Below, piece after piece: positions 1-64,000 of a stretch of DNA of 64,000 bases. Location of the stretch: contig JAUSND010000016.1 in assembly GCA_030646295.1 (NCBI GenBank), positions 248,001 to 312,000 on the forward strand. The letters are read 5' to 3'. Origin of the DNA: Moraxellaceae bacterium. GTDB taxonomy: Bacteria > Pseudomonadota > Gammaproteobacteria > Pseudomonadales > Moraxellaceae. Every line of letters starts with the position of its first letter. Within the stretch, counting starts at the first letter, position 1. The position numbers and the translations under genes were made by a program. Below the pieces are notes generated by a model. That model saw only the letters and a program-made list of their open reading frames with translations, was not told the DNA's origin and did no database searches.

Positions 1-25
1 TGCGCGGCCCTGTTACTGGTCTGGC

Positions 26-775
26 TTACTTGTTCAGCTCGGCCATCACGTCTGCGGAGAAGTCCGCATTCGTGTAGACGTTCTGCACATCATCCAGGTC
101 TTCCAGCATGTCGATCATTTTCATGATCTTCTCTGCCTGGTCGACATCAGTGATCTCGGCCTGGGTCGAAGGAGACATCGTCACTTCCGAGCTTTCCGGC
201 TTGAGGCCGGCTGCATCCAGTGCATCAAGCACGGCACCGAAGGCTTCCGGTGTTGTCACGACGGTCACGCCGTCTTCATCGCTCTGCACATCATCGGCGC
301 CGGATTCCAGCGCGACTTCCATTACCTTGTCTTCATTGACACCGGCGGGGAAGAAAATCTCGCCACGCTTATTGAACAGGTAGGCGACCGAGCCATTGGT
401 GCCGAGGTTGCCGCCATGCTTGGAGAAGGCATGACGCACTTCACTGACGGTACGGTTCAGGTTGTCGGTCATGGTTTCCACAATCACGGCCACGCCACCC
501 ACGCCATAACCTTCATAGGTCAGCTCGTCGAGTTTCTTGTCGTCGTCACCACCTGCACCACGCTGGATCGCACGATTGACCACATCACGTGTCATGTTGG
601 CGGTGAGCGCCTTGGCGACAATGGCACGCAAGCGTGGATTGTCTGCTTCGCTGGGGCCGCCCATGCGGGCTGCCGTGACGATTTCACGAATGTACTTGGT
701 AAATACCTTGCCTTTAACCGCGTCCTGACGAGCCTTGCGGTGCTTGATATTGGCCCATTTACTGTGTCCGGCCAT
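26..775 (-). CDS. yebC: YebC/PmpR family DNA-binding regulatory protein
   Basis: 249 aa ORF starting [19 protein letters not shown], the typical YebC N-terminus. Confidence 0.97.
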
Positions 776-840
776 GTTTCCTGCCTCGTGTGTAGCGCTC
801 CCTCTCCCTGGTGGAGAAGGAGAGGGATTGAACGGAGTTG

Positions 841-2619
841 TTATTCTGCTGCTTTTTCTTTTTCGCGCACGCGGATACCCAGATCACGCAGCTGCTTGGC
901 ATCTACCGGTGCCGGAGCATGCGTCATCAGGCACTCGGCCGTCTTGGTCTTCGGGAAGGCAATCACGTCACGGATGCTGGTGGCACCAGTCATCAGCATG
1001 ATCAGGCGATCCAGACCGAAGGCGAGGCCGCCATGGGGAGGCGCGCCATACTTGAGCGCATCCAGCAGGAAGCTGAACTTCTCGTTGGCTTCTTCATCCG
1101 AGATGCCCAGCGCCTTGAACACGGCTTTCTGCATGTCCATGTTGTAGATACGCAGCGAGCCGCCGCCGATTTCGGTGCCGTTCAGCACGAAGTCGTAAGC
1201 CACGGAGAGGGCTGCACCCGGGTTGCTGGTCAGCGTTTCCACATCGCACTTGGGCATGGTGAAGGGGTGGTGAACCGAGGTCCAGTGACCATCATCGGTC
1301 TCTTCGAACATCGGGAAGTCGACCACCCACAGTGGTGCCCACTCGCAGGTGGCCAGCTTGAGGTCGTGGCCGACACGAACGCGCAGCGCGCCCATGGCAT
1401 CGTTGACGATTTTGGCCTTGTCGGCACCGAAGAACACCAGGTCGCCGTTTTCGGCGCCAACGCGCTGCAGCAGTTCGAGCACGATCGGTTCGATGAACTT
1501 CACGATGGGGGATTGCAGGCCTTCGATGCCGGCCGCCAGGTCGTTGACCTTGATGTAAGCCAGACCCTTGGCACCATAGATGCCGACGAACTTGGTGTAT
1601 TCATCGATCTGGCTGCGCGGCATGGCGCCGCCACCGGGCACGCGCAGTGCGACGATACGGCCCTTCGGATCCTTGGCCGGACCGGCGAACACCTTGAACT
1701 CCACGTTCTGCATCAGGTCGGCCACGTCCACCAGTTTCATGGGGATACGCAGGTCCGGCTTGTCGGAAGCGTAGTCACGCATGGCATCGGCATAGGTCAT
1801 GCGCTGCAGCGGCTCGAACTTCACGCCGAGCAGCTCGTCGAACAGCTCGCGCGCCATGGTTTCGGTGATGTTCATGATGTCGTCATCGGACAGGAAAGAT
1901 GTCTCGATGTCGATCTGGGTGAACTCCGGCTGGCGGTCAGCGCGCAGGTCTTCGTCACGGAAGCATTTGGCGATCTGGTAGTAACGATCAAAGCCCGACA
2001 CCATCAGCAACTGCTTGAACAGCTGGGGGGACTGGGGCAGGGCAAAGAAGGAACCCGGCTGGGTGCGGGACGGCACCAGGTAATCACGGGCACCTTCCGG
2101 TGTGGCGCGGGTGAGCACCGGCGTTTCCACATCGAGGAAGCCGTGCTTGTCGAGATAGGTACGGATTTTCGAGGTGACTTTCGAGCGGAAGCGCATGCGT
2201 TCCAGCATCTCCGGACGACGCATGTCGAGGAAGCGGTACTTCAGGCGAACTTCTTCGCCAACGTTGGTGAAGTCATCGTTCAGCGGGAAGGGGGGCGTCT
2301 CGGACTCGGCCAGGATCTCGATGTCCTTGCCCAGCACTTCGATCATGCCGGTAGGCATGTTCGGGTTTTCGGTGCCGGCATAACGGTTGCGCACACGGCC
2401 GGTAATTTTCAGCACGTATTCGGATCGGGACTTGTCGGCCTGTGCAAATGCTTCAGGGGTGTCCGGGTCGATCACCACCTGTACCAGACCGTCACGGTCG
2501 CGCATGTCCAGGAAAATCACGCCGCCATGGTCACGACGACGATGGACCCAGCCCGCAAGCGTAATGGTCTGGTCGATGTGTTGTTCGTTCAGTTCGCCAC
2601 AGTAGTGGGTGCGCATCAT
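841..2619 (-). CDS. aspS: aspartyl-tRNA synthetase (start chosen at [11 protein letters not shown])
   Basis: Class II aaRS motifs: [50 protein letters not shown]. Confidence 0.97.
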
Positions 2620-2986
2620 GGTGTTTCTGCCCCGAATCATCCGGCCGTGCGGGCATGTCCCGTACGGTCTCCAAAGGGGAGCGATTATAGCCACAGCCGG
2701 CCGGTTACGGCAGCAGGTAGTGAAAGGAATCGCAGCAACTTGTCGGCGCTGGGGATGTCTGATTTCCGGGGGTTTACCGGTTAAACCGCCGTATCTGCCA
2801 TGTTTTTGATAAAAAGCCTGTAAAACCCGGCGTTTTTGGTGGGCATGCTATTGCTGGGCAATCCTAAATCCCCTATATATCCAAGCCAGTTCAGATGTTT
2901 TTCTGCTGTACAGCTGAACAAAGCGCCATGCCGAGCCGCCGGCTGAGCGCCTGACCTGGATTCTCTCTCAGATAGGAAGACACATA

Positions 2987-3517
2987 ATGGCCGTAACCAA
3001 GAAGACGACTGCCACCAAAGCCGCACCAAAGAAGCCCGCTGCCAAAGCCCCCGCCAAACCTGTTGCAAAAGCTCCTGCCGCCAAAGCCCCTGTCAAGAAA
3101 GCAGCTGCCAAGCCTGCCGCCAAGCCAGCTGCAAAGGCACCGGTCAAGAAGCCGGCTGCTGCTGCCAAGCCTGCTGCCAAGCCAGTAGCCAGGAAGCCGG
3201 GCGCTGCCGTAGCCACTGCTTTCAGCAAGACCCAGTTGCTGGTTGAGCTGTCTGAAGCAACCGAGCTGACCAAGAAGCAGGTGTCTGCCGTTCTTGACGA
3301 GCTGTCCGCCGTTATCGAACGCCACGTGAAGAAGAATGCTGCCGGTTCCTTCACCATGCCTGGCCTGTTCAAGATCCTGGTTGTGCGCAAGCCGGCAACC
3401 AAGGCTCGCAAGGGCATCAATCCTTTCACTGGTGAAGAAACCGTGTTCAAGGCCAAGCCGGCCAGCAACGCCGTGAAGATTCGCCCGTTGAAGAAACTGA
3501 AGGATTTTGCTGCCTGA
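2987..3517 (+). CDS. HU-like DNA-binding protein with long N-terminal Lys/Ala/Pro histone H1-like tail
   Basis: N-terminal about 75 aa of KAPAKP/AAKPAAK repeats followed by an HU-like domain (PFTGEETVFKAKPASNAVKIRPLKKLKD). Confidence 0.85.
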   Translation: MAVTKKTTATKAAPKKPAAKAPAKPVAKAPAAKAPVKKAAAKPAAKPAAKAPVKKPAAAAKPAAKPVARKPGAAVATAFSKTQLLVELSEATELTKKQVSAVLDELSAVIERHVKKNAAGSFTMPGLFKILVVRKPATKARKGINPFTGEETVFKAKPASNAVKIRPLKKLKDFAA

Positions 3518-3540
3518 TTTCAGGTAACAATCACTTCTGA

Positions 3541-3572
3541 AAACGGCCGGTCTTGTACCGGCCGTTTTTTTT
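3541..3572 (+). terminator. intrinsic terminator after HU-like gene
   Basis: AAACGGCCGGT-cttgt-ACCGGCCGTTTTTTTT. Confidence 0.85.
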
Positions 3573-3660
3573 GATGCGCTGATTCTGTCGCGGCTTTACA
3601 GCCTTCATTCTTTCACGTATATACCCGCGAACAGTGAGATTCCTTGTTTAAGAGGTTCCC

Positions 3661-3861
3661 ATGGCAGCAGCCAAATCGGACGATCTGGAATTGGAAGACG
3701 GATTCGAGGAAAACGGTGAGACGGAGAATGACGAAGTGGCCAAGGCCAACGCCGTCAAGAATTCCCTTACCAAACGTCGGGTGATTGACGAACTCCTTGA
3801 GGAGCGTCGCCTGCAGCGCAAGCTGCGCGACTTCGACTTCGATCTGGACGACGACAAATAA
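3661..3861 (+). CDS. small acidic hypothetical protein (PA3496-like)
   Basis: 66 aa ORF with good start context and acidic, charged composition (RRVIDELLEERRLQRKLRDFDFDLDDDK). Confidence 0.7.
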   Translation: MAAAKSDDLELEDGFEENGETENDEVAKANAVKNSLTKRRVIDELLEERRLQRKLRDFDFDLDDDK

Positions 3862-4009
3862 GGCAGATATCTGCATCGGGCAGGGGTGTCCTGCCTGACG
3901 CTTTTTCTGTGGCTGGTGAATTGCTGCCCATCCGCTACAGTTGCATAATCTCTCCCCGCAGTGCTGCTCCGGCAGCTCCGAATTGATCACAGGAAAACAG
4001 GAACCCATC

Positions 4010-4606
4010 ATGGCTATCGAATTGCCCGCCCTGCCGTATGAAAAGACCGCGCTGGAACCGATCATCAGCGCTGAAACACTGGACTTTCACCATGGCAAGC
4101 ACCACAACGCCTATGTTGTGAACCTGAACAACCTGATCAAGGATACTGACCTGGCTGACAAGGGCCTGGAAGACATCATCAAGGCTGTGGCCGGTGATGC
4201 CGCCAAGGCTGGCATGTTCAACAATGCCGCCCAGATCTGGAACCACACCTTTTACTGGAACTGCATGAAGCCGAATGGTGGTGGCAAGCCCACTGGCGCC
4301 ATCGCTGCCAAAATCGATGCCGACCTCGGTGGCTATGACAAGTTCGTCGAGCTCTTCAAGGCGGCTGCTACCACCCAGTTTGGCTCCGGTTGGGCCTGGC
4401 TGGTCCTGAACAAGGATGGCAAGCTGGAAGTCACCAAGACCCCGAATGCCGACCTGCCCATGGCCCACGGCCAGAAAGCCCTGCTGACCATTGATGTGTG
4501 GGAACATGCCTACTACATCGATTTCCGCAACCGTCGCCCGGACTACATCAGCACTTTCCTGGAGAAGCTGGTGAACTGGGACTTCGTGAACGCCAATCTG
4601 GCTTGA
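4010..4606 (+). CDS. sodB: superoxide dismutase [Fe]
   Basis: MAIELPALPYEKTALEPIISAETLDFHHGKHHNAYV; DVWEHAYYIDFRNRRPDYI. Confidence 0.97.
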   Translation: MAIELPALPYEKTALEPIISAETLDFHHGKHHNAYVVNLNNLIKDTDLADKGLEDIIKAVAGDAAKAGMFNNAAQIWNHTFYWNCMKPNGGGKPTGAIAAKIDADLGGYDKFVELFKAAATTQFGSGWAWLVLNKDGKLEVTKTPNADLPMAHGQKALLTIDVWEHAYYIDFRNRRPDYISTFLEKLVNWDFVNANLA

Positions 4607-4658
4607 GCGGATTGTGGTGACGAGGGCCTGCGACATTCTGTCGCTTGACCCTCACCCC

Positions 4659-4688
4659 GAAAAAAGGTGTCCTTGGACACCTTTTTTC
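4659..4688 (+). terminator. intrinsic terminator after sodB
   Basis: GAAAAAAGGTGTCC-tt-GGACACCTTTTTTC. Confidence 0.8.
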
Positions 4689-4710
4689 ATGCCTGCCCTT
4701 CAGGATGATC

Positions 4711-6060
4711 ATGCCTTTACTGATGCGCCACGATGCCAGTGCCAATCATCACAATCTGGCCCGTCTGTGCCTGTTGCGTACCATTCTTCTGGCCGGGTTG
4801 CTGCTGGCGCTGGGTGTGGCCGAGTGGGGACTGGGTGTTGCCGTTTTTTCTGACCGGGCCATTACGGCGGCCTTGCTGTTGCTGACCATGTTCAATGGCT
4901 GGACCCTGTGGCGGCTGCATCGGATGGGGCAGGTCAGTGAGGCCGAGCTGTTTGCCCAGTTGCTGATCGATGTTGTCCTGATGACGATCATTCTTTACCG
5001 CACCGGTGGCTCTACCAATCCTTTCGTGTCCTGGTACCTCGTGCCGCTGACCATTGCGGCGGCAACCCTGCGTATCGGTTTTACCGTGGTGCTGGCATTG
5101 CTGACGCTGTCGGCTTACAGCCTGCTGCTGTTTCACTATGTGCCGTTTGAGCCCTTTGGTGGCATGCAGCTGTCTTCCGGAGTGGCACTGATGCCGGATG
5201 ATCCGCATGCGCATCACCAGATGATGCTGCATGCCGGCGCAGACAAGGCAGAAGGGTTTAACCTGCATGTGTTTGGCATGTGGCTGAATTTTTTGCTGAG
5301 CGCCGGACTCATCGCATTTTTTGTGTCGCGCATGAGCCATGCCCTGCGTGAGCAGGACCAGCGGCTCTCGGAACAGCATGAGCGACTGTTGCAGCGTGAG
5401 CAGGTTGTGGCCATCGGCGCACTTGCCGCGGGGGCGGCGCATGAGCTGGGCACGCCATTGTCCACCATGACCGTGATTGCCCGGGATATCGAACAGGAGC
5501 TGCCCGCCGACTCTCCCTTGCGTGAGGACGTCAGCATGCTGCGCCGACAGCTGTCGTTGTGTCGCGATATTCTTCACGACCTGCGTGATCAGGCGGCGAG
5601 TGAGGGCAGGGTGTCCACCCTGTACCGGCTGGTGCAGGCAGCCGTTGAACGTATGGAGGTGGTACACCCGGCGCGTCAGTTCTCGCTGCTGCTGCAACTG
5701 GAGGATTTGCCGATCACGGTGCCCGCAACCTTGCCGCAGGTATTGGTGAATCTTCTCGATAATGCGGCACAGGCAGCACGCCAGTTGGTGAACATCAAGG
5801 TTCATGGCAACGACACCTGGTGCCTTGTTGATATCTGCGACGATGGCAAGGGGATTGAGCCTGATGTTGCCCGGCGTCTGGGGCAGCCATTCGTGAGCGA
5901 CAAGGCGGATGGCATGGGCATCGGCTACTTTCTGAGTAATGCCAGCATCAATCCTCTCGGCGGTCGCATTGAAGTGACCTCGCGCCCGGAAGGGGGAACC
6001 TGCACCCGGCTCTGCCTGCCATGGGCAGCATTTGCTGCGTCTGCTGGAGTGGCCAAATGA
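4711..6060 (+). CDS. RegB/PrrB/RoxS-family membrane sensor histidine kinase
   Basis: Multiple TM segments, H-box AAGAAHELGTPLSTM typical of the RegB family, N/G boxes NLLDNAAQAAR and DICDDGKGIEP; start has AGGA 5-6 nt upstream. Confidence 0.9.
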   Translation: MPLLMRHDASANHHNLARLCLLRTILLAGLLLALGVAEWGLGVAVFSDRAITAALLLLTMFNGWTLWRLHRMGQVSEAELFAQLLIDVVLMTIILYRTGGSTNPFVSWYLVPLTIAAATLRIGFTVVLALLTLSAYSLLLFHYVPFEPFGGMQLSSGVALMPDDPHAHHQMMLHAGADKAEGFNLHVFGMWLNFLLSAGLIAFFVSRMSHALREQDQRLSEQHERLLQREQVVAIGALAAGAAHELGTPLSTMTVIARDIEQELPADSPLREDVSMLRRQLSLCRDILHDLRDQAASEGRVSTLYRLVQAAVERMEVVHPARQFSLLLQLEDLPITVPATLPQVLVNLLDNAAQAARQLVNIKVHGNDTWCLVDICDDGKGIEPDVARRLGQPFVSDKADGMGIGYFLSNASINPLGGRIEVTSRPEGGTCTRLCLPWAAFAASAGVAK

Positions 6061-6593
6061 AGCGGATACTGGTGGTGGAGGATGACGAGGCATTCCGTCA
6101 TACCCTTGCCCGGTCATTGCGCCGGCGCGGTATCGAGGCGATCGAAGCAGCCAACGGCGAGTCAGCCTGCCGGATACTGCGCGAGCAGTCAGCACCGGTG
6201 GATGCCTGCATTCTTGATCTGAAACTGGAGGGGGAGTCGGGGCTGCACCTGTTGCCGGCCTTGCTGGCCATTCGTCCCGGACTGGCCGTGGTTGTGCTGA
6301 CGGGGTACGCCAGTATTGCCACCGCCGTGGAAGCCGTGAAGCTGGGCGCAGTCAATTACCTCAGCAAGCCTGCCGATACGGATGAAATCCTGGCGGCGCT
6401 GGAGGGTCATGCTCATGTCGATGCAGAAGATGTGCTTGATGCACAGCCCATGTCCGTGGACCGGCTGGAGTGGGAGCATATCCAGCGTGTACTGACCGAG
6501 AATCAGGGTAATATTTCTGAAACGGCACGTGCCTTGGGCATGCATCGCCGCACCCTGCAGCGCAAGCTGCAAAAACGTCCGGTCAGAAGATAA
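6057..6593 (+). CDS. RegA/PrrA/RoxR-family response regulator
   Basis: [25 protein letters not shown] receiver plus Fis-type [30 protein letters not shown] overlap with kinase. Confidence 0.92.
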
Positions 6594-6598
6594 CAGGC

Positions 6599-7126
6599 AT
6601 GTCCCGCTATCGCCCCCCAGCCAATACTCCCCGTACCGCGCTTATCACCCCGGAAGGTCACAAGGTGCTGACTGATGAACTCGATTTTCTCTGGCGTGTT
6701 CGTCGGCCGGAGGTGACGCGAGCCGTTTCCGAGGCCGCAGCCATGGGTGACCGCTCCGAGAACGCGGAGTACATCTACGGCAAGAAACTGTTGCGCGAGA
6801 TTGATCGCCGGGTGCGCTTTCTGACCAAGCGTCTGGAGGTGCTCAAGGTGGTGGATCAGAAGCCAACCGACCCTTCGCGCATATTTTTTGGTGCATGGGT
6901 AGAGGTCGAGGATGCGGATACTGGCGAAAGCCTGTCGTTCCGCATTGTTGGCCCTGATGAAATCGACACGCAGAAACACTGGATCAGTATTGATGCCCCG
7001 ATGGCCAGGGCCATGCTGAAAAAGACCGTGGATGATGAAGTGGTGGTTGAACGGCCTGTCGGGCGCGGCGTGTTTTATGTGCTCTCTGTGTCCTACTGCC
7101 CGCCCGGGACACAGACCGGGCAATAG
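6599..7126 (+). CDS. greB: transcription elongation factor GreB
   Basis: [50 protein letters not shown]. Confidence 0.95.
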
Positions 7127-7762
7127 TCAGCCTTGTGAGCGTGCCGCGAGCTTGTGTCTGGCCCAGGCAATGACGCCAGGCATGACGCTGATGCCAATAA
7201 TGGCAAATATCACCAGCGTGAAATTTTCCTTCACTACCGGCAGGTTGCCAAAGTAATAGCCCAGCACCACGAATGACACCACCCACAATGCCGCCCCCAC
7301 CAGATTGAACGCCAGAAAGCGCGGGTACCGCATGGCGCCGACACCGGCCACGAAGGGGGCAAAGGTACGAATGATGGGCATGAAGCGGGCAATGATGATG
7401 GTCTTGCCGCCATGCCGCTCAAAAAAGGCACGTGTCTGCAGCAGGTATTCACGTTTGATGAAGCGGTTTTCGTGCTCAAAGACCTTGGGGCCGATGTAAT
7501 GGCCGATGTGGTAATTGACGGTATCGCCCAGCGCCGCTGCCACGAACAGCAACAGGCAGAGCACGGCAGGGTCCATGGCGCCGGTGGCCGCAATGGCGCC
7601 GGCTGCAAACAGCAGGCTGTCGCCAGGCAGCAGCGGCATGACCACAAAGCCGGTTTCCACAAAGACAATCAGGAAAAGCAGGGCGTATACCCAGATGCCG
7701 TTTGCCGCCACGAATTCGGTCAGGTGCCGGTCGACATGCAGGATGAAATCAATCAGTTCCAT
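7127..7762 (-). CDS. DedA family membrane protein
   Basis: [55 protein letters not shown]. Confidence 0.93.
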
Positions 7763-7852
7763 GAGGATGGGGGTCTCAAGAGGATCGCGGCATCTTACCA
7801 GAGCAGGATGTGAGTCTGCCCCGGTCAGTGACGTAAAGATTTGAAACCGGCG

Positions 7853-8824
7853 TCAGATAAAGTTTCTCAGCATCAGTTCGGGCGGGTGCGGCTCCATGTA
7901 AACCTGCTTCTCAATGTAAGCATTCGGATGGCGCTTCAGGTGGTGGCGCAGCAGGGTAAATGGCGCAATCAGTGGGACCTGCCCCTGACGATACGATTCA
8001 ATCAGGCGAACCAGTTCCTGCTTGCTGTTGCTGTCCAGTTCATGTTTTACATAGCCCATGAGGTGTTGCAGGACGTTGGCGTGATTGTTGTTGGTGGCAA
8101 CCTTTTTCAGGGTTTCCATGAAAATGCGGCCGTACTCTTCCTGCACATCATCCAATGGGCGCTGATGGGCATGCGCCACCACCCGGCCCAGATAGCGATA
8201 GGCGGGTTGATGATGCGACAGCAACAGGTATTTATGCCGGGCATGGAATTCCTGCAGCGTTGCCAGCGACAAACCGCTGTCCAGAAGGTCGCGCCAGCGC
8301 TTGTAGGCAAATACCCGTGCCACAAAGTTCTCACGCAGTCGCGCATCCTGCATGCGGCCTTCTTCTTCCACCGGTAAAAGAGGCTGTTGCCGCATGAATT
8401 CGCGGGCATAAAGCCCTGCGCTGGTCTTGCCCAGCGGGTTGCCGTTTTCATGGTAGACCTTGATGCGCTCCATCCCGCAACTCGGGCTTCGGCCCATCAG
8501 GATGTAGCCGCACAGCTGTGTCAGTTCCTTGCCCTTGGTAATGCCGTAGGCAACCAGCTTGTCCGTGACATCCAGGCTGGCGGTGCGATTGCCCACGGCG
8601 CGGATCTCGTCATGTTCAAGGCTGCCCCTCAGGTGGATGGCCTCACGTGGCGAGCCCATGCCAATGCCCATTTCCGGGCATACAGGCACAAACTCAAACC
8701 AGGACGATAGGGTTTGTGTGCAGTACTTCGAGTGCTTGTGGCTGCCGTCGTAGCGCACGGATTCGCCCATAAGGCACTGGCTGATTCCCACCGGGATGCC
8801 GGTGGGGAACTGGTGGTCGCTCAC
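7853..8824 (-). CDS. DUF523 (TudS-like) + DUF1722 (YbgA-like) two-domain protein
   Basis: GISQCLMGESVRYDG, GRSPSCG cysteine motifs; C-terminal YKRWRDLL...FHARHKYLLLSH. Confidence 0.9.
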   Translation of the reverse strand: MSDHQFPTGIPVGISQCLMGESVRYDGSHKHSKYCTQTLSSWFEFVPVCPEMGIGMGSPREAIHLRGSLEHDEIRAVGNRTASLDVTDKLVAYGITKGKELTQLCGYILMGRSPSCGMERIKVYHENGNPLGKTSAGLYAREFMRQQPLLPVEEEGRMQDARLRENFVARVFAYKRWRDLLDSGLSLATLQEFHARHKYLLLSHHQPAYRYLGRVVAHAHQRPLDDVQEEYGRIFMETLKKVATNNNHANVLQHLMGYVKHELDSNSKQELVRLIESYRQGQVPLIAPFTLLRHHLKRHPNAYIEKQVYMEPHPPELMLRNFI

Positions 8825-8883
8825 ACAATCCGTCCTGTCGGTAAAGTTGCCAGCAGCATGTCTCCGGACTTCATTCCTGTAAA

Positions 8884-10986
8884 TTACACATTCCCGATAA
8901 ACAGTTGTCGCAGCACCTTTTCCTTAAGGGACTCCGGATGATCCAGTTGCAGGCGCTCCAGCCAGGCGGCAGGTACTTCCTTGTTTTCCGTCATGCTGGT
9001 GACCAGTGCTTTCACCAGCTGCAAGGGATGTTCGGCACTTTCCTTCATGCGCTGGAGAATGCGGATGATGGCAAGTTCCTCTGGTGTAAAGTCAGAGCCA
9101 AAGGGAAAGTCCGGGAGCAGGTTCTCTTTGTTAAGGGATGCCAGGCGGTCTTTCATGGTCTCGGGAAGATTATGCTGGAGTGCCTCGGGAATCTCGTATG
9201 AGGGCTCTATTTTGCCGGCAGCCCTCGCCTGGGCAAGGAGCTCCGGCTGGAAACGGGAGTCGCTTATGGCCAGCAGACGCTTGATGATTTCACTGTCGGT
9301 CTGACCGCGTAGGTCAGCGATGCCATATTCGGTGACCACGATATCGCGAAGATGCCGTGGAATCGTGTTGTGGGCGTAATTCCAGACAATGTTCGATGCG
9401 GTTTCGCCATTGGTCTGTCGCGTGGCGCGCAACATGAGGATCGAGCGGGCATCGGGAAGTGCATGTGCCTGGGCGACAAAGTTGTACTGGCCACCGATGC
9501 CGCTGACCAGCTTGCCGGAATCAAGGCCATCCGATACCGCTGCGCCGAGCAGGGTGACCATCATGCAGGTGTTTACAAAGCTGGTGTCCTTGCGCTGCGC
9601 GGCGGCCAGTGACTCATGTCCATACAGCTGGTTGATGTAACTGATGCGAGTCATGTTGATGCCGGCTCGGCGTTCCGGTGTCAGCTGGTGCAGTTTTTCA
9701 TAAAAGTCGCGGGGGCCAAGGAAGAATCCGCCATGCATGAATACGCCACCCTTGAGTCTGGTGCCGAGGCAGTGTTGCTGGATGGCGGCATATACTTGTG
9801 CTGAGTTCAGGGTGTTACCAATCTGCTGCCCATCAATCAGCAGGTGATTACCATGAAGGGTAACTTCTTCCTTGAAGATGCCGAATTTCTTGAGAAATTT
9901 TACATCATCGGTGTTTAGCGTTTCGTTGATTACCCGAGCCTCAAGCAGGGCAGGAAGAGTGTTTTCATCAATGGTGGAGGAAAGTTTTCCTGCATTGAGC
10001 AACTGTTGCAGGCGCGCGTCGTCAAATACCTCGCGGCGCAGGATGCCTGCATCAATCAGGGCCATGAAGCCGTTCACGAACATCTCGGAGCAGCCATAAA
10101 GCCCCTGCCTGAACGGGGCGAGGTTGTCTTCGGGTGCACCCATCTTGCGACAGGCCGTTGCGTAGGCATCGTTGTGGCGGTCACGCAGAATGAGCGCGTG
10201 AGCAATGGCATCGCCCAGCGAGCCAATGCCGATCTGCAGGGTGCCGCCATCCTTGACCAGGGTGCTGACATACATGCCAATCGCATAGTCAGCCTGGGTG
10301 ACCTTCATGTTTGGTGCAGAAAAAACGGTGTGGGTACAAGCCGGGTCATTGACGATTGCATCAGCCATGACTTCATCAATGATGGCGCCACCCTCCATGA
10401 ACGGAAGCTCGTGATTGACCACCAGAATGACGTAGGCTTTTTGTCCTTTTGCCTTGAGCAGGTCGAGTGCATCCAGCGTGACATCCGGATTGCAACTCAG
10501 TGAGTATTCGGTTCGTCCACCCCGTTCGCGAACCGCAACGGCCTGTGCCAGCACATTGACGCCCTGGATCAGCATGTCGCGGGCGGCATGGGTATAGTTG
10601 CTGTTCATGTAGTTCTGTTGCGCATAGTCATTGCGCAGGTAGTCACCGGACTTCAGGAAAAACTCGATCACATCGATATTGGATGGCAGTTGGCCCTTGT
10701 GCCTGTCCTGCACATAATCGAGATCGGGGTAGTTGCCGAAAACACGGGCAACAAACGGGTCGAGAAAGCGGGACTCCATGTCACTGCTGGCTTTGGGTTT
10801 TTCCAGTGACAGGGCCGTCAGGATTTTCAGCTTGAGTCCGGGATTGGCTTTTGCCCGTGCATACAGGGCGTTCACCAGCGGATTGGGTTTTCCTATCCCC
10901 AGCGGAATACCCAGTACCAGGCGTGGACCCATGCGGGTGATTACATCATCCAGGCAATCATCGATACGGCTGAAGTGGCGAGTCAT
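8884..10986 (-). CDS. acetyl-CoA hydrolase/transferase family protein
   Basis: 700 aa; GIGSLGDAIAHALILR, VVTEYGIADLRGQTDSE motifs of the acetyl-CoA hydrolase C-terminal domain. Confidence 0.88.
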   Translation of the reverse strand: MTRHFSRIDDCLDDVITRMGPRLVLGIPLGIGKPNPLVNALYARAKANPGLKLKILTALSLEKPKASSDMESRFLDPFVARVFGNYPDLDYVQDRHKGQLPSNIDVIEFFLKSGDYLRNDYAQQNYMNSNYTHAARDMLIQGVNVLAQAVAVRERGGRTEYSLSCNPDVTLDALDLLKAKGQKAYVILVVNHELPFMEGGAIIDEVMADAIVNDPACTHTVFSAPNMKVTQADYAIGMYVSTLVKDGGTLQIGIGSLGDAIAHALILRDRHNDAYATACRKMGAPEDNLAPFRQGLYGCSEMFVNGFMALIDAGILRREVFDDARLQQLLNAGKLSSTIDENTLPALLEARVINETLNTDDVKFLKKFGIFKEEVTLHGNHLLIDGQQIGNTLNSAQVYAAIQQHCLGTRLKGGVFMHGGFFLGPRDFYEKLHQLTPERRAGINMTRISYINQLYGHESLAAAQRKDTSFVNTCMMVTLLGAAVSDGLDSGKLVSGIGGQYNFVAQAHALPDARSILMLRATRQTNGETASNIVWNYAHNTIPRHLRDIVVTEYGIADLRGQTDSEIIKRLLAISDSRFQPELLAQARAAGKIEPSYEIPEALQHNLPETMKDRLASLNKENLLPDFPFGSDFTPEELAIIRILQRMKESAEHPLQLVKALVTSMTENKEVPAAWLERLQLDHPESLKEKVLRQLFIGNV

Positions 10987-11083
10987 GTGCTGTCCTTGTT
11001 TTATGCCAGATGCTTTCTGAGTTATTTGAATTGATAGTAGCGGGAATATCGGGGACAGGCAGCTGTGCCAGATCAGTTACTGG

Positions 11084-11548
11084 TTAAAGAATCCCGGCCT
11101 CCAGACCGGCTGCCATTGTCATGCCAAGCTCCTCTGCCTGCCGCAGGAAGTCATCCTGCCAGTCCCCCCGGCAGACAACGGGTTCCTGCACCAGCTTCCA
11201 GCGCAGTCCCGTCAGGATGCTTTCCAGGGCACGGCGCGTGCCGGTGCCATCGTGCCCGGCCCGGATGAGGATGGCGCATGGCAGGCCCTGCTTTTTTTCC
11301 AGTACGGGGTAGTAACTGCGGTCAAAAAAATCCTTGAGGGCGCCGCTCATGTAGCCAAGGTTTTCGGTTGTGCCAAGAATGATGGCATCTGCTGCCAGTA
11401 CATCATCAGGTCCGGCTTCCAGTGGTGGCTTCCAGACGACATTGATGCCCTGGATGTCGGGGTGTCGGGCACCCTTGAGCATTGCCTCTGCCAGCAGGCG
11501 TGTATTGGGGGAGGGGGCATGGGCCACAATCAGTAACTGTCGAGCCAT
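11084..11548 (-). CDS. NADPH-dependent FMN reductase / flavodoxin-like protein
   Basis: ADAIILGTTENLGYMSGALKDFFDRSYY. Confidence 0.8.
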   Translation of the reverse strand: MARQLLIVAHAPSPNTRLLAEAMLKGARHPDIQGINVVWKPPLEAGPDDVLAADAIILGTTENLGYMSGALKDFFDRSYYPVLEKKQGLPCAILIRAGHDGTGTRRALESILTGLRWKLVQEPVVCRGDWQDDFLRQAEELGMTMAAGLEAGIL

Positions 11549-11560
11549 CCTTGTCTCCTG

Positions 11561-12502
11561 TCAGGTCTGGCTTTTTGCCTGTCTGCTGTACGGGTCGGGC
11601 AGGCTTTCGTTGCGCTTGAAGCGTTTGTAGCTCCACTGGTACTGCACGGGGTCAACCGAAATGACGCTTTCAACCGAACGGTTCATCGCTGCCGTAGCCA
11701 TGGCCAGATTGTCATTATAGATATCAGGATCGGGGGCCTCGAAGTAAATCTCGAAACCGTTTTCGACGCGCATGCAGTACATCATCACCGCGCGGGCCCC
11801 CGTCCGCCCGATGAGCTTTGGGACCATGGTCCCGGTCAGGGTATTGATGCCAAAGAAGGGCGCCATGATGCCACCACTGGTTTCCGGGACGTGGTCCGGC
11901 AGCACGGCAGTAAAACCGTTGCGCTTCAATGCCTTGAACACGGCTTTTACGCCACTCTCATCCGTCGACACCATGGTTGCCTTGAGGCGGCCACGGGCTT
12001 GCAGGACAAAGTGATCAACACCGGGATCCTTGCCTGGCTTGTACATGATGACGGGGGCAACATGCAGGCTGAGCCATGCATTCATGACCTCCCAGCTGCC
12101 AAAGTGCGGAACAATGGCAATGGTGCCATGCCCCTCTGCGATGGCATCGTGAAACAGGTGTTCGTTATGGACGCGACGGATGCGCTGCAGGCTGTACTCG
12201 GGGGGCATCCCCCATGACTTGGCAAACTCCATCATGACCTTGCCGGTATGAATGAAGTTTTTCCGGACCCTGTCTGTATACCAGTGCGTGTCATGACCGG
12301 GGTAGGCGAGTTCCAGATTGCGCCGGATCACCCGCGCTGCCCGGCTTTGTGGTGCCTGTGCTGCCAGCCAGCCCAGCGCGCCTCCCAGTGCCTGGAGAAA
12401 GCCCAGGGGAAGGGAGCTGAAAAAGCGCAACAGGCCAAGGTAGATATAGTCCTTGGTACGGAGCTGGCTGGTGCTGGAGATGCTATCGGAAGGTGACTTC
12501 AT
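11561..12502 (-). CDS. LpxL/LpxM-type lysophospholipid (lauroyl) acyltransferase
   Basis: VPHFGSWEVMNAWLS (HX4D/E-type motif), LPDHVPETSGGIMAPFFG, VDPVQYQWSYKRFK. Confidence 0.9.
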   Translation of the reverse strand: MKSPSDSISSTSQLRTKDYIYLGLLRFFSSLPLGFLQALGGALGWLAAQAPQSRAARVIRRNLELAYPGHDTHWYTDRVRKNFIHTGKVMMEFAKSWGMPPEYSLQRIRRVHNEHLFHDAIAEGHGTIAIVPHFGSWEVMNAWLSLHVAPVIMYKPGKDPGVDHFVLQARGRLKATMVSTDESGVKAVFKALKRNGFTAVLPDHVPETSGGIMAPFFGINTLTGTMVPKLIGRTGARAVMMYCMRVENGFEIYFEAPDPDIYNDNLAMATAAMNRSVESVISVDPVQYQWSYKRFKRNESLPDPYSRQAKSQT

Positions 12503-12661
12503 GACCGGGACAGGGTAACCGCCATATAAAGGCGTCAAGGATAACAGTCCTGCTTGAGTCAGACACCCTGCCGGAATCAGGCGGTGTACATGGCGTTTTA
12601 TTGGTGGGCAGGGCGGCCGTGTCGCTATAATCCCGGGCCTGTAAACAGGGCGGAGCCTGCT

Positions 12662-13267
12662 GTGGATTTTCTTGAACCGGTGCGAGCATTTCTGGCGTGT
12701 CCCACGCCGGATCGATGGGTGGAGGGTGCACTCAGGGACATTCCCCTGTTACTGCAAGACCATGCCAATTGCGAGAAAAAAGCCGCTGGCACCGCCATGA
12801 ACCTGCTGTTCCGCTACAGCGAGCGTCAGGAGCTGCAGGTGCTTCTGGCCCAGCTGGTACGTGAGGAAATGCTGCATTACGAGCAGGTACTCGAGATCAT
12901 GCAGGCACGGGGCATCCCCTACAGGCACGTGTCTGCGGCCCGTTATGCAACAGGACTACGCGAGCATGTCCGCCACGGTGAGCCGGATCGGCTGGTTGAT
13001 ATTCTTGTTGTCGGGGCGTTTGTAGAGGCGCGTTCCTGCGAGCGCTTCGAGAAGCTGGCCCCGCATCTGGATGCAGAGCTTTCCCGTTTCTATACCTTCC
13101 TGCTGCGCTCCGAGGCGCGGCACTTTGAGTATTATCTGGATCTGGCCCGCCAGTACGCACGCGAACCCATCGACGAGCGGGTGGCCTTTTTTCGTGCGGT
13201 TGAGGCTGATCTGGTCGAGCGTCCGGATACCGAGGTCCGCTTTCACAGCGGTCCACTGGCCTCCTAG
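12662..13267 (+). CDS. miaE: tRNA-(ms[2]io[6]A)-hydroxylase, GTG start proposed
   Basis: FLEPVRAFLACPTPDRWVEGALRDIPLLLQDHANCEKKAAGTAMNLLFRY; EARHFEYYLDLA. Confidence 0.92.
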   Translation: MDFLEPVRAFLACPTPDRWVEGALRDIPLLLQDHANCEKKAAGTAMNLLFRYSERQELQVLLAQLVREEMLHYEQVLEIMQARGIPYRHVSAARYATGLREHVRHGEPDRLVDILVVGAFVEARSCERFEKLAPHLDAELSRFYTFLLRSEARHFEYYLDLARQYAREPIDERVAFFRAVEADLVERPDTEVRFHSGPLAS

Positions 13268-14511
13268 GTCTTTTTCCGGCTGTTTTTCGATGTATCTGCG
13301 GGCGTGACGGCGTTATGCCCTTCGCGCATGCCGTTGCGCGACCATGCCGGCGATATCACCGGTGCACTGCGCGCATGCGCATTCATGCTGCCACGGTGCA
13401 CCGCAAAGGCGCCGAACTGTCCGTTCACGTTGTCCATCGCCTGATTCACGCTGTCATCCCCGGGCAGGGCAAAGAAGTCCGGTTGCATGCCACTGCGAAC
13501 AGGGGAGGCTGCGTGGATGCGGATCTGCTGTACCACCTCCCCGAACCAGTGTTGCCGCAGGAATCGTTTGCAGAGCCTGAAAATCTCCGCACCGTCACTG
13601 GTTCCTTGTTCCGTGCGCATCCATGCCTGCCGCCAGCCTTCCGGGCAGCGCATGCTGATGTGGTATTCCTGCACTACGTAGCCGTGCCGACGCAGCCGGG
13701 TGGCCAGTTTCTCGGCCATGTGCATGAAAAACCCATGAATTATCGTCACCTCCCGCACTTGCGGCGGCAGGATCTTGCCGTGACTCAGTGATTTCGGTTC
13801 GTGCGTTCGCTGGTCAACGGCAGCCGGATCGCGCCCCTGCGCCATCAGCCAGAGTCGTCGTCCCAGATTGCCAAAGCGCTGTGCCGGCACACTGATCGGA
13901 ATCCTTTTCATGTCGCCACAGCGATAGACGTCATATTGCGCAAAGAACTCGGCGATGCCAGGCCCGATGCCACAGAGCTCGGTCAGGGGGATGTTTGCCA
14001 GCCGCTGCTCGGCGTCGTCCGGATGTATCAGTGTCAGGCCCCCGGGCTTTTCCTGTTTGGCTGCCCATTTGGCTGTCGTCTTGTCACCGCTGATCCCGAC
14101 CGAGCATGACAGCCCCGATGCCTTCAGTACGGTTGCCCTGATCAGGCGCCCAATCGTCTCTGGCTGGTAGCGGTAATAGGCCTGACAGCTGGTCAGATCC
14201 AGAAATGCCTCGTCAACCGAGAAGACTTCCAGCTCCGGGGTGACCTCCTGCAATGCCGTCATGATGCGGTTGGAAATTTCGCTGTAGCGGGCAGGCCGGG
14301 ATACCACCCGGACAAATTCATGGCAGCGTGCACGAGCTTCAGCCCAGGGTGTTCCGGTGCGGATGCCAAGGGCTCGTGCTTCATAGGACGCGGCAATAAT
14401 CGTTGACCCTTGCTCGCCATTCACGACCCCGACGGGGCAGCCCTGCAGACGGGGATTGTCCATCTGCTCCACAGAAGCGAAGAAGGCGTCCATGTCGACC
14501 AGCGCAATCAT
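13264..14511 (-). CDS. Y-family (UmuC-like) DNA polymerase, start chosen at MIALVDMDAFFASVEQ
   Basis: MIALVDMDAFFASVEQ, FSVDEAFLDLT, SCSVGISGDKTTAKWAAKQEKPGG, LCGIGPG. Confidence 0.93.
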   Translation of the reverse strand: MIALVDMDAFFASVEQMDNPRLQGCPVGVVNGEQGSTIIAASYEARALGIRTGTPWAEARARCHEFVRVVSRPARYSEISNRIMTALQEVTPELEVFSVDEAFLDLTSCQAYYRYQPETIGRLIRATVLKASGLSCSVGISGDKTTAKWAAKQEKPGGLTLIHPDDAEQRLANIPLTELCGIGPGIAEFFAQYDVYRCGDMKRIPISVPAQRFGNLGRRLWLMAQGRDPAAVDQRTHEPKSLSHGKILPPQVREVTIIHGFFMHMAEKLATRLRRHGYVVQEYHISMRCPEGWRQAWMRTEQGTSDGAEIFRLCKRFLRQHWFGEVVQQIRIHAASPVRSGMQPDFFALPGDDSVNQAMDNVNGQFGAFAVHRGSMNAHARSAPVISPAWSRNGMREGHNAVTPADTSKNSRKKT

Positions 14512-14542
14512 GCGCCGCCAGCCCCTGGATTGTGATTCATGA

Positions 14543-14564
14543 ATACTGTTCATATGAGCAGTAT
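14543..14564. promoter_or_regulatory. LexA (SOS) box candidate
   Basis: ATACTGTTCATATGAGCAGTAT, 22-bp palindrome with one mismatched pair; resembles the E. coli consensus TACTGTATATATATACAGTA. Confidence 0.75.
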
Positions 14565-14940
14565 CTTTCTGCCTTGTTCAATTTGCAAGGTGCATTGGCT
14601 ATATCCGCCTTTGTTACCAAACGAAATGTTTTTCTGGTTCCGGTGTTACCGGGTGATTCTTGTTGTGGTTCCTTTCGTAACCTTTTGGTCAGCCCTGGCG
14701 ATGAGTGGCTTTTAATAATGAGTGACTGGTTGGTTCCATGATGTGTCAAAACAGATCATAAAGAGACGATAAAGGACAAGGCATGGTCAGATGCGGTCAA
14801 TATCGGTGGTTGGCATGGTGTCAGGCACGATCTGGTACAGGACTTGCGAATGTGTTGGGCATTGGAAGTACGCAGTCTCCTCACATTCCGGTACATGCGC
14901 TCAGGCGCATGGCCGATTGATAAGAAAAATGGAGTAAAAA

Positions 14941-15849
14941 ATGAAAAAGGTTCTGGGTCTGGCACTTGTTCTTCTGGCAGGGATTGCACAGGCAGGTGAT
15001 TACACGCGTACACGTTATCCGCTGGTGCTGGCACCGGGTGTGCTTGGTTTTGACAAGGTACTGGGTATCGAATACTGGTACGGCATTCCGGGTGCACTGC
15101 GCAGCGATGGCGCCCAGGTGTACGTAACGTCCGCTTCCGCCTTCAACAGCACTGAGGCGCGTGGTGAGCAAACCCTGAAGCAGGTTCAGGACATCCTGGC
15201 CATTACCGGTGCAGCCAAGATCAACATGATCGGTCACAGCCATGGCGGCTTCTCGGTACGCTATGTCGCCGGCCTGATGCCAACCCGCATTGCCTCCCTG
15301 ACGCTGGTAGGCTCTCCGGTAAAGGGGACACCGGTCGCTGATCTGGTCGGCCAGTTCACTGCCAATCCCACCGTGGGTGGACTTGTGGGCACCATCGGCA
15401 ATGCCTTCTCCTCGTTGCTGACCTCTCTTGCCGGCAACAGCTACAACGAAGACGTTCTGGGATCCATGGCTTCCTTGTCGACCAAGGGTGCAGCAGCATT
15501 CAATGCTACGCACACTGCCGGTGTTCCCGTGACTGCATGTGGTGAAGGTGCCTACTCGGCCAATGGCATGCGCTTCTACTCCTGGGGTGGGACTTCAGCA
15601 ACAACCAACATCTTTGATGCCACTGATGTGCTGTTCGGCACAACCAGCCTCGCCTTTCTGGGCAAGGAGTCCAATGACGGTCTGGTGGGGCGTTGCAGCA
15701 ACCATTTCGGCAAGGTCCTGCGCGACAACTATCCCTGGAATCATGGCGACGAGATCAATCATCTCTTTGGTCTGCGCGGCCTGTTCACTACCGACCCGGT
15801 ATCCGTCTATCGTCAGCAGGCCAACCGTCTCAAGCTGGCAGGTCTCTGA
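14941..15849 (+). CDS. secreted triacylglycerol lipase, Pseudomonas-type family I
   Basis: Signal peptide MKKVLGLALVLLAGIAQAG; nucleophile motif MIGHSHGG; YPLVLAPGVLGFD; two C-terminal Cys. Confidence 0.93.
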   Translation: MKKVLGLALVLLAGIAQAGDYTRTRYPLVLAPGVLGFDKVLGIEYWYGIPGALRSDGAQVYVTSASAFNSTEARGEQTLKQVQDILAITGAAKINMIGHSHGGFSVRYVAGLMPTRIASLTLVGSPVKGTPVADLVGQFTANPTVGGLVGTIGNAFSSLLTSLAGNSYNEDVLGSMASLSTKGAAAFNATHTAGVPVTACGEGAYSANGMRFYSWGGTSATTNIFDATDVLFGTTSLAFLGKESNDGLVGRCSNHFGKVLRDNYPWNHGDEINHLFGLRGLFTTDPVSVYRQQANRLKLAGL

Positions 15850-15878
15850 TTACCTGATGTAAAACCGGATAACTGATT

Positions 15879-15910
15879 ACAACAATGGCGGCCCTGGCCG
15901 CCATTGTTGT
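15879..15910 (+). terminator. strong hairpin + T tract between lipase and foldase
   Basis: ACAACAATGGCGGC-cctg-GCCGCCATTGTTGTTTTT. Confidence 0.75.
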
Positions 15911-15979
15911 TTTTGCATTCGGCGTGGATACTCCCGACGTCAGTGAAACAACCATAACAATAAAAACATGGGGCAAGGG

Positions 15980-17014
15980 ATGAACAGGAAGGCTATCGGC
16001 CTTGCAGCGGTGGCGCTGCTCTTGATTGCTGGGGTGCTCTACTGGTTTTCCCCGGGTGACGGGGGGACTTCTTCAGGGTCTTATCCGGGTGAGAATGGCG
16101 GTGAGGGCGCGGATGGCATGCGGGCCTCGTCAGTCGCACCATCCAGTTTCAAGACAGGTCTGGAGGGATTGCCGGGCTCGTTGCGCGACACCGAAGTCGA
16201 TGGTGAGTTTGAAGTAGATGCCAATGGTCATCTCAAGATTACCAACGGCATCCGGCGCATTTTTGATTACTTCCTGTCGGCGGTAGGCGAGGAGCCGGTG
16301 GAGTCGATTCTGGCGCGTATCCGTGCCTATATCCGGCACAAGCTGCCTGCGGGGGCGGCGGCGGAAGCCGAAAAAATCCTGGATGGCTATATCGCCTACA
16401 AGCGTGGACTGGAGTCGGTTCAGCAGGTATCGCCGCCCTCGAATGGCCAGATGGATCTGGATGCTGTCCGGTACCAGATGCAGCAGGTTCAGGCATTGCG
16501 CACCCAGTATCTGTCGCCAGAGGTGATATCAGCCTTTTTTGGTGATGAAGATGCCTATGACCGCTACACACTAGCCCGACTGGGAATCATGCAGAACAAG
16601 CAGCTGTCTGCGGCTGCAAGGGCCCAGCAGCTGGCTGCACTGGAGCAGCAGCTTCCTGTTGCGCTGCAGGAGTCGATGAAGGCCATTAACCAGTACCAGA
16701 ACCTGCAGTCGCTGACCGAGGACTGGCAAGCCCGCAAGGGTACGCCTGCCGAGCTGCGCCAGATTCGCGAGAACCTGGTTGGGCCTGAAGCAACGGACCG
16801 TCTGGAAAGCCTGGATCGGGAGCGGAGTGACTGGGATCAGCGCATGACCAGCTGGCTGGGCGAGCGGGCGGCCATCATGACCAATGCCAGTCTGGGTGAG
16901 CAGGATCGGCAGCGGCAGGTCGATGCAGCACGGCTACAGCGTTTCCAGCCGGCCGAGATGGTTCGTGTAGGGTCGCTGGAGCGCATGCACGACCGGGGTG
17001 AAAAGCTGCCCTGA
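15980..17014 (+). CDS. lipase-specific foldase (lipase chaperone, Lif)
   Basis: N-terminal TM anchor; RRIFDYFLSAVGEE matches the Lif RxxFDY(F/C)L motif; adjacent to lipase. Confidence 0.92.
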   Translation: MNRKAIGLAAVALLLIAGVLYWFSPGDGGTSSGSYPGENGGEGADGMRASSVAPSSFKTGLEGLPGSLRDTEVDGEFEVDANGHLKITNGIRRIFDYFLSAVGEEPVESILARIRAYIRHKLPAGAAAEAEKILDGYIAYKRGLESVQQVSPPSNGQMDLDAVRYQMQQVQALRTQYLSPEVISAFFGDEDAYDRYTLARLGIMQNKQLSAAARAQQLAALEQQLPVALQESMKAINQYQNLQSLTEDWQARKGTPAELRQIRENLVGPEATDRLESLDRERSDWDQRMTSWLGERAAIMTNASLGEQDRQRQVDAARLQRFQPAEMVRVGSLERMHDRGEKLP

Positions 17015-17028
17015 GCCTCGATCCCCAT

Positions 17029-17060
17029 AAAAAAACCGCCATCAAGTGGCGGTTTTTTTA
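17029..17060. terminator. intrinsic terminator (bidirectional) between lif and lpxH
   Basis: AAAAAAACCGCC-atcaagt-GGCGGTTTTTTTA. Confidence 0.85.
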
Positions 17061-17073
17061 TTCCTTCAGATAC

Positions 17074-17805
17074 TCAGAATCGCCAGGTCTCAAGGTGCAG
17101 GCCATTGGCATCGGCCACACCGGTAACTGCTTCGCCGGCCTCTTCCCGCCAGTCGCCCAGCACCAGTCTCCGGGCCGGCTCACCATTCACGGTGATGTCA
17201 TGCACTGCCGGCCGGTGCGTGTGTCCATGCAGCAGTGTGGCGGCCCCTGCCTCCTGCAGCACTCGCACAACGTCCTCCGGAGTTACATCCATGATGTTTT
17301 CCGGTTTGTTGGAGCTCATGGCCTTGCTTTGCATGCGCCACATGGACGCAATCATCAGGCGCTGATCCAGCGGTTTTTCCAGCAACGCCTGTTGCCAGGC
17401 CGGATCGCGGCTCTGGGCACGAAAGGCCATGTACTTTTCATCACGGGTGCAGAGCTGGTCACCATGCATGATGAGCAGTGGCTGGCCCTGCAGGTCAATG
17501 ACCTGGCTGTCCGGCAGCAATGTGCCGCCAGTGTCGGCAGCAAAGCTCTGGCCCAGCAGAAAGTCACGGTTGCCGTGTATGAAGAACAAGCGTGTGCCGC
17601 TGTCGCTGAGTGCGCGGAAAGCGGCAATCACGGCATTGTTGTAGTCGTCGCGATGGTCATCGCCTACCCACGCTTCAAACAGGTCACCCAGAACATAGAG
17701 GGCATCGGCACCTCGTGCATGCTCAAGGAAGCTGAAAAAGCCCTGGGTCAGCCGAGGCAGGTCGGGCGACAGGTGCAGATCGGAAATGAAGAGGATACGG
17801 GACAT
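17074..17805 (-). CDS. lpxH: UDP-2,3-diacylglucosamine diphosphatase
   Basis: MSRILFISDLHLSPD, YVLGDLFEAWVGDD, FIHGNRDFLLG, LLHGHTHRP. Confidence 0.95.
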   Translation of the reverse strand: MSRILFISDLHLSPDLPRLTQGFFSFLEHARGADALYVLGDLFEAWVGDDHRDDYNNAVIAAFRALSDSGTRLFFIHGNRDFLLGQSFAADTGGTLLPDSQVIDLQGQPLLIMHGDQLCTRDEKYMAFRAQSRDPAWQQALLEKPLDQRLMIASMWRMQSKAMSSNKPENIMDVTPEDVVRVLQEAGAATLLHGHTHRPAVHDITVNGEPARRLVLGDWREEAGEAVTGVADANGLHLETWRF

Positions 17806-17843
17806 GATCAGACGGGACAGGGGGTAAGCCCTGCCCCTGATAC

Positions 17844-18347
17844 TCACTCGCTGATGACTTCGGCAGATTCGATGACCACGGCCTTCAGCGGGACATCAGA
17901 GTGGTGGCCGGCGCGACCGGTCGGCACTTTCTTGATTTCGTTGACCACGTCCATGCCTTCGGTGACCTTGCCGAATACGGCATAGCCCCAGCCCTGGACA
18001 GACTTGCCGGAGTGGTTCAGGAAGTCATTGTTCTTCACATTGATGAAGAACTGGGCAGACGCAGAGTGCGGGTCCTGGGTACGGGCCATGGCAATGGTGC
18101 CGATATCGTTTTTCAGGCCGTTGTCGGCCTCGTTTTCGATGGGGGCATTGGTCGGCTTCTGGTTCATGGTGGCGTCAAAACCGCCACCCTGGATCATGAA
18201 ACCGTCCATGACGCGGTGGAAAATGGTGCCACTGTAGTGGCCGCTCTTCACATAGCTGACGAAATTGGCAGCGGTCTTCGGGGCCTTCACGGCATCCAGT
18301 TCCAGAACGATACGGCCGTGGTTGGTGTTCAGGGCGACGACAGGCAT
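17844..18347 (-). CDS. ppiB: peptidyl-prolyl cis-trans isomerase B (cyclophilin)
   Basis: [37 protein letters not shown]. Confidence 0.95.
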
Positions 18348-18542
18348 GGTGGATTTCCTTTGTAAATCAGGCCTTTCGGCCCGGAGTAAATGGTGCGTCC
18401 CGGTTGAGAGGGGCAGGCGGCGAGGGTAGACTCCCGCTTTCGCTGCGCCCGACAGGGCGCCGGACGGCCCGCTATGATAGGCGGCGCGTTCCGCCCTGTC
18501 AGCCCGTATCGCCATGCCGCGCCCTTACCGACAAGCCAGATC

Positions 18543-20192
18543 ATGATAGAACCCAGAGATTTCATCCGTACCCAGGTTATTGACGACCTGGCCTCCGGCA
18601 AGCACCACAAGGTCATTACCCGGTTTCCGCCGGAACCTAACGGCTATCTGCATATCGGCCATGCCAAGTCCATTTGCCTCAATTTCGGCGTTGCCGAAGA
18701 GTCTGATGGCGAGTGCAACCTCCGCTTTGACGACACCAATCCGGAAAAGGAGTCGCAGGAGTTCATCGATGCCATCCAGCGCGATGTCGAATGGCTGGGC
18801 TTCAAGTGGGCAGGCCCGGTACGTTATGCCTCTGACTATTTTGACGCACTGTACGAGTACGCGCTGCAACTCATCCGGATGGGCAAGGCTTATGTCGACT
18901 CGCAGTCGGCCGAAGAAATGCGCGCCAATCGGGGTAGCCTGAGTGAGCCAGGCAAGAACTCCCCGTTCCGGGATCGCAGCGTCGAGGAAAATCTCGCGCT
19001 GTTTGAAAAAATGCGTGCCGGCGAGATGGACGAAGGCAGCTGCATTCTGCGTGCAAAAATCGATATGGCTTCGGGCAATATCAATCTGCGTGATCCGGCC
19101 ATTTACCGTATCCGCAAAGTGACGCATCACCAGACCGGGGAAAAGTGGTGCATCTACCCGATGTACGATTACACCCATCCGATTTCCGATGCCATCGAGA
19201 ACATTACGCACTCGTTGTGTACGCTCGAGTTCGAGGATCACCGTCCGTTTTACGACTGGTTGCTCGATACCCTCGGTACCCCGTCACATCCGCAGCAGAT
19301 CGAGTTTGCGCGTCTGAATGTAAACTACACCGTTACCAGCAAGCGCAAGCTCAAACAGCTGGTGGATGAACAGTTGGTACATGGCTGGGATGATCCGCGC
19401 ATGCCCACCATTTCAGGCATGCGTCGTCGGGGTTACCCGGCAGAAGCACTGCGCGAGTTCTGCAAGCGCATTGGCGTCACCAAGAGCGATGGCGTGGTCG
19501 ATGTCGGTATGCTGGAGTTCTGCGTGCGTGAACATCTGGAAAATACGGCACCCCGCGCCATGGCTGTGCTGCGTCCGCTCAAGGTGGTGTTGACGAATTA
19601 TCCAGAAGGACAGGCCGAAGTGATTCGGGCAGCCCGCCATCCCAATTTGCCGGACATGGGCGAGCGCGAGATTCCGTTTACACGTGAACTCTGGATTGAT
19701 CGTGCCGACTTCGAGGAAGTGCCGCCCAAGGGTTACAAACGCCTGACTACCGGTGGTGAAGTACGCCTGCGCAATGCCTACATCATCAAGTGCGATGAGG
19801 TGATGAAGAACGAGGCTGGCGAAGTCACCGAGCTGCGTTGCTCTTGCGACATGGTCACGCTCGGCAAGAATCCCGAGGATCGCAAGGTAAAGGGTGTGAT
19901 TCACTGGGTCTCGGCCGACAAGGGAATTCCTGCCGAAGTGCGCTTGTACGATCGCCTCTTCACGGATACCGCCCCGGATCGTGGTGATGTCGACTTCAAG
20001 ACCTTCATCAATCCGCATGCGCTGGAAGTGGTGCAGGCCGTGATCGAACCATCACTGGCGACTGCTGTCGCGGAGGACCGTTTCCAGTTCGAGCGTGAAG
20101 GCTATTTCTGTGCCGACCTCGACAGTCAACCCGGCAAGCCCGTGTTCAATCGTACGGTGGGCTTGCGCGACTCATGGAAGCCGGGAGCCTGA
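18543..20192 (+). CDS. glnS: glutaminyl-tRNA synthetase
   Basis: [23 protein letters not shown]; class I VTSKRKL (KMSKS-like). Confidence 0.97.
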
Positions 20193-20194
20193 TC

Positions 20195-21589
20195 ATGCAG
20201 GTCATTCATAACTCCGAAACCAAGCGCAAGGAACCACTCACCCCGATTCATCCGGGCGAAGTGCGCATGTATGTCTGCGGCATGACGGTGTACGACTACT
20301 GCCATATCGGTCATGCCCGAGTGCTTGTGTCGTTTGATGTGGTAACGCGCTGGCTGCGCCAGTCCGGCTGGAAAGTCACCTACGTGCGCAACATCACGGA
20401 TATCGATGACAAGATCATTCGTCGTGCCAATGAAAACGGCGAGGACTTCAATGCCCTCACCGAACGTTTCATTACTGCCATGAACGAGGATGCCGATGCA
20501 CTGGGCGTGATCCGTCCGGATACCGAACCCAAGGCCACGGAGTTCGTCGACCAGATCATCGCGATGGTCAAGACGCTGATCGAAAAGGGTCACGCCTATC
20601 CGGCCAGCAACGGCGACGTGTATTACGACGTGTCGTCCTTCAAGCCGTATGGTCGCTTGTCCAAGCGAAATCTGGATGACCTGCAGGCGGGTGCCCGTGT
20701 CGAGATCGACGAGATCAAGACTGATCCGCTCGATTTCGTGTTGTGGAAAGCAGCCAAGCCCGGTGAGCCGTCATGGGACTCACCGTGGGGCAAGGGACGT
20801 CCGGGCTGGCATATAGAGTGTTCGGCCATGTCGACCTGCTGCCTGGGCAATCACTTTGATATTCATGGTGGTGGTGGCGACCTGCAGTTTCCGCATCATG
20901 AAAATGAAATTGCCCAGAGCGAAGGTGCTACCGGTGAGAAGTACGTCAACACCTGGATGCATGTCGGTTTTGTGCAGGTGAACGAAGAAAAGATGTCCAA
21001 GTCACTGGGCAATTTCTTCACCATTCGTGATGTGCTCAAGCACTACCAGCCGGAAGTGTTGCGTTACTTCATTATCGCCAGTCACTACCGCAGCCCGCTG
21101 AACTACTCCGAAGATGCGCTTGATAATGCCAGGTCATCGCTGGAGCGTTTCTATGGTTCCCTCAATGGCTTGAGGCTGGAGGGTGCCAGCGAGCCGGCAG
21201 CTGCTGCCGAATTCCGGGCACGTTTCGCAGCGGCGATGGATGATGATTTCAATACGCCCGAGGCACTGGCCGTGTTGTTTGAAATTGCCCGTGAAGTGAA
21301 TCGTCTTGGCAAGGCGGAGAAGCTGGAAGAGGCTGCCCGCTACGGGATATTGCTGAAGCGTCTGGGAGGTGTGCTGGGACTGTTGCAGCAGGACCCGGAT
21401 GCTTTCCGGCAGGCTGGCGCCGGTGATGCCGATTTTGTGGCCGAGGTGGAGGCAGTGATTGCTGCAATCACCGAAGCTCGCAAGAACAAGGACTTTGCAC
21501 AGTCCGACCAGTTGCGTGACCAGCTCAAGGCCAGTGGTGTGGTGGTCGAGTTCTCACGTGAAGGCATCAAGTGGCGCAAGGCGGACTGA
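20195..21589 (+). CDS. cysS: cysteinyl-tRNA synthetase
   Basis: [38 protein letters not shown]. Confidence 0.98.
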
Positions 21590-21604
21590 TGCCTTGCCCC
21601 TGAG

Positions 21605-21643
21605 CCCATAAAAAAGCCGTGCAATGCACGGCTTTTTTATGGG
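21605..21643. terminator. bidirectional terminator, long perfect palindrome
   Basis: CCCATAAAAAAGCCGTGCA-a-TGCACGGCTTTTTTATGGG between convergent genes. Confidence 0.85.
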
Positions 21644-21663
21644 CGGCCTTCACCTGTCGGTTC

Positions 21664-22500
21664 TCATGCATCTGCAGGCGAACAGGCCCTTGCCCAGGCG
21701 GCTTGCTGTTCCTCCGGCGACAGGGTCAGCTTGCGCATGACAGGTTGCCCGTCCTGAAAGCAGATCAGTTCGCCACTTTCCAGCGCCGTCCATGTTTCAT
21801 CATCGGTCAGTGGTTCGGTGGCAATCACGGCAACCCGGTCACCCGGCGTGGCGTATTGTGAAAAGTCGATTTCCATATCGGTATCAACCAGATGTGCTTT
21901 CTGGAAAGGCCACTCGCGGACCACGTATTGCAGGCGGGTAGTGGCAAAAGCAAACAGCGCCTGCCCATTGGAGAGGAGGAAATTGAAGGTGCCATATTGG
22001 CTAATGGGGATCGCCAGCTCGGCCAGCGCCTCAAACAGCGCTTCCATTGATGGTGGGGTGTTGCCAAAGCGGGCTTTCAGGCCTTCCAGCAGGGCACAAA
22101 ATGACAGTTCGCTGTCCGTGTTGCCCACAGGCTGATACCAGCCCTCAAGCCGGGGAGAAAAGCCTTCCAGATTGCCGTTGTGGGCAAAGATCCAGTGCCG
22201 TCCCCACAACTCACGCAGGAACGGGTGACAGTTTTCCAGGGCAATATCGCCCTGAGTTGCCTTGCGGATATGTGCAATCACATTACGTGACTTGATGGGA
22301 TAGCTCTTGACCAGTTGGGCAATGGGGGAGGTGGCGGCAGACTCGTGATCAATGAACAGGCGACAGGCCTTGTCCTCAAAGAAGGCAATACCCCAGCCAT
22401 CACCGTGATGATCCGTCTCCCCTCCCCGTGCAGCAAAGCCGGAAAAGGAAAAGGTTACGTCGGTCGGGGTGGCGCAGTTCATGCCGAGCAGCTGGCACAT
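21664..22500 (-). CDS. class II glutamine amidotransferase (YafJ-like)
   Basis: MCQLLGMNCATPTDVTFSF (Cys2 nucleophile), GDGWGIAFFE, FAHNGNLEGF, NTDSE. Confidence 0.93.
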   Translation of the reverse strand: MCQLLGMNCATPTDVTFSFSGFAARGGETDHHGDGWGIAFFEDKACRLFIDHESAATSPIAQLVKSYPIKSRNVIAHIRKATQGDIALENCHPFLRELWGRHWIFAHNGNLEGFSPRLEGWYQPVGNTDSELSFCALLEGLKARFGNTPPSMEALFEALAELAIPISQYGTFNFLLSNGQALFAFATTRLQYVVREWPFQKAHLVDTDMEIDFSQYATPGDRVAVIATEPLTDDETWTALESGELICFQDGQPVMRKLTLSPEEQQAAWARACSPADA

Positions 22501-22624
22501 TCTGTTGTCTCTGCTATGGGTTGATTGCCCACAAGCATAACGCGACAGGCCGGACTTTTGTCAGCCCCGGCTTTTCTCCGTATCATGCAGGTTCCGACGC
22601 CCCGGCGTCCCTCAAGATGGCCGT

Positions 22625-23926
22625 ATGGACATTCTTCTTATCCTGCTGCTGATACTGATCAACGGCTTGTTTGCGATGTCAGAAATCGCAATTGTTTCCT
22701 CCCGTCGTGTGCGATTGCAGCAGATGGCCGAGGAGGGCGACTCCGGTGCGCGCGCAGCGCTCCTGCTTTCCGAACATCCCACCAGGTTCCTCTCCACCGT
22801 CCAGATCGGCATTACCCTGATTGGTGTACTCAGCGGTGCCTTTGGCGAGGCGGCCATCACCCAGCGCCTGATTCCTGTTTTCCGCGATATTTCCTGGCTG
22901 GCCCCCTATGCCAAACCACTGGCTACCGGCTGCATGGTGGTGGCGGTAACGTATGTCTCGCTTGTAGTAGGTGAGCTGGTGCCCAAGCGTATCGGCATGC
23001 AGGCCCCGGAGCGTATTGCCCGGATACTGGCGCCTGTCATGGCCGGACTGGCGCGAATTACCATGCCGCTGGTGATGCTGCTCAGTCGTTCAACCGATTT
23101 TCTCCTGAACACTTTCCGTCTCAACCCTGAAAATGCCCCTTCCGTCACCCAGGAAGAAATCAAGGTGCTGGTTGCCGAAGGCATCGAGTCCGGGGTGTTT
23201 GAAAAGGCGGAGCAGGATCTGATTGAAAATGTCATGCGGCTGGATCATTACCAACTGGGCCAGGTCATGACGGCGCGAGCCGATGTGACCGGTGTGGATT
23301 TGCAGGATACGCCCGAAGAGCAGCAGGCCGTAATGCTGGCGGCCCGCCACAGTTATCTGCCGGTATTCAATGGCGGGATTGATGATGTGGTTGGCGTGGT
23401 GGCTGTGCACGACCTCTTTGCACAGAGCCTGAGACAGCAGGAACTGGATATCCAGGCGGCGATGCAGTTCCCGGTATTTGTCCCGGCATCCATTTCGCCG
23501 CTGACCCTGCTTGATACCTTCAGGGAGCGCAAACAGCACATAGCACTGGTCGTTGATGAGTATGGCAGCGTGCAGGGGCTGGTGACGCTCAAGGACGTCA
23601 TGGATGCCCTGATGGGGGAAATGTCCACCCATGACTCGGATAGTCAGGATCCGGATGTGGTCAGGCGTGACGATGGCAGTTATCTGCTGGACGGCTCCCT
23701 GTCCATTGACCGTTTCAAGCTGCTGTTCCCTGTTGAGCTGTGTGACATGGAGGAGGGTGGCCGTGACTACCAGACGCTGGCGGGGCTGGTGCTGTTTTTG
23801 CGTGGCCATGTTCCGGAAACCGGCGAGCATTTTGAGTGGTCACACCTGCATTTTGAAATTGTTGACATGGATCGTCGACGTATCGACAAATTGCTGGTTC
23901 GGCGACTCAGTTCAGGTGTGGTTTAA
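22625..23926 (+). CDS. hemolysin/CorC-type CNNM + CBS domain membrane protein
   Basis: LLILINGLFAMSEIAIVSSRRVRLQQMAEEGD; CBS domain VVDEYGSVQGLVTLKDVMDALMGE; C-terminal transporter-associated domain. Confidence 0.93.
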   Translation: MDILLILLLILINGLFAMSEIAIVSSRRVRLQQMAEEGDSGARAALLLSEHPTRFLSTVQIGITLIGVLSGAFGEAAITQRLIPVFRDISWLAPYAKPLATGCMVVAVTYVSLVVGELVPKRIGMQAPERIARILAPVMAGLARITMPLVMLLSRSTDFLLNTFRLNPENAPSVTQEEIKVLVAEGIESGVFEKAEQDLIENVMRLDHYQLGQVMTARADVTGVDLQDTPEEQQAVMLAARHSYLPVFNGGIDDVVGVVAVHDLFAQSLRQQELDIQAAMQFPVFVPASISPLTLLDTFRERKQHIALVVDEYGSVQGLVTLKDVMDALMGEMSTHDSDSQDPDVVRRDDGSYLLDGSLSIDRFKLLFPVELCDMEEGGRDYQTLAGLVLFLRGHVPETGEHFEWSHLHFEIVDMDRRRIDKLLVRRLSSGVV

Positions 23927-24032
23927 CGGGAGTGGCGCGCTACAGAAAGGCAGGACTGTTTGGTGTCTTTCGCGGAGCTGTGTTGCCAAACGCTTTGCCC
24001 GCCGCGTAAAGCGCATTGAAAGTGCTGCATGT

Positions 24033-24061
24033 AAAAAAGCCCGCATATATGCGGGCTTTTT
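24033..24061. terminator. intrinsic terminator between convergent genes
   Basis: AAAAAAGCCCGCATATATGCGGGCTTTTT. Confidence 0.85.
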
Positions 24062-24080
24062 CTTTTAAACCGGAGTGTGA

Positions 24081-24923
24081 TTAGCCGATCAGCTTTTCAC
24101 CGGCTTCAACCGTCTGCGTGATCAGCGTGCAAATGGTCATCGGACCTACGCCACCCGGTACCGGCGTCCAGGCACTGGCCCTGTCCTTGACGGCAGACAG
24201 TTCAATATCGCCGACGCCGCCCGGGTGATAGCCAGCATCTACCACGACGGCACCATCCTTGATCCACTCACCCTTGATGAACTCCGGCTTGCCGACAGCG
24301 CCGATCACGATATCAGCCTGACGGATAAAGTCCGGCAGGTTCTGCGTGCGGGAGTGGCACACTGTCACTGTACAGTCTGCCGCCAGCAGCATCAGTGCCA
24401 TGGGTTTGCCCAGAATCGGGCTGCGCCCCACGACAACGGCATGCTTGCCGGACAGGGCAATATTGTAGGAACGCAGCAGGGTCATGATGCCGGCTGGTGT
24501 GGCAGAGCCGTATGCGGCTTCGCCCATGCTCATGCGGCCAAAGCCCAGGCAGGTTACGCCATCAACATCCTTGGCCAGCTCAATGGCATCAAAGCAGGCA
24601 CGTTCGTCGATCTGGTGCGGGACGGGGTGCTGCAGGAGGATGCCATGCACATCCGGGTTGGCGTTCAGTCTGGCAATGGCGGCCAGAAGCTCTTCAGTGG
24701 TCGTGGTTTCCGGCAGCTCCACCTTCATGGACTCCATGCCGACGCGCTGGCAGGCATTGCCTTTCATCTTTACATAGGTGGCAGATGCCGGGTCGCCCCC
24801 CACCAGAATGGTGGCAAGAATGGGGGTACGGCCGCTACGCGCCTTGATGGCGGCCACGCGGGTGGCCAGCTGGGTTTCGATTTGCGAAGCGAGTTGTTTG
24901 CCATCAAGCACAAGCGCAGTCAT
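24081..24923 (-). CDS. folD: methylenetetrahydrofolate dehydrogenase/cyclohydrolase
   Basis: [50 protein letters not shown]. Confidence 0.97.
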
Positions 24924-25163
24924 GAAAAGAAGTCTCTGAGGAGTAGAATACGGTGCGTATTCTCGCATGTGTGTACCTGACCAACCAAACCTGGATTGTT
25001 GCCCGCTTTGTTGCCCGGATAGTTGCCCGCATTGCTCAGCAAATCGCCAACCCCATGAAAACCCCTGAAAAAACCGTTCTTTGTGCGTTGACGGGGGTGG
25101 GGTGCATCAGTATCATGCGCCCTCGCATTGAGGCGAGCCGGAAACGGTGTTCTTGAAAGAATT

Positions 25164-25240
25164 CGGGGCGTAGCGCAGCCCGGTAGCGCGTCTGCTTTGG
25201 GAGCAGAATGTCGTAGGTTCAAATCCTACCGTCCCGACCA
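25164..25240 (+). tRNA. tRNA-Pro (TGG)
   Basis: CGGGGCGTAGCGCAGCCCGG...CTTTGGGA...GGTTCAAATCC...CGTCCCGACCA cloverleaf. Confidence 0.95.
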
Positions 25241-25283
25241 CTTTCTTTGACAACGTCCTGTGTAGTGACCCCAGGCCAGATCT

Positions 25284-25360
25284 GCGCCCGTAGCTCAGGT
25301 GGATAGAGCACCCGCCTTCTAAGCGGGTGGTCGCGGGTTCGAATCCTGCCGGGCGCGCCA
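25284..25360 (+). tRNA. tRNA-Arg (TCT)
   Basis: GCGCCCGTAGCTCAGGTGGATAGAGC...CTTCTAA...GGTTCGAATCC...GGGCGCGCCA. Confidence 0.95.
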
Positions 25361-25388
25361 CTCTGGTGTGACCTCGGTGTGAAGCAGT

Positions 25389-25465
25389 GGTGGTCGTAGC
25401 TCAGTTGGTAGAGTCCCGGATTGTGATTCCGGCCGTCGTGGGTTCGAGTCCCATCGACCACCCCA
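25389..25465 (+). tRNA. tRNA-His (GTG)
   Basis: GGTGGTCGTAGCTCAGTTGG...ATTGTGATTCC...GGGTTCGAGTCCC...CGACCACCCCA with G-1:C73. Confidence 0.95.
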
Positions 25466-25558
25466 TTTTTTAACGCGTTTTTGCATTTACCAATTGCTTT
25501 CCGGTATGTAGATACGTAAGATTCGCGCCGCTTGAATGGCCGAATGGCAACAAGTTCC

Positions 25559-25634
25559 GGGGCGTTAGCTCAGTTGGTAGAGCAGGAGACTCTTAATCTC
25601 TTGGTCGAAGGTTCAAGTCCTTCACGCCCCACCA
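25559..25634 (+). tRNA. tRNA-Lys (CTT)
   Basis: GGGGCGTTAGCTCAGTTGGTAGAGC...CTCTTAA loop...GGTTCAAGTCC...ACGCCCCACCA. Confidence 0.93.
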
Positions 25635-25649
25635 ATTCCCGGGTTGTAA

Positions 25650-25681
25650 TAAAAAAGGCGCCTTGAAGGCGCCTTTTTTAT
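25650..25681 (+). terminator. intrinsic terminator after tRNA cluster
   Basis: AAAAAAGGCGCC-ttgaa-GGCGCCTTTTTT. Confidence 0.85.
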
Positions 25682-25816
25682 TACCTGTACGTCATCTGGG
25701 GCCTTCATCGGCCTCGCAGGCTTTTTTTCTCCTTTTCATTCCTTATAATGCCCGTCTTTTCGCGACGCACTGAAACAGCAGAGATACTGTTTCGGCCACA
25801 TAAAATAGAGGACGCC

Positions 25817-27124
25817 ATGCAAGTTTCCGTTGAGACTACCTCCACCCTTGAACGCCGCATGACCATCACTGTGCCCGCGGCCCGTGTGGACAGCGCAGTC
25901 AACGACCGCATCAACCAGACCGCCCGTACTGTACGTATGGACGGTTTCCGTCCTGGCAAGGTGCCGCTCGCTGTGGTCAAGAAGCGTTTCGGTGCCAGCA
26001 TCCGTCAGGAAGCACTGGGCGACATCATCCGTGACTGCTTCTACGAAGCCGTTACTACCCAGAAGCTCAGCCCCGCAGGCACACCTACCATCGAGTCCAT
26101 CAAGGACGAAGGCAATGCCGATGTGGCGTTTGTCGCCAGCTTTGAAGTGTTTCCGGAAGTGACTATTGGTAGCCTGGCCGGTATCAAGGTCGAGCGTCCT
26201 GTCGCCGAAGTGACTGATGCCGATGCCGAAAAGATGATCGATACCTTGCGCCGCCAGCGTGCCACGTGGGAAGCCTCGACGGATGCCGCAAAAGACGGTG
26301 ACCGTCTGGATGTTGACTTTGAAGGCTCCGTGGATGGCGAAGTGTTCGAGGGCGGTACCTCAAAGAATTTCGCCATTGTGCTGGGCTCCAAGCGCATGAT
26401 CCCCGGTTTCGAGGATGGACTGGTTGGTGCCAGGGCTGGTGAGGAGCGTACGCTCAACGTGACCTTCCCTGAGGACTATCAGGCCGAAGCCCTCAAGGGC
26501 AAGGCTGCCGTATTCAAGGTCAAGGTCAACACCGTGCAGACGCCGGTTCTGCCCGAGCTGAATGAAGAGTTTATCAAGGCCTTTGGTGTCAGCGAAGGTG
26601 GTATCGAGAAGTTCCGTGCCGATGTTCGCAAGAACATGGAGCGTGAGCTCAAGCAGGCCATCAAGAACAACATCAAGAGCCAGGTGCTTGAAGGTCTGGT
26701 GACCTCGCAGAGTGTTGATGTGCCCAAGGCCATGATTACCAACGAGATTCAGCGTCTGCGTGAAAACATGATGCGTCAGTTCGGTGGCAATGCAAAGAAC
26801 ATCAATCCGTCGATGCTGCCAGACGAGCTCTTTGCCGAACAGGCCAAGCGTGCCGCTGCACTGGGTCTGCTGGTGGGTGAAGTCATCAAGTCTGCCGAAC
26901 TCAAGGTGGATGCCCAGCGCGTAAAGGCGCTGATTGAAGAAATAGCCGAAAGCTATGAAAGCCCGGCTGATGTGCTCAACTGGTACTATGGCAACAAGGA
27001 ACAGCTGCAGCAGGTTGAGTCCGTAGTGCTGGAAGACCAGGTGGTTGATCACATCCTGGCCCAGGCCCAAGTCTCCGACAAGGCTTCGGCCTACGAAGAC
27101 GTATTGCGCCCCCAGCAGGGCTGA
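25817..27124 (+). CDS. tig: trigger factor
   Basis: [31 protein letters not shown]-type [19 protein letters not shown]. Confidence 0.97.
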
Positions 27125-27282
27125 TCCTGTCCCTTTCCCGGCGGCTTCGGCCGTCGGGAAACACATGTGGCCTTGACCACAGCCTCTCTCTCTCCGACAC
27201 TCCCGGTAGTTACACGAACGTCCTCGACTATCCTGCGGGATGTCAGGATTATTTACCGGACAGCCGTCTTCAAGGAACCAGC

Positions 27283-27915
27283 ATGACCTACGTCATTCCT
27301 CCCCATGCAGGGATCGTACAGCCTCAGAGTCTCGGCCTTGTGCCGATGGTGGTTGAGCAGTCTGCTCGCGGTGAGCGTGCTTTTGACATCTACTCGCGCC
27401 TGCTCAAGGAGCGTGTGATTTTCATCGTCGGTCCGATCGAGGATCAGATGGCCAACCTGATTGTTGCCCAGCTGCTTTTCCTTGAGTCCGAAAATCCGGA
27501 CAAGGACATTCATCTTTACATCAACTCGCCGGGTGGTTCGGTGACGGCTGGCATGTCGATCTACGACACCATGCAGTTCATCAAGCCGGATGTGTCCACC
27601 ACCTGTATCGGTCAGGCCGCATCAATGGGCGCTTTCCTGCTGGCAGCCGGTCAGAAGGGCAAGCGTTTTTGCCTGCCCAATTCGCGCGTGATGATTCATC
27701 AGCCGCTTGGTGGCTTTCAGGGGCAGGCATCGGATATTGCCATCCATGCCCAGGAAATCCTGAAAATCAAGGGACGCCTCAATGATCTGCTGGCCTACCA
27801 CACGGGTCAGCCGCTGGAGCGTCTTGAGAAAGACACGGATCGTGACAACTTTATGAGTGCTGTTGATGCACAGGCCTATGGCCTCATTGATACGGTACTG
27901 GAGAAGCGCCCCTGA
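27283..27915 (+). CDS. clpP: ATP-dependent Clp protease proteolytic subunit
   Basis: [45 protein letters not shown]. Confidence 0.98.
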
Positions 27916-27944
27916 GGTGCTCTCGCATTTGACGAGGTAATGAT

Positions 27945-29240
27945 ATGACCGATGAGCGCAAGAGCGACGGCAAGCCGCTGTTCTGCTCCTTTTGCAGCAA
28001 GACCCAGCATGAGGTGACAAAACTCATTGCAGGGCCTTCTTCGGTATATATCTGCAATGAATGTGTCGATCTTTGCAACGACATCATTCGTGAGGAAGTG
28101 CCGGCCGAAGGCCAGGAAAAGGGTGGTGACCGTCTGCCATCGCCCCATGAAATCAAGCACACGCTTGATGAGTACGTGATTGGCCAGGAAAAGGCCAAGA
28201 AAGTGCTCGCGGTGGCCGTGTATAACCACTACAAGCGCCTGCGCGCAGGCATGAAGCGTACTGCTGGCGTCAAGAGCAGCCCCGAGGTCGAGCTGTCCAA
28301 GAGCAACATCCTGCTGATCGGGCCAACCGGCTCGGGCAAGACGCTGCTCGCCGAAACACTGGCCCGTCTGCTTAACGTTCCGTTCACCATTGCCGATGCC
28401 ACCACACTGACCGAAGCCGGTTACGTGGGCGAGGACGTGGAAAACATCATCCAGAAATTGCTGCAGAAGTGCGACTACGATGTGGAGAAGGCCCAGAACG
28501 GCATCGTCTACATCGATGAAATCGACAAGATTTCACGCAAGTCGGACAACCCGTCCATTACCCGTGATGTGTCGGGTGAGGGCGTGCAGCAGGCGTTGCT
28601 CAAACTGATTGAAGGGACTGTTGCTTCGGTGCCGCCACAAGGCGGCCGCAAGCACCCGCAGCAGGAGTTCCTGCAGGTGGATACGTCCAATATCCTGTTC
28701 ATCTGTGGTGGTGCTTTTGCGGGTCTGGACAAGATCATCCGCAATCGCTCGGAGCAGGGCGGCATCGGTTTCAATGCCACAGTGAAGAGCAAGGATGAGT
28801 CCAAGAGCCTTGGCCAGGTGTTCAAGGAGGTTGAACCCGAGGATCTGATCAAGTTTGGTCTGATTCCCGAGTTCATTGGTCGTTTGCCCGTGATTGCGAC
28901 CCTCGAGGAGTTGAGCGAGGAAGCCCTCATGGAAATCCTGACCGAGCCCAAGAACGCGCTGACCAAGCAATACCAGAAGCTGTTCACCATGGAAGGCGTC
29001 GATCTGGAGTTTCGTCCCGAGGCATTGCGTGCCGTTGCCCGCCGTGCCATGGAGCGCAAAACCGGAGCGCGTGGCCTGCGTTCCATTCTGGAAGGCGTTC
29101 TGCTCGGCACCATGTACGATCTTCCCTCGCAGGAAGGCGTGTCCAGGGTGGTGGTGGACGAGAAGACCATTGTGGGTGATGCAGAGCCTCTGCTGATTTA
29201 CGAAAACGCAGAGCCAACCCCCAAGGCGATGCCGGAATAA
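27945..29240 (+). CDS. clpX: ATP-dependent Clp protease ATPase subunit
   Basis: N-terminal zinc finger [11 protein letters not shown]...CNECVDLC, Walker [15 protein letters not shown]. Confidence 0.98.
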
Positions 29241-29277
29241 GCGTTTCGCCGGTTTGGCGAGAAAATGAGCAAATGAT

Positions 29278-29307
29278 GAAAAAAGGGCCTTTTTGGCCCT
29301 TTTTTCA
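29278..29307 (+). terminator. intrinsic terminator between clpX and lon
   Basis: GAAAAAAGGGCC-ttttt-GGCCCTTTTTTC. Confidence 0.8.
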
Positions 29308-29441
29308 TGCAAAAACACACGTTTTTACGCATGTACCCTTGTAATTGACTGATGCATCCCTCAAACAAGAGCTAGATTAACAAGTGGGTCTGCCTTGTCT
29401 CTGGCAGCTGTCGGCCCCGTCTGATGAGAGGATGACTTCAC

Positions 29442-31850
29442 ATGAATCAAGAAAACCAGCTTCTGGACTTGCCCCTGCTTCCCCTGCGCGATGTGGTGAT
29501 TTATCCGCACATGGTGATCCCGCTTTTTGTCGGGCGCGAGAAGTCCATTCAGGCGCTTGAAACAGCCATGGCTGCCAGCAAGCAGATTTTCCTCGTGTCC
29601 CAGAAAGACGCCGCCGACGATGATCCCCAGCAGGCCAGTCTTTATGACATAGGCACGGTCTCGACCATTCTGCAGTTGCTCAAGTTGCCTGATGGCACGG
29701 TCAAGGTGCTGGTCGAGGGCAGTTTCCGTGCCTCGATGGACAGCGTGACGGATACGGGCCATTACCTGATGGCGACCGTGCAGGAAATTGCGCCGATGCA
29801 CCTGCGTGATAACGAAGCCGAAGCGCTTTCACGCTCGTTGCTGGGCCAGTTTGACCAGTACGTGAAACTGTCGCGCAAGGTTGCCCCCGAGGTGCTGACA
29901 TCGGTGTCGTCCATCGAGGAGCCATCACGTCTGGCGGACACGATTGCAACCCACCTTTCACTCAAGGTCGAGGAAAAGCAGCAGCTGCTTGAGCAGAACG
30001 ATATCCATGCCAGGATCGAGCAGCTCATGACCTTCATGGAGTCGGAAATCGATCTCCTCAAGGTTGAGAAGCGTATCCGTGGCCGCGTTAAAAAACAGAT
30101 GGAAAAAAGCCAGCGCGAGTACTACCTGAATGAGCAGATGAAAGCCATTCAGAAAGAGCTTGGCGACATGGGCGGCGAGGGCGAGAACGAGCTGGCTGAA
30201 ATCGAAACGCGTATCAGCAAGGCTGGCATGCCGGCGGAAGCCAAGAAAAAGGTTGAGGCCGAGCTCAAGAAGCTCAAGATGATGTCACCCATGTCGGCCG
30301 AGGCTACGGTCGTGCGTGGCTATATCGACTGGATGCTGGGGGTTCCCTGGAAGAAACGCAGCAAGGTGCGCATTGATCTCAAGCGCGCCCGCAGCATTCT
30401 GGATGCCGACCATTATGGTCTTGAGGAGGTCAAGGAACGCATCCTTGAGTATCTGGCAGTCCAGTCCCGTGTGAAAAAGCTGCAGGGCCCGATCCTGTGC
30501 CTGGTTGGCCCTCCAGGCGTGGGCAAGACCTCGCTTGGCCAGAGTGTGGCCAAGGCGACCAATCGCGAGTTCGTTCGTATGGCCCTGGGTGGTGTGCGTG
30601 ACGAGGCCGAGATTCGTGGCCATCGTCGTACCTACATCGGCTCCATGCCCGGCAAGCTGATCCAGAAGCTGTCCAAGGTGGGCGTGAAGAACCCGCTGTT
30701 CCTGCTTGATGAAATCGACAAGATGGGCGTTGACATGCGTGGCGATCCCGCTTCAGCCTTGCTGGAAGTGCTGGATCCCGAGCAGAACAGCACGTTCAAC
30801 GATCACTATCTGGAAGTGGACTATGACCTGTCCGAGGTCATGTTCATCTGCACGGCCAACTCCATGAATATCCCGGCGCCGCTGATGGATCGCATGGAGG
30901 TCATCCGTCTGCCTGGCTATACCGAAGCCGAAAAGATCAACATTGCCCACCAGTATCTGGTGCCACGCCAGATAGAGGGCGCCGGTCTCAAGGAAGGTGA
31001 AGTTGCCATCACTGACGAGGCCATACGTGATCTGGTGCGTTATTACACCCGCGAGGCGGGGGTGCGTAATCTTGAACGCGAGATTGCCAAGGTCTGCCGC
31101 AAGGTGGTGAAGGTCGCCGTCATGGGCGGTGGCAAGACCAAGGTAGTGGTGACCCCTGAGCTCCTGGAGGAGTATTCCGGTGTCCGCAAGTTCAATTACG
31201 GCAAGGCCGAGGAAAAAGATCAGGTTGGGCAGGTGACGGGACTGGCCTGGACACAGGTTGGTGGCGAGCTGCTGACGATCGAGGCGGTCGCTGTTCCTGG
31301 CAAGGGACGTCACACCAAGACCGGTTCGCTGGGTGATGTGATGCAGGAATCCATTGCGGCAGCACTGACCGTTGTGCGTTCCCGTTCGCGCATGTTGGGC
31401 ATTCCGGTCGATTTTCACGAAAATAATGATATTCATATTCACATTCCCGAGGGGGCTACCCCAAAGGATGGTCCGAGTGCCGGTATTGGCATGTGTACGG
31501 CAATTGTGTCTGTTCTGACGGGCATTCCGGTTCGTGCTGACGTGGCCATGACGGGGGAAATCACCCTGCGTGGTCAGGTCTTGCCGATTGGCGGGCTCAA
31601 GGAAAAGTTGCTGGCCGCCCATCGTGGTGGCATCAAGACCGTCATCATCCCGGAGGAAAATGTCCGTGATCTCAAGGAGATACCGGACAATATCAAACAG
31701 GACCTCAACATCCGCAGTGTGAAGTGGATTGATGAGGTACTGGCAATTGCCCTGACGCGCATGCCTCAGCCATTACCGGAAACCCCGGTGGCTGAAGTGG
31801 TTGCAAAAAAGGACGATGCAGAAAGCGAGGATCGACCCAGCCGCCATTAA
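29442..31850 (+). CDS. lon: Lon protease
   Basis: [49 protein letters not shown]. Confidence 0.98.
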
Positions 31851-32046
31851 GTGGCCGGGCTTGTCCGTAAAACGGAAACCGTTCACAAAAATGGCCTGAA
31901 AAGCAGGCGTATCAACCGATGCGTCGGCTTGACCCCCCGTGGGGCGGTTGTTATAAATGCTCCCTCATTTTGCGGCCTGCTATTTCTTCGCCGTGCTTTG
32001 ATAGAGCTTCTCTACGATAAATGGATCCGATAACAAGGGGATTGAC

Positions 32047-32319
32047 GTGAACAAATCCGAACTCATTGATGCCATCGCTGCCAGCGCCGATATCACCAAG
32101 GCTGATGCTGGTCGTGCGCTGGACGCCACCGTTGAGGCAATTACCAACGCCCTCAAGTCTGGTGATCAGGTCACCCTGGTCGGCTTCGGTACCTTCCTGG
32201 TGAAGGATCGTGCTGAACGTACCGGTCGCAACCCGCAGACTGGCAAGGAAATCAAGATTGCTGCTTCCAAGGTCCCCGGCTTCAAGGCTGGCAAGGGTCT
32301 GAAGGACGCAGTCAACTGA
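32047..32319 (+). CDS. hupB: DNA-binding protein HU
   Basis: [27 protein letters not shown]...[26 protein letters not shown]. Confidence 0.97.
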
Positions 32320-32373
32320 TTGCCGGGTGCATTCAGTTAGGCAGTCAGATGGCTGTAATGCACCAGAAGTACC

Positions 32374-32402
32374 AGCGCGCCCTTGCGGGCGCGCTTTTTT
32401 TT
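32374..32402 (+). terminator. intrinsic terminator after hupB
   Basis: AGCGCGCCC-ttgc-GGGCGCGCTTTTTTTT. Confidence 0.85.
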
Positions 32403-32432
32403 GTAGTGTTTCATGCTTCATGAGGAATCCAG

Positions 32433-34334
32433 ATGGAAGGCTTTCGTAACCTGGTAAAGGGATGGTTGGGCAAGGTATTGCTCGTTCTTCTGATCATTCC
32501 TTTTGCCATTGTCGGTGTGGAGTCCTATTTCTCCAGCGGTGGCCGTGTTGTGGTTGCCGAGGTGAATGGTGAAAAGATCCATCAGCCGGAGCTGGATCAG
32601 CAGGTTGATCGTCAGCGTCAGCAGATGATGGCCCGGATTGCCGAAAATGGTGGTAATCCGTCAGACATCGATGTGCCAAAGCTGCGCAAGCAGGTGCTCG
32701 ATGGCATGGTCAGTCGACTGTTGCTGACACAGGCATCCAAAAAGTCCGGGTATCTCGTGTCGGATGAAACAGTGTTCAAGCTGATTCGTGAAGTTCCTGC
32801 ATTTCAGGAGAATGGCACATTCAGCCAGTCCCGCTATGAGCAAATGCTGCGCCAGATTGGTGAGGACCCGGCGTCCTATCCGGTCAAGGCCAAGCAGGAG
32901 CTTGCTTATTCAATGATGATCGCCGGTCTGGGTCAGAGCGCTCTGGTCACTCGTGCCGAGCTGCAGCGACTGGCATCCCTGGAAGCACAGAAACGCGATA
33001 TTCATTATGCAATTGTTCCGGCGGCCCGCTTTCTGGCTCAGGTCAGTGTCTCGGATGCAGACATAAAGAAATATTACGACTCCAACGGCAAGCGCTTTAC
33101 CACGGAAGAAGCCGTGGCAATTGACTACATCACGTTAAAGCGTGATGACTTTCTTGCACAGGCCACTGTCACCGAGCAGGACCTGCAGTCGCGCTATGAA
33201 GAAAAGGTCAAGGAAGTTGCTTCAAACGAGCAGCGACAGGCTCAGCACATCCTGATCACGATAGATGACAAGACCAAAGAAGCGGATGCCCTGAAGAAAA
33301 TACAGGATGTCGAGAAGCGCGCTCGTGCCGGTGAAGACTTTGGCAAACTGGCCAAGGAGTTTTCGCAGGACACGGGGTCTGTTGCCAATGGCGGCGATCT
33401 TGGCTTTGCCGGTCGTGGACTGTTTGATCCTGCATTCGAGCAGTCCCTGTTTGGCCTCAAGCAGGGCGATATTTCTGCGCCAGTCAGGTCCCAGTACGGT
33501 TTTCATCTGATCAAGCTGAACAAGATACAGGCAGCGGAGAAGCCGGCTTTTGCAGCTTTGCGTGCCCAGCTTGAGCAGGAAGCCAGACTGGCAAAGGCGG
33601 ATGAGCTCTTTGCCGAACAGGTTGAAAAGCTTGATGCAGCCGTTTATGAGTCCGCTGACCTGAAGGACCCTGCCACTACCTTCAATCGTCCGCTGTCGAG
33701 CACTGGCCTGTTTGTTCGTGCTGGTGGAGAAGGCATTGCCGCACAACGCAAGATCGTGGATAACGCGTTTTCTGACGACTTGCTGAAGGATGGCAAGAAC
33801 TCCCAGGCGATTACGCTGGGCGATGGCTCCTCAGTCTGGATCCGTGTGCGCGAGCATCAGCCGGCGAAGTTGCGTCCGCTGTCTGAAATCAGTGCGGTGA
33901 TCCAGAACGAGCTGACCATTGAAAAGGCTCGCGAAAAATCAAAGCTGGTTGCCGATGAAATTGCCAAGGCATTGTCCGCAGGCACCTCTTTGGCTGAGGC
34001 AGCTGCAAAGCACCAGATATCCTGGGCAGACCTGATTGATGCTGATCGTCGTGTTCAGGTACCTACGCCGGATATTCTCAGGGTGGCGTTCCGTCTTTCC
34101 CGTCCTGCTGCAGGCAAGGTGTCTGCGGACAGCTTCCCGTTTGGCATGGGTTATGGTCTGGTCGTCGTCAGCAAGGTTACCGAGGGTTCTGCAGAAATGA
34201 GCCCGATGCTTAACCAGATGCGCACGATGCTGGCCGAGAATCGCAGCGAGCAGGAGTTTAAGGACTTTGTCCGCTTCCTGCGCGAGGACGGTAAGGTGAA
34301 GATCAGCCAGAAAGATGAGGCTGCTGCCGAGTAA
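32433..34334 (+). CDS. ppiD: SurA N-terminal/PpiC-type periplasmic folding factor PpiD
   Basis: N-terminal TM, SurA-like N domain, PpiC signature QHILITI...FGKLAKEFSQDTGSVANGGDLGF. Confidence 0.93.
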   Translation: MEGFRNLVKGWLGKVLLVLLIIPFAIVGVESYFSSGGRVVVAEVNGEKIHQPELDQQVDRQRQQMMARIAENGGNPSDIDVPKLRKQVLDGMVSRLLLTQASKKSGYLVSDETVFKLIREVPAFQENGTFSQSRYEQMLRQIGEDPASYPVKAKQELAYSMMIAGLGQSALVTRAELQRLASLEAQKRDIHYAIVPAARFLAQVSVSDADIKKYYDSNGKRFTTEEAVAIDYITLKRDDFLAQATVTEQDLQSRYEEKVKEVASNEQRQAQHILITIDDKTKEADALKKIQDVEKRARAGEDFGKLAKEFSQDTGSVANGGDLGFAGRGLFDPAFEQSLFGLKQGDISAPVRSQYGFHLIKLNKIQAAEKPAFAALRAQLEQEARLAKADELFAEQVEKLDAAVYESADLKDPATTFNRPLSSTGLFVRAGGEGIAAQRKIVDNAFSDDLLKDGKNSQAITLGDGSSVWIRVREHQPAKLRPLSEISAVIQNELTIEKAREKSKLVADEIAKALSAGTSLAEAAAKHQISWADLIDADRRVQVPTPDILRVAFRLSRPAAGKVSADSFPFGMGYGLVVVSKVTEGSAEMSPMLNQMRTMLAENRSEQEFKDFVRFLREDGKVKISQKDEAAAE

Positions 34335-34352
34335 GCGGTTTGCGCAATAAAT

Positions 34353-34383
34353 AAAAAGGCCCGCAATTTGCGGGCCTTTTTAT
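34353..34383. terminator. terminator between convergent ppiD and fabI
   Basis: AAAAAGGCCCGCAATTTGCGGGCCTTTTTATT. Confidence 0.85.
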
Positions 34384-34410
34384 TGAGTGGCGATATTGAG
34401 ATGGCTTGTC

Positions 34411-35202
34411 TCAGATATTGTCCAGTGCAGGCATTGCCACTGTGTTAAAGCCGCCATCCACGTAAAGGATCTCACCGCTGATGCCGGACGCGAGGTCTGA
34501 GCACATGAACGCAGCGGCATTACCCACTTCTTCAATCGTGACATTCCTGCGGATTGGTGTGGCTGATTCGTTGTAGCTCAGCATCTTGCGGAAGTCTTTG
34601 ATGCCACTGGCGGCCAACGTACGAATCGGGCCTGCTGAAATGCCGTTGACGCGGATGCCTATAGGACCAAGGCTGGAGGCCAGGTAACGTACATTGGCCT
34701 CAAGAGAGGCTTTGGCAAGACCCATAACATTGTAGTTGGGTACAACACGTTCAGAGCCCTGATAGGTGAGGGTGAGCAGTGAACCATTACGGCCTTCCAT
34801 CATCGGCTTTCCGGCCTTGGCCAGTGCACCAAAACTGAACGAGCTGATGTCATGGGCAATACGGAAGCCTTCCCGCGTGGTGACATCGACGTAGTTGCCT
34901 TCCAGTTCGTGACCCGGTGCATAGCCGACGGAGTGCACAATCACGTCCAGGCCATCCCAACTCTTGCCCAGCCCGGCAAATACAGCGTCAATTTCCGCAT
35001 CAGAGGCCACATCACACGGAAAGGTGAGGGTGGAGCCAAAATTTTTGGCAAATTCTTCGACACGAGCCTTGAGCTTTTCGTTCTGGTAGGTGAAGGCCAG
35101 TTCAGCACCCTCGCGGTGCATGGCCTGGGCAATGCCATGAGCGATCGACAGTTTGCTGGCAAGTCCCACAATGAGGACGCGCTTGCCGGTCATGAATCCC
35201 AT
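34411..35202 (-). CDS. fabI: enoyl-[acyl-carrier-protein] reductase FabI
   Basis: [36 protein letters not shown]; tandem SDR atypical motifs. Confidence 0.96.
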
Positions 35203-35304
35203 TTTCCTGCTCCCTTAGATTTCAGTCAGACCCGAAGGTCACCAGTATAGGAATCCCGTGTGACAGCTGCGACGGAAACCACACGGGCTTTGCAACGGTT
35301 TGTA

Positions 35305-36894
35305 TCAGTCATTGACGAATGCGGCGGCCAGCAATGCCCGGGTGTATTCGTGCTCGGGTGTCGAAAACAGCGCATGCGCATCGCGACACTCGAGCATGCG
35401 GCCATTGCGCAGCACCATGACACGGTGGGCGAGGGCCTTTACTACCTTCAGGTCATGGCTGATGAACAGGCAGGCAAAGCCGAACTCTTCCTGTAGCTGG
35501 CGCAGCAGCTCAACAATCTGTTTTTGCACCGTGCGGTCCAGGGCCGAGGTCGGTTCGTCCAGCACGATGAGTCGGGGTCTTAATACCAGTGCACGGGCAA
35601 TGGCAATGCGTTGGCGTTGCCCACCAGAGAACTCATGGGGATAACGGTGGCGAGTATCCGGATCAAGCTGTACGGCCTTCAGAGCCGCGATGACGGCCGC
35701 TTCACGCTCGGTGCCGGGCACGCCATGCACCTCAAGGCCTTCTCCCACGATGTCGAGAATGCTCATGCGTGGGCTCAAGCTGCCATAGGGGTCCTGAAAG
35801 ACAATCTGTAACTGGCGGCGGAGGGGTCGCATTTCCTTTTGCCTCAGTGCGATCAGCTCCTGCCCGAGAAATACGGCTGTGCCTGTCGCAGGCAGCAGGC
35901 GCAGGATGGCCAGGGCCAGTGTGGTTTTACCTGAGCCGGACTCGCCGACAATGCCGAGGGTTTCACGTTCACGCAGTGTAAAACTGATGTCATCAACTGC
36001 CTTGATGTGGTCAGTGATCCTTGCCAGAAAGCCTGCGCGGCGGGGGAACCAGACCTTGAGGTTGCTGACATTCAGCAGGGTTTCCGCAGTGGAGGGGACG
36101 GGCACTGGCAGCCCATCAGGTTCGGCAGACAGGAGCAACTGCGAGTATGGATGCTCAGGTTTGCTGAACAGGTTCTCTGTGGGCGCCATCTCGACGATCT
36201 CACCCTGCTGCATCACTGCCACTCGTTGAGCAAAGCGTCGTACCAGTGTCAGGTCATGCGAAATCAGCAATATCGCCAGCCCCAGCGTTTTCTGAAGCTC
36301 CCGTAGCAGCATCAGAATCTGCTCTTGCAGGGTCACATCAAGCGCTGTGGTGGGCTCATCAGCAATCAGCAGCTCGGGATTGTTGGCCAGAGCCATGGCG
36401 ATCATGACACGCTGGCGCTGCCCTCCGGAAAGTTCATGCGGGTAAGACGCCAGCCGTTTTTCAGGCTCGGGAATGCCGACCAGCCCCAGTAGCTCAAGTG
36501 TTCTGGCACGGGCCGCGCTTTCGGAAAGCCCCTGATGCAAAAACAGGGTTTCATTGATCTGCTTTTCAACAGTATGCAGCGGGTTCAGCGATGTCATCGG
36601 CTCCTGGAAAATCATGCTGACACGATGGCCGCGCAATTCCCGCAAGTGTGTATCACTGGCCCGGGTGATGTTCTCGCCCTTGAAATAAATCTCACCGCTA
36701 ATCTGTGCCTGTGGTGGCAGCAGCCGCATGATGGAGTGCGCGGTAAGCGATTTTCCGGAGCCTGACTCGCCGACCAGGGCCAGCATTTCACCTTTGTTGA
36801 TGTGCAGGCTGGCATTCCTGACCGGTGTGGTTTCAGCACCATCACGGATGAACCTGATGGCCAGTTGCCTGATTTCTAGCACGGGCTCAGTCAT
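35305..36894 (-). CDS. yejF: microcin C/oligopeptide ABC transporter, dual ATPase
   Basis: Two Walker A ([16 protein letters not shown]) and two [16 protein letters not shown] signatures. Confidence 0.93.
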
Positions 36895-36895
36895 G

Positions 36896-37921
36896 TCATA
36901 CCTGCTGCTTGCGAGGGTCGAAGGCATCGCGGGCCGCCTCACCGATAAACACGAGCAGGGTGAGCAGCACGGCGAGTGTCACAAAGGCTGAAATTCCAAG
37001 CCAGGGCGCCGTGAGGTTGTTTTTGCCCTGTGCCACCAGTTCACCGAGCGAGGCAGAGCCGGGCGGCAGGCCAAAGCCGAGAAAGTCCAGCGAGGTCAGT
37101 ATCCCGATGGCTCCCGTGAAGATGAACGGCAAGTAGGTGAGGGTGGAGACCATGGCATTCGGCAGCATGTGCCGGAACATGATGCGGCTGTCGTTCATGC
37201 CCAGTGCACGGGCAGCACGCACATACTCAAGATTGCGGGCGCGCAGGAATTCGGCACGTACCAGTCCTGTAAGGTCAGTCCAGCTGAACAACAGCATTAT
37301 GCCAAGCAGCCACCAGAAGCCTGGCTCAACCACACTGGACAGGATGATCAGCATGAACAGCATGGGTAGCCCGGACCATATCTCGATAAAACGCTGGCCA
37401 GCCAGATCCACCCAGCCACCGTAATATCCTTGCAGGGCACCAGCAATAATGCCGATTACCGAGCTGGTCAGTGTCAGCACCAGTGCAAAAACGACGGACA
37501 CGCGGAAGCCATAGATGATGCGCGCCAGAACATCCCGGCCCTGGTCATCCGTTCCCAGCAGGTTGTCGCTGGAGGGTGGGGCTGGCGCCGGCACCTCCAG
37601 ATTGTAATTGATGGTCTGGTAGCTGAAGCGGACCGGTGGCCACAACATCCAGCCTTCCTTGCTGATCAGTTCTGCTACAAAAGGGTCACGGTAGTTGGTG
37701 GTGGAGGCAAAGCTGCCGCCAAAAACGGTTTCCGGGTAGTCCTTCATGACCGGGACATAAAGATCGCCACGAAACTGCACCAGCAGTGGCCTGTCATTGG
37801 CGAGCAGCTCGGCAAACAGGCTGAGCCCGAACAGGATCAGGAAAAACCAGAGGGACAGGTAGCCACGACGGTGTGCCTTGAAGTTTTCCCAGCGACGCTG
37901 GTTGAGCGGAGACAGCGCCAT
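36896..37921 (-). CDS. yejE: ABC transporter permease
   Basis: NLLGTDDQGRDVLARIIYGFRVS; EAARDAFDPRKQ; binding-protein-dependent permease. Confidence 0.93.
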   Translation of the reverse strand: MALSPLNQRRWENFKAHRRGYLSLWFFLILFGLSLFAELLANDRPLLVQFRGDLYVPVMKDYPETVFGGSFASTTNYRDPFVAELISKEGWMLWPPVRFSYQTINYNLEVPAPAPPSSDNLLGTDDQGRDVLARIIYGFRVSVVFALVLTLTSSVIGIIAGALQGYYGGWVDLAGQRFIEIWSGLPMLFMLIILSSVVEPGFWWLLGIMLLFSWTDLTGLVRAEFLRARNLEYVRAARALGMNDSRIMFRHMLPNAMVSTLTYLPFIFTGAIGILTSLDFLGFGLPPGSASLGELVAQGKNNLTAPWLGISAFVTLAVLLTLLVFIGEAARDAFDPRKQQV

Positions 37922-37922
37922 G

Positions 37923-39014
37923 TCAGCCCCTGCTCTCGAAATCAATTCGGGGGTCAACCATCGTGTAAACCACATCGCTCAGGATTTTCAGCAGCAAGCC
38001 TACCAGAGTGAAAATCCACATGGTGCCAAAGATGACCGGGTAATCCCTGTTCAGTACCGCTTCAAAGCTGAGCAGGCCAAGGCCATCCAGATTGAAGATC
38101 ACCTCGATCAGCAGTGAGCCGGTAAAAAATACGCCAATCAGGGTGGCAGGCAGGCCCGCAATCACGATCAGCATGGCATTACGGAAGACATGGCCATACA
38201 GAACCTGATTTTCGGTCAGACCCTTGGCGCGTGCGGTCATCACATACTGTTTGCCAATCTCGTCCAGAAAAGAATTCTTGGTGAGAATGGTCAGGGTGGC
38301 AAAGCCGCCAATCGTCAGGCAGATGGTTGGCAGGATGATGTGGTGCGTGTAATCGAGAACCCTGCCCCCAAAGGACAGGGCATCGTGGTTTTCCGAGGTC
38401 AGCCCCTGCATGGGAAACCACTGCCAGTAGCTGCCGCCGGCAAACAGGATGATGAGCAGGATGGCAAACAGGAATCCCGGGATGGCATAGCCCACGATAA
38501 TGGCCGAACTGGTCCACAGGTCGAAGTGAGTGCCACTGTGCAGTGCTTTCCGGATGCCAAGGGGTATCGAGATCAGATAGATGATCAACGTACTCCAGAG
38601 ACCGATCGACAGGGAAACCGGCATCTTCTCCTTGATCAGCCCGATGACGGTTTCGTCCCGGAAAAAGCTTTTGCCAAAATCAAAGCTGGCATAGTTTTTC
38701 AGCATCAGCCAGAAACGCTCGGCTGGCGGCTTGTCAAAGCCATACTGCTTTTCTATGTCGGCGATGAGTTCCTGCGGCAGGCCTTGTGCTCCCCGGTAGC
38801 CTGTTCCGGAGGAGGATTGCGATGACGAAGCAACCTCACTGCCACTACCGCCCCCCATGCGTGAGGCAGCTGATCCATCAAGCCCTTGCAGGCGGGCAAT
38901 CGTGCGCTCGACAGGGCCTCCGGGTGCAGCCTGTATGATCATGAAGTTGATCAGCAGGATGCCGAGCAGCGTGGGGATAATCAGGAGCAGGCGCCGCAGC
39001 AGATAAGCAGTCAT
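37923..39014 (-). CDS. yejB: ABC transporter permease
   Basis: [47 protein letters not shown]-terminus. Confidence 0.93.
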
Positions 39015-39025
39015 TTAATGGCATC

Positions 39026-40858
39026 TCACTGGCGACGGTTACCCTGGGATGCGCGAACACGTGCCTGCTTCTGGGGATTGATCCACCAGGTATCGAACCC
39101 CATTCCATATTTTGGTGTTGTTGCCGGACGGTCAAACAGATCCCAGTATGCCAGTCGGTATTTGTTTACGTGGAATTGTGGAATTACGTAATGATTGGCC
39201 AGCAAGACACGATCCAGCGCACGAGTGGCCGTGATCAGCTCGGCTCGCGATGGCGCGGCGATGATTTTCTGGACCAGTGCGTCTACGGCAGGATTCTTGA
39301 TGCCAACAATATTGCGGCTGCCATTGATGTCAGCCGCTTTGCTGCTCCAGAAATCCTGTTGCTCATTGCCCGGCGACTGGGACTGGGGGAAGATGGCAAC
39401 TGTCATGTCGTAATCAAAGCGGCGAATTCTCTCGATATACTGCGAGACATCCACCATGCGAATTTTCATGTCGACACCCAGCCGGGCCAGGTTCTGTCGG
39501 AAGGGTTGCACAATGCGTTCGAACTCAGGCTGGGCGAGCAGGATTTCGAACGTCAGTGTCTGGTTTTGCTTGTTCACCAGTTTGCCGTTCTGCATGGTCC
39601 AGCCGGCGCTTGCCAGAAGTTGCTGGGCTTTGAGAAGGTTGGCTCGTGCATTGCCGCTGCCATCAGTGCGGGGAGGCTGCCATGCAGGCCCGAATACCGA
39701 GGCAGGCAGCTGTGCACGATAGGGAGCCAGCAGAGCCAGTTCTGCTGGCGATGGCGTGCCTTGTGCGGCAAGTTCGGAGTTGGCAAAGAAACTGCCTGTG
39801 CGCACGTACGCCATATTGAACAGGGTGCGGTTACTCCATTCAAAATCAAACGCGTAGCCGAGCGCTTCACGTACACGCACATCCTGAAAAAAAGGCCGGC
39901 GCAGATTGTAGGCGAAACCCTGCATGCCACTGGAGTTCTGGTGCGCCTGCTCCAGTTTCTTGACGAGGCCCTGCTTTACTGCGGGGAAGCTGTACTCTGT
40001 TGCCCAGGTCTTGGCGCGGTTCTCTGCGCGAAAGTCGTACTGGCCTGCCTTGAAACCCTCAAAGGCCACTGTGGTGTCGCGATAGTAGACATAGGTAACC
40101 GTATTGAAGTTGTCACGGCCACGGTTCACCGGAAGATCCTTGCCCCAATAATTCGCGTTGCGGGTGAATACAAGGCTACGGCCGGGATCAACCTTGCTGA
40201 TGACATAGCTGCCGCTGCCAATTGGAATGTCCAGTGAAGTTGTATTGAAGCTGCGTCCTGCCCAGTAGTGTTTGGGAAGAATGGGCAGCTCGCCAACAAT
40301 CAGTGGCAGTTCACGGTTGTTGGCTGACTTGAATGTGAATTTCACCCGAAGGTTATCAAGTGCCTCTACTTTTGTAATGTCTGCAAAGTAGGCCTTGTAT
40401 GAGGGATCCCCATCCTTGCGGATGGTGTCAAACGTAAAAACAACATCAGCGGTAGTGACCGGCTTGCCATCGGAAAATCGGGCGGCAGGGTTCAGATGGT
40501 ACGTAATCCATGAGGCATCCGAGTTGTCGCGCTCAATTTTTGAGGCCAGCAAGCCATAGCGACTGAAGGGCTCATCCTGTGATGCCGTTGTGAGTGACTC
40601 ATAAATGCGGCTAATGTCTTCAGCAGGTACGCCCTTGTTGATGAACGGATTCAGGCTGTCGAATGTCCCAAGGCTGTAAAGACGAACATCTCCACCCTTT
40701 GGAGCAGCAGGGTTCACATAGGAAAATGCCTTGAAGCCAGCCGGGTATCTGGGTTGCCCATGCAGGCTGATGGCATGGCTGGTTTCGATGGCTGCCTGTG
40801 CTGTGGCGCAGGTCAGGCCAAAAAGAAATATGCTGAAGTGACTCAGGACGCGACGCAT
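39026..40858 (-). CDS. yejA: periplasmic oligopeptide-binding protein
   Basis: Signal peptide MRRVLSHFSIFLFGLTCATAQAA; SBP family 5 (KGGDVRLYSLGTFDSLNPFINKG). Confidence 0.93.
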   Translation of the reverse strand: MRRVLSHFSIFLFGLTCATAQAAIETSHAISLHGQPRYPAGFKAFSYVNPAAPKGGDVRLYSLGTFDSLNPFINKGVPAEDISRIYESLTTASQDEPFSRYGLLASKIERDNSDASWITYHLNPAARFSDGKPVTTADVVFTFDTIRKDGDPSYKAYFADITKVEALDNLRVKFTFKSANNRELPLIVGELPILPKHYWAGRSFNTTSLDIPIGSGSYVISKVDPGRSLVFTRNANYWGKDLPVNRGRDNFNTVTYVYYRDTTVAFEGFKAGQYDFRAENRAKTWATEYSFPAVKQGLVKKLEQAHQNSSGMQGFAYNLRRPFFQDVRVREALGYAFDFEWSNRTLFNMAYVRTGSFFANSELAAQGTPSPAELALLAPYRAQLPASVFGPAWQPPRTDGSGNARANLLKAQQLLASAGWTMQNGKLVNKQNQTLTFEILLAQPEFERIVQPFRQNLARLGVDMKIRMVDVSQYIERIRRFDYDMTVAIFPQSQSPGNEQQDFWSSKAADINGSRNIVGIKNPAVDALVQKIIAAPSRAELITATRALDRVLLANHYVIPQFHVNKYRLAYWDLFDRPATTPKYGMGFDTWWINPQKQARVRASQGNRRQ

Positions 40859-40967
40859 GAAGAGGGGTCCTTTCAGGTGATTATTATCCATGGACCGGAT
40901 TGTGCAGGATTCTTGAAACGGAGGGAATAAAACCACAACGGCGTCCTGGGACGCCGTTGTGCAATCG

Positions 40968-42749
40968 TTACAGGCTGCCCTGGCGATTCTGTCCGCTGGA
41001 GGCTACGTAGATGACCAGATCCTGGCCGGGCCGAATACTCCTTGATGCGCTGTTCCAGTTACGGATCTGCTTGACGCTGACGTTGTAGCGTTTGCTGATG
41101 GAGAATAGGGTGTCACCCTTGCGTACTTCATAGCTGATGCGCTTGCCCTTGCCTTTGGCCTTGCCTCTGGATGCGGTACGCGATGTGCTGCCGGCCTTGC
41201 CGTTTACTTTCAGTACCTGGCCTTGCTTCAGGTGGCTTTTCACACGAAGGCCGTTCAGCTTGGCCAGCTGTTTGGTGGATACCCCATGTTTGCGTGCCAC
41301 GGAAGAAAGGGTATCGCCACGGCGAACCTTGTAGCGGCTGACGATTTTTTTGTTGCTGGCGGTACTCAGGCTCTTGCCGAACAGTTCGGCCTGAACCCTG
41401 GCGTACTCCGCACTGCCGTTTCGCGTCTGGGAAACAACAAGTGTGCTGCCATTTTTCAGCTGGTTTGATTTCAGCTTGTTCAGGCGCTTCAGCTCGGCTG
41501 GGGTGGTGCCAAAACGCTTGGCCACCTTGAACAGTGTGTCACCCTTTTTGACCGTGTAATTCTCGACTGCCACGCGTTCAGGTGCAGGCAGCGCGGAAAT
41601 CTGTTGGGCGAAGTCTGTTGGTAGCGAGGCGGGTATCAGCAGGCGGTGCGGACCCTCCGGATCAGTAGCCCAGCGGTTGAAGCCGGGATTGAGCTGATAC
41701 AGCTCCTTCAGTGACACACCGGCCAGACTCGCTGCAGATTCAAGGTCAATCTGCCCGTTGGTGTCGACAACCCGGAAGTAGGGCTGGTCCATGATCGGAC
41801 GCAGGGACACGCCAAAGCTTTCCGGAGATTTGATCAGCTGGGCCATGGCCAGAAAGCGCGGTACGTATGACATGGTCTCTGACGGCAGTCGCAAGGACCA
41901 GAAGTCAGCGGGCAGTCCCTCTGCCAGATTCCGGTTAATCGAGCGCTGGACTGCACCAGGACCAGCATTATATGCGGCCAGTGCCAGTTCCCAGCTGCCG
42001 AACTTGTTATGCAGCTGGGTCAGGAAGTCATAGGCAGCACGGGTGGACTCAATGACATCCCTGCGTCCGTCAAACCACCAGTTTTGTTTGAGTCCGAAAA
42101 TCTTGCCGGTGCCAGGAATGAATTGCCACATGCCGGCAGCACTGGCATGGGAGTAGGCGAAAGGGTTGTAGCTGCTTTCAATGACGGGCAATAGTGCCAG
42201 TTCAGTGGGAATGCCGCGCTGTTCTGCTTCGGATACGGTGTAATGCAGGTAGCGGGCTGCACGGAGTGTCACGCGGTCAAGGTGCGACTGATGCTGTGAG
42301 TACCAGTTGCGTTGCGCCGCAATGCGTTCATTGTCGAGTGTAAGGTCAAGCTTGAATCCGCTACGGGTGCGCTCCCACAGATTGCCTGCATCCACAATGT
42401 CCTGGGCATCCAGAAGCAGGGGCTCTTCTTCCTCGATGGCTTCTTCGGTGTCTTCAGTCGGAAGGATGGTGACAATCTCTTCGTCAGCATCTGCAGCGTC
42501 GGCTGCAACTTCACCTTCAATTTCGGACAGGTTTACCGTAGCGGTTGTGGTGCTGGCTTCAACTGTGGCCACGTCCTGGACGGGCTCCTGGACAGCGGAA
42601 GCCTTTTCTTCAGCTGGCTTGCCAAGTAGCTGGCTCAGCCACCCTGCATGTGCCGGCGCCACTGGCGCCAATCCCAGACACAGGGCAAGAAGCGGCCGGG
42701 AGACGAGGCCTTGCCAGATGCGTCCGAGGGAACGAGGCGAATATTGCAT
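40968..42749 (-). CDS. mltD: membrane-bound lytic murein transglycosylase D with three LysM repeats
   Basis: SLT motif VIESSYNPFAYSHASAAGMWQFIPGTG; LysM at NYTVKKGDTLF, RYKVRRGDTLS, YEVRKGDTLF. Confidence 0.95.
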   Translation of the reverse strand: MQYSPRSLGRIWQGLVSRPLLALCLGLAPVAPAHAGWLSQLLGKPAEEKASAVQEPVQDVATVEASTTTATVNLSEIEGEVAADAADADEEIVTILPTEDTEEAIEEEEPLLLDAQDIVDAGNLWERTRSGFKLDLTLDNERIAAQRNWYSQHQSHLDRVTLRAARYLHYTVSEAEQRGIPTELALLPVIESSYNPFAYSHASAAGMWQFIPGTGKIFGLKQNWWFDGRRDVIESTRAAYDFLTQLHNKFGSWELALAAYNAGPGAVQRSINRNLAEGLPADFWSLRLPSETMSYVPRFLAMAQLIKSPESFGVSLRPIMDQPYFRVVDTNGQIDLESAASLAGVSLKELYQLNPGFNRWATDPEGPHRLLIPASLPTDFAQQISALPAPERVAVENYTVKKGDTLFKVAKRFGTTPAELKRLNKLKSNQLKNGSTLVVSQTRNGSAEYARVQAELFGKSLSTASNKKIVSRYKVRRGDTLSSVARKHGVSTKQLAKLNGLRVKSHLKQGQVLKVNGKAGSTSRTASRGKAKGKGKRISYEVRKGDTLFSISKRYNVSVKQIRNWNSASRSIRPGQDLVIYVASSGQNRQGSL

Positions 42750-42894
42750 GCGTAAAAATACCGTAAAAACCCATAGTCACCTTTGATTCTATGGAGGGCC
42801 AGAGGCACGTACAAGGAATAATCCCCCTGTTTTCTGTCGATTTCGTAACAAAAGCCGGTCTTTTTGTATGTGATCAATGCAGTTGATGGTCTCG

Positions 42895-43662
42895 TCAGAA
42901 CCGGTCTTTCCATGCTCTTAGTGCAGCAAAGGTGCTTTCTGTGGTGTCGGGCGGGGTATTCCCCTGCAGGCTGGCGGCTTGGGCAACTGCCGGGATATGG
43001 CAGCGAAGGAAGGGGTTATAACCGCGCTCCAGGCCCAGTGTGACCGGCAGACTGGGCTTCCCGGCTGCCCGCAAGGCCTCCACCTCGTGCTGGCGCCGGG
43101 TAACTGCCGGATTGCCGGGCTCGACGGCGGCAGCAAAGCGAAGGTTGGATACTGTGTATTCGTGTGCGCAGCACAGGCGGGTGCTATCGGGCAGGGCGGC
43201 CAGCGACTGCAGTGAGGCGTACATCTGCGCGGCGGTCCCTTCAAACAGCCTGCCACAACCGGCACTGAAGAGGGTGTCTCCGGCAAAAAGCAGCTCCTGC
43301 TCCGGCAGGTAGTAGGCAATATGGCCTAGGGTATGCCCAGGCACAGGCAGGACGGTAAGGTTACCGAACACCCCCAACTCCAGTGTATCGCCACCTGACA
43401 AGACATGGGTTAGCCCCTGTATGTTCTCGTCCGGACCAAAGACCTGGGCATTGTGGCTGTTGAGCAGGGGTAGCAGTCCGCCCGTATGGTCGGCGTGATG
43501 ATGGGTGATCAGGATGACATCCAGTTGCAGCCTGTTCTGGCTTAACCATTGCCTGACCACGGCCGGGTCGCCAGGATCGACGACCAGGGCATGGTCACCG
43601 CTACGTAGCGCCCATATATAGTTGTCACTAAAAGCGGGCAGAGCGATCAATTCATGTGACAT
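42895..43662 (-). CDS. gloB: hydroxyacylglutathione hydrolase (glyoxalase II)
   Basis: ITHHHADHTGG, FAGDTLFSAGCGRLFEG, CAHEYTVSN. Confidence 0.96.
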   Translation of the reverse strand: MSHELIALPAFSDNYIWALRSGDHALVVDPGDPAVVRQWLSQNRLQLDVILITHHHADHTGGLLPLLNSHNAQVFGPDENIQGLTHVLSGGDTLELGVFGNLTVLPVPGHTLGHIAYYLPEQELLFAGDTLFSAGCGRLFEGTAAQMYASLQSLAALPDSTRLCCAHEYTVSNLRFAAAVEPGNPAVTRRQHEVEALRAAGKPSLPVTLGLERGYNPFLRCHIPAVAQAASLQGNTPPDTTESTFAALRAWKDRF

Positions 43663-43719
43663 GGTGAGTGACAGCCTGAAAATAGGCTTGAATAATAGAA
43701 CGAAGCGCACAGGAACTCG

Positions 43720-44514
43720 ATGATGGAACTTCCCCGTCTGTTCAAGGCCGAGTCAACCCATGATCTCCAGCCGGATTTCCGCTTCTGGTTCGAGTCCGAG
43801 CTGGGCAGCTATCTGCTGGATGCCGAAGAGGTATTGCTGGCGCAAATACTGCCCGATCTGTTTGGCTACCATGCGCTCCAGGTGGGGCAGGTGGTGGACA
43901 GGAACCTGCTGGAGAGCAGTCGTATCCGGCATCGTTGCGTGGCAGATGTCTTCCAGATGCCCCCGGTAAAGGGGCTATCTCCATTGCGGGCGCAGTCCGA
44001 GCAACTGCCATTTGCCAATAACAGCCTGGATCTTGTCTTCATTCACCATGGCCTTGATGGGGCGGCCAGTCCGCATGCTGTCCTGCGTGAGGCATCCCGG
44101 GTGCTTATCCCGGATGGCCATCTGCTCATTCTGGGATTCAATCCCTGGAGTCTGTGGGGGCTATGGCGGTTGTTTCGATTGCCCTGGGCCGAATTGCCGT
44201 GGCTGCGGCGTCCGCTAAGCCCGCAACGCCTTGCTGACTGGCTTGCCCTGCTGGACTTTGAGGTCATAGGGCTGGAGAGTGCCTGTTTCACTCCGCCCGT
44301 TACTCATGCCACCATACGGCGCCGGTTTTCATGGCTTGAGCCTTTGGGCCGGCGTTACTGGAGTCAGGGTGGGGCGGCTTATGCCGTGCTTGCGCGCAAG
44401 CGTGTGTCCTGTATTACCCCAATTGAAACCAGACTGAAGCGGCTCTATCGGGCACCGGCACCGGTATTGGCCACGGAGTCGCGCGCTCGTCGCGGTCTTG
44501 CGGATGAAGAATGA
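43720..44514 (+). CDS. class I SAM-dependent methyltransferase
   Basis: [52 protein letters not shown]. Confidence 0.85.
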
Positions 44515-44954
44515 ACGAACACGTCGAGATTTACAGTGATGGAGCCTGTCGTGGTAACCCGGGACCGGGTGGCTGGGGGGCATTGTTACGCAAGGAAGGA
44601 CATGAAAAACGCCTGTGCGGCGCAGCACCAGATACCACCAATAACCGTATGGAACTGATGGGCGCAATTGAAGGGCTGCGGGCCCTGAAACGCCCCTGTA
44701 CGGTCACGGTATGGACGGACTCCGAGTATGTGAAGAAAGGGATGACCGAGTGGCTGCCCGGCTGGAAGGCCCGTGGCTGGAAAACCTCGGCAAGAGCCCC
44801 GGTCAAGAATGCGGATCTCTGGCAGATGCTGGAGATTGAAGCAGCGCGCCATGCAGTCGACTGGCGCTGGATCAAGGGGCATGCGGGTCATGAAGGAAAT
44901 GAAATTGCCGATCAGTTGGCCAACCAGGCCATCGACTCAATGTTGGGAAAGTGA
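44511..44954 (+). CDS. rnhA: ribonuclease HI
   Basis: [52 protein letters not shown]. Confidence 0.97.
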
Positions 44955-44960
44955 TTTTTC

Positions 44961-45683
44961 ATGCGACAGATAATTCTGGATACAGAAACTACCGGCATTG
45001 ATCCCAGCCATGGCCATCGCCTGATTGAAATGGGATGCCTGGAGCTGATCAACAGGCGGCTGACGGGCAAGAGCTTTCATCAATACTTCAATCCTGAGCG
45101 GGTGGTTGAGGATGAAGCCATTGCCGTCCATGGTCTTACGAATGCCTTTCTGGCCGACAAGCCGCTTTTCGCCAGTCATGTCGATGATTTTCTCGCCTTT
45201 GTTAAGGGGGCGGAGCTGATCATCCACAATGCCCCCTTCGACGTTGGCTTCATCAACAGTGAAATGGCTTTGCTGGATCGTGGCCTGGGTGTAATCACGG
45301 ATTACTGCACTGTGCTGGACACACTGGTCATGGCCCGCGCAAGACACCCGGGGCAGAAAAACAATCTGGATGCCCTGGCCAGGCGTTACGGTGCTGACCA
45401 GCGTGATCGTACCTATCACGGTGCTTTGCTTGACTCTGAAATTCTTGCTGATGTTTATCTGGGCATGACAGGTGGGCAGGTCGGACTGGCGCTGGGCGGT
45501 GAAGAGTTTGGCGATGATGGCGAGCGCAGGGCAGAGGGGCCTCGTCGACTGCCGGCAGGTCGTATTCCCTTGCCTGTTATCCGTGCCACCCCCGAGGAGA
45601 TGGCTCGCCATCAGGCCAAGCTTGTCGTGCTGGACAAGGCTGCCGGAGGATCTTCCCTCTGGCGGAATTTTGATCCGGTTTAA
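44961..45683 (+). CDS. dnaQ: DNA polymerase III epsilon subunit (proofreading exonuclease)
   Basis: MRQIILDTETTGIDPSHGHRLIEMG; HNAPFDVGFIN; YHGALLDSEILADVYL. Confidence 0.97.
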   Translation: MRQIILDTETTGIDPSHGHRLIEMGCLELINRRLTGKSFHQYFNPERVVEDEAIAVHGLTNAFLADKPLFASHVDDFLAFVKGAELIIHNAPFDVGFINSEMALLDRGLGVITDYCTVLDTLVMARARHPGQKNNLDALARRYGADQRDRTYHGALLDSEILADVYLGMTGGQVGLALGGEEFGDDGERRAEGPRRLPAGRIPLPVIRATPEEMARHQAKLVVLDKAAGGSSLWRNFDPV

Positions 45684-45872
45684 AGATGTGACGCCGGACA
45701 CTGAATTTGTGTTGAAAATGGCAAACTAATTCATTACTGACAATGACTTAGCGTTGAAAATTGACCATGACTCTAAGTCGTGCCACAGTTGGGCATGGAC
45801 AGGGTCCGGTGGTATCTGGCCGTGAAGTCTGGTCCATGCGGACACCATAAAAATAGCGCAGGAATGCACCCC

Positions 45873-47546
45873 ATGTTTTTCATCCCCAACATTTCCTCCC
45901 TGAATCTCGTCAAGGCAGAAGTCGATGCAACCCTGGCTCAAATTGAGGCGCAGGTTGGTTCCTATGTTGAGGAACGTGAAAATACGGCAGTACTGACGAC
46001 CTGTGTGGAGGAAATGGACCAGGTTTATGGTGCACTTCGTCTGATCGAGCTGCCCGGGGCGCTGGAGCTGGCGGGAGTGATGAGCCAGCTCATGCGTCAG
46101 GTGCAGGCCAATGGTGCCGATGCGGCGGATGAAGCTTTCGCTGCGCTCGGGCAGGGCATCATGGTGCTCGGCCGTTATCTTGAGTATGTGCAGATCAAGG
46201 AAGGTGCCTGGCCACAGCTGCTTCTCCCCGCCATCAATCAGGTAAGGGCGGCTCTGGGGCAGAATCCTCTGCCGGAGGGTTACTTCCTTCATGTCAGCGA
46301 ATTGCCTGCCGCACCGGCAGTGACGCAACTCGATGTCACGCCGGCGCAACTTAATGCACTGGTGCGCCGTCTGCGTCTGATGTACCAGACGGCCTTGATT
46401 GCGGTTCTTCGTGACCAGTCGGATGTGCCGCACTTGCGCATGATGATTCGTGCGTGTGAGCGTGCCCAGCAGGTTTGCGGTCAGCGTCCCCAGGCACTTT
46501 TATGGTGGGTCGGGGCAGCCATGATCGAGGCGCTGCAGCATGGTGCGGCAATCAGCCCTGCCCGCAAGGCGTTGCTGGGACAGCTTGATCGTCAGCTCAA
46601 GGCACTGGCCGTCAACGATGGTGGAGGAAATCCCGATCCCCGGTTGCTCAGTGATTGTCTTTATGTGGTGGGGTTGGTGCTCAAGGGCGATCACGTGGTG
46701 CCTGTTCGCACAGCCTTTTCCCTTGATTCCTGCTCGCTCACAGAGGAGGGCGTCACTGCCGAATATGAGTTGATGTGTGGTCCGGGCGGCTCCGTCATCA
46801 AGACGGTGGCTTCTGTCCTCAAGGATGAGCTGGCCCTGATCAAGGACACTCTGGATCTGATGTCGCGAGGTGCCAAGAATGACAGCGAGAGCTATCAGAC
46901 GATGGCAGATACCCTGAACAGGACCTCACAGACACTTGTCATGCTTGGCCTTCTGGATGCCAGCCAGCAAATGCGTGCGCAGGCAGATGATGTTCGTGGC
47001 TGGCAGGGTGAGCCGGCTGTTTCGGAGCTGCATGCACTTGTTGATGCCCTGATGGATGTCGAGAATGCTGTCGCGGGTCTGGTCAAGCAGGTAACGCCTG
47101 GTGCAGATACTGCTGTTACCAACAGCAGGATTTCCGTGCATCAGCTTGATGAGGCACGTGGCCTGCTGGTGGCAGAATCGCGCTCCGGGCTTTCGCTGGC
47201 CAAGCGTGGTATCAGTTCATATCTCGAGTCAGAACGTGACCTGCTTCATCTGGCAAATGTCCCTTCAACATTGCAGTCGGTTGCGGGTGGCCTTTCATTC
47301 CTGATGATAGAGCGAGGCGCAGAAGTGTTGCGTTCGTGCGCCCGTTTTATTGACTCCCGTATGCTTGTTGCCGACACTCAGCCATCAATGGCCGATCTCG
47401 AAACTCTGGCAGACGCCATTTCCAGTGTTGACTATTTCCTGGAAAGCCTTGAGGCGAACAAGCCGATTGGTGACAGTATTCTTGAAATTGCAGAAGACAG
47501 CGTGGCTGAACTCGGATTTCCGGTTGGCCGCTCTCAGGCTGCGTAA
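45873..47546 (+). CDS. fimL: FimL-like protein (ChpA N-terminal/Hpt-like, type IV pilus/cAMP regulator)
   Basis: Hpt-like helical repeats without catalytic domains; position between dnaQ and nudC matches recalled Pseudomonas fimL context. Confidence 0.7.
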   Translation: MFFIPNISSLNLVKAEVDATLAQIEAQVGSYVEERENTAVLTTCVEEMDQVYGALRLIELPGALELAGVMSQLMRQVQANGADAADEAFAALGQGIMVLGRYLEYVQIKEGAWPQLLLPAINQVRAALGQNPLPEGYFLHVSELPAAPAVTQLDVTPAQLNALVRRLRLMYQTALIAVLRDQSDVPHLRMMIRACERAQQVCGQRPQALLWWVGAAMIEALQHGAAISPARKALLGQLDRQLKALAVNDGGGNPDPRLLSDCLYVVGLVLKGDHVVPVRTAFSLDSCSLTEEGVTAEYELMCGPGGSVIKTVASVLKDELALIKDTLDLMSRGAKNDSESYQTMADTLNRTSQTLVMLGLLDASQQMRAQADDVRGWQGEPAVSELHALVDALMDVENAVAGLVKQVTPGADTAVTNSRISVHQLDEARGLLVAESRSGLSLAKRGISSYLESERDLLHLANVPSTLQSVAGGLSFLMIERGAEVLRSCARFIDSRMLVADTQPSMADLETLADAISSVDYFLESLEANKPIGDSILEIAEDSVAELGFPVGRSQAA

Positions 47547-47591
47547 TGACTGCCGGCCCTTGCCGGCTTGAACGCTCATGGAGTCCCTCTG

Positions 47592-48416
47592 ATGTCTTTC
47601 ATTCCCGCTGTCGCCGCTCCTGATGACTTGAGTGGCGACCGGCTGTGGCTTGTATTTCAGGGGCATCGTGTGCTGGTCAGTGATGATCCTTCTTCGCCGT
47701 TTTTTCCCGAACTCAAGGATGTGAGCTGGTTGGGGCTGCCTGAGGTCGATCGTCATTTTATCGGTCACTGGGAGGGAAAAGGCGTTTTTGCTGTTGCCAC
47801 AGCAGATGGCATTGCTCCTCCGGATGGTTATCATTTTGATGATCTCCGTCGTGTTCTTGGCCAGATCAGTGATGAATTGTTTGGTGTTGTCGGCAGGGCA
47901 TTGCAGATTCTGGACTGGAGTGCCAGTCACCGGTTTTGTGGTCGCTGTGGCCTGGCGACTGTTGCGCACTCCCGTGGTGAACGGGCCAGGGTCTGTCCTT
48001 CCTGTACATCCAGTTATTACCCGCGAATCAATCCCTGCATGATCGTTCTGGTGACGCGTGGTGAGGAGTTGTTGCTGGCGCGCGCTCAGCGCTTCAATCG
48101 GCCCATGTACAGCACGCTTGCCGGTTTTGTAGAGGCAGGAGAGTCGGTTGAGGAAACGCTCGTGCGTGAGGTGATGGAAGAGGTGGGAGTGCAGGTAAAA
48201 AATCCCCGCTATTTTTCCAGTCAGTCATGGCCTTTTCCCGGTAATCTGATGCTCGGGTTTCATGCGGAGTATGCAGGTGGAAGTATCGTGGTTCAGGAGG
48301 AAGAAATTGCCGATGCACAGTTTTTTCATTACACCGAGCTGCCAGAGATACCTCCGCGCGGAAGCATCGCCCATGCCCTGATTCAGGACTTTGTGTCACG
48401 GTGCAGAATACGCTGA
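47592..48416 (+). CDS. nudC: NAD+ diphosphatase / decapping Nudix hydrolase
   Basis: Zn finger CGRCGLATV...CPSCTSSYYPR; Nudix box GFVEAGESVEETLVREVMEEVGV. Confidence 0.94.
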   Translation: MSFIPAVAAPDDLSGDRLWLVFQGHRVLVSDDPSSPFFPELKDVSWLGLPEVDRHFIGHWEGKGVFAVATADGIAPPDGYHFDDLRRVLGQISDELFGVVGRALQILDWSASHRFCGRCGLATVAHSRGERARVCPSCTSSYYPRINPCMIVLVTRGEELLLARAQRFNRPMYSTLAGFVEAGESVEETLVREVMEEVGVQVKNPRYFSSQSWPFPGNLMLGFHAEYAGGSIVVQEEEIADAQFFHYTELPEIPPRGSIAHALIQDFVSRCRIR

Positions 48417-48443
48417 TTTTTTAAAATTTTTCTGGAGCTATCA

Positions 48444-49493
48444 GTGATTGATCTGTTGTTGCAGTACGGACTTTTTCTAGCCAAGACCGCTACCGTGGTT
48501 GTTGCCGCGCTCATAGTGATTGTGGGGGTCAGCAATATCGGGCAGCGGCGTCGCCCGTCGGATGAGGGTGATATTGAAGTTACCTATCTCAATGACCGTC
48601 TTCAGGATTATGGCGACCTCATGCGTGAGGCTGTGCTGGACAAGCATGCATTGAAAGCATACTTCAAAAAAGAAAAGCAGGCAGACAAGAAAAAGGAAAA
48701 AGAGCTCAAGAATGCCGGTAGTGATGAATCACGAAAATCACGGGTATTCGTAATCAATTTCCATGGTGATATCAGGGCATCGGCCGTTGAATCACTGCGG
48801 CGTGAAATTACCGCTATTCTTACCCTTGCGGATGCAGGGCATGACGAGATTGTTGTTAATCTTGAAAGCCCTGGCGGCATGGTTCACGGTTATGGCCTGG
48901 CGGCGTCCCAGCTCGCCCGCATCCGCCAGAAAAAACTGCCTCTGACGATCTGTGTCGACAAGGTGGCTGCCAGTGGTGGCTACATGATGGCGTGTCTGGG
49001 TGACCGTATTCTTGCTGCGCCTTTCGCAGTGGTCGGTTCAATCGGGGTGGTTGCCCAGATGCCCAATATTCATCGTCTGCTCAAAAAGCATGATATCGAT
49101 GTCGAGCTGCACACGGCAGGAGAGTACAAACGCACCCTGACCGTCATGGGGGAGAACACCGAGGCGGGTCGCCAGAAGTTTCGTGAGGAGCTGGAAGATA
49201 CCCATGAGCTTTTCAAGGAGTTTGTGCATGAGCAGCGGCCATCCCTTGATATTGCCAAGGTTGCAACAGGTGAGCACTGGTATGGGCAGCGTGCACTGGC
49301 GATGGGTCTGGTTGATGAACTGAAAACAAGTGATGAGTATCTGACTGAACGTGCGCGTGATGCAGATCTCTATGTTGTTCGTTATGTGCAGCGGCACAAG
49401 CTCATGACCCGGCTTGGGCTGGCGGCAGAAGGCAGTGTCGATCGGCTTGCGCTGCGCTGGTGGGACCGTTTGCAGCAGCGTCCCTGGTGGTGA
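48444..49493 (+). CDS. sohB: SohB-type inner-membrane S49 protease
   Basis: N-terminal TM; NLESPGGMVHGYGLAASQLARIR; VDKVAASGGYMMACLGDRILAAPFAVVGSIGVVAQMPN. Confidence 0.93.
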   Translation: MIDLLLQYGLFLAKTATVVVAALIVIVGVSNIGQRRRPSDEGDIEVTYLNDRLQDYGDLMREAVLDKHALKAYFKKEKQADKKKEKELKNAGSDESRKSRVFVINFHGDIRASAVESLRREITAILTLADAGHDEIVVNLESPGGMVHGYGLAASQLARIRQKKLPLTICVDKVAASGGYMMACLGDRILAAPFAVVGSIGVVAQMPNIHRLLKKHDIDVELHTAGEYKRTLTVMGENTEAGRQKFREELEDTHELFKEFVHEQRPSLDIAKVATGEHWYGQRALAMGLVDELKTSDEYLTERARDADLYVVRYVQRHKLMTRLGLAAEGSVDRLALRWWDRLQQRPWW

Positions 49494-49520
49494 AGTGCTG
49501 GCGCATGAGTTTTGCGTAAA

Positions 49521-49546
49521 AAAATAGCGGCCATGGCCGCTATTTT
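49521..49546. terminator. bidirectional terminator
   Basis: Perfect 26-bp palindrome AAAATAGCGGCCATGGCCGCTATTTT between convergent genes. Confidence 0.8.
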
Positions 49547-49556
49547 CATTCCGGGA

Positions 49557-49784
49557 TCAGGTTCCTGAAAGAGCGAGTTTCACCGCAATAATGACCCCTG
49601 CGATCATGATCAGGGCGAAAATGACGCCGGCCACAATAAAGGGTGTCGGGTCGTTGCTGCTGAAGTCACGCTTGCGGTTTTCCTCGGTCTGCACGCCAAA
49701 CCAGGCACGGAAGACGCTGAGGATCACATCAAGGGTGGAGACTTGAGTTGGCTTGTTGTCGTCCTGCTTTTGCGGATCAGTCAT
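49557..49784 (-). CDS. DUF2970 family small membrane protein
   Basis: 75 aa with STLDVILSVFRAWFGVQTEENRKRDFSSNDPTPFIVAGVIFALIMI and a single TM. Confidence 0.8.
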   Translation of the reverse strand: MTDPQKQDDNKPTQVSTLDVILSVFRAWFGVQTEENRKRDFSSNDPTPFIVAGVIFALIMIAGVIIAVKLALSGT

Positions 49785-49802
49785 TAGTGCCTCGCTCTGA
49801 CA

Positions 49803-52800
49803 TCAGTTTTCCGGCTCATAGCCGAGATTGGGTGAAAGCCACCTTTCGGCGGTGCGGCGATCCCAGCCCTTGCGCCTGGCGTAATCCAGCACCTGATCCT
49901 GCTCCAGTTTGCCGACATTGAAGTAACAGCTTTCCGGGTGCGAAAAATACCAGCCACTGACCGCTGCCGTAGGGTACATGGCAAAGTGTTCAGTCAGGTT
50001 GATGCCAGTATTACTGGTGGCGTCCAGCAGTTTGAACAGTGTGGCTTTTTCGGTATGGTCCGGGCAGGCCGGGTAGCCGGGCGCAGGACGGATGCCGACA
50101 TATTTTTCACGAATCAGGGCATCGTTATCGAGCACTTCATCCGGTATATAGCCCCAGAACTCACGGCGCACGCGCAAGTGCAGATGCTCGGCAAACGCTT
50201 CGGCAAGACGGTCGGCCAGCGACTTCACCAGAATGGAGTTGTAGTCGTCACCAGCCGCCTCAAATTCCTTGGCAAACTCATCGCAGCCATCACCTGCAGT
50301 GACGGCAAAGCCGCCGATATAATCGTGCAGGCCACTTTCAGCCGGTGCCACAAAATCAGCCAGGGAATAGTTCGGCTTGCCGCTGACCTTGTCACTTTGC
50401 TGGCGCAGGTGATGCAGGGTGGCGAGTACTTCTGTGCGGCTCTCATTGGCATAGACGGTGGTGTCATCTGCTCCGGTGCGTGCAGCAGGCCACAGGCCGA
50501 TCACGGCATGTGCCTTCAGGCGTTTTTCGCTGACAATGCGCTTCAGCATGTCCTGGGCATCATCAAACAGGCTTCTTGCTGCCTCGCCCACAACATCATC
50601 CTTCAGGATGGCCGGATACTTTCCGGACAGTGACCAGGAGATGAAGAAGGGTGTCCAGTCGATGAGGTCAATCAGCTTCTCAAGCGGATAGTCACGCAAT
50701 ACTGTGATGCCAGGCTTCAGTGGCACAGGGGGCGTATAGTTTGCCCAGTCAGGCTTGAAGCCCATGTCAATCGCCTGCTCATAGCTCAGACGATCTGCCT
50801 TGGGCTTGCGGTTGGCATGACGGATGCGGACTTCTTCATATTCCTGATGGCGTTCGGCAACAAAAGCGGCCTTCAGATCCTTGCTAAGCAGAGAGGTCGC
50901 AACACCGACGGCACGTGAGGCATCAGCCACGTATACCACTGCGTCGTTCTTGTACTGTGGCTCAACCTTTACCGCCGTGTGGGCCTTCGATGTGGTTGCA
51001 CCACCAATCAGCAGCGGTACATGAAAATCCTGACGCTGCATTTCACGCGCCACATGCACCATTTCGTCCAGTGATGGTGTGATCAGGCCGGACAGGCCGA
51101 TGATGTCCACCTTCTCGGCACGAGCGGTTTCAAGAATTCGGTCAGCCGACACCATTACACCAAGATCGACGATATCGTAACCATTGCAGCCCAGTACAAC
51201 GCCGACAATATTCTTGCCGATGTCATGCACGTCACCCTTTACCGTCGCCAGCAGGATCTTGCCCTTGCTCTCAATGACGCCGTTCTTTTCGGCTTCGATA
51301 TACGGAATAAGATAGGCAACCGCTTGCTTCATTACGCGCGCAGACTTCACCACCTGAGGCAGGAACATCTTGCCATCCCCAAACAGGTCGCCTACCACAT
51401 TCATGCCAGCCATCAGGTGGCCTTCAATCACATGAATGGGTTTTTCCGACTGCTGCCGTGCCTCTTCAGTATCCTCTTCAATGAACGCAGTAATGCCTTT
51501 CACCAGCGCATATTCAATACGCTTGGCAACAGGCAGTGAGCGCCACTCCAGTGTTTCCTCTACTTTCTTTGTGCCGTCGCCCTTGTACTGGTCTGCCACT
51601 TCCAGCAACCGCTCGGTACCATCGGCACGGCGATTCAGAACCACGTCTTCGACGCGTTCCTTCAGTTCAGCAGGCAGGTCATCGTAAATGGCCAGCTGGC
51701 CGGCATTCACGATACCCATGCTCAGGCCATTGCGTATGGCGTGATACAGGAAAACCGAGTGAATGGCTTCACGCACTGGCTCATTGCCACGGAAAGAGAA
51801 TGAAACGTTGGAGACACCGCCTGAGCTCAGTGCGCGCGGCAGGTTGTCCCGGATATAGGCACAGGCATTGATGAAGTCGACGGCGTAGTTGTTGTGCTCT
51901 TCAATGCCGGTGGCCACTGCAAAAATGTTGGCATCGAAGATGATGTCTTCCGCCGGGAAGCCCACCTTGTTGACCAGTACGTCATAGGAGCGTTTGCAGA
52001 TACCGGCTTTGCGCTCAAAGGTGTCGGCCTGACCATTTTCGTCAAAGGCCATGACCACAATGGCTGCGCCATAGCGCATGCACAACCTGGCCCGGGCGAT
52101 AAACTCTTCCTCCCCTTCCTTGAGGGAGATGGAGTTCACCACAGGCTTGCCTTGCGAGCATTTCAGGCCGGCCTCAATGATTTCCCACTTGGACGAATCG
52201 ATCATCAGCGGCACACGCGAAATATCCGGTTCCGATGCGATCAGCTTCAGGAAAGTCTCCATGGCGGCGAGCGAGTCCAGCATGCCCTCGTCCATGTTGA
52301 TGTCGATGACCTGCGCGCCGCTTTCGACTTGCTGGCGTGCCACATCCAGAGCTTCGGTAAAGTTTTCTTCCTTGATGAGGCGCCGGAATTTTGCAGAGCC
52401 GGTTACGTTGGTACGTTCGCCGACATTCACAAACAGCGATTCACGCGTGATGTTGAACGGCTCCAGTCCGGAGAGACGGCAGGCTGGCGCAATGTCCGGA
52501 ATCTCGCGGCGTGGATGCTTGGCTACGGCCTCGGCGATGGCCTGGATGTGCTCAGGCGTCGTGCCACAGCAACCGCCGACAATGTTCAGAAAGCCGGAGG
52601 CAGCAAACTCATCAATGATGACTGCCATTTCGGCAGCAGTTTCATCATATTCACCAAATGCATTCGGCAGGCCCGCATTGGGATGGGCGCTGACAAAGGT
52701 ATCGGCCTTGCGTGACAGTTCTTCCACATACTGGCGAAGTTCGGTGGCACCCAGTGCGCAGTTGAAGCCGATGCTGATGGGTCTGGCATGGCGCACCGAG

Positions 52801-53504
52801 TTCCAGAAGGCCTCTGCGGTCTGGCCGGACAGGGTGCGGCCGGATGCATCGGTGATGGTGCCCGAGATCATTATCGGCAGTTCCGTACCGCTTTTCAGGA
52901 AGTATTCCTGCACGGCAAAGATGGCAGCCTTGGCATTCAGTGTATCGAATACGGTTTCGATCAGGATGATGTCGGCACCACCCTCCACAAGGCCGGCAGT
53001 GGCTTCGTAGTAGTTGGCGACCAGCTGATCAAATGTGACGTTACGGAAAGCCGGGTTGTTGACGTCGGGGGACAGCGAACAGGTTCGTGATGTAGGGCCA
53101 AGTACGCCAGCCACAAACCGTGGGCGGTCAGGTGTTTTCGCGGTCCAGGCGTCAGCGACCTCGCGGGCAACGCGGGCGGCCTCACGGTTAAGCTCGGGAA
53201 CGAGGTCCTCCATGCCATAGTCGGCCTGGGATACCCGTGTCGAGTTGAAGGAGTTGGTTTCCAGCAGGTCGGCACCGGCCGCACAGTAGGCATCATGTAT
53301 GCCGCGGATTATATCGGGCTGGGTCAGTACCAGAAGGTCGTTATTACCTTTTACATCCTGATGCCAGTCCGCAAAACGCTCTCCGCGATAAGCAACTTCT
53401 TCCAGTTTATGACGCTGGATCATGGTACCCATTGCACCATCAATGATCAGGATGCGGCGGTCGAGCTGGGCACGGAGGAGGGCAGTACGTTCGGCGTGAG
53501 TCAT
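49803..53504 (-). CDS. metH: cobalamin-dependent methionine synthase
   Basis: [52 protein letters not shown] (B12 domain), activation domain at C-terminus. Confidence 0.97.
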
Positions 53505-53592
53505 GGAGTTTTGGCAAGCAGCAGGGCAAAAAAAGTTGCGAAATTCTACCAGAGAATATCGGCAAGCCGTCGGGAATGAGTATAATGACATC

Positions 53593-53617
53593 ATACCCGA
53601 CTAAAACGCTAGGAATT
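53593..53617 (+). promoter_or_regulatory. IscR-like site at nfuA promoter (candidate)
   Basis: ATACCCGACTAAAACGCTAGGAATT; left half fits the type-1 IscR half-site; TATAAT at 53581-53586 just upstream. Confidence 0.45.
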
Positions 53618-53625
53618 ATCCCCCC

Positions 53626-54240
53626 ATGGCTGATAGTGCTGACCTCAAGATCACCATTACCGAAGGTGCCCAGGGTTATCTGCGTGATCTGCTCTCCAAG
53701 CAGGACTCCGATGGCATAGGCATCCGCGTTTTTGTGGAAAACCCCGGTACCCCTCGCGCCGAGTGCTGCATGGCGTACTGCACCAGCGGTGAAGAGCAGG
53801 CCGATGATGTGCGGATCGACTACGAAGGCTTTCCTGCCTACATCGAAGGCAAGAGTGTGTCCTATCTGGAAGATGCGGTCATCGACTACAACAAGGACCG
53901 CTTTGGTGGCCAGCTCACGTTCAAGGCACCGAAATCCAAAGTGCCCAGCCTGGGTGCAGACGCCAGCCTGGAAGAGCGCATCAACTTTGTCCTGTTCAAC
54001 GAGGTCAATCCCGGCCTTGCTGCCCACAACGGCAATGTCAGCCTGCTTGAAGTCTACGATCACGAAGAGCATGGCCTGACGGCCGTACTGAAGTTTGGCG
54101 GTGGTTGTCAGGGGTGTTCAGCTGTGGACATGACCTTGAAGCAGGGAGTGGAAACCACCCTCAAGGCCCAGATTCCCGAGTTGCAGCGTGTGACGGACTC
54201 TACGGATCACACCCAGCGCGAGAATGCCTACTACAAGTAA
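53626..54240 (+). CDS. nfuA: Fe-S biogenesis protein NfuA
   Basis: A-type-like N domain plus NifU C-domain FGGGCQGCSAVDMTLKQGVE. Confidence 0.96.
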   Translation: MADSADLKITITEGAQGYLRDLLSKQDSDGIGIRVFVENPGTPRAECCMAYCTSGEEQADDVRIDYEGFPAYIEGKSVSYLEDAVIDYNKDRFGGQLTFKAPKSKVPSLGADASLEERINFVLFNEVNPGLAAHNGNVSLLEVYDHEEHGLTAVLKFGGGCQGCSAVDMTLKQGVETTLKAQIPELQRVTDSTDHTQRENAYYK

Positions 54241-54241
54241 T

Positions 54242-54269
54242 CCTTGTCCCTTGTCCCTTGTCCCTCGTC
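54242..54269. repeat. short tandem repeat, 7-bp unit CCTTGTC x4 (last unit CCTCGTC)
   Basis: CCTTGTCCCTTGTCCCTTGTCCCTCGTC directly after nfuA stop. Confidence 0.9.
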
Positions 54270-54290
54270 CCGCAGGGCTGCACAACACAG

Positions 54291-54364
54291 GTGGGAGCGG
54301 CTTCAGCTGCGAAAGAAGGGGAGCCAAGCGCCCCTCTGGTATTCGCGGTTAAAGCCGCTCCCAC
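54291..54364. repeat. REP/REPIN-like inverted pair
   Basis: GTGGGAGCGGCTTCAGCTGCGAA ... TTCGCGGTTAAAGCCGCTCCCAC, two inverted REP-like units. Confidence 0.85.
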
Positions 54365-54367
54365 AAT

Positions 54368-54398
54368 AAAAAATCCCGCTGAAAAGCGGGATTTTTTA
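54368..54398. terminator. bidirectional terminator between convergent nfuA and DAHP synthase
   Basis: AAAAAATCCCGCTGAAAAGCGGGATTTTTTA. Confidence 0.85.
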
Positions 54399-54417
54399 TG
54401 GGGCAACCTGTGCTGTG

Positions 54418-55500
54418 TCAGCGAATTACGCGCTTGCGCTTCGGCAGTACATCCTTCAGATCGTCACGCATCTTGCGCACGGCGGTTTCGGTCGTGGCCC
54501 AGTCAATGCAGCCATCGGTAACAGACTTGCCGTATTCCAGCTGGGACAGGTCCTTCGGGATATCCTGGCGACCAAACTTCAGGTGCGACTCGATCATCAT
54601 GCCGATGATGGACTCGTTGCCATCCACAATCTGCTGGCTCACGTTTGCCATCACCATCGGCTGCAGGCCGGGGTCCTTGTTGGAGTTGGCGTGCGAGGCA
54701 TCGACCATGATGTTCTGTGGAATCCTGGCCTTTTCCAGCTCGCGCTCAGCCAGTGCTACGGATACAGCATCGTAGTTTGGCTTGCCGTCACCACCGCGCA
54801 GCACGACGTGACCATACGGGTTGCCGTTGGTGTTGATGATGGCAATCTTGCCGGCACCATCAATGCCCAGAAAGCTGTGCGGATTGGCCATCGAGAGCAG
54901 GGCGTTGATGGCCACTTTCATCCCACCATCCGTGCCGTTCTTGAAGCCAACAGGCGATGACAGGCCCGAAGACATTTCGCGGTGAGTCTGGGACTCGGTG
55001 GTACGGGCACCAATGGCGGACCAGGCAATCAGGTCATGCAGGTACTGCGGTGACATCGGGTCCAGTGCCTCGGTGGCACAGGACAGGCCCATTTCGTTCA
55101 GCTCCAGCAACAGCTTGCGTCCAATGTGCAGGCCATCCTGAATCCTGAAGGAGTCGTCCATGAAGGGGTCATTGATCAGCCCCTTCCAGCCCACGGTGGT
55201 GCGCGGTTTTTCGAAGTACACCCGCATCACGATGTAAAGCGTATCGGCCACTTCATCAGACAGTGCCTTGAGGCGCTCGGCGTACTCGTGCGCAGCTTTC
55301 ACGTCATGAATGGAGCAGGGGCCCAGCACCAGAAACACGCGGTGGTCCTTGCCGTCCAGGATGTTCCGGATGGTCTCGCGACCGCTCAGCACGGTGTCGC
55401 GGGCCTTGTCCGACAGTGGCATTTCAGCCTTGAGCGCTTCCGGTGTAATCAGGAGCTCGATGGAACGGATATTGACGTTCTCGATACGGGATTCAGCCAT
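54418..55500 (-). CDS. 3-deoxy-7-phosphoheptulonate synthase (class I DAHP synthase)
   Basis: VFLVLGPCSIHDVKAAHEYAERL, RVYFEKPRTTVGWKGLINDP, SQTHREMSSGLS, VDASHANSNK. Confidence 0.95.
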   Translation of the reverse strand: MAESRIENVNIRSIELLITPEALKAEMPLSDKARDTVLSGRETIRNILDGKDHRVFLVLGPCSIHDVKAAHEYAERLKALSDEVADTLYIVMRVYFEKPRTTVGWKGLINDPFMDDSFRIQDGLHIGRKLLLELNEMGLSCATEALDPMSPQYLHDLIAWSAIGARTTESQTHREMSSGLSSPVGFKNGTDGGMKVAINALLSMANPHSFLGIDGAGKIAIINTNGNPYGHVVLRGGDGKPNYDAVSVALAERELEKARIPQNIMVDASHANSNKDPGLQPMVMANVSQQIVDGNESIIGMMIESHLKFGRQDIPKDLSQLEYGKSVTDGCIDWATTETAVRKMRDDLKDVLPKRKRVIR

Positions 55501-55684
55501 TACAGAGTCCAATAAGACGGCGAAAGATGCCGATTCTAGAGAAAATTGTGTTTTATGCCCATGTATAAAGCCCGTTCCGCATGGCTTTTCTTCAGGTATT
55601 TGCCTGAATTTTGACCGGCGGATGTGGCGAGCCCTGTATCTGTAGACTATTCTCTGACGGTAATGATTGGCTACGCTTTTATAA

Positions 55685-56692
<1,008 letters not shown>

Positions 56693-56721
56693 GTTAGAGA
56701 AGTGAGCTAGGGAGGTGTGAA

Positions 56722-57057
56722 CTAGAGAAAATCCAGATCGGGGTTGTTCTGCATGATTTCCGTCAGCTCGTCCTTTTCCTCAACTTTTTGTGAGAGCACC
56801 TCTTTCACAAACTGCAGATAGACCGTGTAGACCTGTTTGCTGCCATCGTCACGGGTCACCACGAAAAAGGGGGCGCGATCCACATTCAGCTCGGCAGCCA
56901 GCAGCATGCCGTCAGACCCCGGGTCGCGTTCGTCAGCAATCAGGATTTCATCCATCCGCCGGAGCTGATCTTCCTTCTCCATGCGCTCCAGCACTTCGCC
57001 ACACTTCTTGCAAGGTGAGCCATCGCGAAGGATTTTTTTCACCATCGTAATTTTCAT
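56722..57057 (-). CDS. thioredoxin/glutaredoxin-fold small protein with CxxC
   Basis: 111 aa, GSPCKKCGEVLERME and DRAPFFVV (cis-Pro-like) motif; adjacent to cysH. Confidence 0.75.
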   Translation of the reverse strand: MKITMVKKILRDGSPCKKCGEVLERMEKEDQLRRMDEILIADERDPGSDGMLLAAELNVDRAPFFVVTRDDGSKQVYTVYLQFVKEVLSQKVEEKDELTEIMQNNPDLDFL

Positions 57058-57085
57058 GCATGTACTCCGGCGGAAACAGGTTCAG

Positions 57086-57811
57086 TTATTTGCTTGGTGC
57101 GACATGCAGCCCGCATTCTTTCTTGGTTGACTCTTCCCACCACCAGCGGCCTTCCCGCTCGTGCTGGCCGGGCAGGGTGGGGCGAGTGCAAGGCTCGCAG
57201 CCAATGCTGACAAAGCCTTTCTCATGCAGCTCGTTGTAAGGGATATCAAAGGCACGAATATAGGCCCAGACATCCTCTGAACTCCAGTTTGCCAACGGAT
57301 TGAACTTCGCCAGCAGGCGTTCAGGCGAAGAGAAAGCCTTGTCAGTCTGGGCAACCGGTACTGCCATGCGGGTGCCAGGACTCTGGTCCTTGCGCTGGCC
57401 AGTAACCCAGGCATCAAGCGTCGCCAGCTTCTTGCGCAGGGGGCCGACCTTGCGAATGGCACAGCATTCCTGATGCGTATCCTGGTAAAAGCTGAACAGC
57501 CCTTTTTCGTTCACCATCTTTTCCACGGCCACCGGGTCCGGGAAGCAGACCTCAATGCTGACGCCGTAGTGGGTGCGAACCTTCTCTATAAAACGATAGG
57601 TCTCGGCATGCAGGCGACCGGTATCCAGCGTAAAAACACGAAATGGAAGGCCTGACTTCACTGCCATGTCGATAAGCACTACATCCTCTGCACCACTGAA
57701 CGAGATGCCGATATTGCTGAAACTGCTCAGTGCATGCTTCAGGATTTCCTGAGGGGTCTTGTGGTCGAGCTCGGTAGCCCAGCCAGTCAGGGTGCTTTCA
57801 GTAATAGCCAT
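57086..57811 (-). CDS. cysH: assimilatory APS/PAPS reductase with Fe-S type cysteine motif
   Basis: [25 protein letters not shown] ... [23 protein letters not shown] ... KKECGLH. Confidence 0.95.
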
Positions 57812-58049
57812 CGCAGTGTCCGTAATGTCCAGCGACCGTCGTGCAGTCATGGGGAGAGGGGTGAATGCCCCGGTGCCGAGGCCGGGTCTTCATGAGGTTG
57901 GGGATTGTATCAGAAGGTTTTGGCTGCCCTATAGATGAAGACGCTCCATGCATATTCTGAAAAGGCATCCACGCGCCCGGATTGCCTCCTCTTGCCCTAA
58001 CCGGTAGAGTTGCGCGGTTTTTTAAACCGTCAATTCTCAGGGGTGTGTC

Positions 58050-58664
58050 ATGGAAATCGTCTGTCTGGATCTGGAAGGTGTGTTGGTACCGGAGATCTGG
58101 ATCAACTTTGCCAAGCGCACCGGCATCAAGGAACTGGAGGCCACCACCCGCGACATCCCTGACTATGATGTGCTGATGAAGCAGCGCCTGCGCATCCTTG
58201 ATGAGCACAAGCTGGGCCTGAACGACATTCAGGCCGTGATTGCCGAGATGGGGCCTCTGCCCGGTGCCCGTGATTTTGTGGAGTGGGTGCGTGAGCATTT
58301 CCAGCTCATCATCCTTTCTGACACATTCTACGAGTTTGCACATCCCCTGATGCGTCAGCTGGGCTGGCCTACCATCATGTGCCACAAGCTGGACGTGAGT
58401 GCCGAAGGCCGTATCACCAATTACCTGCTGCGCCAGCCTGACCAGAAGCGCATGGCGGTCAAGTCCCTGCATGCCCTCAACTACAAGGTGGTGGCGGCGG
58501 GTGATTCCTACAATGACACCGGCATGCTGTCCGAGGCCGACAAGGGGATTCTGTTTGATGCCCCGGCCAATGTGATTCGCGAGTTTCCCCAGTTTCCGGT
58601 CACGACCAGCTATGAAGAGCTCAAGAATGAAATCCGTGCCTGGACACCTCGGCAGATTGGCTGA
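58050..58664 (+). CDS. thrH: phosphoserine phosphatase / phosphoserine:homoserine phosphotransferase ThrH
   Basis: MEIVCLDLEGVLVPEIWINFAKRTGI, HAD motifs LSDTFYEF and AAGDSYNDTGML. Confidence 0.95.
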   Translation: MEIVCLDLEGVLVPEIWINFAKRTGIKELEATTRDIPDYDVLMKQRLRILDEHKLGLNDIQAVIAEMGPLPGARDFVEWVREHFQLIILSDTFYEFAHPLMRQLGWPTIMCHKLDVSAEGRITNYLLRQPDQKRMAVKSLHALNYKVVAAGDSYNDTGMLSEADKGILFDAPANVIREFPQFPVTTSYEELKNEIRAWTPRQIG

Positions 58665-59005
58665 TGCCTGCACGGTAGCTTTGTAGTTTTTTGTACTTCC
58701 CGTGGCATGCATCGCATGTCATGGGCTTGTTTAAAATAATAATAAAAACAAATGGTTAGCGGATGTCATGCGCCAGGCGGTTGCCAAAACAGGCTGAATG
58801 GCACAGTGGGCTGACCTGAAAGTCGATGCCTGCACTTGTGTCTTGACCCCATTCCAGCCTATAAGGCATGAAGTGAAATGAGTGTCATCTGCCTGCAGGG
58901 GGCGTAATCAAGTACGGTTCCTGTGTTTTCGCAGAACGGATAGACCTCTTAAAAGAATAAAAAAACAGCCAAAAGGGACATTAAAATCAACCCTTTGGAG
59001 TGCAA

Positions 59006-60313
59006 ATGAAAGTCGAAACCCGGAAACCCGTTAACCTGTTGCCATCATTTGGCAAGGCTGCCATTCGCAATTCGCGGATCGGTGTCTTGCTGACGTCCAT
59101 GGCTATTGCATTCAGCGCTCCAGCTTTCGGCATGGAAGAGCTGGCTGAGGATGACCTGCGTGTTGCTACAGGCGAGGGTATTGCCCTTGCGCTGGACAAC
59201 TTCAGTTTTCGCATGGCACCCACCAGTTACATTGAAATGACGGGTTCTACGCCGTCAGGTGCCGCTGCAACGGCAGGCTGGAAGCGTGGCGACCTGCGCT
59301 GGTATGGCCTTTCCATGACGGGTGGTGATACGTCATCGGGTGCTGATTGGTATGCCCCTACAGGTGGCGGCTGTACTCCGGGTACGGACGGTCTCGGTTG
59401 CTCGATGGGTACGGGTGCCATTAAGGATTTTGCGTCGGTATACAATCCCTATCTCATTCGTGTTTTCCAGTACGCCGGTTATAACTACCAGGGTACCTGT
59501 CTGGGGACGGTGGTTTCCGGTGCATGTTCAACAGTGACAGCGGCATCACCAACCGTGTATGAGTTTATCGGCCCCAGCAAGGGCGATGCATGGCGCTGGG
59601 CTTTCTGGGGGCAGCTGGATGTCGCTCAGGGGGGCGCTCTTGCAGATCAGGGCTACCTGCAGAGCCAGACGATCATTCGTGGCAAGAACTCTACTCTTGA
59701 CGGCAAGTCGACCAAGCTTCAACTGCTGCAAACGCCAACGACTGTGGTGTCTGAGCAATCGTTGAGCCTTGTCTATCAAAGCCGTCTCTCCGGTGACTTC
59801 CGTTTCTCGCTGGGTCAGAAAGCCGTTGGTACCGAGGCGCGTAATAACGTGCCCGACTTCAATGACACTGAAGGTTTGTACTTCAAGAACGTGGATGCAT
59901 TCCTGCCACTGGGGCAACTGAACTATCAGACCATGGTGTTCAGAAGCGCGCCGGCCCTGGATGGCAACTTCATTCTGGAGCTTACTGCCATTCCCAACGT
60001 GGCGGCGGTGTACAACTCGTTTTACTGCGGTACCAACACATGTGCCACAACGACGTTCCAGGGTGGCAAGGTTGGTTCTACCGGCGCAATCCTGACTTCT
60101 GATGTGGTCAATTCGGTCGCCAACCCAGAGACTCATGGTTATGTCCGCTGGGGCACCACAACCGGTGCAGCACCTGTTGAGGGCTCTGCAGATACCACCA
60201 ATGGCATCTACTTCAAGGATAACGCCGGTACAGCTGTCAATATTGGCCGTGCCAAAATAGAAGGCATGATGATCCAGCAGTTAAAGTTAACCAGTCTGGG
60301 GGCGGGCACATGA
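59006..60313 (+). CDS. exported protein of unknown function, FEG motif paralog 1 (DUF6160-like)
   Basis: Extended Sec-like signal ending SAPAFG; MEELAEDDLRVATGEGIAL; three close Cys pairs; ATG chosen with GGAG 5 nt upstream. Confidence 0.8.
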   Translation: MKVETRKPVNLLPSFGKAAIRNSRIGVLLTSMAIAFSAPAFGMEELAEDDLRVATGEGIALALDNFSFRMAPTSYIEMTGSTPSGAAATAGWKRGDLRWYGLSMTGGDTSSGADWYAPTGGGCTPGTDGLGCSMGTGAIKDFASVYNPYLIRVFQYAGYNYQGTCLGTVVSGACSTVTAASPTVYEFIGPSKGDAWRWAFWGQLDVAQGGALADQGYLQSQTIIRGKNSTLDGKSTKLQLLQTPTTVVSEQSLSLVYQSRLSGDFRFSLGQKAVGTEARNNVPDFNDTEGLYFKNVDAFLPLGQLNYQTMVFRSAPALDGNFILELTAIPNVAAVYNSFYCGTNTCATTTFQGGKVGSTGAILTSDVVNSVANPETHGYVRWGTTTGAAPVEGSADTTNGIYFKDNAGTAVNIGRAKIEGMMIQQLKLTSLGAGT

Positions 60314-60993
60314 ACATGAACATGAGCAAATGGTTGCTTGCCGGTCTTCTGGGTTTCTCTGTGCATGCCAGCGCACTTGAGGCATTGCAGGATGGTGATT
60401 TGTCCGATGTTTCCGGGCAACAGGGAATAGCTATCGGTCTTGAGTATGGTGTGAACACGGATGCCAATGGCGCACCGCTGGCCAGTCTGGGTAATTGTAG
60501 TGCTGCGGGTGCATCTCCTTGCCGCTTTGCCTGGAAGATTGCCCAGCGCAATGCCAATGGCGGGGAGTGGACGGTATTCAAGGACTCCTACATGAGCCTG
60601 AAAATTCCGGCCCTGAACATTGGCGTAAAACCGACCATGGGAAGTGTTGCGTCCAACACCGGTTATTTTGACCTGACACGCTTCCAGAGCGAGACGGGTA
60701 CCTGCCTCTTGCCGGTGACCTGCGATACGGCAGGCATCAACACGCTGCCGGCCATGTGGCTGTTTTATCCGGCAGTCACTGTTGGCTACAACGCGACAAC
60801 CGGTGTCAGCTCCGGCTATACCAGCGTTCAGTTCGGTATGACGATTGGCCGTATGTCGATGGAGTATGGTGCAACGGGCTATAACCTGAATGCAGCAACT
60901 GGCTCTTTCCTCTCGGCCAAGATTGCGGATAACAACAATGCAAATTTTGCCGGTATTGCCTTCCAGGGCAATGCACTGATTTACGGCTTCTGA
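60310..60993 (+). CDS. exported protein of unknown function, paralog 2 (DUF6160-like)
   Basis: Signal peptide then LEALQDGDLSDVSGQQGIAI; two close Cys pairs; ATGA overlap with upstream gene. Confidence 0.82.
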   Translation: MNMNMSKWLLAGLLGFSVHASALEALQDGDLSDVSGQQGIAIGLEYGVNTDANGAPLASLGNCSAAGASPCRFAWKIAQRNANGGEWTVFKDSYMSLKIPALNIGVKPTMGSVASNTGYFDLTRFQSETGTCLLPVTCDTAGINTLPAMWLFYPAVTVGYNATTGVSSGYTSVQFGMTIGRMSMEYGATGYNLNAATGSFLSAKIADNNNANFAGIAFQGNALIYGF

Positions 60994-61041
60994 GTGCAGG
61001 CATGACCGGTTTAAGGTTGTGCGCCGATATCAACGCCAGAT

Positions 61042-62340
61042 ATGCAGAAAAGTGAAAAAGCCATGAAAAACAAATATTACAACAGACTCCGCTGGTTGCT
61101 GCTTCCCGCCTTGTTGGCAGCCTCGGGCTTTCTGGCCGCCGGCATGACATCTCTGGATGATGCCGAGCTTTCTGATGTGAACGGTCAGGCCCTGTTCATG
61201 GCGACCAAGCAGACGAATGGCGCGCATAATTTTTATCGCATGGGTTTTGATGCCCAACTGGATCTGAACGTCAATATTGCCGAGTTGAAACTGGGTGAAA
61301 CCACTACCGGTGTTGATCTCTGGGCGAAGAATCTGGCTTTGGGGTGTACGGCCAATGCCTCCAATGTGTGTGTTGATTCGGCCTCTGCCACACAGTTGCG
61401 CCCATTTACGCTGCTCCGTCCGTTTATCCAGATTGCGGTCAAGAATGATACCAATCGTGCTACCCGTGAGGTCGTTGGCTTTCGTCTGGGGGCAGAAAAT
61501 GCCTCTGGCCCGATGAGTATCGGTAACTTTGAAAGCTTCAGTGGTTACCTTACGGCAACGGCCAATATTGAAATGCAGGAGCAGGGCAAAGGACGAAATC
61601 CGGATGATGTGGCAGTGACCTGCGGCCCGACAACAGCTCCGTGCCCGCGTCCGGGGGATGATTTAGGAAATAATGGTGTTAATACTTTCGGGCTAAATGA
61701 GCCCTTGCGTGCTTTGGGCCTGAATAACGATCAGGCCTGTCTGTTGAGTATTTGCGCACAGTTCAGGGATCTTACGGCCAACTACGATGCAGTGGCCAGA
61801 AACAATCTGCCGGTTGTTCTGAGTGGCCGTCGCCAGACCCAGGCATTTATCCAGAATGCCCGTCTGTCCGAGGCAGTGGACTCCATCACGGGGTCCATGG
61901 GCATTTCGCGCAGTAACTCGGCACTGTCTGCGGGCCTGATCAACGTCATCCTGCCGATTCTGGCCGGCCAGGTGGGTGACAAGATCAAGTCGCAGCTGGC
62001 AACCGGTCTTGGCACAACGGTTGCCAATCTGAATACCTACCAGATTCCCTACAATGTGCAAAACCTGCACAGTGCCGAAGTGAACTCAACGCTCTTTGGC
62101 TTGTCCTTTCAGAAAGAGGCCGGGGTGCAGTATCCGGGCTATGCAATCGGTATGCAGAAGGGCTGGAGCATGTACCTTCCAAATGCATTCACCCTGACGG
62201 TTTCGCAGCCGACCACACAGTTTGTGAGTAACATCATGTCGGGTGCTGCGGCTGCCGGTAATATCATCGGGTTGCCTACGGCAGTTGGTGGCGGCGGCAG
62301 GGTGTATGACAATTGCTGGGGCACGGCGGTTTTTTGTTGA
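61042..62340 (+). CDS. exported protein of unknown function, paralog 3 (start may be 61063)
   Basis: Signal peptide then MTSLDDAELSDVNGQALFMA; four close Cys pairs. Confidence 0.82.
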   Translation: MQKSEKAMKNKYYNRLRWLLLPALLAASGFLAAGMTSLDDAELSDVNGQALFMATKQTNGAHNFYRMGFDAQLDLNVNIAELKLGETTTGVDLWAKNLALGCTANASNVCVDSASATQLRPFTLLRPFIQIAVKNDTNRATREVVGFRLGAENASGPMSIGNFESFSGYLTATANIEMQEQGKGRNPDDVAVTCGPTTAPCPRPGDDLGNNGVNTFGLNEPLRALGLNNDQACLLSICAQFRDLTANYDAVARNNLPVVLSGRRQTQAFIQNARLSEAVDSITGSMGISRSNSALSAGLINVILPILAGQVGDKIKSQLATGLGTTVANLNTYQIPYNVQNLHSAEVNSTLFGLSFQKEAGVQYPGYAIGMQKGWSMYLPNAFTLTVSQPTTQFVSNIMSGAAAAGNIIGLPTAVGGGGRVYDNCWGTAVFC

Positions 62341-62393
62341 ATGTCGCCTTTACAGACTGAAAAGTGGAACGACCAGATTATCGAGCGTGGCGT

Positions 62394-64000
62394 ATGCATA
62401 AAATAAAAATGAAAGCATTGGCGCTGGCAATCCTGTTGTCAGGTGGCATTGCACATCCGGTACTGGCACTGGATGACATCACCGATGGCGAGCTTGCCGA
62501 TATTTCCGGTCAGGATGGCTTGTCACTCAGCTTCACCGATCCGCCAGCCGGGGTTCAGGCAAATACAATCCAGTGGCAAACCACGCCCACCAATGGTCTT
62601 GAGCTTGGTTCAGCGGCCACGCCGGTGAATCTCAAACGCATAGATACCTCACGCCCCTTGATCAATGCCCATCTTGATGCCGGCTCCGATGGCACCACTC
62701 CATGGGTGTCACTGAATACGGACTGGGCCAATTCACGTCTGGATATCGGCTCGATTGGCCTGACGGGCGTCAGCGGCAGCTTTGGCCGTTATGTGATTGA
62801 TGCGGCAGGCACCTTCAGTGTGCGCAATGCGGGTGGCATTCTTAACGTCAACAGTGCTACCTGGGGTGCAGGCACAACAATCAACATTGGTGGGGTGAAT
62901 CCCGCCTTGTGGACGCCAGGCACTCTGGGCGCCTCGACTCCTGGTCAGATCTACTGGCGGCAGGGAACGTCCGAGTTGAGTATGGGTGACTACACCTTTT
63001 TCTTTGACATGACGGATGGGCGTATTGGCGTTGACAACAATGGTTTGCTTGTCCAGAGCAAGCCAGGCTCTAAAATCAAATTCGCCTTGTCGCTCGATTT
63101 CACCTATGACGCCACCGGTACGTCTCCCTTTGCAATTACGGGAGCGGACAAATCAATGCTGTACTGGGGCTGGCGCGGGCACCAGACGGACTTTACTCTT
63201 CGGCTGAATGGCAAGGGTCGTGTAAAGGATGATAATACTGGCAACCTGAACGGCTTGGGCGCTTCTCTGGCGTTCAATTATGACCCCGATTTTGTCTGGA
63301 TCATTGGTGAGGGCGGTACCAATCCGTTCAAGATCGAGTTTGGTAACTGGACGCTGCTGCCGGGTAATACGCTGGCATATAACCTGCCATCCGTGACACT
63401 GGATCAGCTTGATGTCGGGCAAGGGGTTGCAGGTCTGTGCTGGGGTCAGAACACGATTAGTGCAACTGCCAACGGCACGTGTACAGGATCCGGAACAGGT
63501 TCTGCAGCTAGCAACTTTGCCGCACAACCAATCAAGGTTCGTGCAGCGGCAGATGCCAAGGCACTGGCCCTTGGTGTTCGCGACATGACTCTTTCGGCAT
63601 ACTCATCAACAGTCGACCTGATTGATCGTACGTCCAATGCCGCCAAGGCTCCACAGCGCTATAACTGGGCACTGATTTATACGTTCGCCAATCTGGATGC
63701 CGACATCATCGTGACGCCGGTCGCAAGCAGTGACCGCATGCGGCTTGATCTGGCGCTGACAACCCAGACTCTGGAGACCGGCGACACCAATCGCTGGCAG
63801 AAAGGCACCAACTTCATGATTGGTGATACTGATACAGGGGTGAATCAGGGCATAGGCTTGATAGGCGCTGATGTTCTGATGGCAGTCCGTAATGGCACGT
63901 TGGGCCAGACAGCGAGTGGCATCAAGTTTGATTCTCCCCAGGTGCGTTACCAGTTGCGCGGGATGATTGCTGGCGGTGCTATTCCCGCTATGCCTGTCAT
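62394..64000 (+). CDS. exported protein of unknown function, paralog 4, 3'-truncated by window edge
   Basis: Manual translation MHKIKMKALALAILLSGGIAHPVLALDDITDGELADISGQDGLSLSFTDPPAG... open to window end; absent from ORF track. Confidence 0.82.
   Translation, partial: MHKIKMKALALAILLSGGIAHPVLALDDITDGELADISGQDGLSLSFTDPPAGVQANTIQWQTTPTNGLELGSAATPVNLKRIDTSRPLINAHLDAGSDGTTPWVSLNTDWANSRLDIGSIGLTGVSGSFGRYVIDAAGTFSVRNAGGILNVNSATWGAGTTINIGGVNPALWTPGTLGASTPGQIYWRQGTSELSMGDYTFFFDMTDGRIGVDNNGLLVQSKPGSKIKFALSLDFTYDATGTSPFAITGADKSMLYWGWRGHQTDFTLRLNGKGRVKDDNTGNLNGLGASLAFNYDPDFVWIIGEGGTNPFKIEFGNWTLLPGNTLAYNLPSVTLDQLDVGQGVAGLCWGQNTISATANGTCTGSGTGSAASNFAAQPIKVRAAADAKALALGVRDMTLSAYSSTVDLIDRTSNAAKAPQRYNWALIYTFANLDADIIVTPVASSDRMRLDLALTTQTLETGDTNRWQKGTNFMIGDTDTGVNQGIGLIGADVLMAVRNGTLGQTASGIKFDSPQVRYQLRGMIAGGAIPAMPV

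Follow-up and report, generated by a model that had tools for sequence, protein, structure and literature searches.

What is the role of a short element that four neighboring exported proteins share and carry immediately behind their signal peptides? The question is raised by the last four genes of the window, the 64,000-nucleotide stretch of a Moraxellaceae genome analyzed here, which encode the proteins designated P1 to P4. The original prediction described a diversified surface or secreted protein locus built around one N-terminal element. In this study, we conclude that the shared element is real and that it is most likely a propeptide processed by FilB, a C39 peptidase. With a probability of roughly three in four, P1 to P4 are co-exported substrates of the Fil pathway that are defined by this propeptide of 15 to 16 residues and that would pass from Sec export to FilB cleavage and then to FilC.

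RESULTS

P1 to P4 are encoded by four consecutive plus-strand open reading frames (ORFs), whose spacing ranges from -4 (an overlap) to 49 bases: P1 (positions 59006 to 60313; 435 aa), P2 (60310 to 60993; 227 aa), P3 (61042 to 62340; 432 aa), and P4 (62364 to 64000 within the window; 714 aa). P4 continues beyond the window, and its full contig coordinates are L008:6365-8509, with an end equivalent to position 64508. The four genes are probably cotranscribed; a search of the locus for promoters and terminators gave site numbers no higher than those of shuffled sequences, within two standard deviations. Beyond position 64000, where the original prediction had proposed to look for secretion, pilus, or outer membrane genes, secretion genes are absent, and the genes found instead are of a surface-polymer type, among them a membrane glycosyltransferase-like gene.

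Each protein begins with a Sec-like signal peptide that is followed directly by a 15-residue element, numbered -15 to -1, and the four strings quoted in the original prediction are all present on the plus strand: MEELAEDDLRVATGE in P1 (59132 to 59176), LEALQDGDLSDVSGQ in P2 (60376 to 60420), MTSLDDAELSDVNGQ in P3 (61144 to 61188), and LDDITDGELADISGQ in P4 (62469 to 62513). The N-termini also aligned in a profile HMM, the test that had been set beforehand. This HMM was built from 84 distinct leaders of other genomes, none of them from the Moraxellaceae genome studied; the training leaders were gathered with a motif pattern, and their composition is therefore biased. Among the 654 ORFs of the window it found P2 (E = 2.2e-9), P3 (9.5e-8), P4 (2.2e-6), and P1 (7.1e-5), and the next-best ORF had an E value of 1.1. 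With the block of the nearest relative removed from the model, the values were 3.8e-9 (P2), 1e-7 (P3), 2.1e-5 (P4), and 1.1e-4 (P1). When the signal-peptide columns were dropped, P2 (5.6e-6), P3 (5.9e-7), and P4 (6.5e-4) were still matched and P1 was not. P1, whose motif had already been called the loosest, is thus the weakest and a marginal member of the set, and its assignment rests on its orthologues, in which the leader is clear. The isolated leaders matched none of the bacteriocin-leader models of NCBIfam or Pfam.

Residue statistics were taken from 47 P1 to P4 orthologues, which were picked by body homology and not by motif. In these sequences, position -15 is hydrophobic in 98%, -12 is hydrophobic in 100%, -7 is L or M in 100%, -4 is hydrophobic in 91%, and -2 is G in 89% and A in the remainder. 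The canonical C39 leader has the consensus L(-12)xxxE(-8)L(-7)..G(-2)G(-1), with V, L, or I at -4, and its helix, from -10 to -4, sits in a hydrophobic groove (PMC6959990, PMC6363468). By the double-glycine pattern of hydrophobic residues at -12, -7, and -4 and G at -2, the orthologues therefore agree in 100%, 100%, 91%, and 89% of cases. Position -8 is acidic in only 55%, and the conserved acid is found instead at -10 (100%). The expected G, A, or S at -1 is not the rule, either in the 47 orthologues (Q 23, A 11, R 11, E 1, S 1) or in P1 to P4 of the window (E, Q, Q, and Q, respectively). The residue varies by gene among the orthologues, being A in P1, Q in P3, and R in P4, and most P1 orthologues end in G-A, a canonical C39 site. 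The C39 peptidases known so far call for G, A, or S at position -1, so that the S1 pocket of FilB must differ if it accepts mostly Q or R. An AxA-type signal peptidase site abuts position -16/-15 in most orthologues, directly upstream of the leader, which makes the length of the propeptide nearly fixed. In the AlphaFold model of a FilA (pLDDT 81.6), residues 26 to 33, corresponding to -10 to -3, form a helix, and a beta domain follows; a single-sequence fold of P2 had a pLDDT of 31 and was unusable.

Behind the leader, the mature proteins are mutually unrelated (hhalign probability, <1%). Their difference in sequence had been foreseen; the length of about 200 to 500 aa given for them does not hold for the 714-aa P4. 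No described family was matched by the P1 to P4 bodies, which form four unrelated groups and not the four described families that would have refuted the original prediction. They are not FilA, whose family model (NF050077) scores full-length members at >220 bits: the matches of P1 to P4 to this model lie near the N terminus only and reach at most 24.7 bits. The sole FilA likeness among the four bodies lies in the N-terminal 90 residues of mature P4 (hhalign, 83%). FapB, FapC, and FapE showed no match to P1 to P4 or to FilA. One diversified family, as a description of P1 to P4, was rejected on the ground that the bodies are unrelated; the locus is instead a block of four different genes, each with its own orthologues, that is conserved across genomes.

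The suggested link to DUF6160 (PF19657) holds in part. P2 scores 30.5 bits, over the gathering cutoff of 27 bits, with a match confined to its N-terminal 44 residues; P3 (21.7 bits) and P4 (16.6 bits) fall under it, and P1 has no Pfam match at all. The matches of P2 and P3 span little beyond the signal peptide and leader, and in short leader proteins the Pfam matches stop at or just past the leader; the family therefore appears to consist largely of these two elements. In the literature searched, DUF6160 is mentioned once, in passing.

The leader profile found nine proteins in the Moraxellaceae genome, and the next match had an E value of 2.5. Besides P1 to P4, the nine comprise the products of a tandem run of four FilA-like genes (C8:95-99 kb) and FilA itself, located at C8:474.9 kb. 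This FilA is an NF050077 member (229.7 bits; cutoff, 220), and its gene opens a fil operon with the order FilA, FilB (C39 peptidase), FilC, FilD (FadL-like), FilE, and FilF. FilB (388 bits against a curated cutoff of 475), FilC (402 against 630), FilD (876 against 970), FilE (82 against 100), and FilF (81 against 390) are all in the correct order and under the strict curated cutoffs, with FilE and FilF weak. By gene order and named families, this genome carries a Fil system, which bears out the resemblance to Acinetobacter fil-type clusters that had been suggested for the locus. The operon lies about 160 kb from P1 to P4.

FilB contains a C39 domain (PF03412, 69.9 bits) and can be aligned to the peptidase domains of LahT and PCAT1 (6mpz and 4ry2). 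Gln66, Cys72, His157, and Asp173 are invariant in all aligned sequences, and FilB thus has both the domain and the Cys-His-Asp residues of a C39 peptidase. Besides its NCBIfam FilB score of 388 bits, it scores 119 bits as FapD, a protein that acts in the periplasm and whose cysteine is needed for FapC secretion; the target of FapD is unknown (PMC5557850). The hydrophobic N terminus of FilB and its relationship to FapD suggest that it is periplasmic, and we infer that it is the protease that cuts the leader.

The P1 to P4 block, order variants included, was found at 11 other complete loci in Alcanivorax and relatives (families f198 and f181), and in seven of these genomes it lies about 18 to 26 kb from filB on the same contig. 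In the family of the window itself, one genome (G006) has P2 to P4 at a contig end. More diverged versions of the block, with three or four leader genes, occur in Pseudomonadaceae and also in families f176, f163, and f193; in these, P2 and P4 were mostly assigned by size, order, and leader, and only P1 or P3 by homology. In two f193 genomes, the block also contains the gene for a protein of about 2,400 aa that has both C-type lectin and laminin-G domains.

DUF6160 and FilB occur together. In the class sample (276 genomes), DUF6160 was found in six genomes, exactly the six with FilB at >200 bits (6/6 versus 0/270; Fisher P = 1.7e-12). In the order sample (295 genomes), it was found in 40 genomes, FilB at at least 160 bits in 39, and both in 38 (P = 2.7e-44), with the 160-bit line set after a gap between about 160 and 130 bits had been seen; both P values ignore shared ancestry, and about 11 families carry both DUF6160 and FilB. 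The phylum sample, which overlaps the other two, had DUF6160 in 9/9 FilB genomes and contained two DUF6160 genomes without FilB. Within the family of the window and within Pseudomonadaceae, the two were gained or lost together. The exceptions are three genomes with a DUF6160 match and no FilB of at least 160 bits (G277, G330, and G647) and one with FilB and no DUF6160 (G331). FapD was rejected as the partner of DUF6160, as 14 genomes with only the FapD type lack any DUF6160 protein.

In a Foldseek comparison with the PDB, the FilA model matched best to 9xfv, a pilus-like filament of bacterial origin (probability, 1.00; E = 0.043). A profile of three Pseudomonas FilAs finds 9xfv by sequence (E = 1.7e-9); a profile of the Acinetobacter/Alcanivorax type did not find it. 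A Pseudomonas FilA encoded next to filB reads ...ADMQSMDDAALSGVTGQ-DGISIAGTFN..., and the residue after GQ (+1) is aligned to residue 1 of the 9xfv chain (DGVSIAGDLN); its C-terminal ...WGH is aligned to ...WAH of 9xfv. The deposited subunit thus starts exactly at the predicted propeptide end, and this start at D may reflect cleavage or merely the extent of the modeled density. Among 42 FilAs (mean identity, 26%), the invariant residues include T-G-Q-x-G at the cut site. For Acinetobacter sp. Tol 5, the identification of FilA by Edman degradation has been described (PMC3498257).

DISCUSSION

The shared element had been taken for a feature of surface proteins; it is best read as a propeptide that is cut by a FilB encoded at a distance. 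In the pathway that we propose, the precursor would be exported by Sec, and signal peptidase I would cut the AxA site just before -16/-15. The exposed leader, with its helix from -10 to -3 and hydrophobic residues at -15, -12, -7, and -4, would then dock in the groove of periplasmic FilB, much as double-glycine leaders bind to the C39 domains that ABC exporters carry on their cytosolic side. FilB would cut after G(-2)-x(-1), where x is mostly Q, R, or A, and the mature protein would cross the outer membrane via FilC, a FapF-type channel, and fold or assemble outside. FilA would be the main pilus subunit and P1 to P4 accessory pilus or surface proteins. Export through FilC and arrival of P1 to P4 at the surface are putative steps; P1 to P4 are probably surface or minor pilus proteins, and their function outside the cell may be that of minor pilins, adhesins, or other surface proteins.

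The best surviving alternative, which we nevertheless regard as unlikely, is that the leader serves as a docking tag, bound either by FilB acting as a chaperone or by FilC, and is left uncut. Some type I secretion systems have inactive C39-like domains that act in this way, the possibility has been raised for FapD, and the residue at -1 is mostly not the usual G, A, or S. Against such a tag, the catalytic Cys, His, and Asp are kept in all aligned FilB sequences, secretion depends on the active-site cysteine of FapD (PMC5557850), position -2 is almost always G, and the 9xfv subunit begins at +1. A little less probable still is removal of the propeptide by another protease, with FilB serving FilA only and P1 to P4 either remaining in the periplasm or reaching the outer membrane by another route. 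The 160 kb between P1 to P4 and filB and the systematic difference of the -1 residue by gene would fit this arrangement, but a single register is common to all four leaders, in seven relatives no more than 26 kb separate the block from filB, and the one remaining C39 match of the genome falls in a 742-aa frame, assigned by its size to the ABC-transporter class.

Common descent of the N termini from a FilA-like pilin, with no role in protease recognition, is slightly more doubtful again. It would account for the FilA-like start of mature P4 and for the loose DUF6160 character of all the proteins; however, the leader is kept exactly in P1, P2, and P3, whose bodies are unrelated to one another or to FilA, the gain and loss of leader proteins tracks FilB across genomes, and two genomes have 15 to 17 short leader proteins spread across many contigs. 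Chance likeness of short acidic N termini behind signal peptides is hardly credible, despite the shortness of the motif and the marginal P1, and is refuted for P2 to P4 by the HMM trained outside the genome, with and without signal-peptide columns and with E values well apart from the next ORF, and by conservation of the leader in 47 orthologues.

Several known systems are close to the one proposed for P1 to P4. The Fil system (Acinetobacter filABCDEF; NCBIfam FilA to FilF; the "Fil fimbriae" of Acinetobacter sp. Tol 5) has the same leader on FilA, and relatives of FilB, FilC, and FilD are encoded in the Moraxellaceae genome, with FilE and FilF weakly matched. P1 to P4 differ in being none of FilA to FilF, and represent additional leader-bearing proteins in a separate block; a role for the leader in Fil was not found in the open-access papers searched. 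The 9xfv structure (a "Pilus-like-alpha" filament from a karst cave, 2026) is homologous to Pseudomonas FilA, matched in its N- and C-terminal parts, and is a FilA-type subunit, whereas membership of P1 to P4 in such a filament is putative.

In the Pseudomonas functional amyloid (Fap) system, the C39 peptidase FapD and the channel FapF are related to FilB and FilC, respectively, but form a separate subfamily, and genomes with only the FapD type are without DUF6160 proteins. FapE of Pseudomonas and relatives has a stretch of similar register (LKDAEMAELRGR, LSDEELGGLRGR, and VSDPVLAQMRGK) and is the sole Fap protein seen fully N-terminally processed (PMC5557850). This stretch was not significant with the Fil leader HMM, and the FapE link, which draws only on the register and the published mass spectrometry, is therefore a lead and not a result; a "G-x" rule like that proposed for FilB, but with R, K, or G at -1, might account for how FapD acts on FapE. 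The double-glycine bacteriocin leaders handled by C39 peptidase-containing ABC exporters (ComA, PCAT1, and LahT) share the hydrophobic -12, -7, and -4, the helix before the site, G at -2, and a homologous peptidase. Unlike these, the leader of P1 to P4 comes after a Sec signal peptide, has the periplasm as its predicted site of action, and mostly carries Q, R, or A at -1. The Nap island of Neisseria gonorrhoeae, which has a likeness to Fil, combines the C39 peptidase NapP, the FapF-like NapF, and peptides with C39-type motifs; these are small GG-motif peptides tied to autolysis, and the term "signal peptide" is absent from the main text of that report (PMC11798529).

The locus had been put forward as an undescribed system. 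Fil, Fap, and C39 leaders are already named; what appears undescribed in the open-access papers searched is a Sec-then-C39 leader on unrelated substrates, including its role in Fil, and the P1 to P4 block itself. We lean, by a small margin over even odds, toward a general two-step route in Pseudomonadales and some other Gammaproteobacteria, in which Sec export is followed by recognition of a 15-residue "G-x" propeptide by periplasmic FilB, coupled to the FapF-type channel FilC, and which would serve many unrelated substrates scattered across the genome, the widely conserved P1 to P4 set included.

In conclusion, this locus and its relatives give a candidate recognition sequence and cut site for periplasmic proteases of unknown target. 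DUF6160 moves from a family of unknown role to a probable sorting propeptide, and the leader could serve to list secreted and pilus proteins of Acinetobacter, Alcanivorax, Pseudomonas, and their relatives.

Genomic settings of the leader genes

Directly after P4, the fourth gene of the block, lies a closely spaced group of four genes on the same strand (L008:8582-12519), the first of which encodes a 542-aa membrane protein with weak likeness to AZOBR_p60025 (cell surface glycopolymer formation); the others code for a second membrane protein of 198 aa, for a glycosyltransferase, and for a protein that is acyltransferase-like. By eye, a similar-looking 541-aa protein also follows the block in genome G496 (L159:10279-11904). 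The window's genome also carries two nearly identical FilA-like genes in tandem (L009:6049-6927 and L009:7036-7911), a pair read as a recent duplication. A PHA synthase-like gene was noted by eye near this pair.

Two genomes that belong to one family, G121 and G221 (L034, L035, and L036-L055), carry 15 and 17 leader proteins, mostly short (~100 to 270 aa) and dispersed over many contigs. In both genomes, the gene for the C39 peptidase FilB adjoins a FilC-sized gene, and no FilD-F genes were seen beside this pair. Seven FapD/FilB-like C39 peptidases are spread over several contigs of G042 (L179 lies on C111), and in the neighbourhood of at least one of them is a protein that bears a signal and the leader-like stretch MNDAEMAETQGR. 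A C39-like leader register is present at the N termini of FapE proteins (genes at L163, L165, L166, L167, and L170); it ends in G-R or G-K and is a candidate FapD site.

Finally, leader-gene blocks in two genomes contain ~2,400-aa proteins (L187:3908-11143 and L192:7472-14899) with C-type lectin and laminin-G domains, and Calx-beta in one. Such a protein is possibly an adhesin linked to the Fil pathway.

Follow-up and report, generated by a model that had tools for sequence, protein, structure and literature searches.

The four exported proteins encoded in tandem downstream of thrH on a contig of a Moraxellaceae bacterium, designated here P1 to P4, carry 22 cysteines that form 11 consecutive close pairs, with gaps of 5-14 residues and every cysteine in the mature region. 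Close pairing is a rule of the family to which these proteins belong and not a peculiarity of P1-P4. The pairs are very probably intramolecular disulfides, formed by DsbA and DsbB, that close small loops on a set of putatively beta-rich envelope proteins, the bonding itself being predicted. Ten of the 11 pairs lie inside the window, i.e. the whole stretch of 64,000 nucleotides that was analysed, and the eleventh lies just beyond its edge.

The P1-P4 operon and its cysteine pairs

P1 to P4 are encoded by consecutive + strand ORFs that lie head to tail, 3' of thrH. The P1 gene (59006-60313, ATG at 59006) encodes 435 residues, with a signal peptide predicted at about residues 1-42 and the motif MEELAEDDLRVATGEGIALALDNFSF, and its product is 97% identical to the counterpart in the near-identical MAG UBA8513. 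Its stop is overlapped by the start of P2 (60310-60993, 227 residues). P3 occupies positions 61063-62340, from a likely ATG at 61063 in a longest ORF that opens at 61042, and P4 runs from a likely ATG at 62394 to position 64000 and past the window. Read from this ATG, P4 would have about 704 residues; its longest ORF, from 62364, has 714 and stops 508 bases beyond the window (full sequence at L004 4364-6508). P1-P4 were searched against 78 relatives, whose operon regions were then read, and homologs of P1, P2 and P3 were found in 24, 19 and 26 of the 78 genomes, respectively.

Genes of this kind occur throughout Moraxellaceae and, beyond it, in Alcanivorax and further families of the same order, and the four-gene order is conserved in many genomes. 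Among some relatives (L139, L140 and L131, from genomes G044, G031 and G019), the alternative order P1-P2-P4-P3 instead of P1-P2-P3-P4 was observed, as were two or three tandem P3-type genes. At L130, in another relative, a 1909-aa open frame without cysteine (8273-14000) lies directly downstream of the operon, and its repeats match calcium-binding RTX-type profiles. This unannotated operon becomes a concrete, testable set of candidate surface proteins.

Each of the ten pairs listed in a preliminary description of the window was located, all on the + strand. P1 (gaps 9, 9 and 5) contains CTPGTDGLGC (C123/C132, 59372-59401), which is invariant in the 14-row P1 alignment, CLGTVVSGAC (C165/C174, 59498-59527) and CGTNTC (C341/C346, 60026-60043), whose spacing ranges from 5 to 10 among homologs. 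The second of these is an insertion loop in a few P1 homologs; in most, the loop and both cysteines are jointly missing. P2 (gaps 8 and 6) contains CSAAGASPC (C63/C71, 60496-60522), present in 30/30 homologs, and CLLPVTC (C132/C138, 60703-60723), present as a whole pair in 18 of the 30 and missing as a whole pair in the other 12. In P3 (gaps 8, 7, 5 and 7; residues numbered on the ORF from 61042) the pairs are CTANASNVC (C102/C110, 61345-61371; 31/36 homologs), CGPTTAPC (C194/C201, 61621-61644), CLLSIC (C233/C238, 61738-61755) and the C-terminal CWGTAVFC (C425/C432, 62314-62337). In P4 (gaps 14 and 7) the pair CWGQNTISATANGTC (63438-63482, cysteine codons at 63438 and 63480) is present in 17/17 homologs, and CAFGVASC (residues 666/673 of the 714-aa ORF, L004 6359-6382) is the pair outside the window. 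The observation that no cysteine is left unpaired thus holds for mature P1-P4, including the remainder of P4, which adds exactly one pair. None of the four signal peptides contains a cysteine, and no sign of lipoprotein anchoring was seen in them. When cysteines are placed at random in the mature chain, pairing as tight as that observed is reached with p=0.0014 (P1), 0.016 (P2), 0.0003 (P3) and 0.005 (P4), for a combined p of about 7e-8 across the four proteins.

Family membership and turnover of the pairs

P2 belongs to DUF6160 (PF19657; 30.5 bits for a cut-off of 27 bits); P3 (21.7 bits) and P4 (15.3 bits) score below the cut-off and P1 has no Pfam match. The DUF6160 model spans the N-terminal motif region only, and the bodies of P1-P4 are matched by no Pfam model. 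Directly behind the signal peptide, all homologs have a stretch of 20-25 residues with the pattern A-[LM]-x-x-[LM]-x-D-x-x-[LM]-x-x-x-x-G-[QE]-x-G, which is reminiscent of double-glycine leader motifs, though it is placed behind a Sec signal. P1 and P3 have the post-signal motif LxDxxLsxVtGQ in common. P1, P2 and P3 align with one another over only the 17-23 residues that follow the signal peptide, so that their initial designation as four paralogs is valid for that segment and, in the pairs tested, does not extend beyond it.

The nearest described system is FilA, encoded by the Acinetobacter fil cluster (NF050077; A1S_0690-0695), which resembles P1-P4 in its Sec signal followed by A-[LM]-E-x-[LM]-x-D-x-x-L-x-x-x-T-G-Q-D-G-[IL]. 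The FilA cut-off (220 bits over about 280 aa) is not reached by P2 (24.7 bits), P4 (15.8) or P1 (12.1), which match at the N-terminus only, and P3 gives no match; hhalign aligns the N-terminal ~180 residues of P4 with FilA profiles (E 3.5e-7, 93%). True FilA proteins differ from P1-P4 in their length of about 280 aa, their own tandem arrays elsewhere in the genome and the absence of cysteine. Four Cys-free FilA-type proteins are encoded in tandem on the - strand in the genome of P1-P4 (L005 3023-6924; G000:C8, ~95-99 kb), with 147-190 bits against NF050077, below 220, and a single full-length, Cys-free FilA (G000:C8:474149-474955, L200) scores 229 bits, above the cut-off. In relatives, FilA-like neighbours are either Cys-free or contain close pairs only. 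The fil cluster is described as 'putative type III pili' and over-expressed in pellicles, and, according to PMC5757984, even in Acinetobacter its role had yet to be examined. A literature search retrieved no functional study of P1-P4-type proteins and DUF6160 was mentioned in a single paper, on an unrelated topic.

The pairing rule was examined in the 114 homologs, from about 30 genomes, whose mature start could be recognised. Their 363 mature pairs all have gaps of 1-19 residues, with a mode of 7. Close pairs only are present in 110 of the 114 homologs; the other four have odd counts owing to one extra cysteine, located 2-4 residues into the mature cut but within the signal peptide (e.g. VSCAQAG, LTSCIASA), so that their mature regions obey the rule too. 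In a wider, order-level sample, 24/24 recognised family members obey it as well; two come from genomes that the first set had covered, which leaves about 22 new and more distant members. The scan of the collection used a narrower P1 alignment, the wide one being too divergent. Three apparent rule breakers (L229 1312-1830, + strand; L233 223-1284, - strand; L234 2797-3393, - strand) run antiparallel to the family gene; they were discarded as ORFs, overlapping it or next to it, that matched the motif pattern by chance.

In the alignments the pairs fall into about 60 sites, of which P1 has 26, P2 7, P3 22 and P4 5, and insertions often host them. On Cys-masked trees, the homolog alignments reveal the joint gain and loss of paired cysteines that the preliminary description had proposed to look for, with at least 103 gains or losses of whole pairs, a number that is strong but approximate, as homologs are not independent and as both the alignment and the simple way in which sites were clustered affect it. 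Homologs that keep a single cysteine of a pair, which had been held to speak against loop closure, amount to the one case found: the P3 protein of Alcanivorax sp. NORP25 (L190) has one cysteine where its relatives have CLLSIC. The set of 114 homologs contains no such half pair. More than 100 insertions or deletions of whole staples make this family a natural data set on the evolution of local disulfides.

Probable loop closure and its alternatives

In the proposed mechanism, P1-P4, as a co-transcribed set belonging to the FilA/DUF6160 group, would be exported via Sec to the envelope or the cell surface. Periplasmic DsbA/DsbB would oxidise each close pair to an intramolecular disulfide, and each disulfide would close a short glycine/threonine-rich loop, typically of 5-14 residues. 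DsbB is encoded in the genome (154.6 bits), which, like the conserved order of the four genes, fits this mechanism. The staples may lend stability to loops that are exposed and evolve fast, and the one at the end of P3 may hold its C-terminal tail in place. Since the pairs are local, consecutive and far apart from one another, they could form correctly without an isomerase and thus be freely added or removed together with their loops. The gain and loss of entire pairs across relatives argues strongly for small disulfide staples closing surface loops. The loop interiors, which are rich in G, T, A and S (with enrichment of G, T and A), poor in charged residues and depleted of E, M, Q, I, R and K, argue in the same direction as the loop insertions; the orphan cysteine of the Alcanivorax P3 does not fit. 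It also counts against this reading that the FilA paralogs proper in this genome are devoid of any cysteine, so the staples are dispensable for the fold at large.

Structure predictions are consistent with loop closure without proving it. AlphaFold models built on shallow alignments reached a mean pLDDT of 48.8 for P2 and 67.7 for P3 (pTM 0.63). The P3 model consists mostly of strands and places two pairs at hairpin-like positions: pair 1 (C68/C76 in the model) is predicted in a strand-strand loop with moderate confidence and pair 3 (C199/C204) on two short adjacent strands with low confidence. The two other pairs, including CGPTTAPC, fall in unmodelled or low-confidence stretches. The beta-rich scaffold suggested initially is tentatively supported by the strand-rich P3 model, the P2 model being poor. 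Searching the PDB with the P3 model (Foldseek) returned nothing at E<=0.001, and when sequences of solved structures were searched, P1 matched nothing and P3 a single polygalacturonase, without significance (E 0.072).

Paired cysteines are also typical of sites that bind metals, Fe-S clusters or haem and of redox-active thiols. Such a function is highly improbable here: gaps spread from 1 to 19, CxxC motifs (gap 3) account for 5 of the 363 loops and His is not enriched within loops. Metal or haem sites were rejected on this spacing and on loop composition. Furthermore, pairs occur one at a time and at positions that vary from homolog to homolog, which leaves no constant set of four ligands. 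It is also improbable, to a somewhat lesser degree, that the cysteines cross-link P1-P4 into a pilus-like polymer through inter-subunit disulfides. Such a polymer would be in line with the annotation of FilA-type proteins as putative pilus components and with the joint encoding of four different subunits; however, single cysteines co-varying between proteins would then be expected, whereas whole pairs come and go independently as units within each protein, and their very short spacing favours local closure.

The bias of exported proteins towards even numbers of cysteines is documented (PMC7678975), and P1-P4 have even counts, Sec export and a DsbB-encoding genome in common with known DsbA substrates. 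The pairs might thus express a general preference in DsbA species, with no special role for the loops. The control for this background is the operon's own 580-kb contig, a rough one since a simple script decided which ORFs counted as exported. Among its 20 exported-like ORFs with at least four cysteines, five are fully paired at a gap of at most 15, namely 4/4 of the operon and 1/16 of the others (Fisher p = 0.001), as compared with 4/199 non-exported ORFs with at least four cysteines. At a gap of at most 19, 7/20 exported-like ORFs are fully paired (p = 0.007). The two additional ones encode a FadL/TodX homolog and a DUF1302 protein, both of the outer-membrane beta-barrel type with disulfide-closed loops, whose cysteines likewise all form consecutive pairs, with gaps of 4-19. 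P1-P4 thus share this style of pairing with outer-membrane proteins, which is in line with loop closure and also lends the general preference some support. No sequence similarity was found between P1-P4 and these two proteins. The far tighter spacing in P1-P4, the turnover of pairs as units and the survival of the pairing rule through so many pair changes set them apart from ordinary even-Cys exported proteins, and a mere general preference appears about as improbable as cross-linking between subunits. The DUF1302 gene (G000:C8 493345-495324) adjoins a DUF1329 gene (491852-493237), both on the - strand; the DUF1302 protein has three close cysteine pairs and the DUF1329 protein one.

The putative C-terminal staple of P3

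The last pair of P3 is nearly invariant. In 35/36 P3 homologs the protein ends in C-X6-C-COOH, the last cysteine being the final residue, with the terminal consensus N-C-[WYMFHR]-G-x3-F-C. Some more distant relatives of P3 end in F, or in C-X6-C or C-X7-C without the N-C-aromatic-G-x3-F-C consensus. We know of no described family with an N-C-aromatic-G-x3-F-C-COOH ending. In a group annotated only as DUF6160 or 'putative pilus', so constant a staple suggests an element with a specific function. One speculative possibility, to which we give a rather low probability, is that the terminal C-X6-C acts as a dedicated, disulfide-locked signal by which a FilA/DUF6160 surface system, itself undescribed, would direct outer-membrane targeting or subunit assembly. 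Among P2 homologs the usual ending is aromatic-G-F, which in some of those from other genera is replaced by C-X6-C or C-X5-C. The C-terminus of P2 itself, ...ALIYGF (60981-60990 in the window), has the aromatic-G-F ending, which resembles the BAM beta-signal.
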